Below are positions 1-64,000 of a stretch of DNA of 64,000 nucleotides, one piece after another. The stretch is from Umbelopsis ramanniana AG (lineage: Eukaryota > Mucoromycota > Umbelopsidomycetes > Umbelopsidales > Umbelopsidaceae), in NCBI RefSeq assembly GCF_025399195.1, contig NW_026252096.1, positions 310,001-374,000 of the forward strand. The letters run 5' to 3'. Under the pieces are notes generated by a model, which was not told the origin of the DNA, searched no databases, and was given only the letters and a program-made list of their open reading frames with translations. The translations under genes were made by a program, and so were the position numbers. How positions within the stretch are numbered: the stretch's first letter is position 1; every line of letters starts with the position of its first letter.

Positions 1-251
1 TTGATGTCGCACTCTTCACAATGGGAAAACCAACACATTGGGAAAATTGAAATAAATGAACTAGTTTCAATGTTTGAAAATCAAATAGGATATGTACAGA
101 TTGTTAAATTAGATAGGACAATAGCACTAGGCTATTGTGTTTTTCTTTTTTTGATTGGAGGTTATCTCTCAAGTAATCATGGGATGAATGCAACTTTAAC
201 AATGGCGTCAAGCAAAGACAAAAACTTTTCTAGATGAAACTATGAATCAAT

Positions 252-948
252 CTATTGGGTAAGAGCAGCTTGCTTTTCGGCAATACGAGCCTGGCGACGC
301 TCACGAGCAGCCTTGTTCTTGGCACGGTGAGCATCAGCTTGGTCAGCAATGGTCTTGGCTCTGAGCTTCTCAGCCTTAGCCTTGTGGATGTACTCCATAA
401 GGACACGCTTGTTCTTGAAGACATTACCCTTGGACTTGAGGTACAAGGTGTGGTACAAGTGCTTGTCGATCTTACCAGCTTCTCTGTACTTGCGGAGGAG
501 ACGACGGAGGACACGCATACGGCGCATCCAGAGGACTTGACGGGGCATACGGGCATCAGCAGTACCCTTACGCTTACCGTAACCCATGTGGCGACCAGCA
601 CGCTTGGCAGCGGCGTGTTCACGGACACGGAAACGAGAGTGGCTAACCTGGGGCTTGCGGATGATAAGACCGTCCTTGACGAGCTTGCGGATGTTTTGGC
701 CTGAAGAAGTAAAGTGTATGAGTTATGAATATCCAATGAAAAATTTGTAAAGTTGACGTTACTTACGAGAGTTGGCATTGGAGATCTCATTGACCTCGTT
801 AGGGTCAAGCCAGACCTTTCTCTGACCACACTTAAGGACGCTAGCAGCCAAGCGCTTCTGACTACGCAAGTTCACCCTGTAGATACAAGTTGTTTGTTAT
901 GAGCAAATTGCTAGTAATATAGCCGTACTTGATATTGACATCTCACAT
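252..948 (-). CDS. RPL19: Large-subunit ribosomal protein eL19
   Basis: Exons complement(join(252..700,767..876,947..948)), 186 aa. It is a cytosolic 60S ribosomal protein. The product starts [15 protein letters not shown], continues through the conserved [17 protein letters not shown] and [14 protein letters not shown] blocks, and ends in the basic helical tail ([10 protein letters not shown]). Length and order match eL19 (about 189 aa in yeast). The first exon contributes only AT of the start codon: ..ACAT/GTGAGA at 948-941 is the donor, and the second exon begins G-GTG-AAC after CTACAG, which restores ATG-GTG-AAC. The intron at 701-766 has GTAAGT and TTCAG ends. I see no other start that keeps the conserved VNLR beginning. 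Family assignment is certain; the split start is strongly inferred from splice sites and conservation. Confidence 0.95.
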
Positions 949-1540
949 GTTAAAAGGTTAAACAAAAAGAAGGAATCTTAAATTTGGCCCTACCGCCTTT
1001 GCAAATATTCCTTTCGCTCAAAAAATTTTTCGTTTCTGGGCCAGTAAAATTTCAAGCCACTGAAAGTCACATGATACATGATACATGAATTGTGAGAGTC
1101 ACGTGAGTAACCTCTTAATTGAGACCCAGAGTATGTTTTTATTGAAACACTTTTTATCTATTGTTTTTATGTGTGAACTCAAGGTTCACAATACACATAG
1201 AAAACACATCCCAAACCACATAGTGACTGATTGATAGGTCAATGGAAGGAGATATATCGTAAGAAACATCCTCAGGAAAAGATTTTGGTTATTTTAATCA
1301 AGATATATTTGCAAAACCAAGGCAATCTCCATAAGACATAGTCTCGGGAATGCTCCCTAGCGAACCTAAGAAAAGCATTCTGACAATGTTGGCTCTCTTT
1401 TTGCGAATTTTGCTGTGATCCAGAGACTTCAATCCAGGCAGCCCATCCCACCTCTGGAGAACAACCTTTCTATAAGATATTTGGACAGCTGGTTGGAGTT
1501 GGTCAGAACGCTGACCACTGGATCAAGGTCCCCTACCGAC
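949..1540. other. Intergenic, eL19 upstream region
   Basis: No gene seen. It holds the probable promoter and 5' leader of eL19 (reading leftward). A short tandem repeat of gatacat lies at about 1070-1086, and there is a CACGTGA palindromic core near 1100. Part of it may be the remnant 5' end of the Fanzor element that follows. Confidence 0.4.
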
Positions 1541-1551
1541 ATTTTTGTACG

Positions 1552-3530
1552 TTGATGTTATCAACTTTGGCATCAACATTTTACTCTGGTGCAGAGATGG
1601 TCACAAAAATTGCAAATCACATTGCCCACAATTTTGAACCGTATTGCTCGAACTACTTCTTTTTGCGCCTCAACAACGAGGCGGACACATGGTATGTTGC
1701 CAATGCCACGGTTAAAGAGAGAAAATCTCTCGCAAATTATTTATAAAAGCGAGCCGCCTCTCTTGAGGCGGCATGGCCAGGTGTCGGAAGCGACGAAATT
1801 TTGCGCAGCACATTTGATGACCGTGCGGCATCTATGGAGCGTGGCCAACTCCGATCACATAGGCCAGCTTGTTTGCCTCCCCGCACGCTTTCCTGCCATT
1901 TTTGCACACTGTCTTAACCTACATGGACTTGGTTGTCCATATCTTGGAACCTCATCCACAAAATTTTGTTTCGAAAAGATACATCTTTAGAAAGTTGAAA
2001 GAGGTATACTAACTATCTGATTGTCGTATTATGATTGATATGTATAGTAATCATTTGTTTAGCTTTTTGCTGGGACAAAAGTCCCAAACCGCGTTTATTT
2101 AAGCATCGAAGTAGCTGTGCATACAGCCATACAGCAACGGACCGACGTAGTTTTTGGGAGAAGACAAGCGCATAATGCAATTTTGGACAAAGTAGACTAG
2201 ATACAAGATTTTGTCACTCTAACCATTGGGGAACTAGAAGCGGGTACCTTTCGCCCGCAAAAATATACAGATCCAAAGGGATTCAGGAAGTTTACCATGC
2301 TTCCTGTAAAATAACTGCAAGCTGGTCATATTGCATTGGACGCGGCGACACTTCCTGTAATTTTGAGGGCAGCTGGATTGACCAACTGACGTACCTTGTC
2401 GCAAGAGGAGTTCGAACGGCTAGTATGGCGAAGTTTGATTTTACCCATCTTGGATTCGAAAGCCTTGAGGATTTGTTTACTGAAGATATTCAGTGGAGGT
2501 GAGTTTCTCATTGATAGGCTGTCTACATTGATATCTATCTGACGTTTATGTTGCAACCGATGTCTCCGGTCAGATGGCGTAGATATGATATTTTTATTTT
2601 TCAAGAAACTTTTATTGAATAGTGAGCCAAAGACGCCAGCTCATGAACGGAATTGGAATTTCCATGGTCAACATAGGTCTACAGTATAGGATGTTGATCC
2701 CGGAAAACCCGACATTTTTGTTGCTGTAGATGGAAGCAGCTCCAACCGCTACAGGATCCGCAAAACATCTAATCATGAACACCATGATCTTTGCGGGTTC
2801 AACCGGACAACCAACAAACGAAAAGATGGGTGGCTGAGAATGAGCATGCTCAACATTTAATCAACAACTCTGCCATCGGTCAAAACCGCCAATTTTGGAG
2901 AACTCTGCTTGGCAAAAACAAATCGGCTGGTCTGCTTTGGTGAAATTTGTGCTTTTCATGACGAGGATCAACGCTACCGCGTTTTGAAATTGAAGAACTA
3001 CAAAGGCCGATAACTGGCACTAGAGGAAATGAGACGAAGGCTCACTTTTGGGTCTAACAAGTATGGAAGTCATACAAAGCCATCCCATGGACACATGGTG
3101 GACCCTCTAGTGAAGAAAGACCAAGTTTTGTACCTCTTCCATCTATTGATAATGAAAATAAAGACAATATACACCACTACTTGATTGCATTTGGAAACGG
3201 CAGTGCCTCACACCTATGAGGAAAACTTCCCGCGCCATCCAAAGGACACCCACGACATTCAAAGTCTCTTTCCAAGCGTAAAGTATTTGTATCTACTATC
3301 ATTATTGACGAATATTTAACCTCACAAGTGTGCGCGGAATGCCACAAAAGAAGTCTAATCAATCTACGTGAAAGATCCTTGCCCTCTACTGCTACCGGAT
3401 CCAAAATTTATGCTGTCCTCAAGTGTACCTCTTGCAGCTCAGTATGGAACAGGGATGTAATGGCGGCAAAGAACATATTGTATATCTTTCAATTTATGGC
3501 CACGCACAATAATGAGAACGAACGCCGAGG
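1552..3530 (+). pseudogene. Decayed Fanzor (eukaryotic TnpB-like) RNA-guided nuclease gene
   Basis: Three stretches on the plus strand, separated by stops and frameshifts, line up in order with a Fanzor1-type protein. (1) 1552-1746: a helical N-terminal piece with KIANHIAHNFEPYCSNYF, like the N-terminal region of fungal Fanzors. (2) About 2190-2460: the motif FRKFTMLPVK followed by an ALDAATL-type helix, with in-frame stops. (3) 2693-2730: VDPGKPDIFVAV, the RuvC-I motif carrying the first catalytic Asp. At 3262-3500 in another frame come IIIDEYLTSQVCAECHKR, then CTSCSSVWNRDVMAAKNIL, that is the DE-x2-TS block, a zinc ribbon with two CxxC pairs, and the RuvC-III Asp (NRDVMAAKN). At least one frame change lies between 2900 and 3262, plus several stops, so no functional protein is expected. 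No clear terminal inverted repeats were found. The host element type is unknown. Confidence 0.82.
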
Positions 3531-3969
3531 AAGGCACTGGGCCAAGGGAAGCTCAGTTGCCGAGTGGTTAATCCAAGAGAGGAGAGGGACTTGTAGCCAG
3601 TTCGAAAGACCTCGACATCAATACACGGTAGGTACCAGAAAATTGCAAAACTGGTTTGTATTAAGCGCTGACCTGACTTTTCACGTGACGCAAACGATTT
3701 CGAAAAGATACAGTACCCGCGTGCACGGCGCTTGTGGTCGTGTGAGCTCACATGAACCCAACTTTATACCCTATTAGAAAATCCTGCAGCAGCCGGTGTT
3801 AAACGTTGTCGTTGTTGTGTTATAATAGGTTCCCTATCGACATCTTTTGCGATAGTATAGCTGCCTTCAAGTAATCTGAATTGTTCCTGAATAGGCTGAC
3901 TTTAAATAATTGTGCACAATAAGACCAGCGTACAAACTTCAAACTTTTTTTTCCTCCATCTACTCCGTC
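3531..3969 (+). other. Intergenic between Fanzor relic and phosphotransferase
   Basis: No gene supported. It includes a short tRNA-like D-arm string (gccgagtggttaa near 3560) that does not fold as a tRNA, and another CACGTGA core near 3684. The last part is the probable promoter and leader of the downstream phosphotransferase. Confidence 0.4.
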
Positions 3970-5512
3970 ATGCCTAATCGATTCACTGAGAACGCAAGGA
4001 TCCTGAGCGAAGAACAGCTTAGTAATTTGCGTTACTACAAATATCAAGCAGTTGACAAATCTCCAGTCAGTAAATATGTTTTACGCCATTACTGGGATTG
4101 GGCCATTAAGCTCTTTCCTATGTGGATTGCGTAAGTGAAAAGTTATCACTGTGTCTTGAGCCAGCGTTAACCATACTGAACTCTTGCTTCTGGTCCAATA
4201 GTCCCAATTTGATCACATTACTTGGCCTCTTTTTCATGATTTTCAATGTCATTCTGGTCGTCATATTCACACCAGACCTAGGTGTCGACGGACCACGATG
4301 GATATACTTCAGTTTCGCTGCTGGTCTCTGGCTTTACTCAACTTTTGATAATGTTGATGGCAGACAGGCTCGTCGAACCGGTACTTCTTCACCTCTTGGA
4401 GAATTGTTTGACCACGGCTGCGACTCTGTTAATTGTGCCTTTGTTGCTATACTTCAAGCAGCTGGAATGGGAATGGGCCATACAGTCCAAAGCGCTACCT
4501 TGGCCATTATTACAGCCTTAGGCTTTTACTTGTCAACAATTGAAGAATATCACACAGGAGTTTTGTACCTTGGGTACGTCAATGGTCCCACCGAAGGTCT
4601 TATTTTGTCCTGTATTGTCTTTATCATATCTGGCATAAAAGGTAGGTGTCGATGATGCCATAATTTTTGCGTTGATATAATTTTATCTCTAACTGTGGTG
4701 TAGGACCTGAACTTTGGCAATTGCCATTGAGTAAGCTTTTTGCCTCCGTACCATCATGCGTTCAAGATGCAACCATGGCAGACATTTTCGTATACGGATT
4801 GGCATTTTTCTTCATCTTTACACATTTACCCGTATGGTACGTATTTAAGCAAGTTATCTTCAAAATGAACTCAGTCCACTAAACCTCTCATTTCGTATAG
4901 TATCCATACCATATATCTGTCTTGCCGTCAGAAGCGTGAGGAATTTTGGCCTGTAGTTCTGCACGAATTCACGCCAATCGTCGCGTTCTCTTTACTATGC
5001 TATGCTTGGCTTCAGTCTCCATACTCTTACATACTGTCGAGCGAGCACTTAATTTTGTTCATCACTACTACTGGAATCATCTTCGGAAGGATCGCCTCCA
5101 AAGTCATTATCGCCCACCTGACAAAATCTCACTTCCCAACCTTCTCTAATCTTATGATACCCCTGTCTGTCGGCGTTGTCCTTGTCGAGTTTCCAAGGCT
5201 ACTTCATATGTAAGTGATAGTAAAAGTGCCAGTAATCTGTCAACTACACCTCATCTAAAAAAATTCATCTTCAATAGTAATCCTATTCTCAGCCCTCGAG
5301 CGGAATTTCTGTATCTTTGGGCCTTTTTCGCCTTTGCTGTGGTATCGTATTTACGCTGGGCCTTTATCATCATCAACCAGTTCTGCGACTATCTCGACAT
5401 TCAGTGCTTGAAGATACCATACAAAGCCAATCGTAACGGCAAAGGCAGAGAGCGTACACCATTATTGCGTGAACAAGAAGAAGGGCATGTTTATGGATCA
5501 TCTTCAGCTTGA
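3970..5512 (+). CDS. Choline/ethanolaminephosphotransferase (CDP-alcohol phosphotransferase family)
   Basis: Exons join(3970..4130,4202..4641,4704..4836,4901..5209,5278..5512), 425 aa. It transfers phosphocholine or phosphoethanolamine from the CDP-alcohol to diacylglycerol, the last step of the Kennedy pathway, in ER/Golgi membranes. Exon 2 carries the full family signature DG-x2-AR-x8-G-x3-D-x3-D (NVDGRQARRTG...GELFDHGCD), with the Asp residues that bind metal and CDP. It is preceded by PNLITLLGL, typical of CPT1/EPT1/CEPT1. The rest is mostly hydrophobic, with several membrane spans (roughly 7-10). All four introns have GT..AG ends and keep phase. Start at 3970 gives the usual N-terminus just before the first membrane region. 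Sequence alone does not decide between choline and ethanolamine specificity. Confidence 0.93.
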
Positions 5513-5677
5513 AGGGTACTATTTGTCTTGTAACAAAACAATTTGATTCCACTATAGTATTTAATAAAAAGCATCTTACTTTTAAAGCAATGCGTTTTAA
5601 AAGATTTGAATTAATTGACTGCGCAGCCGTGTCTTGAAAAAAAAAAAGATATGCTCTCTCACTGATTCCTCTCCACC

Positions 5678-6370
5678 ATGTCTGATCCTGACCATAAGGA
5701 CGAAATATGCTTCATTTCAAGAGGTCGATACGTCTCTGTCGAAGGCAGCTTCATAGAAAGTTGCGCCAATAACGCCAACATAGTAGTACCTGCACATATG
5801 GTCCAGAATCGAATCAAGCGCGACGGATTACAAGAGCATCACCTTACATTCATAAATCCTTTTGAGCTCAAAGATGCTGCTAGTAAGCTTGATATCAAAA
5901 AGAAAGCTGCTAGCCGAATTATAGAACGCATTCAAAACGAGCACGGTTTTCCTAGTACTTGGGAGCCACCTATCGATCTTGGCACTGGCAGAATTCTGGG
6001 CAAGGACAATGCGGTCACCCTGTTCAAAGTTATCCACTGGCCTGCAGGACAGGCTATTCGACAAAACCTCGGACTTGGTCATGCTTTCCTCCATGTCACT
6101 CTTGGTTTCGATCCAGCAGATATTCACCAATATAAAGGACCAGGATCCCTTGATACTCTTAATGGCATATCACAGTGTAGTCACCGCGACATTGAGCAAC
6201 TCACTTCTCTGCAACACCATTACCATGGAGATGGCGTATTCATGAAAAGACTGGCGATTCAGTGCTGGAAAACAGGCTTCTATAGGTGGGCTTTTTGGCT
6301 TACCTTTAGATATTCTCTCGGTAAGAAATTTTGCTTGCGGGTCATAATTGAATACAGCTTGGTAGATTAA
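5678..6370 (+). CDS. 2H phosphoesterase-superfamily protein (Swiss-army-knife 2H type)
   Basis: Single exon, 230 aa. The protein has two H-x-T motifs spaced as in 2H phosphoesterases: HHLTFINP near residue 50 and HAFLHVTLGF near residue 142, followed by DIHQYKGPG. 2H proteins act on cyclic phosphates or 2'-5' bonds in RNA and nucleotides; the variant with an H-x-TLGF second motif is found in Swiss-army-knife RNA-repair-like fungal and plant proteins. I infer such a role but cannot name a substrate. The C-terminal part (from residue 190) is aromatic-rich and may end in a hydrophobic segment. A GTAAGA..ACAG pair at 6321-6357 would make only a 37-nt intron, so I read through it. The start is the first ATG, in the context ctccaccATG. 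Confidence 0.7.
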   Translation: MSDPDHKDEICFISRGRYVSVEGSFIESCANNANIVVPAHMVQNRIKRDGLQEHHLTFINPFELKDAASKLDIKKKAASRIIERIQNEHGFPSTWEPPIDLGTGRILGKDNAVTLFKVIHWPAGQAIRQNLGLGHAFLHVTLGFDPADIHQYKGPGSLDTLNGISQCSHRDIEQLTSLQHHYHGDGVFMKRLAIQCWKTGFYRWAFWLTFRYSLGKKFCLRVIIEYSLVD

Positions 6371-6372
6371 CA

Positions 6373-6779
6373 GCTACATTCATAGCCACAATTAAACTAT
6401 ATATGACCGCAATCAAGTCTCCACGGTTACGATAACTTTCAACTTGACCATATTATCACTTTGAGAAACGTACGCACCAAGTGGACTTAGAAGCGATGTC
6501 TCAGCGAAGGAGCTTTTTGTTGCTCTGTACCTGCAAACAGGTAACTGTAATATAACCGACTAGTGCATCTACATCCATCATCTTTGGTAATACGAATTGA
6601 ATAAATATTCTACCATTTTTATATAATAACAATACGTCCAAAATCTTCAATTCAACTCTTTGGGTAGGAGAATGCTACATGGTTATACCGTTGCTATCCC
6701 ATCGTTGAGGACAGTCGTTGCGAGGGGACATCAGCCATGTTAATCAGTTATTACTTTTTTAGGTAGACCGCTCGTTACT
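6373..6779 (+). other. Intergenic, promoter region of the S33 peptidase gene
   Basis: No ORF or RNA gene is supported. The stretch is AT-rich (tatataataac near 6618-6630) and probably holds the 3' end of the upstream gene and the promoter of the hydrolase that starts at 6780. Confidence 0.4.
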
Positions 6780-8670
6780 ATGTCTTTTAACGCATTTTTA
6801 GGTACGAGGATACAAGGCTCACTGGTGCCTATAATTTCGAGACTGTCAATACAGTTTAGGCCGACACAACGGAAGGTACAAGAGTTTGCACTCACGTCGC
6901 GACGGGGTTTCTGGGTTGGATCTCAAGTACAATTGTCACCAAAAATGCAAGAACATCACTTGGACAGATCAGACGTGGAATCTTTTACCATTCCTGGTGC
7001 AAAAGTTTTTGATCGCTACTTCGATTTACCACTTGGTAAGATTGCCTCACTGAGGAACAGTCTTACAACATATAACTTGTCTCTGTAACGGTTTGGCTGA
7101 TCACATAAAACGAACTTATTGTAGCATACGACTCAAATGCCCAAGAGCAGAAGATCAAGGTCTTTTGTAGACACTTAGTCCCAATAAGCAAGGTCAGTGA
7201 AATGAAGCGACTGCCATTCCTGGTCTATCTTCAGGTAAAATCGTCAATATCCTGCCTATATGCTTTTCTCTTCGTCAAGACATTGAGTATCTTTCAATAG
7301 GGTGGACCTGGCTTTTCATGCGCGTTCCCCAAGATATCCGGTTGGATAAAGGTAGCTTTTGATAACGGTTATCAGGTGTTGCTACTGGATCAGCGTGGAA
7401 CTGGCTTATCATCCGCAATATCGGCAGACTCTCTTGCACATCTATCCGACCAAGGGAAGGCTGACTACCTCAAATGCTTTAGGGCTGACAGTATCGTACG
7501 AGATTGTGAGTCCATTAGGAAGCTTTTGACGTGGGATCGCTCAGAGGAACATGAATCTAGAATAACCTTACTTGGCCAGAGCTTTGGTGGATTTTGCATA
7601 ACGACGTACCTAAGCTTATTGTAAGTCTTCCACCTACAACTCTCCCACGCTTCGTTTTAATTTTCAGCTATTAACATTTGCCATTCGCTAGCCCCAAGTC
7701 TGTCAAGGCAGCTTATATTACAGGAGGTGTGCCTCCACTAGTTTCAACTCCAGATAAAGTCTATGAAAAAACATTTGCACGTATTCTCAAGCGAAACGAT
7801 GTATACTATGGAAAGTACCCGGCCGATGTTCAAAGAGTACAAAATATCATCAAATACTTGAACAACAATGAAATTAAGCTTCCAAATGGTGGCTTCCTAT
7901 CATCAAGAAGATTTCTTCAGCTTGGTCTTGCTTTTGGTGGATCGGGTGGTTACGACACTGTTCACGAAATAGTACTGCATGCTGCACAAGATCTTGAACT
8001 CCTGGGCAAACTCAGCTACAGTACCCTTAACAGTGTACAAACTCAGCAAGGTTTCGACACGAATGTCATTTATGCCATTTTGCATGAATCTATCTATTGT
8101 CAAGGCATGGCCAGTAACTGGAGTGCTGAGCGTGTCCGTATGTCGAGCCAGTATCTAAAGGATTTTGACTGGTCTGGTAACACCCGGGTCAATTTTACAG
8201 GTGAAACAGTTCATCCATTCATGTTTGATGACTATTCAGAACTTGTTCCTTTAAAGGAAGCTGCAGATATCTTGGCAAAATATGAGGATTGGGGCCCTCT
8301 TTACGATGTAGAGACTCTCAAGAACAATACTGTACCTGTGGCCGGTGTATCATATTTCGATGACATGTAAGAGATTTATATTGCACACTTTGATAACGCT
8401 TTTTGCAACGGCCGGCCATACTGACGAACGGAGCAACGTGTAGGTACGTCGACCTGGATCTCTCGATTGAAACGGCTAACACAATACAGGGATTTCAACC
8501 GTGGATAACAAATGAATTCGCTCACAAGTATGTATTTAGCTATTGCACTTCGATCATATCTTACATAATTAACTCATATAATGGCTCACAGTGGCTTGCG
8601 AGAGGATCCCGAGCGTGTGTTCGGCTATCTCATCAAACTTGCCCAAGGTGATCACGGAACAAACCGCTAA
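6780..8670 (+). CDS. Proline iminopeptidase-like alpha/beta hydrolase (peptidase S33)
   Basis: Exons join(6780..7035,7125..7234,7301..7620,7692..8366,8444..8527,8592..8670), 507 aa. It is predicted to remove N-terminal proline or similar residues from peptides. Family motifs appear in order: LQGGPGFSC (oxyanion loop, at the exon 2/3 join), LLLDQRGTGLSS, the nucleophile elbow LLGQSFGGFC, then FDDMYVD with the acid residue, and a late HNGLREDPERVFGYL with the catalytic His. All six exons join in phase with GT..AG introns. The N-terminal 55 residues are basic and extra relative to bacterial enzymes. Translation could instead begin at the Met near 6951, just before EHHLDRS, or the extension could be a targeting peptide. 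Function is from family knowledge; the substrate is not proven. Confidence 0.88.
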
Positions 8671-9058
8671 ATTTTTCTGGATAAGCTACAACAAACAGCA
8701 AGCTGGATTATTCAAGTACCCAAGACGACGTTTGTGATATAGCTTCTTAGTAGAACAGTGCATTATGTGCTTCACTTCTGACTCATTTCTTATTAAACAT
8801 GGACGAATTACACACTTGAATGGCAAATCACATTATATTTTTGTGGCAGAATGAATAACGCTGGCGAACATGAACAGAATCCTGATAAAACAGTAAACAT
8901 TTTCATCATTCAATCAGTGAAGGCACGGATACAGCTCAATAGATAAGCTCTCTTTACTTTAGTTTAATCATATGCGCAATCCTTACTCTTAGTCGCTTAC
9001 TGGACGACCGCCTCATTTTTTCGTACAAAAATTGCAATGGATGAAACCATACAAAGGA
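8671..9058. other. Convergent intergenic region
   Basis: It lies between two convergent genes. It probably holds both 3' untranslated regions and their polyadenylation sites. No ORF, RNA gene or repeat is recognised. Confidence 0.4.
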
Positions 9059-10120
9059 TCAGTTCACAACAATAGTAATATTGAACGGACCAGCAGCCTT
9101 CTTAGCATGTTGGACTGCTTCATTTACGTTATCCAGGCTATATTGGTCGTCAGTATCAAACCAGTCAGGTTTCAGCAAGCCAGCTTCCATAAGGCCGATC
9201 AGCTTCTTGCAGGCTGTTCTGGGATACATGAAGCAGCCTTTGATGGTTAAAGATTTGACCATGATAGGCATAAACGGTAATTCCAGATTGTCGGGCCGAC
9301 CAGACATGATGACGCCAGTTCCAAAACTTCGAAGAGACAAAATTGCAGATCGTATAATAGACACTGGAGCAGTGGCATCTAGTAATTCCAGCACCAAATC
9401 AATGGGTCCATCGGCAGCCTTATTAAACGCGGCAATGTTTTCTTGTTCGTCCTCAGAGAGCTGAACAGGAACAACTCGGTCGCCAAATTTCTTCACAAAA
9501 GCCTCCAGCTTTTCAAGACTTCGACCAGGTAGTACCACTTTACGAGCACCCATGGCGAGAGCGACACCTATTCCACAGGCTCCATAATATCCGGTACCAC
9601 CAAGAAGCAAGACCGTTTGTCCAGGTTCAAAATTTCCAGATAAAAGACCTCCATATGGTACAAGCATTCGATTAATGCTTGTAAGCTTGGCTGCGTCTCT
9701 ACCTAGCGAAGATGGGATAGGAATAGCATTCTCTAGAGGCACTAACATTTTCTCGGCGAAGCCACCGTTACGAAAGACATCCGACAAGCTACCAGGGGGT
9801 AGAAAGAGACCTTGAAGAATGGTTTCAGGGCTATGAGGATCATCTCGAGTTCGAATGGTAGGGTCGACATAAACAAGGTCTCCTTTCTTCAAATTATGAG
9901 CATCTGGGCCAACTTCTTCGATTTCACCAATGGCACTGCAACCAGGAATTAAGGGAAGCACCAATGGGAAAGGAATTTCGCCTGAAAAAACAGCAGTATA
10001 ATGATGGACAACTGGTGCAGCTAAAACCTTGACGATAGCAGACCCAGGAGTAAGGACAGGATCGGGATATTCTTGAACGTCAAGCTCAACTTTGCGCTCG
10101 TTTAGTACTGCTGCTTTCAT
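9059..10120 (-). CDS. Medium-chain NAD(P)H-dependent reductase (zinc-less alcohol dehydrogenase / quinone oxidoreductase-like)
   Basis: Single exon, 353 aa. The start MKAAVLNERKVELDVQEYPDP is the usual beginning of the MDR superfamily. A GroES-like N-terminal half (PGCSAIGEIEEVGPDAHNLK, GDLVYVDP) is followed by a Rossmann domain with LLLGGTGYYGACGIGVALAMG near residue 175 and GARKVVLPGRS, which suggests NADP(H) use. The GHE and four-Cys zinc-binding sites of true alcohol dehydrogenases are not visible, so a zinc-free oxidoreductase is more likely. Substrate unknown. It is convergent with the S33 hydrolase; a tRNA-Ser lies about 450 bp upstream of its start. Confidence 0.88.
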   Translation of the reverse strand: MKAAVLNERKVELDVQEYPDPVLTPGSAIVKVLAAPVVHHYTAVFSGEIPFPLVLPLIPGCSAIGEIEEVGPDAHNLKKGDLVYVDPTIRTRDDPHSPETILQGLFLPPGSLSDVFRNGGFAEKMLVPLENAIPIPSSLGRDAAKLTSINRMLVPYGGLLSGNFEPGQTVLLLGGTGYYGACGIGVALAMGARKVVLPGRSLEKLEAFVKKFGDRVVPVQLSEDEQENIAAFNKAADGPIDLVLELLDATAPVSIIRSAILSLRSFGTGVIMSGRPDNLELPFMPIMVKSLTIKGCFMYPRTACKKLIGLMEAGLLKPDWFDTDDQYSLDNVNEAVQHAKKAAGPFNITIVVN

Positions 10121-10575
10121 CTTTGCTGGAGTGAACTTTCCAAAACCGCCATCAATGCACAGTAATATTTATATGAGTCACAAGAGCACTCATTACTAAT
10201 CGGTCAAATCAGTGTGACCAGCAATTTGTGAAGCAGTAAAGAGGTTCATACTGCAGTATTGTAAGGCGTCCCAGAGCAAAGGCCACTTGTTAACGGAATG
10301 AGAAATGGCGGTTTGCCGTCGGTATTTCATTGTTCTGGTATTTAAATCAAAGATAGGTCATAATATTAGATAATATCCAATAAAATCATATGGTGAGCGA
10401 GAGAATACAACCCGAAATTGCTCTTGTAGCAGCGAGTAGCTTAGTCATGGCTAGCGAAGGAAATTTCACCCGTCGATACTGAGTGCATTACTGCGCAGAA
10501 GGACAACCAAAAAGAAAAAAAGTTTGCCGATAACTCCGGTCGATGAAATTTTGAAAAAAGAAAAAAAGAATGATG
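10121..10575. other. Upstream region of the reductase gene
   Basis: No gene supported. It contains the probable promoter of the reductase (reading leftward) and, at its right end, T-rich flank of the tRNA-Ser gene that resembles the flank of the second copy at 20 kb. Confidence 0.35.
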
Positions 10576-10682
10576 CGTCGACAACAGGATTTGAACCTGT
10601 GCGGGCAGAGCCCATGTGATTTCTAGTCACACTCCTTAACCACTCGGACATATCGACCTTCGATATGAGTTCGACCACCAAA
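10535..10682 (-). repeat. Duplicated tRNA-Ser segment, copy 1
   Basis: The identity with 20058-20205 extends past the tRNA. On the 5' side both copies have GGT(C/T)(G/C)AAC...ATCGAAG directly before the gene. On the 3' side both have GCA(T/A)CATTCTTTTTTT, then CAAAATTT(C/T)AT and a (GA/GG)CCG-containing string. The two segments are inverted relative to each other, about 9.5 kb apart. This suggests a small segmental duplication rather than two unrelated tRNA genes. Confidence 0.6.
10576..10657 (-). tRNA. tRNA-Ser (anticodon AGA)
   Basis: 82 nt, no intron. The acceptor stem GTCGATA pairs with TGTCGAC, with discriminator G. The D-arm is TCC-GAGTGGTTAA-GGA, the anticodon stem-loop is TGTGA-CTAGAAA-TCACA (anticodon AGA), a long variable arm GGGCTCTGCCC is typical of serine tRNAs, and the T-arm is CAGGTTCAAATCCTG. 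A T-run follows the 3' end, the RNA polymerase III terminator. An identical gene lies at 20081-20162 in opposite orientation. Confidence 0.97.
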
Positions 10683-10699
10683 ATTTACAAAAGCAAAAG

Positions 10700-11410
10700 T
10701 TTAAAAAGAGTAATGGAAGAGAACCATGAGTGCGATACTTTTGTTGTAATCTACGATAGAGACTGATCACCTCAATTGTTGAAATATTTTTAATTTATTT
10801 AAAGGACAATGCTCTAGTGCAGGCTAGTCTTCTTAAAATCTGTTACTAGACATTGGCTTCGAATCATGACAGACATTTCGTACCCGCTAACATCACAATG
10901 ACGAGACTTCAGCCTCGAGGGACAGAATCAGAATCTATGAAATAATAGCTGTAAAAAAAGGAATGAGCAATAAAAAAAAATTATTTTTTATTTTAAGTAA
11001 TGAGTTACGCAACCCTCAATAGTTAATACGTTCGCGACAGTGAAATGCTTTTATATGGATATTCTGGCTTTACGACATAAATCGCAGGGGTTTATCGAGG
11101 ACCGAAGTCACTGCAAAATAAACGTCATGCAGTGCCTTTGATAAATGTATAGTAAAAAAGCTAAGGATGAAGACCCCTCATGTTGAATGATTGCCTGAGC
11201 TTCATAGGATGCAACCACTCGTCTGGCACTTGATTACCTTATATGCGGTATTAGGCACAATTTTGAATACTTGATACTAACAAATCTGCAAGAGATTTAA
11301 CAGAAGCTGCAAGCCTTTAAGCAGATAACCATAAAATTAGAGAGTAGTATGTAAATCGCTTAATTTAGCAAAGGTACGACTGTTAGTATCAGGTATTATT
11401 ATTGGGCAAA
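10700..11410. other. Gene-poor AT-rich stretch
   Basis: No ORF, RNA gene or recognisable repeat. A low-complexity A/T block occurs at about 10970-10995 (ataaaaaaaaattattttttattt). Confidence 0.4.
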
Positions 11411-11412
11411 AG

Positions 11413-11910
11413 TCAGAAAAATTCGACAAATAATAATATGTCCGTCAGTTTTAGTAGAGGGTCAAGGGTTGTCGTACAACTATCAAAGTATAATATACGA
11501 TATTTTATGTAGGCATATATTCTAATAATACTGGGCGGCTTAGGGCATACATTTGAGCCGAATAGATCGAGAGCAATGCGCGTGTACGGAGTACCTGATG
11601 TGGTAGGAGACATCGTGTGTAGCGATCCTTTTGCACCTTTGTCGTTTTGGCATTTGGTGCATGTTTTCACATATTTTTGGGGAAATATTTTTCATATCGT
11701 TCCACCAAAATATTTCTCAACTTTATCGTGGAATCTAAAGATGTTCTGCCATAGGAACATCACGATGGTTGGTGATAATTTCCTGTTGCATATTGCTTGG
11801 CACCACAATAAACACTTTATTTCGGTGTGGATTTTGGGAAGTTTTATCAGATTTTTGAGAAATTCGACTTTAGTTATAAAGTTGTTCGATGTGTCTTTGA
11901 TGAGGGTGTG
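11413..11910 (-). pseudogene. Ty3/gypsy integrase fragment (zinc-binding end and start of core)
   Basis: Reading leftward there is a piece ending KYVKTCTKCQNDKGAKG, then SLHTMSPTTSGTPYTRIALDLFG. This matches the second half of the HHCC zinc domain (YVKxCxxCQxxK) and the first strand of the catalytic core (P-x-RI-x2-D-x2-G, carrying the first Asp of DDE) of gypsy integrases. A stop lies between the two His-side helices and the CxxC, and the core is cut off after about 30 residues. Too short and broken to be active. It lies downstream, on the same strand, of a fragment from a later part of integrase, so this is a separate or rearranged copy. Confidence 0.5.
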
Positions 11911-11935
11911 AATGTTTTCATCTTTATTTCACGTT

Positions 11936-12720
11936 CTAAAGATCGGGGTAGCGGTACACGACAACAGCAGATACTGTACGATATAAAAGTGTTGCAAAGC
12001 CATCCTCAAAATGACATCTTCCACCATCATACAGGGACGCAACATAACTTGTCTTTTCAAGAATGAAAGAAATTGGTCTTGATTTCCTGTTGAGTTTGGA
12101 CATCAGATCGTATAACACCACAAAGCGCCATAGACGTAGCTTGCCACCACTCATCACTCCTTCCAGTCGTCGTCCGAAAGGTCCACTCAACCGATATATG
12201 CCGTTTCTAAATCCAACCCCTAACAACCGTAAGAGATCCGGTCCACTTATTGTAGGATCTGTGTGAGCGTAGTGATCCAGCATCTGACCTAGGCCATCCG
12301 CTATAGAAGAGACTGGAATCACTGTGTCGTAGAAGCGTTTTTTCGCCAGTAACCGACAATTTTCATCCTTTTGCTGGGTGGTTGTCCAGAACTCCCGCAT
12401 AACGCCGCCAATAATTTTAGCTTGCCAGACATGGAATCAGCATATTCTCCTTCCACGTAGTGTCGTACTTGTTTGGGCCATATGACTGAAGTCCGAATAT
12501 CATGCTCGTAGAAGAATTTGGCCGTGGTATACCCTATACATTCACTCGACAAGGTTCGAATAGCGAGCAACGCCAGTCCCAGATAAACGTCCCAGTCAAA
12601 CGTCCCAGTCGATGAATAAGTTTTTGGTCTTGGTTGGCAACCTTAGCCAATACTGGGACAATCTTTCTGCTCATTCTTTCGCACAGGTTCTTCGCCTACG
12701 AGGACCGCACGGCACACTTC
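11936..12720 (-). pseudogene. Ty3/gypsy integrase C-terminal half and polyprotein tail, broken
   Basis: Reading leftward from about 12715: CERMSRKIVPVLAKVANQDQ, then after a frame change WDVYLGLALLAIRT, FFYEHDIRTSVIWP and YVEGEY. This is the order of the gypsy integrase end of core (xxERMNxxI, W-x-YL-x2-AL-x-AIRT, YG-x-DIRT). A second frameshift near 12400 leads into a 154-residue open frame ending in the tail motif NGIYRLSGPFGRRLEG...GGKLRLW, as in the C-terminal tails of gypsy polyproteins. The frame breaks make it a pseudogene. No LTR was identified. Confidence 0.6.
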
Positions 12721-12959
12721 AAGACAGACCTTGGATTCGCAGTAAGCTTTCAATTTGCTATATTTTCCTGATTTCCATGATGTTCATTGGGTTGCCCTTT
12801 GATTGACGGGAAGAGACGTCTGGTGGATTGGATCGCCTACATCAATATCTTATTTCAATAGATTCGATGTTGTTTGATAAAATTCCTGGCTTACATTCTG
12901 GAGGTGAGTGATCAGTTGTTTTTAGCTTCTTAGTTGAGCTTGAATTGCTGCTGAAGGTT

Positions 12960-13440
12960 CTACAATGTGCTGCCTCTTTGATTGATTAATTCCTGTGGCA
13001 AGATTGCTTGCATCAATCTTTCGATTTCTAAAGCCTTTTGTTCATTCACTGATGGATCTGGTATCGACATACCGGTGCTGTTAATTGCAAGCAGTTGTTC
13101 AGGAAATTGAATAAGAAGAAATGTGAACGCCTCTTCGAAATTAATACCTATCGCCATAGTCAAGGCAGTTCCGATCACACCAGAAATTGTGAATGGGCAC
13201 AAGGATACTCCAAAGATGATAGTGCGGAGCCAAGATCATTACGGAGAAATAAGGACGCGTGGATGGCTGAAATTCGTTGAGCGGTATACAAATATGGTCA
13301 ACATCGCCTCAGGAAGAGTCGACAAATTATGCTTTGAAATTCTTGAGAGAATGGTAACAGTGCGCTTTCTGAACGGTGGGTCGAGTGATGAAATTTATTC
13401 TTTTAGCTTGATATTGAAAATGGGTTGAAAATGACTTTCA
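12960..13440 (-). pseudogene. Possible gene fragment of unknown family
   Basis: On the minus strand, one frame reads RTVTILSRISKHNLSTLPEA..., is stopped by adjacent TAA TGA codons near 13245, then continues for about 90 residues (LRTIIFGVSLCPFTISGVIG..., ending NQRGSTL) with a hydrophobic stretch. The two halves read like one protein interrupted by the stops, with no good splice sites between. I do not recognise the family. It could be a decayed host gene or a piece of a mobile element, or chance. Confidence 0.25.
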
Positions 13441-13995
13441 TGGCGTAAGCTTCACGCGTTCGGCTCTCACTATACTATTGGAAGAAAATGAGAAAGCAAC
13501 CACATGTCCTGTTACAAGTGCGTGAGCAGTACGATCGGCATGAGTGTCTTTTTTTTGGAAACGGTAATTAATTACCCGCTGTGCCTGCCATTTTTATGTT
13601 TTTTTACTATTCATCCAACAAGGTTACCAGAAAGTATAAATCTGATAAGCTTTTCATTTGAGAACTGAAAGGTCGCCCGATTGTCACTTTTTGTATGGAT
13701 AATGTTACAATGACTGTAAATCTCATAGCGGGTCGATATGAGTTTGACAGATTATGCTACATAGCACATACGCTGCTTCTTTTTTAGTTGCATTTTTGTG
13801 ATCCACAACGCCCATCATTACTGGTGACTAAGTCAACAATATTTAGTATGCAAGTCTTTAAGAGTTTATAATAGAATTTCATATAATGTACACTAGTCGA
13901 AGTCTAAATGATGTTAAGTACGGTAGAATATCAACTGGATGATATTAATCTCGCACCGTTCACGTACTACATCGAGAATCCATACCATGTCAGGT

Positions 13996-15233
13996 TTATG
14001 CTCCATATGCTTCCTCCTTCTGAGTCTCAAGGTTGTAGTAGTCGTCTCCATTTTCATTGGGAGGAGTCAAAGGCGCATTTCCTTTCAAATACTTTCCAGG
14101 AGGAAATGCAATCCAGGTACAGATACAAAGGAATATCAATAGAGTATCGAAGAACAAGAAGAAAACCTCGTGTGTGTTGATATAGCTGTGTCATGTGTAG
14201 ATAAGTTAGTATGAGGCACAGCCCAAATCATTATAAATTTCTTAGTTTAGTCAGCTCCTCAAGCAGAAATGTAGTTACCCAAAAAATCCATCAGCTGTGC
14301 AATAGTTTGATTAGTATCGGAATGAATTAACAGTAAAAAGAGATAGGTTTCTACCACTCACCGAACTCAACAAGTCGATAGAATGAACGAATGATAAGAC
14401 CTATGATGTTCAAGTAAAGAGCTAGGAAGACCGGCCGGAGGTTGGATTTATAAAATACTGGTGCTTCGCGAAGAGCTGCTCGATGGATGACAGCAATAGT
14501 ACCAGCAAAAATGACGAAGTTGACACAACTAATGGCCATACCAGCAATCGCAATCTTGTTTCCTGTGTTAGCTAATCCCTGTGACACTAACATTCCAGAG
14601 CCAGCAGCCTGAGTGAAGAAGGCCAAAATATCCAAGTACAAAAAGGCACTTTCAATAATCTTGATAGCTTTTTTGCCAGTCGTAATACCAGATTCTCTCA
14701 TACTGACAAAAGCAAAACGTATTTTAGTGCCTGTATAAAGACAGTTGGCACTTTACAAATCAATAGACTTACACATGAGCCAAAGTTCGATAACTTGCAA
14801 CAGCCAAAACAAGAGGGGGAAGTAGCAGTAACAGAGCAGTGGGGATATACGCACCCAGAAGGCCTATCCAACCAAAGTTAACAATCCGACAATTTCGTTC
14901 TTATCATTTTTTTTTCTTATTTCTTACCAGTGTGCTTTCCAGAGTAAATGCGTATATAGTAACCAAGCGCCTCGACTAAATAATGGTGATGTCAATGATG
15001 ATAGAAGTGCTAACGATATAGTTGAAAATTTGCTTACAAAATGCGGTGCAGGTGACAGTGTGCATGTATTTTTTGTGGTATTTTCTCGTCTGCCAGGCAA
15101 CAACTATGCAAGCTAGTGTGTATAATACACCAGCTACAATAGCGACGGGGATAATTGGATCATAATGGTAAAGGTTGCTCCATCCATTTGCCGCAGCGGC
15201 TCTTTTTGCAATAATATCTAGATGCGAATTCAT
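13996..15233 (-). CDS. RTA1-like seven-transmembrane protein
   Basis: Exons complement(join(13996..14185,14279..14294,14362..14702,14773..14863,14928..14975,15038..15233)), 293 aa. RTA1-family proteins (Rta1, Rsb1, Pug1 and relatives) are fungal plasma-membrane proteins linked to lipid-base export, sterol stress or porphyrin transport. Visible family features: PIIPVAIVAGVLYTLACIV (span 1), EALGYYIRIYS after it, YLDILAFFTQAAGSGML (the D-x7-QAAGGG block), IIRSFYRLVEFADG, then THEVFFLFFDTLLIFL near the end, with about seven membrane spans. The C-terminus is soluble. A 16-nt exon (14279-14294) between GT..AG introns is needed to join EFADGFFG to YINTHEV in frame. Substrate not predictable. Confidence 0.88.
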
Positions 15234-17366
15234 AGGAAAAAGTAAAGAGAAGAAGGAAAGGAAAATTCAGTTTTGTGGGTGTTCGATTTAGCTTTGGTGG
15301 ACATCTTCAATCATTTATACCGCGACAGTCGCGGTGTTCGGATACACCAAAGCACAAGAAAAATTAAAGATCAGCAACAAAGAAGTTATATCAACATCGC
15401 AGCACTGGCCAATAAAGCTTGGCGCCGAAAGGAGAAAAGAAATTTTTGTATTTTTTGTAACTGGTAGATTCAATTGGTAAACCTCTATCTTGGCAGTGGA
15501 AAAATATGATTTTTTTTCAAGCGACTTGTCGCCGACTTCGGCAATCTTGTCCGTACAGGTCCGCGCAATCGTTCCTGGCTGAACCCCAACTCGTTTACGG
15601 AGTATCGTGGTAGCCACATTCATTTTTGAGATCCATGAAGATCAAAGTGGAACCTTTCATATTTCGACTATAACATATGAAAAAGACTAGGGCTAAGTTG
15701 TTTTATGTTATCCAATATCTGAGCGTAAAAGTAAAAAATGAAGTAGATATCACTCACAAAATTCACTGGCACCAAATATAAAATGATTTGTACCGTGGTC
15801 ATGGCTCTCAGGTGCCACGTTCTTTCCACTCAACTTAATACGGTAACTCCGCCGAGCTATTATATGAGACAAGACATGAAGACAATGCAATTCATTCCAC
15901 ACAACGACATCACTCTCTTCCGCTTCATTCACTGCTATGAAAGAGGGCGGGCACTACTGAACTATCGGTTGATTTGTTCAACATTGCCTTAACGAAATGC
16001 AAACCAGTCTGCTCGGCAATCTAACGGTCTTTGGTCGCAATGGTCAAGGAACCTATAAATACCGCACCAAAAGCATATAACGTCATCTTGCGTTGTATAA
16101 ACGCTACAGGCTATGATCCAAAGGGCAATTTGTTTGTGCTGCTAAGGTTGCAATGGGCTATATTCAGCAACAATTCCTGCCAAGCAACAGAGGTGGTATT
16201 TTTAGTACGATTCTGCCACAGTACAAGGAGTTATTGTCAAAATGAGAGAATCTCAGCTTGTTAATGTTTATAACCTTTCGGATGAGTTTTATTTATTTAC
16301 TTCTGTTACAAGCATTATTTTAGACTTGAATAGGTGAGTCATGGAGGCGACATCGAAAGTCGTGCATCGTTCGAGAACCCCTCATGAGGTTTTTACCTTG
16401 CAAGGAATATGTTAAGTTGTAATTTTATTTGCCTTTCGTATGTGTCGACTAGCTCATTCATTTATACAATTTGATCTTTGGGTTCGGAAAGCAGGCAATT
16501 ACAAAATACAAATTATTGGTCAATGATTTATTAAATCAAACTAGCCTTTGATTGTAGTTTTTCCGGCGAAGTTGCCTGGATTTGTTGATGCCGGTACAAT
16601 GTCTAAACAATGAATAAACCCACAACCATACATTACCATTGCTTCAACTTCATCATCATAAATTGCCTGTGCTTCGATAAATGCGATCATTATTAGATGT
16701 TATTATGAACAGACCGTGCTGTGACATTTTTGTTACAGAAACAGCCGATGCTGCCAACAAATATAATTTATCCATTCCATACCAACCAATACACGGTATT
16801 CAGTCTTCCTCCAGAACATGAAGAGCAAGATAGTATGCTTATGTATCACTATAGTTTTGTTCCTTCGTCGCCCCTCACGGTAATAACAAGTTTTACAACA
16901 TGACTTTCTTTCGAGTAATACGAAGAGTGCGATGGAAAAAGCAAACGATAAGAAGATATTCTGCTGTACTTCAAAGAGCCCTTGCGTTGATGTTTGATGG
17001 CTATTGTTCGGCTATTCGCTCTAAGCTCCATGTTATAGTAGCTTATCACAGGTTTTTCATCCGTAGCTCATGTCTTGTAAAATCATATCAGGCAGTGCAT
17101 GGTAATCGACGATGAAATAAATACATCATTTGTGGAGCCAAAGGCACGCATGCATTTTGTCAAGTTTCAAATTCAATAGTGAGTAACTTAGGACAGTAGG
17201 TAAACAAAGCCATCCCAATGTTTCGATCTTACTTACAAAAAAAAAAATTTCCATCTTTAATACCAGTAATCTAATTGAACCGTTTTTCAACTTTAGCTCA
17301 ATAATAAAGAAAATACAGTGATAGGAATAATAAAAGTAAATTATATGATTACAAGAGGCTGTTGAC
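15234..17366. other. Gene-poor region upstream of the RTA1-like gene
   Basis: No gene I can support in 2.1 kb. Short open frames exist on both strands (for example 15315-15623 and 15750-15932 minus; 16900-17115 plus) but none shows a known motif. The 15750-15932 frame ends at a good donor (TTTT/GTGAGT) but no convincing partner exon was found. Two small palindromes built on GCGAC lie at 15319-15335 and 15521-15532. The region may contain old, unrecognisable mobile DNA. Confidence 0.35.
15319..15335. promoter_or_regulatory. GCGAC-type palindrome upstream of RTA1-like gene
   Basis: ACCGCGAC-a-GTCGCGGT is a near-perfect 17-nt palindrome, 86 bp upstream of the RTA1-like start codon. A second palindrome with the same half-site, GCGAC-tt-GTCGC, lies at 15521-15532. 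Paired half-sites like this could bind a dimeric transcription factor. The role is inference only. Confidence 0.25.
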
Positions 17367-19108
17367 TTAAAGTCTATATACGAAATTTGGATCAACCAAA
17401 TCCGAGAGATCTCCATTATCCTCCACCTTTGGTGAAGGGTTAGAAGCTTTCATTTTGTTCATACGGGCCATCCATATCCTAACTGCAATGAACGTCACCA
17501 TGGCGACAACGTTGGCTGCAATGCATCCAATAACACCACCGACATAGAGAGGAGCCTGGTTTGATGTCATGATCAAAGGACCAATCATGTTTCCAATAGT
17601 ATAGCCAATCAAGACCATAGCGTTGGTGAGAATCTTCTTGGTGTAGCCACTGGTGTTGCCAGTTATGCTACCAAGGAACAGAATGTATGCGCCAATATAG
17701 AATGTAACCAAGTAAAGGCCAACTAATTTACCAACTGTGGGTAAGGTAATCAAGAAAATAAGTCCAACAGTAGCAGTAAATACGAATCCAACAGCTGTAT
17801 ATAAAGAATCTCCGGTTCGGCCATGTAACCAACTGGCAATCAAGATGGCAGCTATATCCACGAAACCAGCTGGAATTCCGAGCAAAATGGCATCAAGACC
17901 CTGTAGAAACTCTTATTAGTTAAAATTCCCATCACCATAACCGTATACCGAAGCTTAAATCTCACCGAAAATCCGAGTCCTACAGTAATGAGACTACCAA
18001 AGGTTAGCAATGCACCATTAGAGATATTGATGCACAAGGATATCAAGAACCACGCATAAGTTTTGGGATCTCTAAAGCATTCCTTCACTTGGCTCCAGTT
18101 GATCTCATTTGATTGCTTGATGCCGGTATCTCTAAGACGTTCTTCCATTATGACCTTTTCTTCCTCTGTCAAGTTAAGCCTTGGTGATCTCGGATCATCA
18201 ATCAAGAAAAAGAAAACAAATACGCCAAAGACACTTGTAGCAGCTCCTAGTATAATCATAAGCCATTGCCATGCGTGAACATTTAGGTCACCTTCCATAT
18301 GACCGATACCGTATGCCATCTACGTAAATTGATATCATTTAGTAATGTGTAATATCAACGATCATTGCTCCTACACATAACTGTTCGATTGTCATGTGCG
18401 CCATTGTCAAACTGAAGGAGCTCATAATCTTACCAAACCTCCGAATGAAGAGCAAAGTCCATTAACCAACCACCAGGCAGCAAGCCTTGAGGTAATTTCT
18501 TGCTTGCGATAAAATAAACTGGTCAAAAGCATAAAATTGGGGTTGACGCAGGCCTCAAAAAATCCAAGCAAAAATCGTAATCCAGCGAGTTGTGCAAAAT
18601 TTTTGCCCAGTGAAGTTAAAGCCAAGATAGCTCCCCATATGACGACAATGGTTCCAACCAGTTTTCCTAAGGGGAATCGTTGCATCATATAACTATTTGG
18701 AAGCTTCAAAAAGATTGTTTAGCGATATACTCTCGGCAAGGAATTCTGACTCCCATGAGCATTGTTTCTCGTTCATTCATTTATTCTTACCTGCATTGAG
18801 AGATATCCAACATAGAACAGTGAACCTAGAGCACCATATTCTGCACCTTGTAAATGCGTATCAGGAATAATCCCAAGTACAGAAGCGTAGGAAAGAGAGA
18901 CTTTGTCTGTGAATTGAAGGAATCCTATGACGCAAAGCCAGGGTAAAACCTTCCAGTCAATCTTGCGGATCAGCTTTTTCTCTTCAGCAGAAATAGTGGT
19001 GCGATGATTTGGTTTCTCTGCAGTTGGTTGATCTACAACACCCTCAATGTAGGAAACATCCACCTTCTCATTGAATACCACATCAGAATCTTGAGATTTG
19101 GTTGACAT
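17367..19108 (-). CDS. Major facilitator transporter, allantoate/anion:cation symporter (Dal5-type)
   Basis: Exons complement(join(17367..17900,17966..18319,18434..18703,18791..19108)), 491 aa, all phase 0. Dal5/Tna1-type permeases import allantoate, nicotinate, small peptides or similar organic anions through the plasma membrane. Visible: a soluble N-terminus of about 50 residues, then KIDWKVLPWLCVIGFLQFTDK with the typical start of span 1, LGALGSLFYVGYL-like span 2, LPNSYMMQRFPLGKLVG, the conserved loop RFLLGFFEACVNPNF, YRKQEITSRLAAWW, and late GYTKKILTNAMVLIGYTIGN and GPLIM, with about 12 spans. Which anion is carried cannot be told. It lies downstream of a long gene-poor stretch. Confidence 0.92.
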
Positions 19109-20080
19109 AGAAGAAAGAATTTTTGATGAGCTTCATACTGACAGACATGAGGGGCATATATAGCGCTTGATAAATTATACTTTCTTATCTGCAATACAAA
19201 GTCCGCCAGAAATAAGTTGGCTTATCATAGGGATGATTGTCATTCCCACACAACAACGATACACTTCACTTTCTCGTTTAACCAATTAGAAAAACAGTCT
19301 TCTATTACAGGCAAATCAGTAACCCATAAGAGGTATTCAAGTCGGAAGCTATCGTTCAGACTTGCACTGATATTGGTTTCTTCAAAAGGTAATACTCGCA
19401 TGTGACGGATTTCGGCATCAAATACTAAAGAATAATGTGGACAAAGACATTAGCAATGAACGTCAACAAGATTGACCTGCACTCCTGTCTAAAATTGGTG
19501 TTGTAGCCTATCTTGTCGTCATATAACATAATAATAATTTGGGAAAATATACCAGTTATACAGGTCATGCTCGCTGGTATCGGCGACACAGACGACCAAT
19601 AAAGGTAATTGGCTTGATGGAACCTAATTTGATGACTGGATCTCGCTTATAGTAGGACAGTCCTTCGTTGATCTCATGATGGCTGTGGGACAACTGGCCG
19701 GAAAGCGGCGTTATAAATGTACCGGATAAGAAGATATCTGATCTCGTAAGCCACTACTATCTAATAGTAAATTTATAAGGCTGTTTACAGGGTGATAGAG
19801 GATCCTTTGGTTAAATGCAGACGGATGTTCATATATACAAACCAGGTATACATAAATTTATTCCCAAATAGAATTAGTATTAGCGTACTAAGCTATAATT
19901 TAAAAAACATTTATAGTATACATCCATTTTTATCATCATTTTTTGAGAGAGAAAATTTTTTCGATACTGCTGTGACAGTGTCGAAACTGGGCTATAAGAG
20001 CAGTAATAAGAATTTTCATAAAAAACTGATAAAATACGTTTGGAAACATGTAATTATTGAAGGTTCAACCTTCATCGAAG
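19109..20080. other. Intergenic, permease upstream region
   Basis: No gene supported. The first part is the permease promoter (reading leftward). The rest is AT-rich; an open frame of 107 codons at 19792-20115 runs into the tRNA and has no protein-like character. Confidence 0.35.
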
Positions 20081-20205
20081 GTCGATATGTCCGAGTGGTT
20101 AAGGAGTGTGACTAGAAATCACATGGGCTCTGCCCGCACAGGTTCAAATCCTGTTGTCGACGCAACATTCTTTTTTTATGTTTTTAGTTTCCATCAAAAT
20201 TTTAT
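20058..20205 (+). repeat. Duplicated tRNA-Ser segment, copy 2
   Basis: Partner of the segment at 10535-10682, inverted relative to it. The similarity covers the tRNA (identical) and roughly 20 bp upstream and 40 bp downstream (imperfect), so the duplication is older than the flanking differences but the tRNA has been kept unchanged. Confidence 0.6.
20081..20162 (+). tRNA. tRNA-Ser (anticodon AGA)
   Basis: 82 nt, base-for-base identical to the gene at 10576-10657. It has the same acceptor, D-arm, AGA anticodon loop CTAGAAA, long variable arm and T-arm, and a T-run follows (cattctttttttatg), consistent with polymerase III termination. Confidence 0.97.
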
Positions 20206-21355
20206 TGGCCGAGCTTTCGGGTAAGACGTATGATTGGCTAAATTTTTATTTTACTCATAGGCTACTGGCTGTCAGTGGATACACCTATTGTACTTGAAGG
20301 AACTGATACGTATCTGTACTTTCGGCAGTGATCCATTTATCTTCTATAAGGATTTTTTTCTGTAGCGATAAGCGGACGATGCTAGGGATGCCTTTTATTC
20401 TCACACAGATACGTTATCTGAGATGCTAGGAAGAGCGTTTGAACTCAAATTAACATGTTACCTTGAAGTCTTGACATTTAATGCACCATCGTAGATCATC
20501 CTTACAGTGTATATAAGCCTTCAAATCTTATGCTATCCTTATATTATTACCATTGTGTAAGCTCATTAAATAGAAAGCACCATTGTCGCTATTTTGTTTG
20601 AATTGCCTAGGACGGGAAATATAAAGTTCAGTTTCGACGGAAGTCAATAGTGTATCTCGGTCGTAAGCGACAGGACACGAAGGGCGCGAGTAATCGGTCT
20701 CCAACATCACATGATACTGAACACTGTTTTTCTTGATAACCAATGCTCTGATGGACGTTGCTTCAATGCGCTGAATGTTATGCTATTTAATTCACCTCAC
20801 TATCTTTCCTAAGGGAGGATTTCTTCCCAGTTAATTTTTTTTTTCTTTCTACTGTACATCAGATCCCTTGTTTCTTTATTGATATGTTAGTATTGTCCAC
20901 TCGACTTCGGTGAATTCGTATTTGCGCTTGCCTTGGCATAGATTGAGGAATCTAAGAAGTGAATTGCAACTTGCGCATGCCCAGGTTTGGAGTTGTAGCT
21001 GAGGTAATAATGTAAGGTGTCGCCTTTTAGAATGAGAGCCCGCTACACTTTATTTCTTTGATGACGGTGCACTACTATGATAGCCGAAGAGATCTGAAAT
21101 ACAGGCGATCGACTTGGAATCAAAGGTAAGCTCGATCTTCACATTCATACATTTGGAAACGAACTACAACCTCAACGCGAACGAATTAAACAATTATAAA
21201 ATTTTCTTGAGTGTCATATGCTGCATATTACAACCAGTGCAATTGTTTCCTTATTTTTTCTTCGTATTTACTTCAACCAACTCTACAACTTTTACTCCAA
21301 AACACTAATCATTCGTACTATACTCATAAGTTCAATTGCATAGGTAGGATATCGC
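20163..21355. other. Intergenic between tRNA-Ser and SOD
   Basis: About 1.2 kb with no supported gene. Short frames at 20528-20743 and 21114-21308 lack motifs. Its right end holds the SOD 3' untranslated region. Confidence 0.35.
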
Positions 21356-22065
21356 TTATTTGGTGACTGTCGGAGCAAAGAAAACAAAAAATGAATCAGC
21401 CTTTCATATATTTTATGTCAACCAAGCATCATGCAAAAATACTTACCACCGATGACACCGCAGGCCCAACGATCACCAGCGTTACCAGTGGTCTTGGAGA
21501 GCTCATGGCCACCCTTACCGAGATCGTCTTCACCACCGTGAACGACAACAGTGCGTCTATTTCAACAGAGTAGAAAATCACGTTAGCGATTATATTTTTA
21601 TTGACAGCAGTGGTCCGCCATGCCAAAGATTGGTTTCTGTAAAGCATCTTACCCAATAACGGACTGGGGTCCAATAAGCTTGACCATATTGTCTTGGATC
21701 TTGAGAGAAGCCTTGCCTTCGGCGTCAGCAACAACGTTACCAAGATCACCAACGTGGCGAACAGAGTCTTCGGGAGCACCGTGAGTCTGGCCGAAGGGGT
21801 TGAAGTGAGAACCAGAGGAAGTACATCCTTAAAATAAGAAGAGTCAGTAAAGAAAAAAGGAAGCGCACATGCATGTAGAAGCTTGAGGAATATGCCTACC
21901 GTTAGTGTTGTCACCGAACTCGTGAACGTGGAAACCGTGCTTTCCAGGTGTCAAACCAGAAACAGAAGCTTCAATGAAGGTGGGGGCAGATTCGCTTTCT
22001 TGAGTGAAAGTGATAGTACCAGTGACGGGAGAGTCTCCGCGAATAACAGCAACAGCCTTGACCAT
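21356..22065 (-). CDS. SOD1: Cu/Zn superoxide dismutase
   Basis: Exons complement(join(21356..21366,21447..21556,21653..21827,21900..22065)), 153 aa, the canonical length for the cytosolic enzyme. It converts superoxide to hydrogen peroxide and oxygen. All metal ligands are visible: [10 protein letters not shown] (two Cu His), GSHFNP, THGAP and RHVGDLG (zinc side, with bridging His and Asp), and [11 protein letters not shown] (last Cu His). The disulfide cysteines are in NGCTSSG and WACGVIG, and the active-site Arg is in GDRWACG. The last exon is only 11 nt and encodes the end of VTK-stop; without it the protein would lack its final residues. It is divergent from a thioesterase gene 205 bp away. 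Confidence 0.97.
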
Positions 22066-22270
22066 TTTTAATGTTTTTAAAGTGTAAAGAGAAGTATAAG
22101 ACCACTTTAACCGCGCCAACTTATATGCGATGCAGCAATTTTGCTGGGGGTTTACGTCACTCACCCTGAATCGGCGTTTTTGCAGCCGTGGATGATGAAT
22201 CAGCTTTTTTACACTCCACTCCCGAGGGCGGAGGCACCCTTCTCCCTTTTTATTTCTCTCCACATCCCCA
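22066..22270. promoter_or_regulatory. Shared promoter of SOD1 and thioesterase
   Basis: 205 bp between two divergent start codons. Both genes must take their core promoters and leaders from this interval. No clear TATA box is seen on either side. GC content is higher in the middle (ctcccgagggcggaggcaccc near 22220-22240). Confidence 0.5.
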
Positions 22271-22801
22271 ATGTCGCTCACTGCAACGAGAAGACTGGCT
22301 CAAATATCAGATCATACCGTTGTTCGTCCTATAACAACAAAAGCTTCAATTCGCTTCGATTCTCGAAGCCGTAACTTTTATCGTCAGTTCTTGCCAATCC
22401 AAACACGTTGGTCAGATAACGATCAATACGGTCATGTCAATAATTCTGTATTCTACCATTACATTGATACTGCGGTCAATAATTACTTGATCGACAAATG
22501 TGACCTTCAACCTCTATCTATCACTTCTCCCATCGGTCTCGTTGTTACAAGCTCTGCCAATTTTTTCAAGCCTGTGTCGTTTCCAGCTGTCATCGAAGCT
22601 GGTCTTGCAGTCACCAAGATTGGGAAGTCCAGCGTTACATACAAAGTCGGCATTTTCGAGCGAGGAAGTCAACAAGCTAGTGTTGTTGGTGGATTCACAC
22701 ATGTATTCGTGGAACCGAAGCATCGCAAACCTGTTCCACAGCTACCATCGGCTATGAAGGAAGGCATGGTATCCATTCTAGTAGAAGAGACTGACATATA
22801 G
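22271..22801 (+). CDS. Hotdog-fold acyl-CoA thioesterase (4HBT family)
   Basis: Single exon, 176 aa. It hydrolyses the thioester of acyl-CoA or a related compound. The 4-hydroxybenzoyl-CoA thioesterase signature is clear: [20 protein letters not shown] near residues 45-64, with the catalytic Asp and the GHVNN helix start, followed by a five-stranded hotdog half ([33 protein letters not shown]). The N-terminal 35 residues are basic and Ser/Thr/Arg-rich ([14 protein letters not shown]), compatible with mitochondrial import, though not proven. Chain-length specificity is unknown. Confidence 0.9.
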
Positions 22802-23054
22802 GCGGGTTACCATATTGGCACAAACACATGAAAATTACCAGTGGAAATCGTTTTTCTTTTCCCACATCTCAACAATTCAGCATCTCAAGCATTTGAAAGA
22901 TTTCTTCCAGTACTGTTTATTTCGACAAATAATGCTACATCTATCTTAACAAGGGTTTTTAATCGCACCAGTTGCTCACCGGCAGACCTAGATGAAAACA
23001 TTATTATCACCCGTTTGATATTAGAAAAAAAACCCCCCTCCCATTCCGGCGTGC

Positions 23055-24775
23055 TCACTTACATGACAAATATTTGCAGTTGGGACAGATCTGCGAAAAT
23101 GATAGATGTAAATGAATATAACTAGACTTCACGATAGAATAAACATCTTTGATTCCACCCACCTGACTAGGATCCGCAACAGAATAAAATTCTTTGACGG
23201 TCACTACAAAAAGCACGATCAAAAGCACAAGAGCAATGACTCGAGCGACCCATGTAAACATGATGAACCTTCGAGTGGCTCTCTTACGGTTAGGTATGAG
23301 CATGACTCCTGCCACAATGCCAACGATGAAACCGCCTATGAAATGCAAAGATCAGCATGTATTCATTCGATTCATTCTGCAGCAAACTGTGACATACCTA
23401 GATGGGCAAAGTTATCCAGACCGGGCAATAACCCAAGAGCCAACGAAATCAAAGTTGTAACTGCCAATTTCATCATTTCTCTCCATGGGTTGACAGTATC
23501 CCGCCAGTTTAACAGAATATCCACAAACATGAAACCAATAAGGCCAAACAATGCACCAGAGCATCCCATAGAAGCTATTGAGACACGTTAGTCATTGAAT
23601 TGCAATGGTTGCTATCACCCGTACACAGCGGAACTTACGTCTAGATGGAGAGCCAAATAAAGCGCCAAATACAAATCCCCAAATACCAGCTGCCATGTAC
23701 AGAATGGCATATCGAATTGGCCCTAATTCCTGCTCAAGCTGAGCTCCCAATCTCAGTTGCGTGAGCATGTTCATTAGATAATGGATGATACCAGCATGGA
23801 TGAAAATTGGGGTGACAAAGCGGAAAGACTGATCTGGCACATTAGGATCCTTAAAGCCTCCCATTCCACAAATCTGTTCCAATGTACATGTTGTTCCTTC
23901 GACAAAGCAAGTAGTAAATGTCGCGCTAGCTGGAAACTCCGGTATAGGCCGAATGCAACCGACAAAGCGAGCACCAAGGTTGATTAAAACCTATTAGAAA
24001 GACAGAAAATGCAATTAATTACATTTTCGTACAGGAATATGGTTGTTTAAAAAGGCCAGAAAAGAGAAAGGTGACTTACTGTTGACGAAGGTCCGATCAT
24101 TGGATTGAAAGCTTGCGTTGCTGTTTGGGTTTGGATAACTGAGCCTGTCAAATTTTTGTTTTGGACAAATTCGTAAATCAGTACAGCTGCCATGGCCAGT
24201 GCAGTAAGCCAGCTGAATATGGGTATACGAGTAGGACCCCATATCCATGCGATTAGGCCAGTTCGCGGGGCGGCGTGGTATGGTGGGTCAGCGGACTCTA
24301 GTCTCATGAAGCCTTGATTTGGCATATTTCTATCCAGTGGTTTCAGAAGACCTGTCGTTCCAACCATATTCATACTGTCACGGCGACGATCATCATCTTC
24401 TCCTATCTTTGGACCATAGTCATGACGATCTGGTGAATATGGCATATCATTGTATTGATTGATGTCTGCGTTTTTTGAGCGTGGCGAATAATAGCCCGCT
24501 GCGCTGTGTGAAGGTACGGAAGGAGGGGATGAGGCTGATGCGACAGATGTATCTGTATACGGGTATGCTGGAATGACAGAGGGTGATCGATCTGCGAAAT
24601 GGGGATGTCTTTCCTCATGAACCGGAGAAGAGAACTGTTGAGGCGCACGATTTTGGACTGGTGTGCCTAAGGGGATTTCGGTTTCAAAGCTATCGCGATA
24701 GGGGTTGCTGTGCGGTGGTGCTGTAGCTATTGGTGACGGATAGTTGTATTCATAGTGCCCATATGGTTGACTCAT
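23055..24775 (-). CDS. Rhomboid-family intramembrane serine protease
   Basis: Exons complement(join(23055..23090,23163..23335,23398..23574,23639..23990,24080..24775)), 477 aa. It cleaves membrane helices of client proteins. Order: a 190-residue Pro/Ser/Tyr-rich disordered N-terminus (PYGHYEYNYPSP...), span 1 (IFSWLTALAMAAVLIYEF), a luminal Cys-rich loop (GCIRP, TTCFVEGTTCTLEQICGMGG), the core FIHAGIIHYLMNM (H-x3-HxxxN oxyanion region), MGCSGALFGLIG with the catalytic Ser of GxSG, DNFAHLGGFIVG with the catalytic His, and a last span. A short final exon adds ICPNCKYLSCK, the C-x2-C-x-YLSC tail typical of the plant/fungal RBL subgroup. Both catalytic residues are present, so it should be active. 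Location (Golgi, plasma membrane) is not determinable. Confidence 0.93.
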
Positions 24776-25967
24776 CTAGACGATGTCGGCAGAAAACCAA
24801 AAAAAAGGTACGAGTCTCGCGGGGTCTCTAGTCACAAAATTTCTTTTATTAGCATCATCATCCATCTCAGCCGACTCCGTTGACTAGCGAACCACAGCCT
24901 CACGCTTGGCCATCAAATGTTTTGGTTTTCAGCCACATCCAACCTAGTAGTTCGTTTCCGAGTGTTCCAAAAAATACCTTCTTAGTTTGATTTTGGCTGG
25001 TGATAGGCTGTTATAAAAAATAGAACCTTTCTGCTTTTCTTGGCATCAACGACGTCCTAAAGGGTGTACCTTCCATAAATCGGAGTTTCACCATACACGG
25101 TGGAATAATACTTGGCATAACCACTAAACGTCTATGAACTGAGAGCTACGGACGAAGGTATGGTGATGAAATAAACAGACCTTCAATTCATGCTATATCG
25201 TTGAGACTTTATCCATATCTCCATCTCTTACACCTTTAGTGCTAACAGAGATATGTGGAAATAGCATAATCATAAGATACAAGTCGAATAGGAGAATAGA
25301 TGATGACTTCCCTAATGAGTTGTCATCAGACTCATTGAATAACGACAAAAAGAGTATTCATTTCTTAGTATTAGTCTCAGCACTGAAATCGCGGATCTTT
25401 TTGCACATTGTCAATTTATAAAGATAAATTAAGCGAAATCATGTTATTGGGTTGACAATTCATTGCAAGTATCATAGCCATCAAGATACATAGTACATCT
25501 CAAGGTATAAAATTAGAAATTGATATTGCTTAAGTTTTAATAAGCAACTCTTTCGCATACAAACAACATAAAAGGTAATACAATGAGATAATAATATTAA
25601 TCGCGAAAAATCGAAACAGATTTATGGTAACAGGACTTGGAGTCGAAGGATGAAGAAAACAAGAGAGTCTTTCATATCCAAACGTCAATTATTCCGGGGG
25701 TTTTTTTAAAAAGCAAATCTCCAAATACCGAATCGAAAGACGAAATAAATTTTGAAAGATGAAGAACAACCGTACTTTTTATTTTTGGGCCGAGCCTGTT
25801 GAGCACTATCCCATGAACACGAGAAACGTCTCAACATTTAAGTAACAAGGGCCAAATATAAGTATTGGATGCAAACTGTAACATTGCTCATTCATATATT
25901 ATATTTAAAAACTACCCTTGATTGGATATCTGTAAGATAGTAGTTACATTTCCAAAAATGAGGGTTC
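24776..25967. other. Intergenic, rhomboid upstream region to assembly gap
   Basis: No supported gene in about 1.2 kb. The left end is the rhomboid promoter. The rest is AT-rich with no long frame and ends at a run of Ns. Confidence 0.4.
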
Positions 25968-26067
25968 NNNNNNNNNNNNNNNNNNNNNNNNNNNNNNNNN
26001 NNNNNNNNNNNNNNNNNNNNNNNNNNNNNNNNNNNNNNNNNNNNNNNNNNNNNNNNNNNNNNNNNNN
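25968..26067. other. Assembly gap (100 Ns)
   Basis: Exactly 100 undetermined bases, the usual placeholder for a scaffold gap of unknown size. It is followed at once by a run of A, so a homopolymer or repeat may have broken the assembly. Anything encoded across it is unknown. Confidence 0.99.
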
Positions 26068-26103
26068 AAAAAAAAAAAAAGCTGCTCCTAAAAAACAAAA
26101 AAT

Positions 26104-26175
26104 GGGCTTCGCCGGGAATTGAACCCGGGACCTCCCGCACCCTAAGCGGGAATTATACCACTAAACCACGAAACC
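26104..26175 (-). tRNA. tRNA-Pro (anticodon AGG)
   Basis: 72 nt, no intron. Acceptor GGTTTCG pairs with CGAAGCC, discriminator C. D-arm GTTTAGTGGTATAAT, anticodon arm CCCGC-TTAGGGT-GCGGG (anticodon AGG), T-arm CCGGG-TTCAATT-CCCGG. A polymerase III T-run lies downstream on the minus strand (the A-run next to the gap). D-arm and T-arm match eukaryotic tRNA-Pro. Confidence 0.95.
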
Positions 26176-26599
26176 CTGTTGTGGTTTGTGGACCACTACT
26201 ATCATTTCATTCATACCATAGTTGTAAGCATAATATATAGATTAATCAAAGTTCACTACACTTGTCACTACAGTAGTGAGAAGATATACCATTAAAGTTG
26301 ATGTGTCGAGACAAAGAAAAATTTTCTTGTATAAGAATAACATAAAACTTTTGGCGGTTCGCATATATCCGCTCCTGCCGCATCTAATTTTCCAAGTTCC
26401 GGAAATTTCAATCTTTGAGGTTACGCTTCAACCGTGTGCAAATACATGAAATCATAGGGATCAAGCCGTGATGTCAACATGATTCAAAGAGATGAATTTA
26501 TATGATATACAATGCTAGTTTTATGAGGGAAAATCAAAATGCAGAATGATAACTGTATAATACATTTTGTTTTTGTTTTAGCTAACTAAAACCGCAAGA
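26176..26599. other. Intergenic, 3' of the helicase gene
   Basis: No gene supported. It lies between tRNA-Pro and the helicase stop codon and probably contains the helicase 3' untranslated region. Confidence 0.35.
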
Positions 26600-29500
26600 T
26601 CACTGGGTAGTAAACACCCAGCGAGTGCCAACAAGTTTTTGCTCTATTTCAACTGGCGGCAATGGCCAACCTTTAGGACCAAAGCTTGGAACAACCCACG
26701 ACTTTTTCACAGTCTTCTTTTCGTTCATGAACTTGGCAACTGGGAATTCTAGAGGCTTTCCGTACGTACACATTGATTTACCAATTTTAGCAAGCCATTT
26801 TGGTTCCACTTTTGTCACGCCTTTCAACCACACTTTACTGCTCTTGAACTGCTCGTTGTACGCAACGAAAAGAGGGGCTGGCTGATGGTAAAGGACGGAA
26901 GATGGGTGTATAAATACATCTTCGTCGCTCCACATGACTCTGTACGGGACACCTCGTGTGCTCTTGAACTTGCTGCCTTCGCTTCCGCCGCTTTCAATAT
27001 AATCCTTGCGTACAGCAATAGAGTCAATAAAACCTGCGGTAAGGATCTGTCGCAGAACTTTAAGTTGTAGTGTAGATGGTGGTTGCATTTTAGGGTCGAT
27101 CGAGACATCGACTCCGTCGCAATTGGCCACAACCAAGTTAGTCAATTGTCTACGAAGTTTTCTTATTTCCTCCATCGCCTAAACAGAAAATGGCTTAGTC
27201 AAAAAGTTGGAGGTTGCTTTGTATTTGTAGACCGTTAATCTTACCTTGGGACGAACAAAATTCGCCTCGCAAAAGCTTTGGGTTGCACCAGCATATTCAT
27301 AGGCACCAACTATGTTGAGTAACTTTATGATGTCGCTTGTAGGATCCAATCCGGCATGTTTCTGTTACAAGTGCACAGTTAGGAGCGACTCAATAGCAAC
27401 GCGTTGACCAAGCCAGACTACTTACCATTTGGGTTTGGTAATATTTACTTCTTGTCAACTTTCTGCGCTCCTTCTCAGCAACGCTTTCGTTACGAATGTT
27501 GTGAAGTTCCATTTTCTTCACATCCGTGGTACCATTTTCATCGTCGCTATCGCTTTCCTCGTCTGCAAGGTCATTCAGGTCGCTATCTCTTAAGACTGGA
27601 TCTCCGACAGAAAGAGCAGAGACAATGGCGATCACAAAAGGCAAGCATCCATGCTGTTGGCCGATGATGAGCATCTTGGCAAATTTCGGGATGATAGGGA
27701 AAGTGGCCATTGATCTTCCTAAATCAGTGATGCGTTTCTGATCACGATCGATTGCTCCCAGATGTGTCAAGATCTAGAAGGATTGCAACCAATGTGTCAG
27801 CCACTGAGTACCTATACATCACGGCAGTTATATAATTGTTTTAAACTCGAGGTACCTTTTCAGCTTTGATCAAATTGGGCTTTGGTGGAGGTGTGGGAAA
27901 TGGAAAGTTCACCACGTTATCAATATACATTGATTTCATTGAAAGGATGACACCTAGCGAGAAGCCATTTAGTAAAGTATAGCGAAGCTGAGCGATATCA
28001 TCTAGTATCATAATTACCTTCGATAGGCATGCGATTAATTTCAGGAACAGAAAATTGTGGAAAGTAATTGTCGAAGACCGCGGAGGAGTAAAGTCGATAG
28101 CAGTGGCCAGGTCCTGTTCTACCAGCACGACCTGCGCGCTGATCCGCAGATGCCTTTGATGTCCAGTCCACGTCGAATGATTGAATGCCGGTGCCCAAAT
28201 TATACTGCCTCTGTTATGGTAACGAAAACGGGTCAGTGTATGCAAACCCTTCCATCAGCCGTTACCACGCATCCTAGTACATACCTCTTTCACTTTGCCT
28301 GCATCAACAACATATCGAATGCCAGGAATAGTAACAGATGTTTCTGCTACATTAGTAGCAACAATACATAGGCGAGTTCCTTCAGGTGGATCTTCAAACA
28401 CTCGCATCTGAGCATCAGTGGGGAGCAAGGAATACAACGGAAGAACGTGCAAGGGAGCTGGACAAGGGTTGATTAGATCGTGTCATTATACAGGCCGGTC
28501 AATAAATCCAACCTACCATCAGTGTCTTCCTCTTCATTTGGCACGTCATCTTCGCCATAAAATCCAAGCTCATCGTCGCTATCGTCTTCTTCGTCACTAT
28601 CAGGTAGCTCAAAGTCTTCAATTTGATCTGCAGAGTCACCCAGCTCAATCTCCTCAGCTTCAACATCCTCTGCAATAAAAATGAATTAATCTAGATATCG
28701 TACATCATAACAATATTTTATGAACCTTACCGTTACGTGCTGAAACTGTTTCTATACGAGACTCTGCTTCAATCGAGGCTTTTTCTTTTGCAACATCTAT
28801 TTTCGAAGCACGCTTTGGCAGCGTAGGAAATCGCTGACGAAGCTTTTTACAAAGATTAACGATCTCTTGCTGTCCGGTTAAAAAGACAAGGATTCCTAAA
28901 GACCTCAATTAGAATCGTTGTATGCAAATGACGGGATTAAGAAGCCATCTAACCTCCTGGTGGCAATCTCTTGTGAATCTTGCCAATTTTCTTATAGGCT
29001 TCGTCAACATAGTCAACTTCTGGTGTGCGCTTATTAAAGTGAATAGATACCTATAGCATCTGTGAGTCAGAGAGGGTCCGTGGTAAAGGCGGTCAAATCA
29101 GGTCCATTTTACTTACTGGATATTGTCTGGCATCAACTTTAATAACAGGCGGTGGGTTGTCAAACAAAGACTTGTTTTGAGTGAAATCAGTGACTCTAAG
29201 CGTTGCTGACATGATGACTACGCGAAGTGGCTAAAAATGTCTCTGGTTAATCTATCTCCTAATCGTACACGTTGTCACGATTGCATACACCCAAAACATC
29301 AACATACCTTTATCTTCTCGCGATCTTGTTTACTCAAATTGGCTCTCAGTTTAAGAACTCGACTTATGACACCAATCAAGATATCAGTGTTCAAATTTCT
29401 TTCATGGGCTTCATCAATAATGAGAACGGAGTATTTTGTAAGCAGAAAATCTGCCGCTAGTTCTCTCAGAAGGACACCATCAGTCATGAATTTGATCCTT

Positions 29501-31302
29501 GTGTTTTTGCTGGTGGTTGTATCATAACGAATCTGATAACTAACTTCATCGGTGACGTTCAGTTCATGCGAAACACGACTGGCCATGCTGACAGCAGCGA
29601 CACGGCGTGGTTGGGTAACACCAATGAGGCCAGGATTGACTATAGAAATCGAGTGAGACTAGCAGTTAAGGCAACCAAAGAAAAAAATAAAGGCTTACCG
29701 CTATCTGGGTGAGAAAATCCTGCTTCATACAAAAACTGTGGAACTTGTGTTGTTTTACCAGATCCAGTCTCACCACAAATGATAACCACAGTGTTATTTC
29801 TGATGGCTTCCATTATAACTTGCTCTTCACCACACACCGGAAGCTTCAGTCTTGCTGCTTGGATTTCTGGCTTACGCTTGACAGAGACATAGAAAGGCTT
29901 GTAGTCATCGTGGCTCAGGTCTCCGCCTCTATTGCGCTCTAACAACAGCTTTTTGATTTCATCGTCTTCCTCAACAACTCGAAGTGTGACTGGTTCCTTT
30001 ACACCTTTTACTGCCTCTACAGCTTGTTCCAACGCAGTCGGGCCATTGTCTATATCTTCTTCGGCTTTGCTCTTGGGCTTCATGGCAGGTTCGCTATCGC
30101 TCATGGCGTCGTACTCTGAGTCGGAACTATCGAAAGAAGAATCGGTATCGTCTGCTTTTGACGGCCTATGCTTCTTGCGAACTGCTTCTGGAATAGTCGA
30201 CTACAAATATGAAAAAGGAATTGGTCAATTTTATGAGAGAACGGCGGATTGTAAACCTTTTGAGAGAAAGAAACCCACCTTCTTCTTCTTACGCTTCCTC
30301 TTGACGAGCTCAACAGAATGACCATCTACTGACTGTTTTAAGGCACCACCAATTACTACAGGAGTTTGAGTGTCCTGAGGCACTTTAGCTGTTATTGCGG
30401 TTGTGGTTGTTTCCACTGGCTGTATGTTGGCTTCTGTCAATGCAGTGGACTGTTCAACTGATATATCACCAACATCAGCTTCTTCTTCTACCGTCGCTTT
30501 TTTTCCTTTCTTCTTCTTCTTTGATCCACTGACAATTTCAACATGCTCGGGAACAACGAAGTTTGCTACATCTCCATGCTCGGACTCAACAAGGAGTCGT
30601 ATATCTGAGTTGTCGTTGTGTATGCCAGCCTTTTCTTCATTGAGTGCTCTTCGAAGCTTTTCTCGCATAGTTTCTTTGTTTTGACCAAGTTTGCGGGATG
30701 AAAGTAAAAGATCTGACGACCATGCAGACGACCTAAATAAATGTCAGCAAATGGATCGGAATTTGTTGACACAACAAATGAGTACATACGAAAGTTTTTC
30801 GAGCAAACCTGCTCTAGCGTCTTTCTTCAGCTTTTGCTCCTGTTGACGTACACAAGTCAGAATTTGCGCTTAAGAGTAGATCAAAGATAAATTCGCACTT
30901 ACAATGTATTTATCCAGCCTCTTCTTCTTCTTTGACGACATCTTGACCACTGGAGCCTGAAGCCATAAAAGTTAGAGTTGTGCCCAAAATGAAAAGACAT
31001 CCAGGAAAGAACATACCTCAGCTTCACTGGATTCATCTTTTTGCTTTGGTACATATATAAGAGAGTTTGTGTCCTCACTATTTGAAGAAAGGTTAGCTAG
31101 CTATTGAGTGGTTTGTTGAAGGTATACCTATCCCTTACATTTCAGATTTACGGTTACTACTAGTACTGGCTGTGGAATTGTCTTTTTCTTCAAAGGCAGT
31201 GGTGCTCATGCCACCATTCCTAGCTCTAGGATGAGGCTTTTGAGTTGGTTTTTTAGAAGAGCTTCTAGCCTTCTCATTATAGCGTGGTCGAGCTCGTCCC
31301 AT
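26600..31302 (-). CDS. ECM16: DEAH-box RNA helicase DHX37/Dhr1 (ribosome biogenesis)
   Basis: Exons complement(join(26600..27178,27245..27361,27426..27773,27856..27953,28018..28210,28285..28457,28517..28669,28731..28895,28954..29050,29117..29230,29308..29639,29699..30200,30279..30732,30790..30839,30903..30956,31017..31077,31139..31302)), 1217 aa, near the size of yeast Dhr1. Acts in the nucleolus to release U3 snoRNA during 18S rRNA maturation. Motifs in order: [11 protein letters not shown], Ia [54 protein letters not shown], then the ratchet/OB region and a C-terminus ending GTRWVFTTQ that is typical of DHX37. The N-terminus is lysine-rich with nuclear-signal-like KKKKRL and KRKRKKKK. An acidic insert ([17 protein letters not shown]) sits in the RecA2 part, as in Dhr1 relatives. 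All 17 exons keep frame. Confidence 0.95.
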
Positions 31303-31446
31303 GATCAAATGGCAGCTGAAAAGTGATCTCGGCCTTGCAAGAAAAGATCAAAAAAAACTCGCATTTGAAGTCCACCTTAATTTCAACAGTCACGCCCAAA
31401 TGTTCCTCCTCAAATTGATCAAACTAACTGGCTGGCAGGCCATGGT

Positions 31447-32661
<1,215 letters not shown>

Positions 32662-32774
32662 TTGGGAAAGGAGCAACAAGCTGACCAATAGCAGTCACCA
32701 ACCGGAAGCTTCAGCCTTTAAAGGCTGACGGGTAACACGTCCCTGTTTCCTATGCCCTTGCCAATTTCTCTGGA
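32662..32774. promoter_or_regulatory. Bidirectional promoter of NKAP and MED23
   Basis: Only 113 bp separate the two divergent start codons, so the core promoters must overlap. Both products act in mRNA production (splicing, transcription), so shared regulation is plausible. No TATA box is apparent. Confidence 0.5.
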
Positions 32775-35700
32775 ATGGAAGCCTTACGAACTGTAATAGC
32801 TCGGCTATTCTCGGACATTCAGGATGTTCCTACTGAGGTAATTCGATACCAAGTTACATAAATATAAGACTGCTCGGCATAAACTATGATTAACTTGAAA
32901 ATGAAAATTAGGACGTCGATTCCGCTGACAAGCTCGGAAATTCATACTACGGGTACGAAGCACACTAACTCATATTTCCATCCACTTCATTACATGATAC
33001 TGACGAAAAACACAATAGCTTGTTCAATTCCAACCCTGCAAAAAGGCAAAGATTGCACTTACTACACCCGACTGGCGGTGCTCATGGTCTTAAGTACCAA
33101 AGCGGCCTCATTTCCTCAAGGAGTGAGTACGCCATACTTGCTAGTGAGTTTGTCAGGGCATGTCAGACGGGAAGCATGGTAAGTATCTCCTGTGTTGCTA
33201 TCATGTGTCAACGGGCTCTAATTATGTGTATCGCAGGCTGAACAATTGAAAATCCTAATGATAAAATATCGTGAACCTCCGTTGACGGTAGTCAAAACGT
33301 CGCATCTTCTCACGTTTTTACACCACTTATTGATCTTGGTTCCTATCACATCCACGCCAAATGTTCCCACCTTTCCATTATCGCAACTTTTTGAAGATCT
33401 TGGAATGACATTAACCCTGCGGCCTACACAGCAATTTCCTTTTGCATATCAAATTTGGATAATGAATCTTCAGTTCATGCTTTCTTGTATCAAAGAAGTC
33501 GCACCTCAGGCACTTTATAATGCTGGTATTACTACACCGGTGGTCTTGGGGATCATAAAACATGTTTTGCTAGAGTTGACCAGACTTCCAATCGAGGTCA
33601 ATTCCATTCAACAAAAATGTTTTGATATGGGTAAAGAGTTATTGGATACATTCCTGTTGAAGGATACTCAAAGCGAAAGGTCTACGACGTCGACCGGATC
33701 CAAGCCAATTGTCATACCAAAGGTGTCATATTACGATATCATATTTTCGGTAAGTGGATTAACATAATAACTAAATGAAAATGCTGTAATTATCGACTGA
33801 CAAAAGCATAACAGTTCCCAGAGCTGTATGGCCACTTCTTACATGGATCGATGATGCCTATTCGAAACGAATCAGCACCTTCTGCATACCCACAGCCTTC
33901 AATCGTCAATTATCGTATATGGCAGGCAACACTCCAATATATGATTGCATCCATACGCCAGGACGTTAAACTTCTCGATCGCATACCAACCTTGATGGCC
34001 ATCAATATCATAAAGCATGTTCTGCGGGAAATCAATACTCTACCAGCTGATCTCAGCAAATCCGAATCACGCTGCCTCAATAGCGGAAAAGAGTTGATCA
34101 ACTTATTGTTATTAGGACCCCATGGTGACGGTGCAGGTGTTGTATCTCACTACGACATCATCGTGGCTCTCCCCGATGTTTATGGTCACTTTCTACGGGG
34201 AACTTTTGCTCAAAGCGTTCATTGGACCATGGAAAAATTTATCAATGAGCTTGGAAAACGTAGAAGACATTTAGCATTTTTGATGATGCCACCCGATGCT
34301 TCATGGCCACTTATTTCTCAAATGAGTCGAAGACATGAATACAATGACTTGACTACAAGAACAAGTTACCATATGTTTGAAGGAGATCTGATTGAATTTG
34401 TCAAAGAGGGTAATTCCACTGGCATCGAAACACACTTCCGCGATATGCTGTTCCAAAGAGCATCCATGGATGAGTTCAGGCAACTGACCAAATCTCTCAC
34501 CATCACTGGATTGGACACTAGTCAAGTGCGAAAAGCGATGATCACAAAGATACGTGATGTTATTAGATGCATTCAGCAAAACAGCGATTTTGAACGTAGA
34601 CAGGAATCCTCAAAAGAACGTGAGCCATACAACCCTGCCACCAACGTTCGCGGGGAAGATATCACAATGCTCATTCCGGATAATATTGACCTTTGGGAGC
34701 TTATGATGGAGACTGCGGATCAATTGTACAGCTTTGTCACCGCCGAATTTTTCACCTATGAAGATATTTTGCAAGATTTCTATGATTTGGTCTATCAATA
34801 TGATGGAAAGCCATACCCAATTGGAACAAAACATCAAATGATGAAGGACAATTCTCTCATATGGCTTTTACTTCAGTTGTTTCACATTGAAAAAATTGGT
34901 TCAAGTGTGATTCAGAAAGATTTCGAAGGCGATGAACGCCTATTCGACAAACTGGTTCGTTTGTACAATGAGGAGCAAATTTTGACCAAAGGCGCCTTCT
35001 CTCTTCGAGATTTAGCACTACAATGTGCTATCAACCATCAGCAAGTGAATATCAAAGATCGAACTAATATCAAGCAACGACACCCTCGAGTTGCTGCAGC
35101 CTTACAATATGCGGGGTTATGCTATCAAGTTCAAGCTTACTTTAGCAATCACTACTATAGCAAAGCTACAGATCCAACGGTCTTCTGCAATTTGTCCATG
35201 CAAGAGGTCATGAAGGTTGCCATGGAGAGTCAGCTGAGACAGAATCTAGTAGCGAATACGTTGTATGTGTATCTGGTACCAAACAAGGTAGAGATAGGTA
35301 CCTTGGGGTATCCAAAGGCAACATTTCTCAAAGGTGGCACCCTAGGTTACAAGCTTTTGGACTTTCTAAACGTCAGCGCTAAACATCGCTTGCTGCAGTT
35401 GATTTACAAGATGATGCTTGATACCGAAGCTGGTCCTCGTTATCAGGCTGCTTCGTCAAGTAATATAACGTGCGTCTCTCCTCATGTGTTGGATGTGGTA
35501 TACAAGCTCTTATATAGCGCACCATGCTCAGCCGAGCTTATGATCAAAGAGATTTTCGACAAATTACGTCGCTGCGACAAGCTCATCAAAACGCGTTACG
35601 AGTCGAAACCAGAAGCAGAGTCACTGCTACCTGATCACACTGTGCGATGGCTACACACCATCCTACAACTTCTTAACCACAGGTTTTTGCGGTTTTTGAA

Positions 35701-38403
35701 ACACTCCTCATTGTCATCTGGACTATTACACTATATCCGCTACTCACTATCATATCTGGACCATCGCCAAGTCTATCAAGTTTTGGAGTCATTTGCGATC
35801 AATATTATGCGAATGCAGAGTGATGCAAAGGTGTTGAGATCACTGGACGACCCTAATCGAGAAAAACCAATTTGGTTTGCAGAATCTGAAATGCTTGCTC
35901 GTAGCATGGTTTCTAGCATTGTTCGATTGATCAAAACAAGAGGTCAAGCTGATATTAGAACGGAGCAGATTCATAGAGTGCTTTCCAACTTGTACGAATA
36001 TCGCATAGAGTGGTCTGAAGAAGCACTCAAATTCTTTCCACCAGCGGTTCGATCATTTTATACAGATCCTAATTCCAACAATCATAATATACCATTACGA
36101 CCTCAAGTGACTTATGCCAAGATTCAGCAAATGATTCAGACCAACAAGGCATACATGGCGTTTTTACTTCAGGGTTCAAATGAGAAAGAGCGAGCAATCA
36201 AGCATTTCTTTTCTGTATTGGAGAATCAATCTAGTTTACTTCCAATGATCTGGACATTGGCCCTCATGAGAATGTCTACTGATGCTTTTCATATGCCATC
36301 GGTTCGAAAAGCGATGTTATGTATACCGGCATCACGTATCGCAACTCATACCATTGACCTTGTCGATTTTATACTATCAAAGGAAGCTCCACAAGGTGAC
36401 ATACAAGTTAACTACAAGTGCCTCGATGCAATGATTTGGAAGCACCAATGGATCAGCTTTACGCATGTGGTGTTTGCGCTTGTCAAGGGAAGTGGAAACG
36501 CAGAAAGATCGGAAAAGGCTTTCCAGTACTTGGAATATCTCTTATTAGAATCGCCTGAATTCTCACGACGAGTCGAGAAATTTACCTCCCTACAGTTCAG
36601 CTCTAAATACTGGGCGGAAGATAACTATCATGAGAAGCTGATGACATATTTGGCGCAATTTCCTGAGTATTCTGAATTTGAAGCATATGGAATGAAGGAT
36701 TTCGAGCAAACTCAGCATATGGATCCACCAACCTCACCGCCTATGCCAATATACTTTACAAACGTGGTCCTGCGCTTTATACCCTTCTTCGATGTGATAG
36801 TTAGTCGTCTTATAGAGTATGAGCAGCCTGATTTACTTGCACGCATACTTGACAAACACGGCCATCTCTTCCAATATCACCATTACCCGCTATCCTTCAT
36901 CTGCAATTTGTTCCTAGACCATTATTCATCACCCACACTGCACCAGCCATACATCAAAAAGAGATTATTACGCCTTCTTGGTAAGTAGTTTGATTTGTTA
37001 GGATACCAAAGTATGAATATGTACTAAACCTACCCTCCAGACTTTACTCAGTACGAGTTCTTGCCTGAAGCTATTACCTACGCGACAGACGAGATGGTAG
37101 GCACAGAAGTTTTCGGAGCAAGATATTTTGAATCGGTGTTTCACAAGCTTGCCGATAGTAAGTACATGTTGAGGAATTGGACTAAGATGAATTCAGTGAT
37201 CTAAAGATACATTTTCCGTCTTCACTTTTTGTTAGATCTTTCACCTCAAAAATGCGCACCAAAGGCGACACCAAATTTACCAGAAAGGCACTTTAGAGAA
37301 ATTGGGAGTCCCGCTGTGCAAGGTATCCACGTGGCACTGTTAGAGGTTCTTCTCACGCCAACGCCCCCAGAGACAGTTTGCAAATACATACTAGATCTCG
37401 CGTTGTTTAGAGGTGACAGACATATTGGTGTGCAGGCATTGACGATTCATGCGATTGGATTGCTCATTTCTGCGTTACCGATTGAGGAGTACCTGCAACC
37501 TATATGGGATGAACTCATGAGTCTGATAACGGGCGATCAGTACTTGACCGAAATCTCAGAACCCTGCCGACTGGTGAGTATACAGGGTCATAGTGTGAAT
37601 AGGTTGATTATTTATATGGTGCTGACATTCCTCTCCACATGCAAGATTCGATGTGGTATCCCTCAAAATCTCGATAGCGAGACTGTACAGCCGCAACCAC
37701 TAAGCGACGTTACAAACACAGCTATATTGAAAAACTCTATCAGTGTTCGACTCTCTAAAGCCATGGTGTTTCCCTACATATTCAACGACTACACCTTCAA
37801 TGTTCACAACTATAGTACCAATGCGGCCAATAGTTTCCTAACATTATTCCATAGTGTTCTGCACTACTCAAGTCTGGATATTTTTGATCATCTGCTAGAG
37901 TTCTTAAGGCGCTTACGAAAAGAACACTCATTGAAGACGGATGTGCAGCTTTTGTATATTTGTGCTATGCTTGGTCCAATCCTTCATCGAACCGAAAAAC
38001 TGAATAATACCGATGCTGTTCACACAGATGCTGATGTAAGTGAAAATAGTGATGATTTATAATTGGATAGAAACATCTTTTAGTTATAACCACATTGTAG
38101 ATACTTATTGAGCTAATGCATATGGTCAAACAAGTTTCAATTCGGATGGATATGAAGGACGGTTGGACAACGCAAGCGCAGGAACAAGTCTTTGATTTCT
38201 TGTAAGTGCATGCGCGACTGGACATCGTGATTTTATTTTTCTTGCTTTTTTTCAAACACATATTCATCTTTTTTTCTTCAATATGCAGACATCATATACG
38301 AGCGCAATTTGTAAAGTCGCCAGAACTTGCTGCTCAGATTTCGGATATCATAAAGTCAATGAACGCTCCTATCGCACAGAGGCTATCGCGCCTCGTGATG
38401 TGA
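32775..38403 (+). CDS. MED23: Mediator complex subunit 23 (MED23)
   Basis: Exons join(32775..32837,32912..32952,33019..33178,33237..33749,33815..36980,37041..37157,37236..37573,37646..38035,38101..38201,38289..38403), 1667 aa; animal MED23 is about 1370. A tail-module Mediator subunit linking activators to RNA polymerase II. Diagnostic similarity: CLDAMIWKHQWISF, YLLLESPEFSRRV, DPPTSPPMPIYFTNVVLRF, FDVIVSRLIE, LPDYLHHIRAQF-like end. The extra length comes partly from a tandem internal duplication: 33441-33850 and 33905-34203 encode two related units (IW..LQ.M..I..., IIKHVL.E...LP, GKEL...LLL, YDII..P..YGHFL.G). A 72-nt in-frame intron (37574-37645, GTGAGT..GCAAG) contains no stop. The start MEALRTVIARLFSDI resembles the animal N-terminus. 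Confidence 0.93.
33441..34203 (+). repeat. Internal protein-level tandem duplication in MED23
   Basis: Two successive units of roughly 100-130 codons share a spaced pattern: IW-x4-LQ(F/Y)M, IIKHVL(L/R)E, LP, GKEL(L/I), YDII, P(E/D)(L/V)YGHFL(H/R)G. The DNA of the two copies has diverged, so this is an old duplication, not an assembly artefact. An intron (33750-33814) interrupts copy 1 but not copy 2. Confidence 0.75.
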
Positions 38404-38582
38404 TTCTCAACATGCCTCACGTCTTAAATTGGTGATCCGAGTGATATCATTATGATTCCTATAAACCCAAGGTAGCCATAATCAGCAATAAAACAAAAAA
38501 TAATCATCATAATTCCCGCCCGTAACAACTTCTTTCACATAAGTTTTTGCTTTGAATAACCTCTCAATAACCTAAATACTTT

Positions 38583-39457
38583 ATGCTGCAAGAGCATGAT
38601 AACCAGTTTGAAGACATAGATTTTGATACTCCGCGACGGCGCTCTTTGCAACTTAACGATAATGAATATGGTAGATTAGTTGATAACCAAACTGACGATG
38701 AAGACTACGATGAACAGGCATTATCAACTCTTAAAGCAATTGCCAGAGCAAGAAGGTCTCATGCGAATGAATTGGAGCAAAGAAATGAGATGCTCCAATA
38801 TATCGCTAGTAAAGAGAGACTTGTCGAAGACCTTCGTGAGCAACTGAGGGCGCATGAAATGGAGCTTTGGCTTTTAAAAGAGAATTGGACACATATAGTG
38901 ACACAATCATCAAGTTCATCAAGTCCCAGTCCATATTTACATAAGAACAACGAGGAATCTGACAAGATCCGCCATTTTAGCCAGGAAATTGCCAACCACG
39001 AGAAGAATGTCGCACCAGAGAACATACCCCGCACAGCCTACGATGGTCTGATATCGGTTTACCAGAATCTTAGAGATACCCTTGAAAATGTGGCTCCAAC
39101 AGAAAGGTAAGCCGTGCAACGTTGCAGGAGCCTTTGAAAGTCCTCCTAGCAACTCAGCAGTAACGCATATAAATTTTTTTTTTGTGATGCTGATAAGGTG
39201 TTGATCTTCTTAGTCTTCAATCGCAAACCAAGCAAACTTTGACCAACTTGAGATCAGCCATAAAAAACACCTATGAAGTGTTATCTGCTCCTATTATAGA
39301 AGAAGAAGAGGTGGATTATTTCTCAGCAATGCCCAATGATTCTGTTTTCGGACGGTCACCACTCTTTGTGACCAGCCCATGGTCACAAGGAAACACCATA
39401 TCTGTCGTACATCCCAGACTGAAAAAGCCTGAACCAATTCGGTCCATGACCAGATAG
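38583..39457 (+). CDS. Coiled-coil protein of unknown function
   Basis: Exons join(38583..39106,39214..39457), 255 aa. I do not recognise the family. The N-terminus is acidic (DNQFEDIDFDTPRRRS, NQTDDEDYDEQ), followed by a predicted coiled coil from about residue 50 to 105 (SHANELEQRNEML, LVEDLREQLRAHEMELWLL). A serine stretch (SSSSSSPSP) comes next, then a second helical part (DGLISVYQNLRDTLENV...TLTNLRSAIKNTYEVLS), and a C-terminal tail with FVTSPWSQGN. No signal peptide or membrane span. The intron has GTAAGC and TTAG ends and keeps frame. A structural or adaptor role is possible; nothing specific can be said. Confidence 0.7.
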
Positions 39458-39883
39458 TGAACCGATGTTAGTTGGAACTCCGTTGGAAGCGCTTTGTAAT
39501 AAGAATAATAAAACGTCTTATAAAAAGCAATGTATGGGAAAGGGACAAAGTGAAAGAGCGAGCAATCAAGGTTGATGTAGAGCACGGCCATTGCTTTTTG
39601 GCGTTTTTCAGCCATGCAACGTGGAAACTGACCACGTTATCTTCATAGTATCACACGTGCCGAAATGCAAATCAAACCTTTTCTCTCAGTCCCACGCGAC
39701 GAAGCTGCTTTGTTGTACAGCAACATGGCTCCCCACATTTCGGACATTTCTAGTTTCTTATTTTGGCCCGACGCTCCCCATCCTATACATCAAGATCCCC
39801 ACGCGGCAGCCTTAAAGTAAAACAAATACGCTCTTCTCGGGTTACGTCCTCTTTTCCCCCTTTTCTTACCTTTTAAAACCTGA
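39458..39883 (+). other. Intergenic, promoter of the bHLH gene
   Basis: About 425 bp with no ORF of note. It contains a CACGTG E-box (tcacacgtgccg near 39654) upstream of a gene that itself encodes a bHLH factor, so self-regulation is conceivable. It ends with a pyrimidine-rich leader (ctcttttcccccttttctta). Confidence 0.4.
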
Positions 39884-41410
39884 ATGGTCTCTATCTCACA
39901 TACTATGGAACAAGAACAGCGATTCAAACCTATTCATTTACGCCATCCTACATCATACCATACTGAACATCCAGATGTCTCAAGAGGCCAGCAGCTTCAA
40001 TATGATAGTCCCGCAGAATCGAGCTTATTGGATATTCAATATCAACGACAACTGCAAGATCTTAATGCTGCTCAACTCTCTGATGCTATTCGTCATCGAA
40101 ATCGTCTTCATACCCCGGAATATACTGCAACTCCTTCTTCTCCTTCCACAAGCTCCGGTGATCTTTATCTAGATCGTCCTGCTACATTTGCCTCACACAT
40201 AGAACACCTTCCTAGTGACTTTCAGCCTGTATCTCCTCTGGATGATGACTCTTGGCCATCTGAGCATCATCTCACTCACTTGTTGGGAGGAAGGGATCCG
40301 TCTCACCAAGAATTATCCGGCCAAAATATCGATCCGCGGAACCGAGTTTCAAGGTCCCAGCCACCACTGTCTCAGAGTGCTCCCACAACTGATGCTTTCT
40401 TTGACTATTCCTTCCCTGCCACTCCCACAAACTCTGTTACCTTACATCCTTCTTCTTATACCGGTTCACCGACTCGCTCTACAGCAATAAGCAATGACCT
40501 GGATAACATCAATCTTGGAGAGATGCCAGATGTTTACGGAACAAGCATGGAATCGGCTGCTTCTTCATCATATTCTTTTGGTATACAGACACCTCCTGTA
40601 GCTGCTAATGTTCCCAATAATGCCAACGCCGCGGCATCGACAACAACTACTTCTAATTCTACCTATCAGCTCAGCCCCGCTTTCAAGAATGCACAGCCCG
40701 CTACACAGACTCAAGCGGAGCTTGCAGAGGTAACTGACCTTCCTACCGAGCCGACTGTACAAAAAACGTAAGTTTTCTTCACGACTGTACTTGATACACA
40801 GTGTCATCTCTGATAATCCTATTACTTCATGTTAAACAGAGTCCAAAAGAAATATGAAAGAAGGCGTCGTAGACGCGAATCCCATAATGCTGTAGAGCGT
40901 CGTCGAAGAGAACATATCAATGATCGCATACAAGAGCTAGGAGCGTTATTACCTCATTACATGCTTCTTGATTCACCAAGTAGTCCTTTACAATCTGGAG
41001 GAGCACCATCCGGTCTTAATCAAGATTTCAGTTTTGTCAATGGCAAACCAAGCAAAGCTACTATTCTGAGCAAAAGCGTGGATCATATCAAAGAACTCAA
41101 GTCAGACGCTGAAAGATATCAGCAACGTATTCGAGAATTGGAAGAAGCTCTCCGAGCCTCAAATCAAAGGGAATCTCAATGGAATACCCGGATGATTCGA
41201 CCATCATCTCGTAGCCCCAATACCCATCTGACACCTTTGCAATACAATCATCAGACAGCAAGTTATACCAGGCATCGTACTCAACGATATCGCCCAAGGT
41301 CTCACACTGACCCTCAACCAGCTGGTCAGGCTGCCGTTGCTACCCCCCACCCTCTACCTCAGGATCCGCATAGACACATAGATTTCCATCATGCTCAGAG
41401 ACATTACTGA
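39884..41410 (+). CDS. Basic helix-loop-helix transcription factor
   Basis: Exons join(39884..40767,40840..41410), 484 aa. Exon 1 encodes a long Ser/Pro/Thr/Gln-rich, probably disordered region. Exon 2 begins with a strongly basic region KKYERRRRRRESHNAVERRR and continues REHINDRIQELGALLP (helix 1), a longer loop (about 40 residues, DSPSSPLQSGGAPSG) and KPSKATILSKSVDHIKEL (helix 2), then a leucine-rich coil (IRELEEALRAS). The H-E-R pattern HNAVERRRR fits E-box (CANNTG, probably CACGTG) binding, as in the USF/MITF/SREBP-like class. Nuclear. A second in-frame Met seven codons later could be the real start. Target genes are unknown. Confidence 0.9.
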
Positions 41411-41558
41411 GTTCCACGCTAGAATTATCATCTACCTTGTACATTATCTGTAATTTTTTTCCCAATGATTTCCTTTTCCTGCTATCCAAATAAGAGCGCG
41501 CTGCCAACACTCTCAAACTATTTTTTTGGAATCTTCACCGCCGTGTGACCTCGTTTGA

Positions 41559-43669
41559 ATGCTGTCTACCATCATGCCTTCACCTAGAGATTCAGATACT
41601 TATTCCGATTCAGAATACACGGTAAAGACTATTGCCACATGCTTTGTAAAAAATATCAACTAATGCTAAGGCTGTGTATGGCATTTCAAACAGCACACAT
41701 CAGAGCACTATGAAGCTCTACTCAAAGGATTTACAAGCATTATGAATTTATATGATAGTCAGGATTCCATACGACTTCAGGATTGGTTTGATTTAATTGA
41801 AAATCAAGAACAAGAAAATGGTATTTCACTGCTTTCAGAAAAGCAGAAGCAGGAACTGGCCCCATTCTGTACTGCTAACGCCGACCTGGAACTTGCACCA
41901 GAGGACGTGGTGTCTCTCCTGAAAATTGCTGCTCAACAAAGACCTATGGAAGAAAGTCAGGGTATTTTCGCTCACAGAAGAAGAACATCGAAGCTACTGG
42001 GTACGCTAGAGCCAAGACAGCGTCGCCGAAAGGAATCGGAACAGGTACCTTAAAGTGTTGCTGGACACGGACAAATCGCACCTTTGTTTGGCTAAACCAT
42101 ATTTTACAGCTCGGTACATTGACTTCGGAAAGCGACCTAGAATCAGACGCACTTGTACCTTCTCAAGAGGAAATAACTTCATACCATAAGCCAGAGACGC
42201 GGAAATCAAGCGATAGTGTATCTCAACAGGATACAATGGGCCTTGAAGCATACGACCGGCAAAATGAAGCTCTCACACGGCGCCTTCTGGAAAGAGAAAA
42301 GGAGTTAAAAAAATTAGAAGAAGAACAAGAGGATAGAATAGCATATATCTCGCAGCAAGCACAACAACTTGAAAAAGAGATTGCCAGTCGTAAAAAGGAA
42401 ATCCAGGACTATAAATCTCGTGAACAACAAGCATCTCTACAGATTCAAGAAGTAGGTCAAACTGTTACTTACCAATTACTACACCAAGGGACTGACTTTT
42501 GCATGTGTTTATAGCTAGAGACGCAGGTGTCACAACTTGAGCATGAACAAACAATTCAAAAGCGTGATCAAGCCATCACCAAAGCACAACTGGATGAAAA
42601 AGCTGGTAGGTGTAAGCAAGCAGAGACGCTTTGACCGGATCTCAACAATAACCTTGATATCGATTAGATGAGCTTCTCAAGCTGAAGGATGTCGTCCAAT
42701 TGAGGGAATCAGAGCTTGCGAATGATCATGTTGAGCGGGAGACAACTCAAAAAGCATTGCAGACGTTAGTGCAGGAAAAGGAAAGCTTGCTTCAAGAACA
42801 GCAGCAATTGGAACAAAAATTGGAAGAGAGTAAAGAGGCATTTGAGCAAGTTTATCAAATTCAGAACGAGAACGAATCACTAAAGCAAACGATTGAGCAA
42901 ATGAAGCTGGAACTAGATCAGCTGGAAACTGCAAATCAACTACAAGTCGACCTACCCAAAGTCAGTATGGAGCAAATGACCTAAAAAATATTACACTGCC
43001 GATTATCTAACAGTTGTTTATCGTTTTTTATAGCAACAAGATAGCTTGCTTGCAGAACTCAAGACTCATGCGTTGGATGATTCAGAGGTTAGTATGTCAA
43101 TGTCCTTGATCTACAGCCTCTATGCCATTACTAATCCTTTTTCATGATAGTCTTTGGGTGTTGCATCATTTGGGTTAAAAAATGGTACGTGTTTTGTGGT
43201 TGCTGTTTTTCCATTTAGCTTGATTGTTCGCGGCAAAGACTAACGCGCTCTTACCTTATTATCATATAGATCAAGATAAGCAGCAGTTCATATCACTGCG
43301 AAAGCAAATGATTCTGCAAACAGCACTATTGGAACAATTCAAGTCCAAGCTACTTGTACTTAAGGCCAAGGTTAGTAAAAGGATTTGTCGTCGCGTCATG
43401 GCGTTTCATGATGATATTGATAATGTATATTCGCATAACAGGCCGATCAAAAAAGCAACAAACCAAAAAGGTTGTTGACAATACAACATTATCTTGTTGG
43501 AATTTTCGCCTACATGCTGTTAGTTTACCTTGTGGCGAAGTGGCTGTCAATTGACATAGATTCAAGTAACGTTTATAACGATTCTGTATATACCCGATCA
43601 TGGCTTCCTGAACCACTACGGTTCAGTATTGAACAATATTTGTATGGCAATCTGCCTAATCCCGTATAA
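41559..43669 (+). CDS. Tail-anchored coiled-coil protein
   Basis: Exons join(41559..41621,41694..42044,42110..42451,42515..42605,42668..42960,43034..43087,43151..43184,43270..43370,43442..43669), 518 aa. Layout: an N-terminal helical domain (HYEALLKGFTSIMNLYD...LQDWFDLIENQEQ) of about 130 residues, a long charged coiled coil from about 170 to 430 (LTRRLLEREKELKKLEEEQE; LVQEKESLLQEQQQLEQKLE), then a single membrane span near residue 455 (YLVGIFAYMLLVYLVAKWL) and about 50 residues ending GNLPNPV. This is the layout of proteins held at the nuclear envelope, spindle pole body or Golgi. No family recognised. All introns have GT..AG ends. An alternative start lies at the Met five codons downstream. 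Confidence 0.72.
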
Positions 43670-43889
43670 TGTATTACGCTATTTTTTACACTCACATCTT
43701 TATCTTTATTAACTATAATTCTGCCCATACCTCCATTACATTATCGTACATTACTGTAAATCTCGACATCACCAATAAACTGAATATGTCCAATTTTATA
43801 TTTCTGGCATGAATGACTGCTTGAAATTTGGCTGTCGCTATTTGAAAAGAGCATGATATCCACTCTCTCCGACAGACCACGTTAACCCA

Positions 43890-46800
43890 ATGGATCAAAT
43901 CGTGTATAGACCTTGGGACAACAATGAACCTGATTGGCCAACATTGCCAGATCCATCTCCGGGATCTCCTCAAGATAGAGCCAAGAATCCAACTGGGTTA
44001 ACAGCTCAGCTTGTTCTCTGCGCTACTATTGGCACATTGTGCTTTCTGCTCTTTTGCTTATTACGAGTCAGGTAAGCTTTCGCTGGCATGCTTAACTTGC
44101 CGCGTTTGGTCTGCCCTAAGACACTTCCACTCACGTTTCTCCAATGCATTAATTTTCCCTCAGATGGAACTCCATGTACGCTCCTCGACTTCGAATGAAA
44201 AAGTAAGACAAACAACTATTTTGCAATCCAGCTCGACGCAGGTGTTAATTACGAATCTCTTTCAGACATGCACCACAGCGACTACCGGATACCATGTTTG
44301 GATGGATTCTTCCTCTTATTCGGATCCCTCATACTGAAGTGTTAGAAAAAGTTGGTTTGGATGCCGTAGTGGTGGGTATTACATCAAGTCACCATTGTGC
44401 GCCTATTTCATCATTCATACCTTTCTTTACAGATGCTTCAATTCTTATTGACTGGAGCAAAATTATTCGCTCTCTGTGGTTTCTTTGGTACTGCTGTTCT
44501 CATTCCGCTTAACGGCATGAACGGAATCGCAAACACTACGGATCCCATTCATAACGAAACAATGTTGTTTGATCCGTCCGAACCGGCTCCTCCACACAAT
44601 AGCAACTCCGTTCTTTGGGCATATTTATTCTTTACTTACTTTTTCTGCTTTGCGGCATTTTATTTTACCTTTCGAAACTACCGGGACTACATTCGTATGC
44701 GTAGAAAATATGGACTTCAAACAGCTACTACCTTGCCAGCCCGCACAGTTATGGTCACAGGAATCCCTCCCGAGTTGCGATCCGATCGCAAGTTGGCAGA
44801 ATATTTCGAAAGTCTCGGCCTTGGAGTTGTGGAATCTGTACACGTAGTCAAGCATGTTAGTCAGCTCTCAGAGCTGATCAGAGAAAGGGCAAGATGTTTG
44901 CGCAGATTGGAGCTATCTTACGCTAGATATTGGGGAAATCCTTGCAACGATCCTGACTATGACCCAGATGAACTCCTGATGCAAGCGGAACAAAGCGACC
45001 ATATCAACACCATTGATTTCGCTCCACATCAACCTGAACGTGATCGTCTTCCACTTTTCAAACCTCGGCGTTCTAGACCTACTGTACGAGATGGCATGCT
45101 TGGTATTACTGGCAAGAAGGTGGATGCTATTGAATACTACTCTGACCAATTTAATTACTTGGACGACATTGTCATTAAAGCCCGGCGACTAGGAAGATAC
45201 CCACCATCAACTGTTGGATTTGTTACTTTCGAAAGTGTTATTAGCGCGGTATGTAAATATCGTAAAGGGTCGGTTGGGCAGTTGTAGGTTTACAGATATA
45301 TGAGACCATTGCAAATGTTCCACTGTATCATGTTGTTTCTCTTTTAACGTTGTGCTTTTAGACAATTGCAGTGCAGACACTTTTACATCCTGGTCCTTTT
45401 CTAGTACGTACTCAAGCCGCCCCTGAGCCTCGTGATATTTTATGGAATAATGTCGCCATCCGGGGCCGTGAGCGTCTTATTCGCAAGTCCTTTGTTTATG
45501 TCATTTTGCTCTTAATCATCTTCCTTTGGGGTGTCCCGATCGGCTTCTTATCAACTTTCACCAATGTCGAGTCATTGGAGAGATACTTACCATGGTTAGT
45601 GGACTTGGCTAATAAGAACAAAATCTTGCAACAAATTGTGTATGGATTCGTACCCACCTTATCCGTAGTCATCTTCATGGCAATTTTACCGGTAGTGTTC
45701 AATTGTACGTACACTGTTGACTAACTTATTCGATGTTAATCACATATGCTAATCCATTCGTCACACTATCAGTCCTCAGTGTGATAGAAGGCATTCAATC
45801 TCGTAGTGAAGCTGAAGAAGCAACCTTTAGCAAGTGAGTATAATGTATGGTCAAGTCTGAACAATAGCAAGAAACTGATCAAAAATTTCTAGGTACTTCT
45901 TCTTTCAACTGTGGAACGTTTTCTTTGTATTCACGGTTGCAAGTACTGTTTTTACCTTGCGAGAGATTATCGAAGACCCAAAGCAAATTCCAAATGTTTT
46001 AGCCACGAAACTTCCCCAAGTTGCCCCTTTCTTCGTCAACTATACCATTATACAGGGAATGATGCTGTATGTATCTTTTGTTCTTCAACCATTATTATTT
46101 CTACTTCTAACATGTAAACCAACATCTTGAAGGCTGCCCATCCAACTTCTTCAAATTGGCCCTGTTATTGTCCAGCTCTTCCGTCGATGGTTCTTATGCA
46201 AGACCCCCCGTGACTATGCTGAAATACTCGCACCAACAATGTATAACTATGGATGGGGCTATCCAATGCCAGTCTTTATATTTATCATAGTTTTAATCTA
46301 CTCTACTATGTCTCCTCTCATCTTGGTATTTGGGACTATCTACTTTGGTTTGGCTTATCTGGTTCTCAAGTATCAACTTTTATATGGTTCGTGTTACCAA
46401 CTTTCTATTTCTTGATCTAATAGGCCATATGGTCTGTAGAGCCCTAAGCGCATTCTTAATAACTGAAGGGATGTATAGTTTACTTCCACCCATATGAGGT
46501 CGCTGGTCGTGCCTGGCCCATGGTATTCTCAAGAATCATCGTCGGCCTCCTCATTTTTGAGGTGACCTCAGCCGGCATTTTTGCTTTGAAAAGGGCATTT
46601 GAACTTTCAGCTCTTTGTGCACCACTCATAATAGTCACCATACTTTTCAAACTTGTTATGGACTCTGCTTATAACCGCAGCTCTCAAGTCATCCCACTTC
46701 AAATGTTAACACAAAAGTTTGGTTCGGATCAACTACAATATCCAGCTGCATTGGCAGCTCAGCAACAAAATGGTGAACTCAGTCCATCAGCGGTAGAAGA

Positions 46801-47377
46801 CCCACCAGAGCGAGCTCCAGCGAGAAGGAGGACAGTGCTAGACGATGATGACTACGAAGCAGAACCTGTTGAACAAACAGATTTCAAAGAGCCACCCATG
46901 ACCTTGTTTGACGGTATACTCAATACTGGTATGAAGCGGTTTGGGCATCCTGTCATTGTCGGTGTCTTGCCTCAATTATGGCTTCCAGTGAAAGGGGGAC
47001 ACCAAATGCAGCGCCGAAGATCACGATACATTCGGCCGTCGGTATCAACAGCTTCACTTCGTATCAAAAGATCATCTTCACGAGCCGTGGCTCAAAATGG
47101 AAATGCGGACCAGGTCGGTCAAGGTCTTGCTCAACCGGAATACCAAGAAGAACCTCAGGACATGGAAGCGGATGAAAGGTCAGGTCTGTTATCTAATGGC
47201 GAAACTGCCGTACAAGTTGAAGATGAAGCAAACACTTCTGAAAACACCCGTGAAGATTCTGACTATGATACAGAAGAAGACGGCATCAATGCAACGTATT
47301 ACCATCATCCAGAACGAAGACGTTCTAGAACAGACGTTTTGGCTACTACTGATAATATATCCACAACTCCAACGTAA
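43890..47377 (+). CDS. CSC1/OSCA-family mechano/osmosensitive cation channel
   Basis: Exons join(43890..44071,44164..44202,44266..44371,44433..45248,45362..45704,45773..45833,45893..46066,46133..46386,46479..47377), 957 aa. Members are hyperosmolality- or tension-gated Ca-permeable channels of the TMEM16-like fold. Domains in order: first span (TAQLVLCATIGTLCFLLFCLL) and late-exocytosis region (YAPRLRMKK, FGWILPLIRI, DAVVMLQFLLTGAKLF), the PHM7 cytosolic part (RTVMVTGIPPELRSDRKLAEYF, YCDQ-like IEYYSDQFNYLDD), then the 7-span core (IRGRERLIRKSFVYVILL, VPTLSVVIFMAILP, FFFQLWNVFFVFTVAS, YNYGWGYPMPVFIFII, YFHPYEVAGRAWP). The C-terminus from about residue 720 is a long acidic, Arg/Ser-rich tail (DDDDYEAEP...EEDGIN). 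About 11 spans. Confidence 0.93.
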
Positions 47378-47410
47378 TAATATACCTTAACATTTATTAC
47401 GTACGTAGTT

Positions 47411-47423
47411 CCCCCCCCCCCCC
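47411..47423. repeat. Poly-C homopolymer, 13 nt
   Basis: A run of 13 C in otherwise AT-rich 3' flank, 34 bp after the channel stop codon. Such runs are prone to sequencing and replication slippage; its true length is uncertain. Confidence 0.8.
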
Positions 47424-47514
47424 GAAATAAATAGCGGGTCAAAGTTTGAGTAAAGTATATCGTAGCTCCTATCTGCTACTTTACGCATGGTGTTATACTT
47501 TGGTGTTTGCCATC

Positions 47515-49084
47515 TTAATGAGTAACAGGTCCGGTGGGGATACATTTGGAAGAGTCATGACCATGCTTGCCATGCTTCGATTTGCCATGCTTTGCTGCCT
47601 TTTCTGAAATTTGGTTGAGTACCGGCAAAAGCTCTCCGTTATCCAAGGAAAGTTCCCAAGTCATGACACCTAGCAAGTCCATGCAAACCACATAGTCTAC
47701 CTTTTCAGCTAATGAAATAGGGTCATCGTATCTGACGGAAAGAGTGAGCAATCATCATGTCAACTGTACACTACATTTTCAATTGTACTTACGAGATAAA
47801 TTCATTAGTCTCACTATTGGTCAACCACGGTGTTCGTGTGATAGTATCAAATTTGCGAACCCAAGGAGGAATGGCAGTAGTTCGGTTTTTGTATAAGTAA
47901 GGAATGATGTCTTGCCAGCCAGTTTCGGTGCTGAAGCCACCTCCATTACAGTTGTGCCCAGTGTTTCCGCCTTGGACCGGATCGTATTCGTGTGTGCCAG
48001 CATTTTTCGCCATGGATTTGATGGAAGTCATGTTGTGTCCGTAAAAAGGGGTTCCAACGACGATTTGGTCGATAGGCATACCAGCCTTGTGCCAATCTGT
48101 AACACCTTGAACAACACTGGCCTTAACACCGCCAAGGCCCTTAATCATAGGGGCATTTGGACCGGTTGTAAGACCCCTTGAATTTGAAACGTTAGTATTC
48201 TTTGGAGAAAAGATGTTTGCTTCAACTGATGAACTTTAGCTGATAAATGATACAGCCGCTACTTACCAAATACCATTGAGATCATAAGACCTGCAAAAAA
48301 TAAAGCGAACAAAAAAAAATTGTGTTGGTTAGAAAATTGAGAAATTTATCAATATCTATTCCATACTCACATCAGATTAATCCAATCAAACACTTTGGCG
48401 AATGCAGAAATGTCCTTGGAAGGCTTTCCGCTCTCATCAAAAAATGGATGCGTTGCTGTAGCTGCGGTAATCAGCTTTTCTTCACCAATGGCAGCTCGCA
48501 ATTGTTTAAGCACAGTCAAAAAGTTCTTGGTGTCGGAGAGTGCATAGGGTTGACCACAAGCACCGGGCTCTCCTGGGTATTCCTGTCATAGTTATGTCAA
48601 TATCAGGTTCGTTCACGTTTACAATTACGTGACGCATATTTTACTAACCCAATCAATGTCAACACCATCAATTCCGGTGTCGTCAATAAGCTTTTTGGTA
48701 GCCGCTACAAATTTTGCACGACCAGCGCTATTGTTGAAACTGGGAGTGAATCCATTGCCACCTCCCCAGCCGCCGATTGATAGTAACACCTTGGTATCCG
48801 CAGCATGTGCAGCAGGTACTAGCTTCTTCAGCGTAGCAGGCGATGATGGGACGCCGTTTTGGATGGTCGAGAAGGCTACAATATGTCAGCAATATTCAAA
48901 ACCATTCTGATTCATCGTTTTCCTATTTACCATAATTGATGTGTGTGACCTTGCTAAAATCGAGTGTGCTCATATCATCACTCATCCAGTAGCCTACCAC
49001 AAGCTTTCCATCACTGCCGACAGCGCGAGCAGCAGCCTGAGAAATCAAGACACCGGCGAGAGCAGAGAGAGTCAGCAATTTCAT
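47515..49084 (-). CDS. Secreted glycoside hydrolase family 18 chitinase
   Basis: Exons complement(join(47515..47731,47793..48176,48267..48290,48371..48582,48649..48875,48931..49084)), 405 aa. It hydrolyses beta-1,4 GlcNAc links of chitin with substrate-assisted retention. A signal peptide is clear (MKLLTLSALAGVLISQAAARA). Then come LVVGYWMSDD, LLSIGGWGGGNGF (substrate strand SxGG), the catalytic DGVDIDWEYPGE (DxxDxDxE, with the Glu acid/base at the exon 2/3 join), WINLMSYDLNGIW, IVVGTPFYGHNM, and near the end VCMDLLGVMTWEL. The C-terminus has a His/Lys-rich tail (KHGKSKHGKHGHDSS) of unknown role. A 24-nt exon (48267-48290) encodes part of the MSYDLNG strand. Likely functions: wall remodelling or nutrition. 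Confidence 0.95.
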
Positions 49085-49134
49085 ACTTGAGAAGGAAAAG
49101 GTGCGAGAAGGAATTAAGAATGTCCCCAACATGG

Positions 49135-49140
49135 TTTATA
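49135..49140 (-). promoter_or_regulatory. TATA box of the chitinase gene
   Basis: TATAAA on the minus strand (CATATAAACC context), 51 bp before the chitinase start codon, a suitable distance for a short leader. Confidence 0.45.
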
Positions 49141-49994
49141 TGTTTATCGGTACTAATACCTTAATCTATTTGCTCTGCATGCTTGTGGACACAGGACCCG
49201 CCGGTCATGCAATTGGGACCCTGAAGTTCGGCACCCCCCCCAAGAATGATTTCCCCGTACTGGTTATCCTGCAAACAATGCCAATAGAAAATGATCTCTA
49301 CTCTTCGACCCTTCTTACCACTTAACGTTTAGAGCCGAGCGTTTTTTCTTTTCTTTACTGAGAGGCGAAGAAGATATGTTTGCTACCGCTGCCGGCTATC
49401 AGCATGGGAAACGATATTATATCCGATGTAGCACAGCAGTTATGACCAACTTTAGAAGACCCTGGATCGACGGTAATGGTTTTGCAATCGGTGACCGTCA
49501 TCGTGAGTTATTTGGAGTGCTATAGTATGAGAATCAACATTGTTTTCACCGGCTATTTATCAGTATATTACTTCTCGACAAAATGTTGGATGCCCCTTAC
49601 GATTTGAGGGGATACTTGCTTCCCATCCGAAGATTTTCAGACGTTGGAAGCGTACTTACGTATTGTGACTCGATCCTCCGCAATAAGTAGGTTCAAGAAG
49701 CGCCATATCTAACCCTGTTTGCAGTCATGCACCCGGGAAAACTAGGTTCCAAGTATATTGTGTCGCTGTACAACGATATTCGTTACCGTCATCTAATTAG
49801 CATCACAACTAGACACTTGATCGCTTCAGTCCTCTGCCACCTTCGTATTAGTAATTTTAGGCTCGATAGAAATGGTTATTTACATCATTTTTGGTGTTCA
49901 GGTATTTGAAGTAAATATTTCAATCAATATTTATTCACAACGTTATTCATTGACACTTTTCATGTGCAACATGGCAAGGCTAAAATGTCGCCAT
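49141..49994. other. Intergenic between chitinase and cupredoxin genes
   Basis: No gene supported. It holds the chitinase upstream region and, at the right, the 3' region of the cupredoxin gene. A run of Cs (caccccccccaag near 49230) resembles the C-run downstream of the channel gene. Confidence 0.35.
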
Positions 49995-50564
49995 TTAAAA
50001 TGTGACAGCAGCCATCACAACGGCTGCAGATAACAATGCCAGTTTTGCCGTACCCAGTATTGTGGAAGCTCCTGAAACGCTGCCGTAGATGCCACCCCCT
50101 GAGTTGGAAGATGGACTTGTAGTCGGTGAGCTACTAGCAGCTGTAGACCCACTTTGCGCCACGCCTTGACCAACCAGAATAACACCTTTCATACCAGCTT
50201 GACAATGTCCTGGGAGCATGCAGTAAAAGTTGAAGGTCCCTGCTGTATTAAAGGTCTGATTGAAAACTGCTCCAGGGCTACCATTGAAGTTGAAATCCGA
50301 TGGTGATGCAGGAGAGCAAGGATCGGTAAGTGAAGCGTGTGAAGCAGTATGGACAGCATTAAACATGAATGAAACAGAATCGCCTGGGGAGATACTGATG
50401 TTGCTTGGGTCAAACGAGAGGGCATTTCCGCTGGTAAGGCCACCTACATTTACAGTATGAGTGGCTGCTTGAATGCTACTCACAACGCTCAGTATGGCTA
50501 AAGCTTGGACTGCTAGAGTAGTTGAAAGAAACATGCTTGACAAGCTTCCTGATCGCTTCTTCAA
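49995..50564 (-). CDS. Secreted, probably GPI-anchored cupredoxin (blue-copper-like)
   Basis: Single exon, 189 aa. A signal peptide is clear (hydrophobic LAVQALAILSVVSSIQA, cleavage near residue 34). The plastocyanin-like domain starts HTVNVGG and has DPSNISISPGDSVSFMFN, a first His in the NAVHTASH segment, and the copper loop FYCMLPGHCQAGMKGVI with Cys, His and Met ligands (type 1 copper pattern C-x4-H-x4-M). It is followed by a Ser/Thr-rich linker (STAASSSPTTSPSSNSGGG) and a hydrophobic C-terminus (ILGTAKLALLSAAVVMAAVTF) typical of GPI attachment. Related fungal serine-rich proteins are wall-associated; role unproven. A TATA-like CATAAATAG sits 24 bp before this ATG, so translation could begin at the Met 10 codons later. 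Confidence 0.88.
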   Translation of the reverse strand: MKKRSGSLSSMFLSTTLAVQALAILSVVSSIQAATHTVNVGGLTSGNALSFDPSNISISPGDSVSFMFNAVHTASHASLTDPCSPASPSDFNFNGSPGAVFNQTFNTAGTFNFYCMLPGHCQAGMKGVILVGQGVAQSGSTAASSSPTTSPSSNSGGGIYGSVSGASTILGTAKLALLSAAVVMAAVTF

Positions 50565-51951
50565 ACACTTCTGACAACAAACACCGCCTATTTATGCCCT
50601 TGGCTGCAACCATGTAAACAGCATTAATGTTGGCTTGAATGAGGCTGGTGACGGAACACCTTTTATCCAGATGACGAATGTACACAAAGCTTTCTACAAA
50701 AATGAATCCAAACATACTTATGATTCCTTGGCGCAAATTGCTGTCCTCGTCAAAAAATGGTTCTAAAACGACATGTACAAATATATTTATAACATACATC
50801 TTCATCCATCCATTGATCTAGCATCACGGCATACCGTAAGGATCCTCTTTATGCGCTATGGGGTACGGATTACGTGGCATTGCGCAAAATTTCCTCTTCT
50901 GTTGGGACTGCGCATGCAGGTCCATGAAACAAGGCGAATCTCTAAGCTGACCTTGGCATAATATGGCCCAGCTATAATAAAAGGAATAAAGCTCAAAATT
51001 GTGCAATGGTTATTGACTTGTATTATTTAACTAAGGTGGTGTCAAACTTATTGCAATGCTCTTTTTGATTGGTTACCCGATCACATGAATATGGGAATGT
51101 TACTCGAAATTTCGGCTGCCAGCAAATGGTTCTTGAAAAGAATATAGAGTATACGCCATCCGTAGTAAAGTATGATTGGGACATTATCAATTTTTAACTG
51201 TCGTTTAACCGACAAAGTCATGTTCACGAACCAGACATCTGTTAATGCTATATTGGTTGAAACCTTGCAATTGACCTTGTTAAACTTCGCACATCTCTAA
51301 CTTTAGTCGATAATACAAAAGTTCTATTCTTCGGCTCCTCCACCGCCTATATCACAAATGACAAATAGAGTATAGTGACGCTTATGAAACTTGTGGAACT
51401 TGAAAGGATACGAAAGTTCACATACGCTGATAAGTTCCATGGCTCTGAGATGTTAGCATAGATTGCATGGTCTACAACGCGCTACGACAAAAAGTTCTGT
51501 AGTGTTTGCTTTTCGGTTGATCTGCAACCACTGGAGTGGAATGAAGTTGACCTTTGATATACAAATTCACTTTACAGACACGATTACGGAAAGATTTTCG
51601 TAACATGATACTTCTCACAAATTAGAGTACAAAGAACTTTATACCCTATCTACACTAAGCGCTATCTCGAATGGTTGCCAGTGTGATCACAAATATAATA
51701 TCGTTGATAAGATCGGCTTTTCGCTTTACCCGGGGTGGGTTAACAAAACATTTGACGTGATTTAGTTATATAAGGTGTTTTGTGAAGTTGATTCAGTACA
51801 TAAATTCAGTCGAACGGCGCTCCTTATGAAAGAGAATACAGAGCGACAAGTAGGATGACTGTAAACTGATTTTGTCGACTGCATTTTTTTCCCAGCACAA
51901 CACCATTATAGCTCGATGCGGTCTTCCAAACAATCTTAAAGTTCCACCGTG

Positions 51952-52223
51952 GATAATCTATCGGAGCGGCCGCCATTCAATAAGGTTGTTGAATTACTTC
52001 ATGAATGTCAAACTTTTTCTAATCAGATAACACAATTTGAACCTCATTCTATGCTGTAACTTACATCATTGCACCATCAACGGAAGCGAAAATAGAAATA
52101 ACCGAATATTTTTACAAAATGATGGAAAGAAAGGGCTAACAACAACGTTATCCTGTACCCGCGGACATATCAAGTCACCGTAACCTTAGATACGCGTTAT
52201 TCATTTGGTTATGGGGCTTTATC
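51952..52223. promoter_or_regulatory. Cluster of GATA-factor motifs upstream of the amidase
   Basis: GATAA-type cores at 51952-51956 (plus), 51959-51962 (TATC), 52026-52030 (plus), 52048-52052-like and 52148-52152 (TTATC), and 52219-52223 (TTATC). In fungi HGATAR sites bind AreA/Nit2-type factors that switch on nitrogen-scavenging genes, and amidases are known targets of that system. Function is inferred from motif and gene type only. Confidence 0.4.
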
Positions 52224-52234
52224 ATTAATCCAGG

Positions 52235-52243
52235 TATATAAAG
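52235..52243 (+). promoter_or_regulatory. TATA box of the amidase gene
   Basis: TATATAAAG, 46 bp upstream of the amidase ATG; a strong match in sequence and distance. Confidence 0.55.
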
Positions 52244-52280
52244 ACGCTCTCGTCGTCCATCCACCATAGAATTCATCAAA

Positions 52281-53909
52281 ATGACCGTCGATTTTCCTGT
52301 ATGGCAACAAAGAGCTAGCGCTGCCCAAGAGCGCCGTGAGAAGCAGCTACCAGATGAATACCGCATCCCCAAGGACAAGATGCCAGACGCCTCTGTCAAA
52401 GATGTTATGAACTTTCCCCGAGAATCAGGCTTATTCTCGAACGAAGAACTAGAGATCACCGAACTATCTGTTCCTGCCCTCTTGAAAGCCATAGAAGACA
52501 AGAAGTGGACCGCCGTTCAAGTCACGAAGGCTTACTGCAAACGAGCCGCATATGCTCAACAGCTACTGAACTGTCTATCGGAAATGGTGTTTGATCGAGC
52601 TATTGCTGAAGCTCAGGAACTCGACGACTTTTATGAAGCCACTGGAAAACTGAAAGGTCCTTTGCATGGTCTACCTGTTTCCATTAAGGATAATCATCTT
52701 CTCAAGGGAACCACTTCTGGTGTAGGATTTACCAGCTGGTCAACAACCATTCATAACGAAGACTCTGTGATTGCTCAACTATTGACTCGTATGGGTGCCA
52801 TCATGTACTGCAAGACTACTGTCCCTATGGCTATGTTGTCTGTTGAAACTGAATCCAGAGTCCTTGGTTTGACAGTGAACCCTAGGAACAGAACTCATAC
52901 TGTTGGTGGTAGCTCTGGAGGTGAAGGAGCTCTATCTGCATTCGGAGGATCTCCTGTCGGTCTTGGATCCGATATTGGTGGAAGTATTCGTATTCCCGCC
53001 TGCTACAATGGTATTTATGGTATCAGGGGAACCATTGGCCGAATCCCAACCGCTGGAACTCTTACTGGTTTACCTGGGCAGTTTCATGTCAAATCTGTAG
53101 CAGGACCTATGGCAAGAACTTTGGAATCGGTTGAGCTTATAGCAAAGCTGCTTTACAATAGCCACCCCGAACGTTTGGATGAAAACTGTGTACCTATTCC
53201 TTGGAGAGAACCCACTCTTCCTAAGAAGCTTGTCTTTGGTGTTATTCGATCTGATAAAATTTGTCGACCTACCCCAGCCGTCACTCGAGCCATCGAAAAT
53301 GCAGTAGAAGCAGTCAAGGCCCAAGGACATGAAGTCATAGAATGGGAACCAGTTGACGTAGCTGGTGCTGGCGATATAATAATGGCTTTCTTTACTTCTG
53401 ATGGCGGTGCTTTACTTAAGGAATCTATGGAAGACGAACCACCACTCGAGCATCAAGCATTTAACAGTTCGCTTTTTAAACCAATACCGGCCAGCAAAGT
53501 CTGGGCTGCTCAAAGAGAAAGATCTAAGATTGAAAAGGCAGTTCTAGCACAATGGAATGAGAGCTGCAAATTATCTGAATCAGGTCAGGTTATGGATGGT
53601 ATCATATCCCCAGTCAGTGCCGCACCAGCATACCCTCACCATAAGCCCTTTTATGGATCATACACTAGTTATTGGAATCTTGTGGATTACCCTTCAGTAT
53701 CTTTCCCAGTCCTTGAGGCGGATGCCTCAATTGACGGTAAGCCTGATATTGAATATATCTCAGATGCGGAAAAGAATCTTTGGGAAAGCTTTGATCCTAT
53801 TGCCTGTGATGGAGGATGTGTGGGTCTTCAAATCATCACAAGAAGGTTTGAGGACGAGAAGGCATTGAAGCTAGCAGGAGTTATTTCAGATGCTTTAAAA
53901 AAACTGTAA
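52281..53909 (+). CDS. Amidase (amidase-signature family, acetamidase-like)
   Basis: Single exon, 542 aa, the usual size of fungal acetamidase/general amidase enzymes. It hydrolyses amides to acid and ammonia. The Ser-cisSer-Lys triad is visible: Lys136 in LPVSIKDNHL, the cis-Ser in VGGSSGGEGAL (about residues 211-212), and the nucleophile Ser235 in GSDIGGSIRIPACYNGIYGI. Downstream VAGPMARTLESVEL and the C-terminal NLVDYPSVSFPV are also family-typical. No signal peptide, so cytosolic. Upstream GATA motifs and a TATA box suggest regulated expression, perhaps by nitrogen supply. The exact substrate (acetamide, other short amides, fatty-acid amides) is not determinable. Confidence 0.94.
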   Translation: MTVDFPVWQQRASAAQERREKQLPDEYRIPKDKMPDASVKDVMNFPRESGLFSNEELEITELSVPALLKAIEDKKWTAVQVTKAYCKRAAYAQQLLNCLSEMVFDRAIAEAQELDDFYEATGKLKGPLHGLPVSIKDNHLLKGTTSGVGFTSWSTTIHNEDSVIAQLLTRMGAIMYCKTTVPMAMLSVETESRVLGLTVNPRNRTHTVGGSSGGEGALSAFGGSPVGLGSDIGGSIRIPACYNGIYGIRGTIGRIPTAGTLTGLPGQFHVKSVAGPMARTLESVELIAKLLYNSHPERLDENCVPIPWREPTLPKKLVFGVIRSDKICRPTPAVTRAIENAVEAVKAQGHEVIEWEPVDVAGAGDIIMAFFTSDGGALLKESMEDEPPLEHQAFNSSLFKPIPASKVWAAQRERSKIEKAVLAQWNESCKLSESGQVMDGIISPVSAAPAYPHHKPFYGSYTSYWNLVDYPSVSFPVLEADASIDGKPDIEYISDAEKNLWESFDPIACDGGCVGLQIITRRFEDEKALKLAGVISDALKKL

Positions 53910-54801
53910 ATGCACATGCACTAGCTTGAATAAAGTAAAATGTCAATGTTCAATGTTCTATACAATTAGCGCTGTATGATTTCTGGACGAAATGAAGTTG
54001 CCTCACATTTAAAAATATATGCTAACTTGAGAGTGGCAGCATGTACATACTCAACTTCTGAAGGAACAGGAATGACATTAGTTAATTTTGGAATGCTTAG
54101 TCCATTGTTCGGGATACTAAGTGTAGTTGACCTGAAGAGCTAAGCATTTGTGGTTCGTCAGATAAGAAAAAACTATTTCAAATATATGAAGGAAATATAT
54201 TTTGGAAAAGACGGTTATACGGTCTATAAACTCCTTCGCAAGCGATCGTGACTTTAGTTGCTGTCAATGGAAGATGGCCTATGGTCTGAAGGACAGATGA
54301 CTGTCTTCCACATTGTGGTCAAAACATTGTATTTCTCCTACATAACATCCTTTCTCTCTTCTCCTCCAGATATCCTTCTACAGCTTTCATAGATTATGAA
54401 GGCGGTATTTTATCATGCAGATGACTTGTCGAGTCCTATTACTACGCTGCTCCCGGCAGCATAACTGTGCAGATATTGCAGATCGCAACAATAAGTTGCC
54501 GTCCTCCAACCGGACCACATTTTCAATCAAACCCTTCAAACGAACATCAATAAAAAAGCATCACTCAGTATGCAACGTCACTTTATACCTTTTTTTCAAG
54601 AGAACCACCCGATTTATAAATGAAATTAAAGAACGAGGATACTGGTCACAGGTACCTCCTTGCAACATACTTAGCAAGACTTGATGCTAAATTATGTAAC
54701 GCCTGCATAATGCGGCAATTTGGTGCAATGAGGCTCCAATCTCAATTACAGCTCTAGGATCTATACCGCTCTTGCTACTCTTTCAAGTCAACAAGCTCCA
54801 A
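53910..54801 (+). other. Intergenic between amidase and lyase genes
   Basis: About 0.9 kb with no supported gene; a frame at 54415-54684 has no protein-like features. It probably holds the amidase 3' region and the lyase promoter. Confidence 0.4.
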
Positions 54802-55829
54802 ATGTACTTGAAAAATACTGTTTTGCTATTTTTGTTGGCTGTCTTTTCCAATACAAAAATTTCAGTTGGCGCAACTGCTGATACGAAGTGGTCCTTTCTG
54901 AATTGGAACAAGGACTCAGCAATTTCTTGGGAAGAAAAATGGAAAATTGATCATTGGGCTTACCCTAGGGATCATCAACAAGATATCACCATTGTAAACG
55001 ATCCCCAATACGAGACGATAAAAGTATTGCGTGTGACATACCCTAAAGACTCTTATAATCCGTCTTCCTTTCCTGTTGGCGGCGTTGGATTCTACGCAAA
55101 GCCGATTCCTATTCCCGAAAAAGCTCGAATCATTAAACTGACATACCAAGTCTACTTCCCATATACATTTGAATGGAAACTCGGTATGCTTTGAAAACCC
55201 TACCTGTCTTTTATCACACAATTAAGAACTTTGCATAACGTAGGTGGCAAGTTGCCAGGAATATATGGAGGACATTCGGGTTGTAGTGGAGGAAATAATG
55301 CTAGTAACTGTTTTTCCACTAGGCAGGTAAAATTTTCAAAGCATAAAACCTACAAATATTGTCTAATGCATATTTAAATCAGATTGATGTGGAGACAAAA
55401 TGGCCAAGGGGAGCTTTATGCTTATATACCAAAAGATAGGCAATCTGAATCTCTCTGTCAACAAATGAATGTCATTTGTAACGCTGAGTACGGCTATAGT
55501 TTTGGACGTGGCTCATTTTCATGGAAGACAAAAGCTTGGAATACCATCACACAGACTATTCGTTTGAACACCGTTGGCAAGCGGGATGGAATGGTGGCAC
55601 TCGAGCTTGATGGGAGGACAGTATATGAAATGAATTCACTCTTATACCGAGACTTCAACTTTACCGCTGCTGGCATAGGTGAGCCTTCGTTTCTCCGAGT
55701 TCTCCGCTTGGGTTTATTTTAACCGTAATTGCAGATTTTGAAACCTTTTTTGGAGGAAGCAGCTCATCATGGGCGACTCCAACAACACAATTTACATATT
55801 TTAAAGGATTCCAACTTTCCTACTATTAA
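54802..55829 (+). CDS. Secreted polysaccharide lyase family 14-like protein
   Basis: Exons join(54802..55183,55244..55322,55383..55678,55735..55829), 283 aa. Family members cleave uronic-acid polysaccharides (glucuronan, alginate) by beta-elimination on a jelly-roll fold. A signal peptide is present (MYLKNTVLLFLLAVFSNTKI...GA). Family motifs: VLRVTYPKDSYNPSS, KLTYQVYFPYTFEWK, GGKLPGIYGGHSGCSGG, CFSTRLMWRQNGQGELYAYI, WNTITQTIRLNT, and DFETFFGGSSSSWATP near the end. Joining CFSTR to LMWR in frame requires a donor at AG/GCAGGT, a GC-AG intron (55323-55382); the nearby GT (CAG/GTAAAA) breaks the frame. The exact substrate is not proven. Confidence 0.82.
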
Positions 55830-55963
55830 AAGAAGCAAAGGGTATATCTAAGATATAGCTAGTCTCAACAATTGTATGAACAAAAAAAAAAAAAAAAGTT
55901 TGAACTCAGTGATACTTCCATGCTTTTCAATATCCCTCAGATTCATAAAAGAATGACAACGTG

Positions 55964-56986
55964 ATGCAGATACTGAACGCTGGCCAGCAACAACATTTGC
56001 AAGACTACTTCGAAAAAAATATGGGACAAGTGCTCTTGGAAGAAAATGTGTTTGAGCGAACATTGGACGTATACCAAGTCGTACTTGCCCAAATTGAAAA
56101 AGATCCACTTCGACTGGCACGCAAGCGACGGGATCTCTCTCAGGCAATTCTAGATCAACAAGCATTCATTGTACAAGTTCAAAACTGCTTGTCTTGTGCT
56201 GAATACAACTCCATTCTCACTAATGGTAAGTGCTTATTGCGACCTCCTCTATTCTGCTACAAACTGACCATTTCTCTGACTGCAGCTGACAAAATAATGG
56301 CCATGCATAAAGTCACTTCAGAGGAGTTGCAATTTCAATCTATACTTGACGCTGTCTTCTCACCTCACAGTTCGCATGCTGCTCGTGACCCAGACGCTAA
56401 CCAGTTCTCTACCGCACTGGAAAGACAAAACACACATTCAACCGGTGTTTCTATGGAGGAATTGCTTTTCCTCAATGATTCGATCAAAGGTATCGCATGC
56501 GATCTACCTATCACTCCGTCTTCATCACCAGCCTCTGCGAAAGTACCATATTCAACCGATGAGGAACGATGGCAAGCCGTGTTAAACCATGAACGAGCAG
56601 CCGACGGTCACTTCGTATATTGTGTGAGGTCAACGGGTATATTTTGCCGCCCAACCTGTCCTTCCCGCCGACCTCTTTTATCCAATGTTTTATTCTACTC
56701 GAACAATCCAGAGGCTGAAAATGCTGGATTTCGACCTTGCAAGAGATGTAAACCGCAAGATCTAATCTTACCAAGCGATCTACGGCAACTGACAGCTGTT
56801 GAGTTGGTCAAGAAGGAAATTGAGGAGGCAGCAACGCAAGGTATGAAGCAACCTTCTCTACGGTACCTAGCCAATAAAGCTGGTATGAGTAGTTTCCACT
56901 TCCACAGAGTGTTCAAAGCCCGAACCGGTTTAACTTTGGATGAGTATCGGAAACTGATGTTCGGACAGAAGGAGTCTGCAGCGTAA
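55964..56986 (+). CDS. Ada-type metal-binding / AraC-type helix-turn-helix protein
   Basis: Exons join(55964..56225,56286..56986), 320 aa. The C-terminal 160 residues match the N-terminal half of bacterial Ada: RWQAVLNHERAADGHFVYCV, STGIFCRPTCPSRRP, NVLFYSN, AGFRPCKRCKPQD, so all four zinc cysteines (CRPTC and CKRC) are present. This is followed by one AraC-type helix-turn-helix, LRYLANKAGMSSFHFHRVFK. No methyltransferase domain (PCHR) is seen. In Ada the Cys4 site takes a methyl group from DNA phosphotriesters and turns the protein into an activator, so methylation sensing is a reasonable but unproven idea. The N-terminal 150 residues are helical and unrelated. The 60-nt intron (56226-56285, GTAAGT..TGCAG) is a multiple of three and has no stop. 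Confidence 0.85.
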   Translation: MQILNAGQQQHLQDYFEKNMGQVLLEENVFERTLDVYQVVLAQIEKDPLRLARKRRDLSQAILDQQAFIVQVQNCLSCAEYNSILTNGKCLLRPPLFCYKLTISLTAADKIMAMHKVTSEELQFQSILDAVFSPHSSHAARDPDANQFSTALERQNTHSTGVSMEELLFLNDSIKGIACDLPITPSSSPASAKVPYSTDEERWQAVLNHERAADGHFVYCVRSTGIFCRPTCPSRRPLLSNVLFYSNNPEAENAGFRPCKRCKPQDLILPSDLRQLTAVELVKKEIEEAATQGMKQPSLRYLANKAGMSSFHFHRVFKARTGLTLDEYRKLMFGQKESAA

Positions 56987-57049
56987 ATACTTATAAACAA
57001 CAACATGCTGTAGATATGAAGTAGGCTACCATTATATTTCGGATTGTGG

Positions 57050-57225
57050 ATCCCTGTCTTGTTACCATATTTCTGTGTTGATAACAACCAGTATACTTGG
57101 GATCAGCACTTAGACGAAATACAACTGGCTTATAATACTTCCGTACACTCTTCTACTTTGTTCTCTCCGTTCTCTTTAGTATATGGACGAGAAGCTCGTA
57201 CTCTGGCTCATGTTGATACCACAAT
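57050..57225 (+). pseudogene. Ty3/gypsy integrase fragment
   Basis: One frame reads DNNQYTWDQHLDEIQLAYNT, then SVHSSTLFSPFSLVYGREART: the end of a gypsy integrase core (W-x2-HL-x2-I-x2-AYNTSxH, SPF-x-LVYGREA). It breaks off near 57225, where a different element begins in another frame, so it is a short stranded piece. Confidence 0.75.
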
Positions 57226-57840
57226 TTCAAGGTCAAGTTCTGAAACTGTATTGCGACAACATGACCACCATCGCATACATCAACAAATTTGGGGAGACGA
57301 ACTCACCTATGTTGTTGGAATTGGCTCAACGAATATGGAACTTCTGCCTCCTGACGGAGACGAGACTTGTACTGGCATACGTTCCGACCCATTTCAACCC
57401 GGCAGACAGCGTCTTACGGCCAACGAATCCGTCGGGGTCACCATCCGCCCACAGTGATTCCAAGATCTGTCCGGTAGCAGCATTTCGAGCTTACATAGCC
57501 CAACATGCCAGCTAATCTTGCCACGGAAACCATCAAGGCTTACCACATGTCCGCATAAATTACTTGATACGCCATATCCGTGATAACAACAAACCAATCT
57601 ACGCCCAAAGGATTAGCAAACATATCAAGGCGGTAATGTCTCACATCCCCAATACTTCCAGTCTCAATGGTAAGACATTGGGTTCTACTCGTGCTCTTGC
57701 TGCTGGCGCTTCAGTCGACGAAGTGGTTCGCCCATGGTAACTTGGCTTCTCGAGATACGTTCGAAACGTTTTATCGGTTGTCCACCGAACATCACAAAAA
57801 TTTCACAGCGTTGACGCTGTCTGAATCTCTGGAGTCACAA
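57226..57840 (+). pseudogene. DIRS-type retrotransposon relic (RNase H and tyrosine recombinase)
   Basis: Begins with FQGQVLKLYCDNMTTIAYIN, KFGETNSPMLLELAQRIWNF and YVPTHFNPADSVLRP, the RNase H-like end of DIRS reverse transcriptase. It is followed by ICPVAAFRAYIAQ and, about 150 bp on, STRALAAGASVDEVVRPW, then after a frameshift LASRDTFETFYRLSTEHHKNF, the C-terminal part of a DIRS tyrosine recombinase including the Arg-containing STRALA and the Tyr of the TFYRLS motif. A large part of the recombinase is missing or disrupted by stops, so it is inactive. No terminal repeats were found. Confidence 0.72.
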
Positions 57841-58176
57841 GACAGGGATCCACAATCCGACATATATATCTCTAAGGCTTCTCCTATGAAGCTGTCGTCA
57901 CCAAAAATAAAAAATGTCAGATCAACCGAACGCCGATTCAATACCGGCGAAGTCAAATTGAATATCCTCTTTAAATTAAAATTTCTTTTGCATTTTTACA
58001 TTATAAGTCACGAAACAATAAGTTTCAATAGAGCAGTTGATTAATAGAATAAAAAGCAGTTTTTAACCTCACGAGAAGTTCACACGCCTGCAGGATAATA
58101 CAATAAGTCGTACAGTAATCTAAACAGACAAAGCAATCAGCGCTTTTTAATCTTGGGTGAATAACCAAAAAGATAT

Positions 58177-58248
58177 AGGTCTCACCGAGAATCGAACTCG
58201 GGCTGCCAGATTCAGAGTCTGGAGTCATAACCATTAGACCATGAAACC
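58177..58248 (-). tRNA. tRNA-Gln (anticodon CTG)
   Basis: 72 nt, no intron. Acceptor GGTTTCA pairs with TGAGACC, discriminator T as in other fungal tRNA-Gln. D-arm GTCTAATGGTTATGAC, anticodon arm CCAGA-CTCTGAA-TCTGG (anticodon CTG), T-arm CGAG-TTCGATT-CTCG. It lies directly after the DIRS relic, among mobile DNA. Confidence 0.95.
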
Positions 58249-58900
58249 CTTATTTGCGAGGTGCGTAGTTATAGTATTTATATACCATATAATAACTTAT
58301 TCAAACGCTATCAAATGTAATTTCTAGAGGGCTCAGCCGTCATTCCTGCTTATGATCTTCATAATTGCAAAATAAATCTTATTTTTTATTTAATACTGCT
58401 ATAAATTAGACTCCATTATTATGGGATTCCAATGCATTCAATTTTTTGCTCTCTTCTTTGCTCCATCTCTCAAACTATTACTAGGACTTTTCATGTCTTA
58501 TGCGCACTGCGGGAAACCGTTCGTTCTTTCGAGTAGTAAACAACATAAATCTCAATTGCAATTCTATCTAATAAATGAGGCTTTGTTTTTTGCATATCTC
58601 TAGTGTTAACAGAATCATTCTGGCCGTTCTGAATGGACTGGGGACATCGCTAATACTAGTTCATGCTTATCAGGACATCGAGAAACATCGCTGAAAACTC
58701 AAAATGATAATATAACTTTGTCAGCATCATAACTCTATAGTAAAAATTTAAGGAGCTATAACGCTTTGAACTATATCGCAGTGTTCGTGATGGCGCGGCG
58801 TAAACTTGATCATCGACCATTTTGTCAATTACAGGAAGTACGGATCACGGCTTCATATACTTGGCTATAATGCCTCTAAATTAGTATGTGTAAAATTTTG
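58249..58900. other. Gene-poor stretch after tRNA-Gln
   Basis: No supported gene; AT-rich with short random frames only. It may include the 3' side of the copia fragment that follows. Confidence 0.35.
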
Positions 58901-58919
58901 AACGTCGATCCTCGCTTTT

Positions 58920-59210
58920 TGCAGTTTTAGCTTGTCTTTATTGACACAATTAGCAATCTTCTAGGCATCTTGCTCAATGGTAGCCACAAAATCATCAACA
59001 CATATAAAAGTAAGAGATCCGAATTCAATGTTGACGAAATTATCAAATCAAAAAAATTTATGGCCTAGTCTAGCCCACTTCTGCATAAAATCTTAACCGT
59101 GATGCAACTTCATTAACCTGCTCCGTTCAGTCTGCTTCCACAACCGAAGTACAGTGGTGAACGGCGGATCTGACTGTACATTTGTCTGGTGAAAGGATCT
59201 GGCAGCAATC
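58920..59210 (-). pseudogene. Ty1/copia reverse transcriptase fragment
   Basis: Reading leftward, a frame carries IEFGSLTFICVDDFVATIEQ followed by a stop and then KIANCVNKDKLKLQK. The VDD with hydrophobic flanks fits the YVDD catalytic box of copia reverse transcriptase. Upstream pieces (FHQTNVQSD; FMQKWARLG) loosely fit the HQMDV and MGF regions. Several stops interrupt it. Short and weak, but the VDD box in this setting is suggestive. Confidence 0.4.
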
Positions 59211-61344
59211 ACGTATACACTGCCCGAGTGGAATATGGCGTCTGTTTAATCTTCTTATGTGGCATGAATGCATACCATGTGATGACCCGATGGATAAGAG
59301 GACCATCTACATAGCTCAAAAAAGTTCGGAAGCAATAAAACCGGCCGTTTTGATTAAGGTGTATGTACCTCATGTTTTGATTTGGCCAATGATTTATAGT
59401 CTGCTAATATCTTATAACATGGCTCAGCTACATGATTGATATGGAAAGGTAAAACGGTGCATCCGACGGCCATTTATAGTCTGGACACCATTTAGACTAC
59501 TATAAATCTGCAATCTGAGGTACCTTTTCATGATTGAGAAACAGGCAAGCTCAGGCGACATGAGCATAAGAGAGAGCACGGCAAGCGAAAGAATTCAGTG
59601 ACCAATACTTCAAAGGCTGTAGCAAACAAGTTGTGCATTCATCACCTTTATTGTATGGTTCAGGAGATAATTCGGTATCCATGGAATCACTAGCGGCCGA
59701 CGATACCTGAAACGAAACCTCCTGCTAACACTAAATCTGACCTCAGCCTTTTTGCAAGCAATCGAAAATGATGGAAATGTTTATTTGAAGGTGACGGCAC
59801 GAACTTTCTGCGAAATTCAAGGGTTAATATGCGGCATCAGCATCGACCTGAAATTCCATCGCTGCAAGGGACGACGATACGATACTGACGGAAGGTGTAA
59901 TAACAGTCAGCAAATGATCTATGGTGTTAGCTGTGTCTAAACTGGCTCACAAAAGTACTAACGACTGGTGACTCAGCGCAGAAGTATGTATCAAGAGTTA
60001 AAAAATGACAGGAACGTATGACCATGGCGGTACTGAGCTCTTCGTTACAGCTGCAGGAAAACACAGTTGAAATCTTGATCGGCTACCACTGTCATCGTGC
60101 ATTAACACTGCAAGCAAATGTGTTGAGTTCGCATAATGAGTCATTAAAGCAAGCAGGTGGAAACTTGAGTCGCCACCATCCACACCTATATTCCAGTGGT
60201 CATGACGAGTTATTATGGATAACTTTCTTTTTTAAGCTAGACGGCATACACCAGGATTTCACTCGTGTGTTTTGCTTTGCAAATCCAAATTATGTTGTTC
60301 AAAGTGACTGACTTACCTATTAGTGCTTTGCTTACACAAGTTTCAATTATGAAAAAAGCTTTTTGTAATACCATTCTTAAGTATGTACTAAGATACATTT
60401 TTTGCTCTTCAAGATCTAGATGGTCGAAATGGGTTCTTCACATAAAGCTACCTTCTGAAATGCAGCATAATAGGACTGTTCACACTTTTATCTTTAGGAG
60501 TGATTTCATGCACATGACAGCATACAAAAGATATTACATGTATTGACATTTTCAATAAACTTCATGTGCTACGGTCTATTTCCTAAAAGTACTAGAATCA
60601 AACTAAAGATGCTTAATATCAAAGAGTACTGAAAGTAAACAGACTTACATAAATTCGAACTTTAGGGTAATTATCATAGTATAACTAACCCATATTTACT
60701 CTAAGCAATAGCCAAATTCGAAATGCTACACTCTTTAATTCCTAGGTTTCATCAGATTTATTTGAAATATGAATTTGGTATTGATATCTATGGAATCTAG
60801 GTATGGTTAGAGAAGTTGTGGTGCGGTTTGAGATCACTGAAAAAGCTAGAAAATTGTGTAATATAGCGAAAGTTTCTTTACTGTGGAGGATAGAAATTTT
60901 GAAAGAGCAGGAGACGCCAAGGGTTATTGAATAGAGTTGAGAGGACGAAAAGGCTGTTAGAAACTACGATAGGGATTTCTCACCTCCAGTGTTGAGATTC
61001 ACTACTCTGAGTGGATGGCCAAAGCGCAAGTTTCCTGTCGATCACCACAGAGGATTATTTACTCGCGGATTGAGAATTCCGGCGTAATATCTCGTGACTC
61101 AATATCCTAATGGGAAGCCTTCGAGATGGATTCAGTCATCACGAACTTTGAAATTCAGATCTTCTGCCTTTCAATATAACCAAGACAACTAACGGATACC
61201 CAACTCTTACCAGTCATAACGTTCGGTTGCGATTCTTTAGTTAGATCGTTTGAAACGCCTAATACCGTATCCCCACTGGCAAAAATTTTATATAGAACGA
61301 CGGACAAGCTCGTTGAACACACATAAGACGGGTGGAAGTGGGAG
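59211..61344. other. Gene-poor region before the gypsy gag relic
   Basis: About 2.1 kb without a supported gene. Short frames (59182-59439, 60018-60311, 60265-60546) have no recognisable motifs. The right end (about 60800-61340) could be the LTR/leader of the gypsy element, but no LTR pair was identified. Confidence 0.35.
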
Positions 61345-62084
61345 GTGGAAGCCATATATACTACATTAATGGAAATAAGATATAATCAAGAGAAGATGAA
61401 GGAGGCAGTGAAGCAAGAAATTAATGAACTCCCCAGAGAATTACACGTAGCGAACCCGGCTTCATTCAGGAGATCACTTGAGCAGGCAGAGATTGACGAC
61501 AGGACCATCTGCTACGGATATTCTCAGAATGAATTCAAGGCAAGGTTCTCACAGACTCTTGCTCGTGAACAACTCCAACAAATCAAGCAAACCGGATCCA
61601 TCACAGAATACATCGCGGCGTTCCGCTTGATCATGAAAGAGCTACCGAGCATGTGTTTTAAAGATGCCATATTTTACTTCGTTCAGGGCCTTCGTACGAC
61701 ACTAGGCTTCGTGTGATGTATGAGGATCCAAATACCTTGGAGGAAGCGTATCGCTATGCCGAATTTGTCGACATGGTACATATGATTGCTAGAGGACCAG
61801 ACCTTCCGGTAGCCCCCCATGGAAACGGAGAGGACTTCCAAGCCAACGGAAACTTCCTAACTGAACAAGTTACTCCCATGGACATGAATTTAAAAGAAAA
61901 AATACGCAAAGACGAGGTCAACAACTTCATGCAGTGGAGCAGCTTCTTGCCGCGAAGGAACAGGAAGACCGAATTGAAGCAGATTGTGTGTCAATACTGC
62001 CACAAACCTGGTCACATTAAAGGGAAGTGTCGCGTTAGAAAAGCCGACATTGCAAAGCTCGATCAAGCACAGCAACAGAAGTAA
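61345..62084 (+). pseudogene. Ty3/gypsy gag gene, frameshifted
   Basis: Two frames form one gag. The first carries a capsid-like part (SQNEFKARFSQTLAREQLQQ, then IKQTGSITEYIAAFRLIMKE, LPSMCFKDAIFYFVQGLR). A frameshift near 61700 moves the sequence to the second frame (LRVMYEDPNTLEEAYRYAEF) and on to a zinc knuckle, CQYCHKPGHIKGKC (C-x2-C-x4-H-x4-C), near 62000. The single break means it is no longer translated as one protein unless programmed shifting occurs, which I consider unlikely here. Confidence 0.8.
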
Positions 62085-62982
62085 ACAGGGGATCTTTCAA
62101 TGTACACTTGTTAAAGACGAAGGTCACCTGTGCAATCCGTAAATGAATTTTTGTTTATCCCAGCAAGACTGGAAGTTTCGATAAAGATGTGCTTACAAAG
62201 ACAGATAGTTGGGAAAAGGTAGAGCTTTATATAGTCTGTGCTAAAAGTGAGCTTGTAAGCTTTTGATGAAGCTCTGATCTGTTTTAAAAAAATTTCTGCT
62301 CCCTTTCTCTCTGATATTTTTACCCTTCCTATTCTTTTCTTTACTTTTACTTACCTACCACAATTCACATTCAACCTCAAGCCAGTCATCCATGCACGCC
62401 AATACAAATCTCTCTGCATGGTTTATCGCAATGTATGTAAACATTAGGTTCTCAACACTGTCCTGCACCGACCACTGAACAGCGCCTGTTTCTCACCTAT
62501 TCTTATAACTATACTCAATCTTTTATGCTTCCATTATATCTACAAGCCTTAGCAAGACCTGACACAGTGCGTAGATGGAGGGATTTCAAGAAAAAAATGG
62601 AGTGTTTTTTGGGTGCGTTATATGCTATGTAAAGAGTTTTTATGACAAAAATAAGCTATTTTATGACTTGGTGACAAATAAATCAATACTATTCCACTGG
62701 CCTACTACCGATTTCTATGCACAAATTCAACCAAGATAGCTCATCCATTTGGTGGATGTTCTTCAATATGTACTAACAAAAATGACTTTGTCAACTCTGA
62801 TTTCTCATGCTTAAACATCGCTTCTTCATTCATATTGTGGCAGTTGAGGTGAGTATAGTGGGTGTTACGATATGACCGTTCTTCCTTTATTTGAGATCAC
62901 AAAAAATATAGAGGGAGGTCTAACGATAAGGCTAACAAACAAAACGCGGGAGGCAAGAGCCTTGAAATTTTAACTATATCCA
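62085..62982 (+). other. Non-coding spacer between gag and protease relics
   Basis: About 900 bp with no gypsy or other coding similarity, and pyrimidine-rich in the middle (ttttctttacttttacttacc near 62335-62355). In intact gypsy elements gag and protease are adjacent, so this looks like an insertion (for example a solo LTR) or a rearrangement, now unrecognisable. Confidence 0.4.
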
Positions 62983-63650
62983 ATGCCTGATCATACGCAT
63001 AAAGTTAGCATGTATCTATCTCAGTTGCTGGCAGCTACCACACCTTCGAAGTTACCTCTATGCGAAACAATGATGGAAGAGGTGGCCCTTTCTGTTATGG
63101 TTGACAGTGGCGCTAGTAATAACTACGTTGTTTCTCGAGTAGTGAGGCTCATCTTGCAACAAAAGACAGTTTAAGGCAGATAAAAGCGACAGCGGATGGA
63201 GAAGGAATAGCTACTGAGAGAGAAGTAGAGTGGCCTCTACTTTTCCTTGGCTTTAGAAAACGATTCGAGCCCGAGTGTTAGACTTGCAGTCTTACATGAT
63301 ATTAGGTCGGACATGGTTACGGCAATAATCATCAGTTGCAGTTGGCGTGAAGATAGTTGGGCATTGTGAGAGTGACGGAGAGAAACCTTAGTTATGACCA
63401 ATGTCTCACGAAGCGGTCGCAGAAGAATTGAACTACCCTTATCACACCAACAAAACGAAGCACCTCCTCAAACGGGATGAAGTGAGTGTTGTCTGCCATT
63501 GTGCTGAGAGAATATATCAATCTTGTACCTAATGACATCCTAATATTCAATCGGAGCGAGGAGGAACACACTGCACACTTACGACTTGTCCTAGCGAGAT
63601 TATAGGAAGCGAAGCTCATTGTGAATCGCGAGTTGAGTGCGGTCGATTAT
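62983..63650 (+). pseudogene. Ty3/gypsy protease and reverse transcriptase remnants
   Basis: At about 63085-63174 an aspartic-protease active site is seen, ALSVMVDSGASNNYV (DSGA). Further on, in shifted frames, REVEWPLLFLGF and VLDLQSYMILGRTWL match the protease end. At 63505-63640 NDILIFNRSEEEHTAHLRLV followed by LARL, a stop and EAKLIVNREL matches the gypsy reverse transcriptase palm (YxDDILIFSRSEEEH), with the catalytic Asp pair degraded to ND. Multiple stops; inactive. It continues without further clear motifs to the window end. Confidence 0.75.
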
Positions 63651-64000
63651 GTTTACAACATTGTATGCCGCACGCGCAGTGCCGGTGGCATTATCAGAAG
63701 ACGTATTAAAGCCTTTAACAGTAGGTCGTGATGCGTTCTGGTTGCTCTGAAAATCCTAACTGAACTACAGTCCTTTTAGAAATAATTTGAGCTGACATCA
63801 TGTAAGTTTAGCTTCGTATCAAAATGTAGAACTCTGCCAAAAGATTAAACGGATATCTTCCCAATATACAATTGTTTTCTTCAAACATGCACCTCTGCCT
63901 ACCACAATATGAGCTGACTGCTTATTTGCCAATAGCAATTTCATAAAATCATGAGATAGTCTAGGTTGGAGAAGTCAGTCCCGCTGATCTTGAACATATA
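63651..64000. other. Window end, unassigned
   Basis: No ORF or motif that I can support. It is probably further degraded gypsy sequence. Confidence 0.3.

What the first reader, a model, noticed from the sequence alone, without database searches (positions are those of the whole stretch)
1552..3530. Fossil Fanzor (eukaryotic TnpB-type RNA-guided nuclease) gene
Seen: in order on one strand, an N-terminal helical piece, an FxxFTMLP block, the RuvC-I motif VDPGKPDIF, then IDEYLTSQVC, two CxxC zinc-ribbon pairs and NRDVMAAKNI. Known: this set of motifs defines Fanzor/TnpB nucleases, which pair with an RNA made from the element end. Inference: a Fanzor1-type copy lived here and decayed. The 3' flank (3531-3800) could hold the old guide-RNA end, and active relatives may exist elsewhere in this genome.
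Basis: partly seen in the sequence, partly recalled or inferred. Interest (0 to 1): 0.75.

Follow-up and report, generated by a model that had tools for sequence, protein, structure and literature searches.

The report
Dead copy of fungal Fanzor1 gene
The stretch is the broken remains of a gene for Fanzor1, a known kind of RNA-guided DNA-cutting protein, in a soil fungus (Umbelopsis); an unbroken sister gene sits elsewhere in the same genome, so the find is real but of an ordinary kind.

Summary
Window ~1385-3715 (+) is a decayed Fanzor1 gene in an Umbelopsis (Mucoromycota) genome. It is an 89%-identical DNA copy of an uninterrupted gene on contig C59 of the same genome, with two introns still recognisable. 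It has 8 in-frame stops, 7 clear frame-breaking indels, a lost 3' splice site and no 5' part, yet the catalytic and zinc-ribbon residues are legible. Membership rests on Pfam TNB (3.4e-10), profile matches to solved SpuFz1, PpFz1 and GtFz1 and fold matches to the same. Eight outgroups assign most amino-acid differences to the window copy, so C59 stayed constrained while this copy decayed. About 73 nt after the stop codon are as conserved as the best coding stretches and recur in two older fossils, where SpuFz1 has its guide RNA; but folds are no better than shuffles and Rfam is silent. Element ends, transposase and mobility are undetermined. Fanzor1 is already known in Mucor, Rhizopus and Phycomyces. 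New member of a known kind; low interest.

The parts
1249..1393 (.). Dispersed repeat piece abutting (and perhaps cutting off) the left end of the Fanzor copy
   Evidence: 82-92% identical pieces on C29, C109 and C6
1385..2003 (+). Remnant of exon 2 (N-terminal half of the nuclease), with stops and indels
   Evidence: Alignment to C59
2004..2062 (+). Intron remnant (GT..AG kept)
   Evidence: Matches the 57-nt C59 intron
2063..2498 (+). Remnant of exon 3, including FRKFTMLP
2499..2556 (+). Intron remnant, acceptor AG changed
   Evidence: Matches the 61-nt C59 intron
2557..3571 (+). Remnant of exon 4: RuvC-I (2693-2719), RuvC-II (3304-3312), zinc ribbon (3331-3435), RuvC-III (3445-3456), stop codon 3569-3571
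   Evidence: Pfam TNB on 3220-3777; codon alignment to C59; hhalign to relatives
3572..3645 (+). Conserved post-stop stretch, candidate fossil guide-RNA region (lead only)
   Evidence: 2 mismatches and 1 insertion in 73 aligned columns against C59; aligned in C56 (to 3630) and C7
3646..3715 (+). Rest of the 3' homology to C59; end of detectable similarity
   Evidence: 83% identity, ends at 3715

Best explanation
Window ~1385-3715 is a pseudogene: a DNA-level copy of a Fanzor1 gene that arose by duplication or transposition in an Umbelopsis lineage, lacks its 5' part next to a dispersed repeat, and decayed. Shown: homology, retained introns, disabling lesions, family and fold of close relatives, an unbroken paralogue in the same genome. 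Inferred from published Fanzor1 work: the ancestral protein bound an RNA made from its own 3' end and used the RuvC triad (D of VDPGK, E of IDEY, D of NRD) to cut DNA matching the guide. The window copy can no longer make that protein; the C59 gene may.
For: 89% identity to an uninterrupted gene over 2415 columns; 8 stops in 690 codons and 7 clear frame-breaking indels; Pfam TNB 3.4e-10; PDB profile hits SpuFz1 5.3e-12, PpFz1 5.4e-9, GtFz1 1.2e-4; Foldseek's first seven matches for relative P0003 are SpuFz, PpFz and GtFz; family motif of PMC3627910 met in C59, D-to-TS spacing 207; all 8 outgroups tested agree more often with C59 than with the window copy.
Against: Mimivirus Fanzor2 (9b0l, 8.2e-5) scores about as well as GtFz1 in the profile search. 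On VIA Z, Cas-phi scores between SpuFz and PpFz, and TnpB and Cas12f score above GtFz, so fold alone gives only the Cas12/TnpB/Fanzor group. No tree was built. No element ends or target-site duplication were found, so a plain segmental duplication is as possible as transposition.
Confidence: 0.96

Rival explanations
1. The protein is dead but the locus is a ghost: its 3' end still yields a guide RNA that the C59 nuclease uses in trans, as proposed for the ORF-less ghost loci of Spizellomyces punctatus (PMC10432273).
For: The post-stop 73 columns are 97% identical to C59 while the next 70 are 83%; place and size fit the 75-nt SpuFz1 scaffold (section read).
Against: Fold energies are those of shuffles; the window copy is the worst (z +1.72, 194 of 200 shuffles fold at least as well). 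40 of 2337 windows of that length are as conserved, four separate coding stretches among them. No expression data.
Confidence: 0.06
2. The sequence is a TnpB or Fanzor2 gene of recent bacterial or viral origin.
For: TnpB and Fanzor2 models also match the C-terminus.
Against: NCBIfam TnpB models match far below their cut-offs (27.7 against 100 bits at best); introns; the best solved relatives are Fanzor1; named relatives are fungal.
Confidence: 0.02
3. An unrelated zinc-ribbon protein, with the RuvC motifs matched by chance.
For: TNB-like hits can be spurious: the C15 hit of this genome is LIM-like by eye.
Against: RuvC-I to RuvC-III in order in an uninterrupted paralogue; profile and fold matches to Fanzors.
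Confidence: 0.01

Closest known systems
Unnamed proteins of Umbelopsis vinacea (P0001), U. ramanniana (P0028) and U. isabellina (P0031)
   Same: Same gene family as C59: P0001 65% identical over 35% of the 879-residue query, P0028 81% over 380 residues, P0031 65% over 30% of the last exon; P0001 also matches 5' exons of C59
   Different: Listed only as unnamed or hypothetical proteins; each covers part of the gene
Fanzor1 of Spizellomyces punctatus (SpuFz1 / SPu-1)
   Same: RuvC and TNB sequence and fold, DEY-TS-C block, NRD
   Different: About 20% identical; SPu-1 is a multi-copy single-ORF element with 30-33 bp inverted repeats; none found here
Fanzor1 of Parasitella parasitica (PpFz1) and Fanzor1 families of Mucor, Rhizopus, Phycomyces
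   Same: Mucoromycotan Fanzor1, profile E 5.4e-9; Parasitella and Rhizopus proteins among relatives
   Different: The FRI insertion of PpFz1 (passage) was not looked for here; several of those families have element ends (passages)

Membership tests
Fanzor/TnpB superfamily | Motif D-X(125,275)-[TS]-[TS]-X-X-[C4 zinc finger]-X(5,50)-RD (PMC3627910) | tested here: met
   C59: from RuvC-I D579 to D832, spacing 207; the same residues read in the window copy, frames broken
Fanzor/TnpB superfamily | TNB domain above curated cut-off | tested here: met
   Window 3220-3777: 40.4 bits, cut-off 26.3; C59: 38.6
Fanzor1 | Closest solved relatives are Fanzor1 by sequence and fold | tested here: met
   Best profile and Foldseek matches are SpuFz1 and PpFz1, though 9b0l (Fanzor2) equals GtFz1 in the profile search
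Fanzor1 | Position in the Fanzor1 clade of a tree | not tested
   No tree was built
Fanzor1 | Catalytic D, E, D | tested here: met
   D579, the E of IDEY and the D of NRD are present in C59 and legible in the window; the D, E and D columns are invariant in A1
Fanzor1 | Guide RNA from the right end | tested here: inconclusive
   Conserved post-stop sequence, no structure signal
Fanzor1 mobile element | Terminal repeats, target-site duplication or companion transposase | tested here: inconclusive
   No inverted repeats in C59; left end of the window copy lost; no empty site available; flanks not scanned for transposase families
Fanzor1 | RNA-guided DNA cleavage | not testable with these tools
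   Needs biochemistry on the C59 protein

The most novel reading that the evidence does not exclude
The genome keeps one intact, selected Fanzor1 (C59: introns, a zinc-knuckle-like N-terminal motif, no recognisable element ends) that may be a domesticated host gene, and decayed copies such as the window one persist as guide-RNA donors for it in trans, so that fossils help to set the live nuclease's targets.
Probability: 0.05. Interest if true: 0.65.

Novelty: new member of a known kind. Interest (0 to 1): 0.2.

Why it matters
It adds Umbelopsis to the fungi with Fanzor1 relics and points to an unbroken, apparently selected Fanzor1 gene there. Its value is as a lead: the C59 gene and its 3' flank can be tested directly, and several fossils in one genome give material for finding the element's right end. 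The dead copy itself teaches little.

Tried and rejected
tRNA-like reading of about 3554-3630 (by eye, A-box-like and B-box-like words): ARAGORN finds no tRNA there and cmscan at E up to 1 on L001, L009, L010 and L015 finds no family; dropped.

Guide/scaffold boundary: the C56 alignment ends at window 3630, but C7 continues to about 3657, and metagenome protein P0023, read past a frame change, still resembles the window's translation further on; no boundary claimed. GT words there could also be splice donors; not resolved.

A hairpin after the C59 stop, seen in its predicted fold: z-scores -0.27 and +0.26 (C59), -0.38 (C56), -0.67 (C7), -0.25 and +1.72 (window). No covariance model was built; four sequences with different predicted folds would not carry one.

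Inverted repeats in C59: none beyond a 7-nt word; an 18-column direct similarity of the two presumed ends is short enough to be chance.

3' end in other Fanzor loci: C76, C58, C42, C122 and C6 do not align to it above the best of 100 shuffles. A search for copies of the 3' end alone returned only C59 and the window, but that search also missed C7 and C56, so its sensitivity is limited.

IMG/VR scan: two loci, 39% identical over the zinc-ribbon part; not close relatives.

Families not listed by VIA are not excluded.

Full report
Check of the observation. The strongest piece, 3220-3777, matches Pfam Cas12f1-like_TNB with E 3.4e-10, 40.4 bits against a cut-off of 26.3. The C-terminal motif pattern occurs once in the window and never in 30 simulated windows. 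The other seven pieces scanned have no significant Pfam match; Fanzor N-termini are known to be variable (PMC3627910).

The paralogue. A DNA search of the own genome (22.8 Mb, 123 contigs) gave 8 rows: the window itself, a long 89% match on C59, and six short ones, four of which (C29, C109, C6, C3) match only the stretch left of the gene. The C59 copy (locus L009, minus strand) reads as a gene: four exons joined at three GT-AG introns (99, 57, 61 nt), boundaries set by me, give 879 residues without a stop. Further 5' exons probably exist, because the Umbelopsis vinacea protein P0001 matches pieces upstream of this model, so 879 is a minimum. Near its N-terminus is CASCGQEGH...C, zinc-knuckle-like but below the Pfam cut-off (18.3 against 22 bits).

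The window copy against C59. Identity is 89% over 2415 alignment columns, window 1367-3715. The first 20 or so columns are blurred by a dispersed repeat that ends at 1386-1393. Both introns in range are kept as sequence, so the copy was made from DNA, not from spliced RNA; the second has lost its AG. Of 690 comparable codons 105 differ in meaning, 8 of them stops. Nine indels fall in coding columns: one (24 nt) is in frame, one lies in the blurred left edge, and seven clearly break the frame. The catalytic D, E and D and the four zinc cysteines are still legible.

Which copy decayed. For codons that differ between the copies I asked which copy an outgroup agrees with, using only codons in neighbourhoods at least 40% identical to the outgroup. 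Agree with C59 / with window / with neither, of n: P0001 15/1/10 of 26; P0028 35/16/3 of 54; P0003 34/3/5 of 42; P0004 28/5/9 of 42; P0005 28/3/9 of 40; P0006 23/6/6 of 35; P0008 19/3/12 of 34; P0023 9/2/0 of 11. All eight lean to C59, P0028 least (it sides with the window at 16 codons). Differences by codon position are 62, 47 and 78 of about 694 each, a mild excess at third positions, as expected if one branch was constrained and the other not. P0023 itself looks like a decayed or misread frame.

Family. A profile of C59's last exon plus 22 of the 35 proteins (alignment A1) matches SpuFz1 (5.3e-12), PpFz1 (5.4e-9), TnpB-like protein L79, listed as mimivirus Fanzor2 (8.2e-5), and GtFz1 (1.2e-4), then Cas12m and LaTranC. 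An AlphaFold model of P0003 (89% identical to C59) with 20 relatives as alignment has mean pLDDT 78.5 and pTM 0.75. Foldseek's first seven matches are SpuFz, PpFz and GtFz. On VIA Z the SpuFz entries lead (14.5-15.6; rmsd 4.7-5.3 over 250-256 residues), but Cas-phi (13.8 and 13.2) scores above PpFz (13.0 and 12.0), and TnpB (11.3) and Cas12f above GtFz (10.4). So the fold alone shows a RuvC nuclease of the Cas12/TnpB/Fanzor group, and only sequence and fold together point to Fanzor1. The catalytic layout (D on a RuvC strand, E between the last strand and TNB, D on the helix) is that described in PMC11423790 section 7 (section read).

Host. A neighbouring phosphotransferase (partial, exons joined by me) is 90% identical to Umbelopsis sp. 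PMI_123 and 86% to U. isabellina, the next genera at 67% or less (best 120 of 684 listed). The named proteins most identical to C59 are also from Umbelopsis. The genome is therefore taken as Umbelopsis, species not determined.

Other copies. A protein search of the own genome with the last exon gives 11 rows: C59, two for the window, and eight others (C56, C7, C6, C76, C115, C42, C58, C122); five of the eight have stops inside, and the three without stops lie in open frames of 90, 157 and 53 residues. The TNB family search gives 11 rows, 7 over cut-off, the window and C59 among them; of the 7, C15 reads as a LIM-type protein by eye. In the five copies whose open frames I listed (C42, C76, C115, C58, C56, frames of 70 or more) I saw no second unbroken gene of this family. 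A different Fanzor-like locus on C29 was not resolved.

The 3' end. The 73 aligned columns after the C59 stop have 2 mismatches and one insertion, against 8-10% mismatches in the exons and 17% in the next 70 columns. Of 2337 windows of that length 40 are as good, four separate coding stretches among them. C56 and C7 also align there above shuffles, C76, C58, C42, C122 and C6 do not. SpuFz1's RNA has a 75-nt scaffold between stop and right end plus a 14-15 nt guide (PMC10432273 section 7, section read), so place and size fit. But folding energies are like those of shuffles and there is no Rfam match. I give the guide-RNA reading as a lead only.

Novelty. PMC3627910 (abstract, part 1 of 3 of the Results, and passages seen) lists Fanzor1 families in Spizellomyces, Allomyces, Rhizopus, Phycomyces and Mucor, some without terminal repeats. 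A search for papers with both Fanzor and Umbelopsis in the held library found none, nor for Fanzor with Mucoromycota; that library lacks most subscription papers. The finding is a new member of a known kind.

Noticed in passing
L009 minus strand, 586-757 of the reverse complement (G000 C59): Just upstream of the intact Fanzor1 gene lies the 3' piece of another, different Fanzor fossil (ICKNCQILWQR.INAGKN), similar to those on C58 and C76: two Fanzor families side by side.
   Followed up: partly
L053 minus strand (G000 C29:3000-9000): A further Fanzor1-like gene or fossil of another family (VAIDPGRRD, LMDEFCTSKHCPSC, VWNRDMAACLN); whether it is intact with introns was not settled.
   Followed up: partly
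L050 and L052 (G000 C40, C48): Short frames with NE(F/Y)YTSKKCP.C and zinc-ribbon motifs, and in C40 HRDTMAGQN: a third Fanzor-like type, two places on C40.
   Followed up: no
L027 minus strand, 4324-7303 (G000 C42): A Fanzor C-terminal piece and, 2.4 kb upstream, a GHTRSSSKACP zinc-knuckle piece like that of C59, with what looks by eye like retrotransposon reading frames between them.
   Followed up: no
window 1091-1393: Patchwork of dispersed repeat pieces between the ribosomal-protein gene (L19 by eye) and the Fanzor fossil, each with its own set of matches elsewhere.
   Followed up: partly
L035:3207-5330 (+): A 707-residue TnpB-like reading frame on a 245-kb IMG/VR contig, 39% identical to the query over the zinc-ribbon part.
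   Followed up: no
window 10575-10657 (-) and 20081-20163 (+): Two tRNA-Ser(AGA) genes within 10 kb on opposite strands.
   Followed up: no
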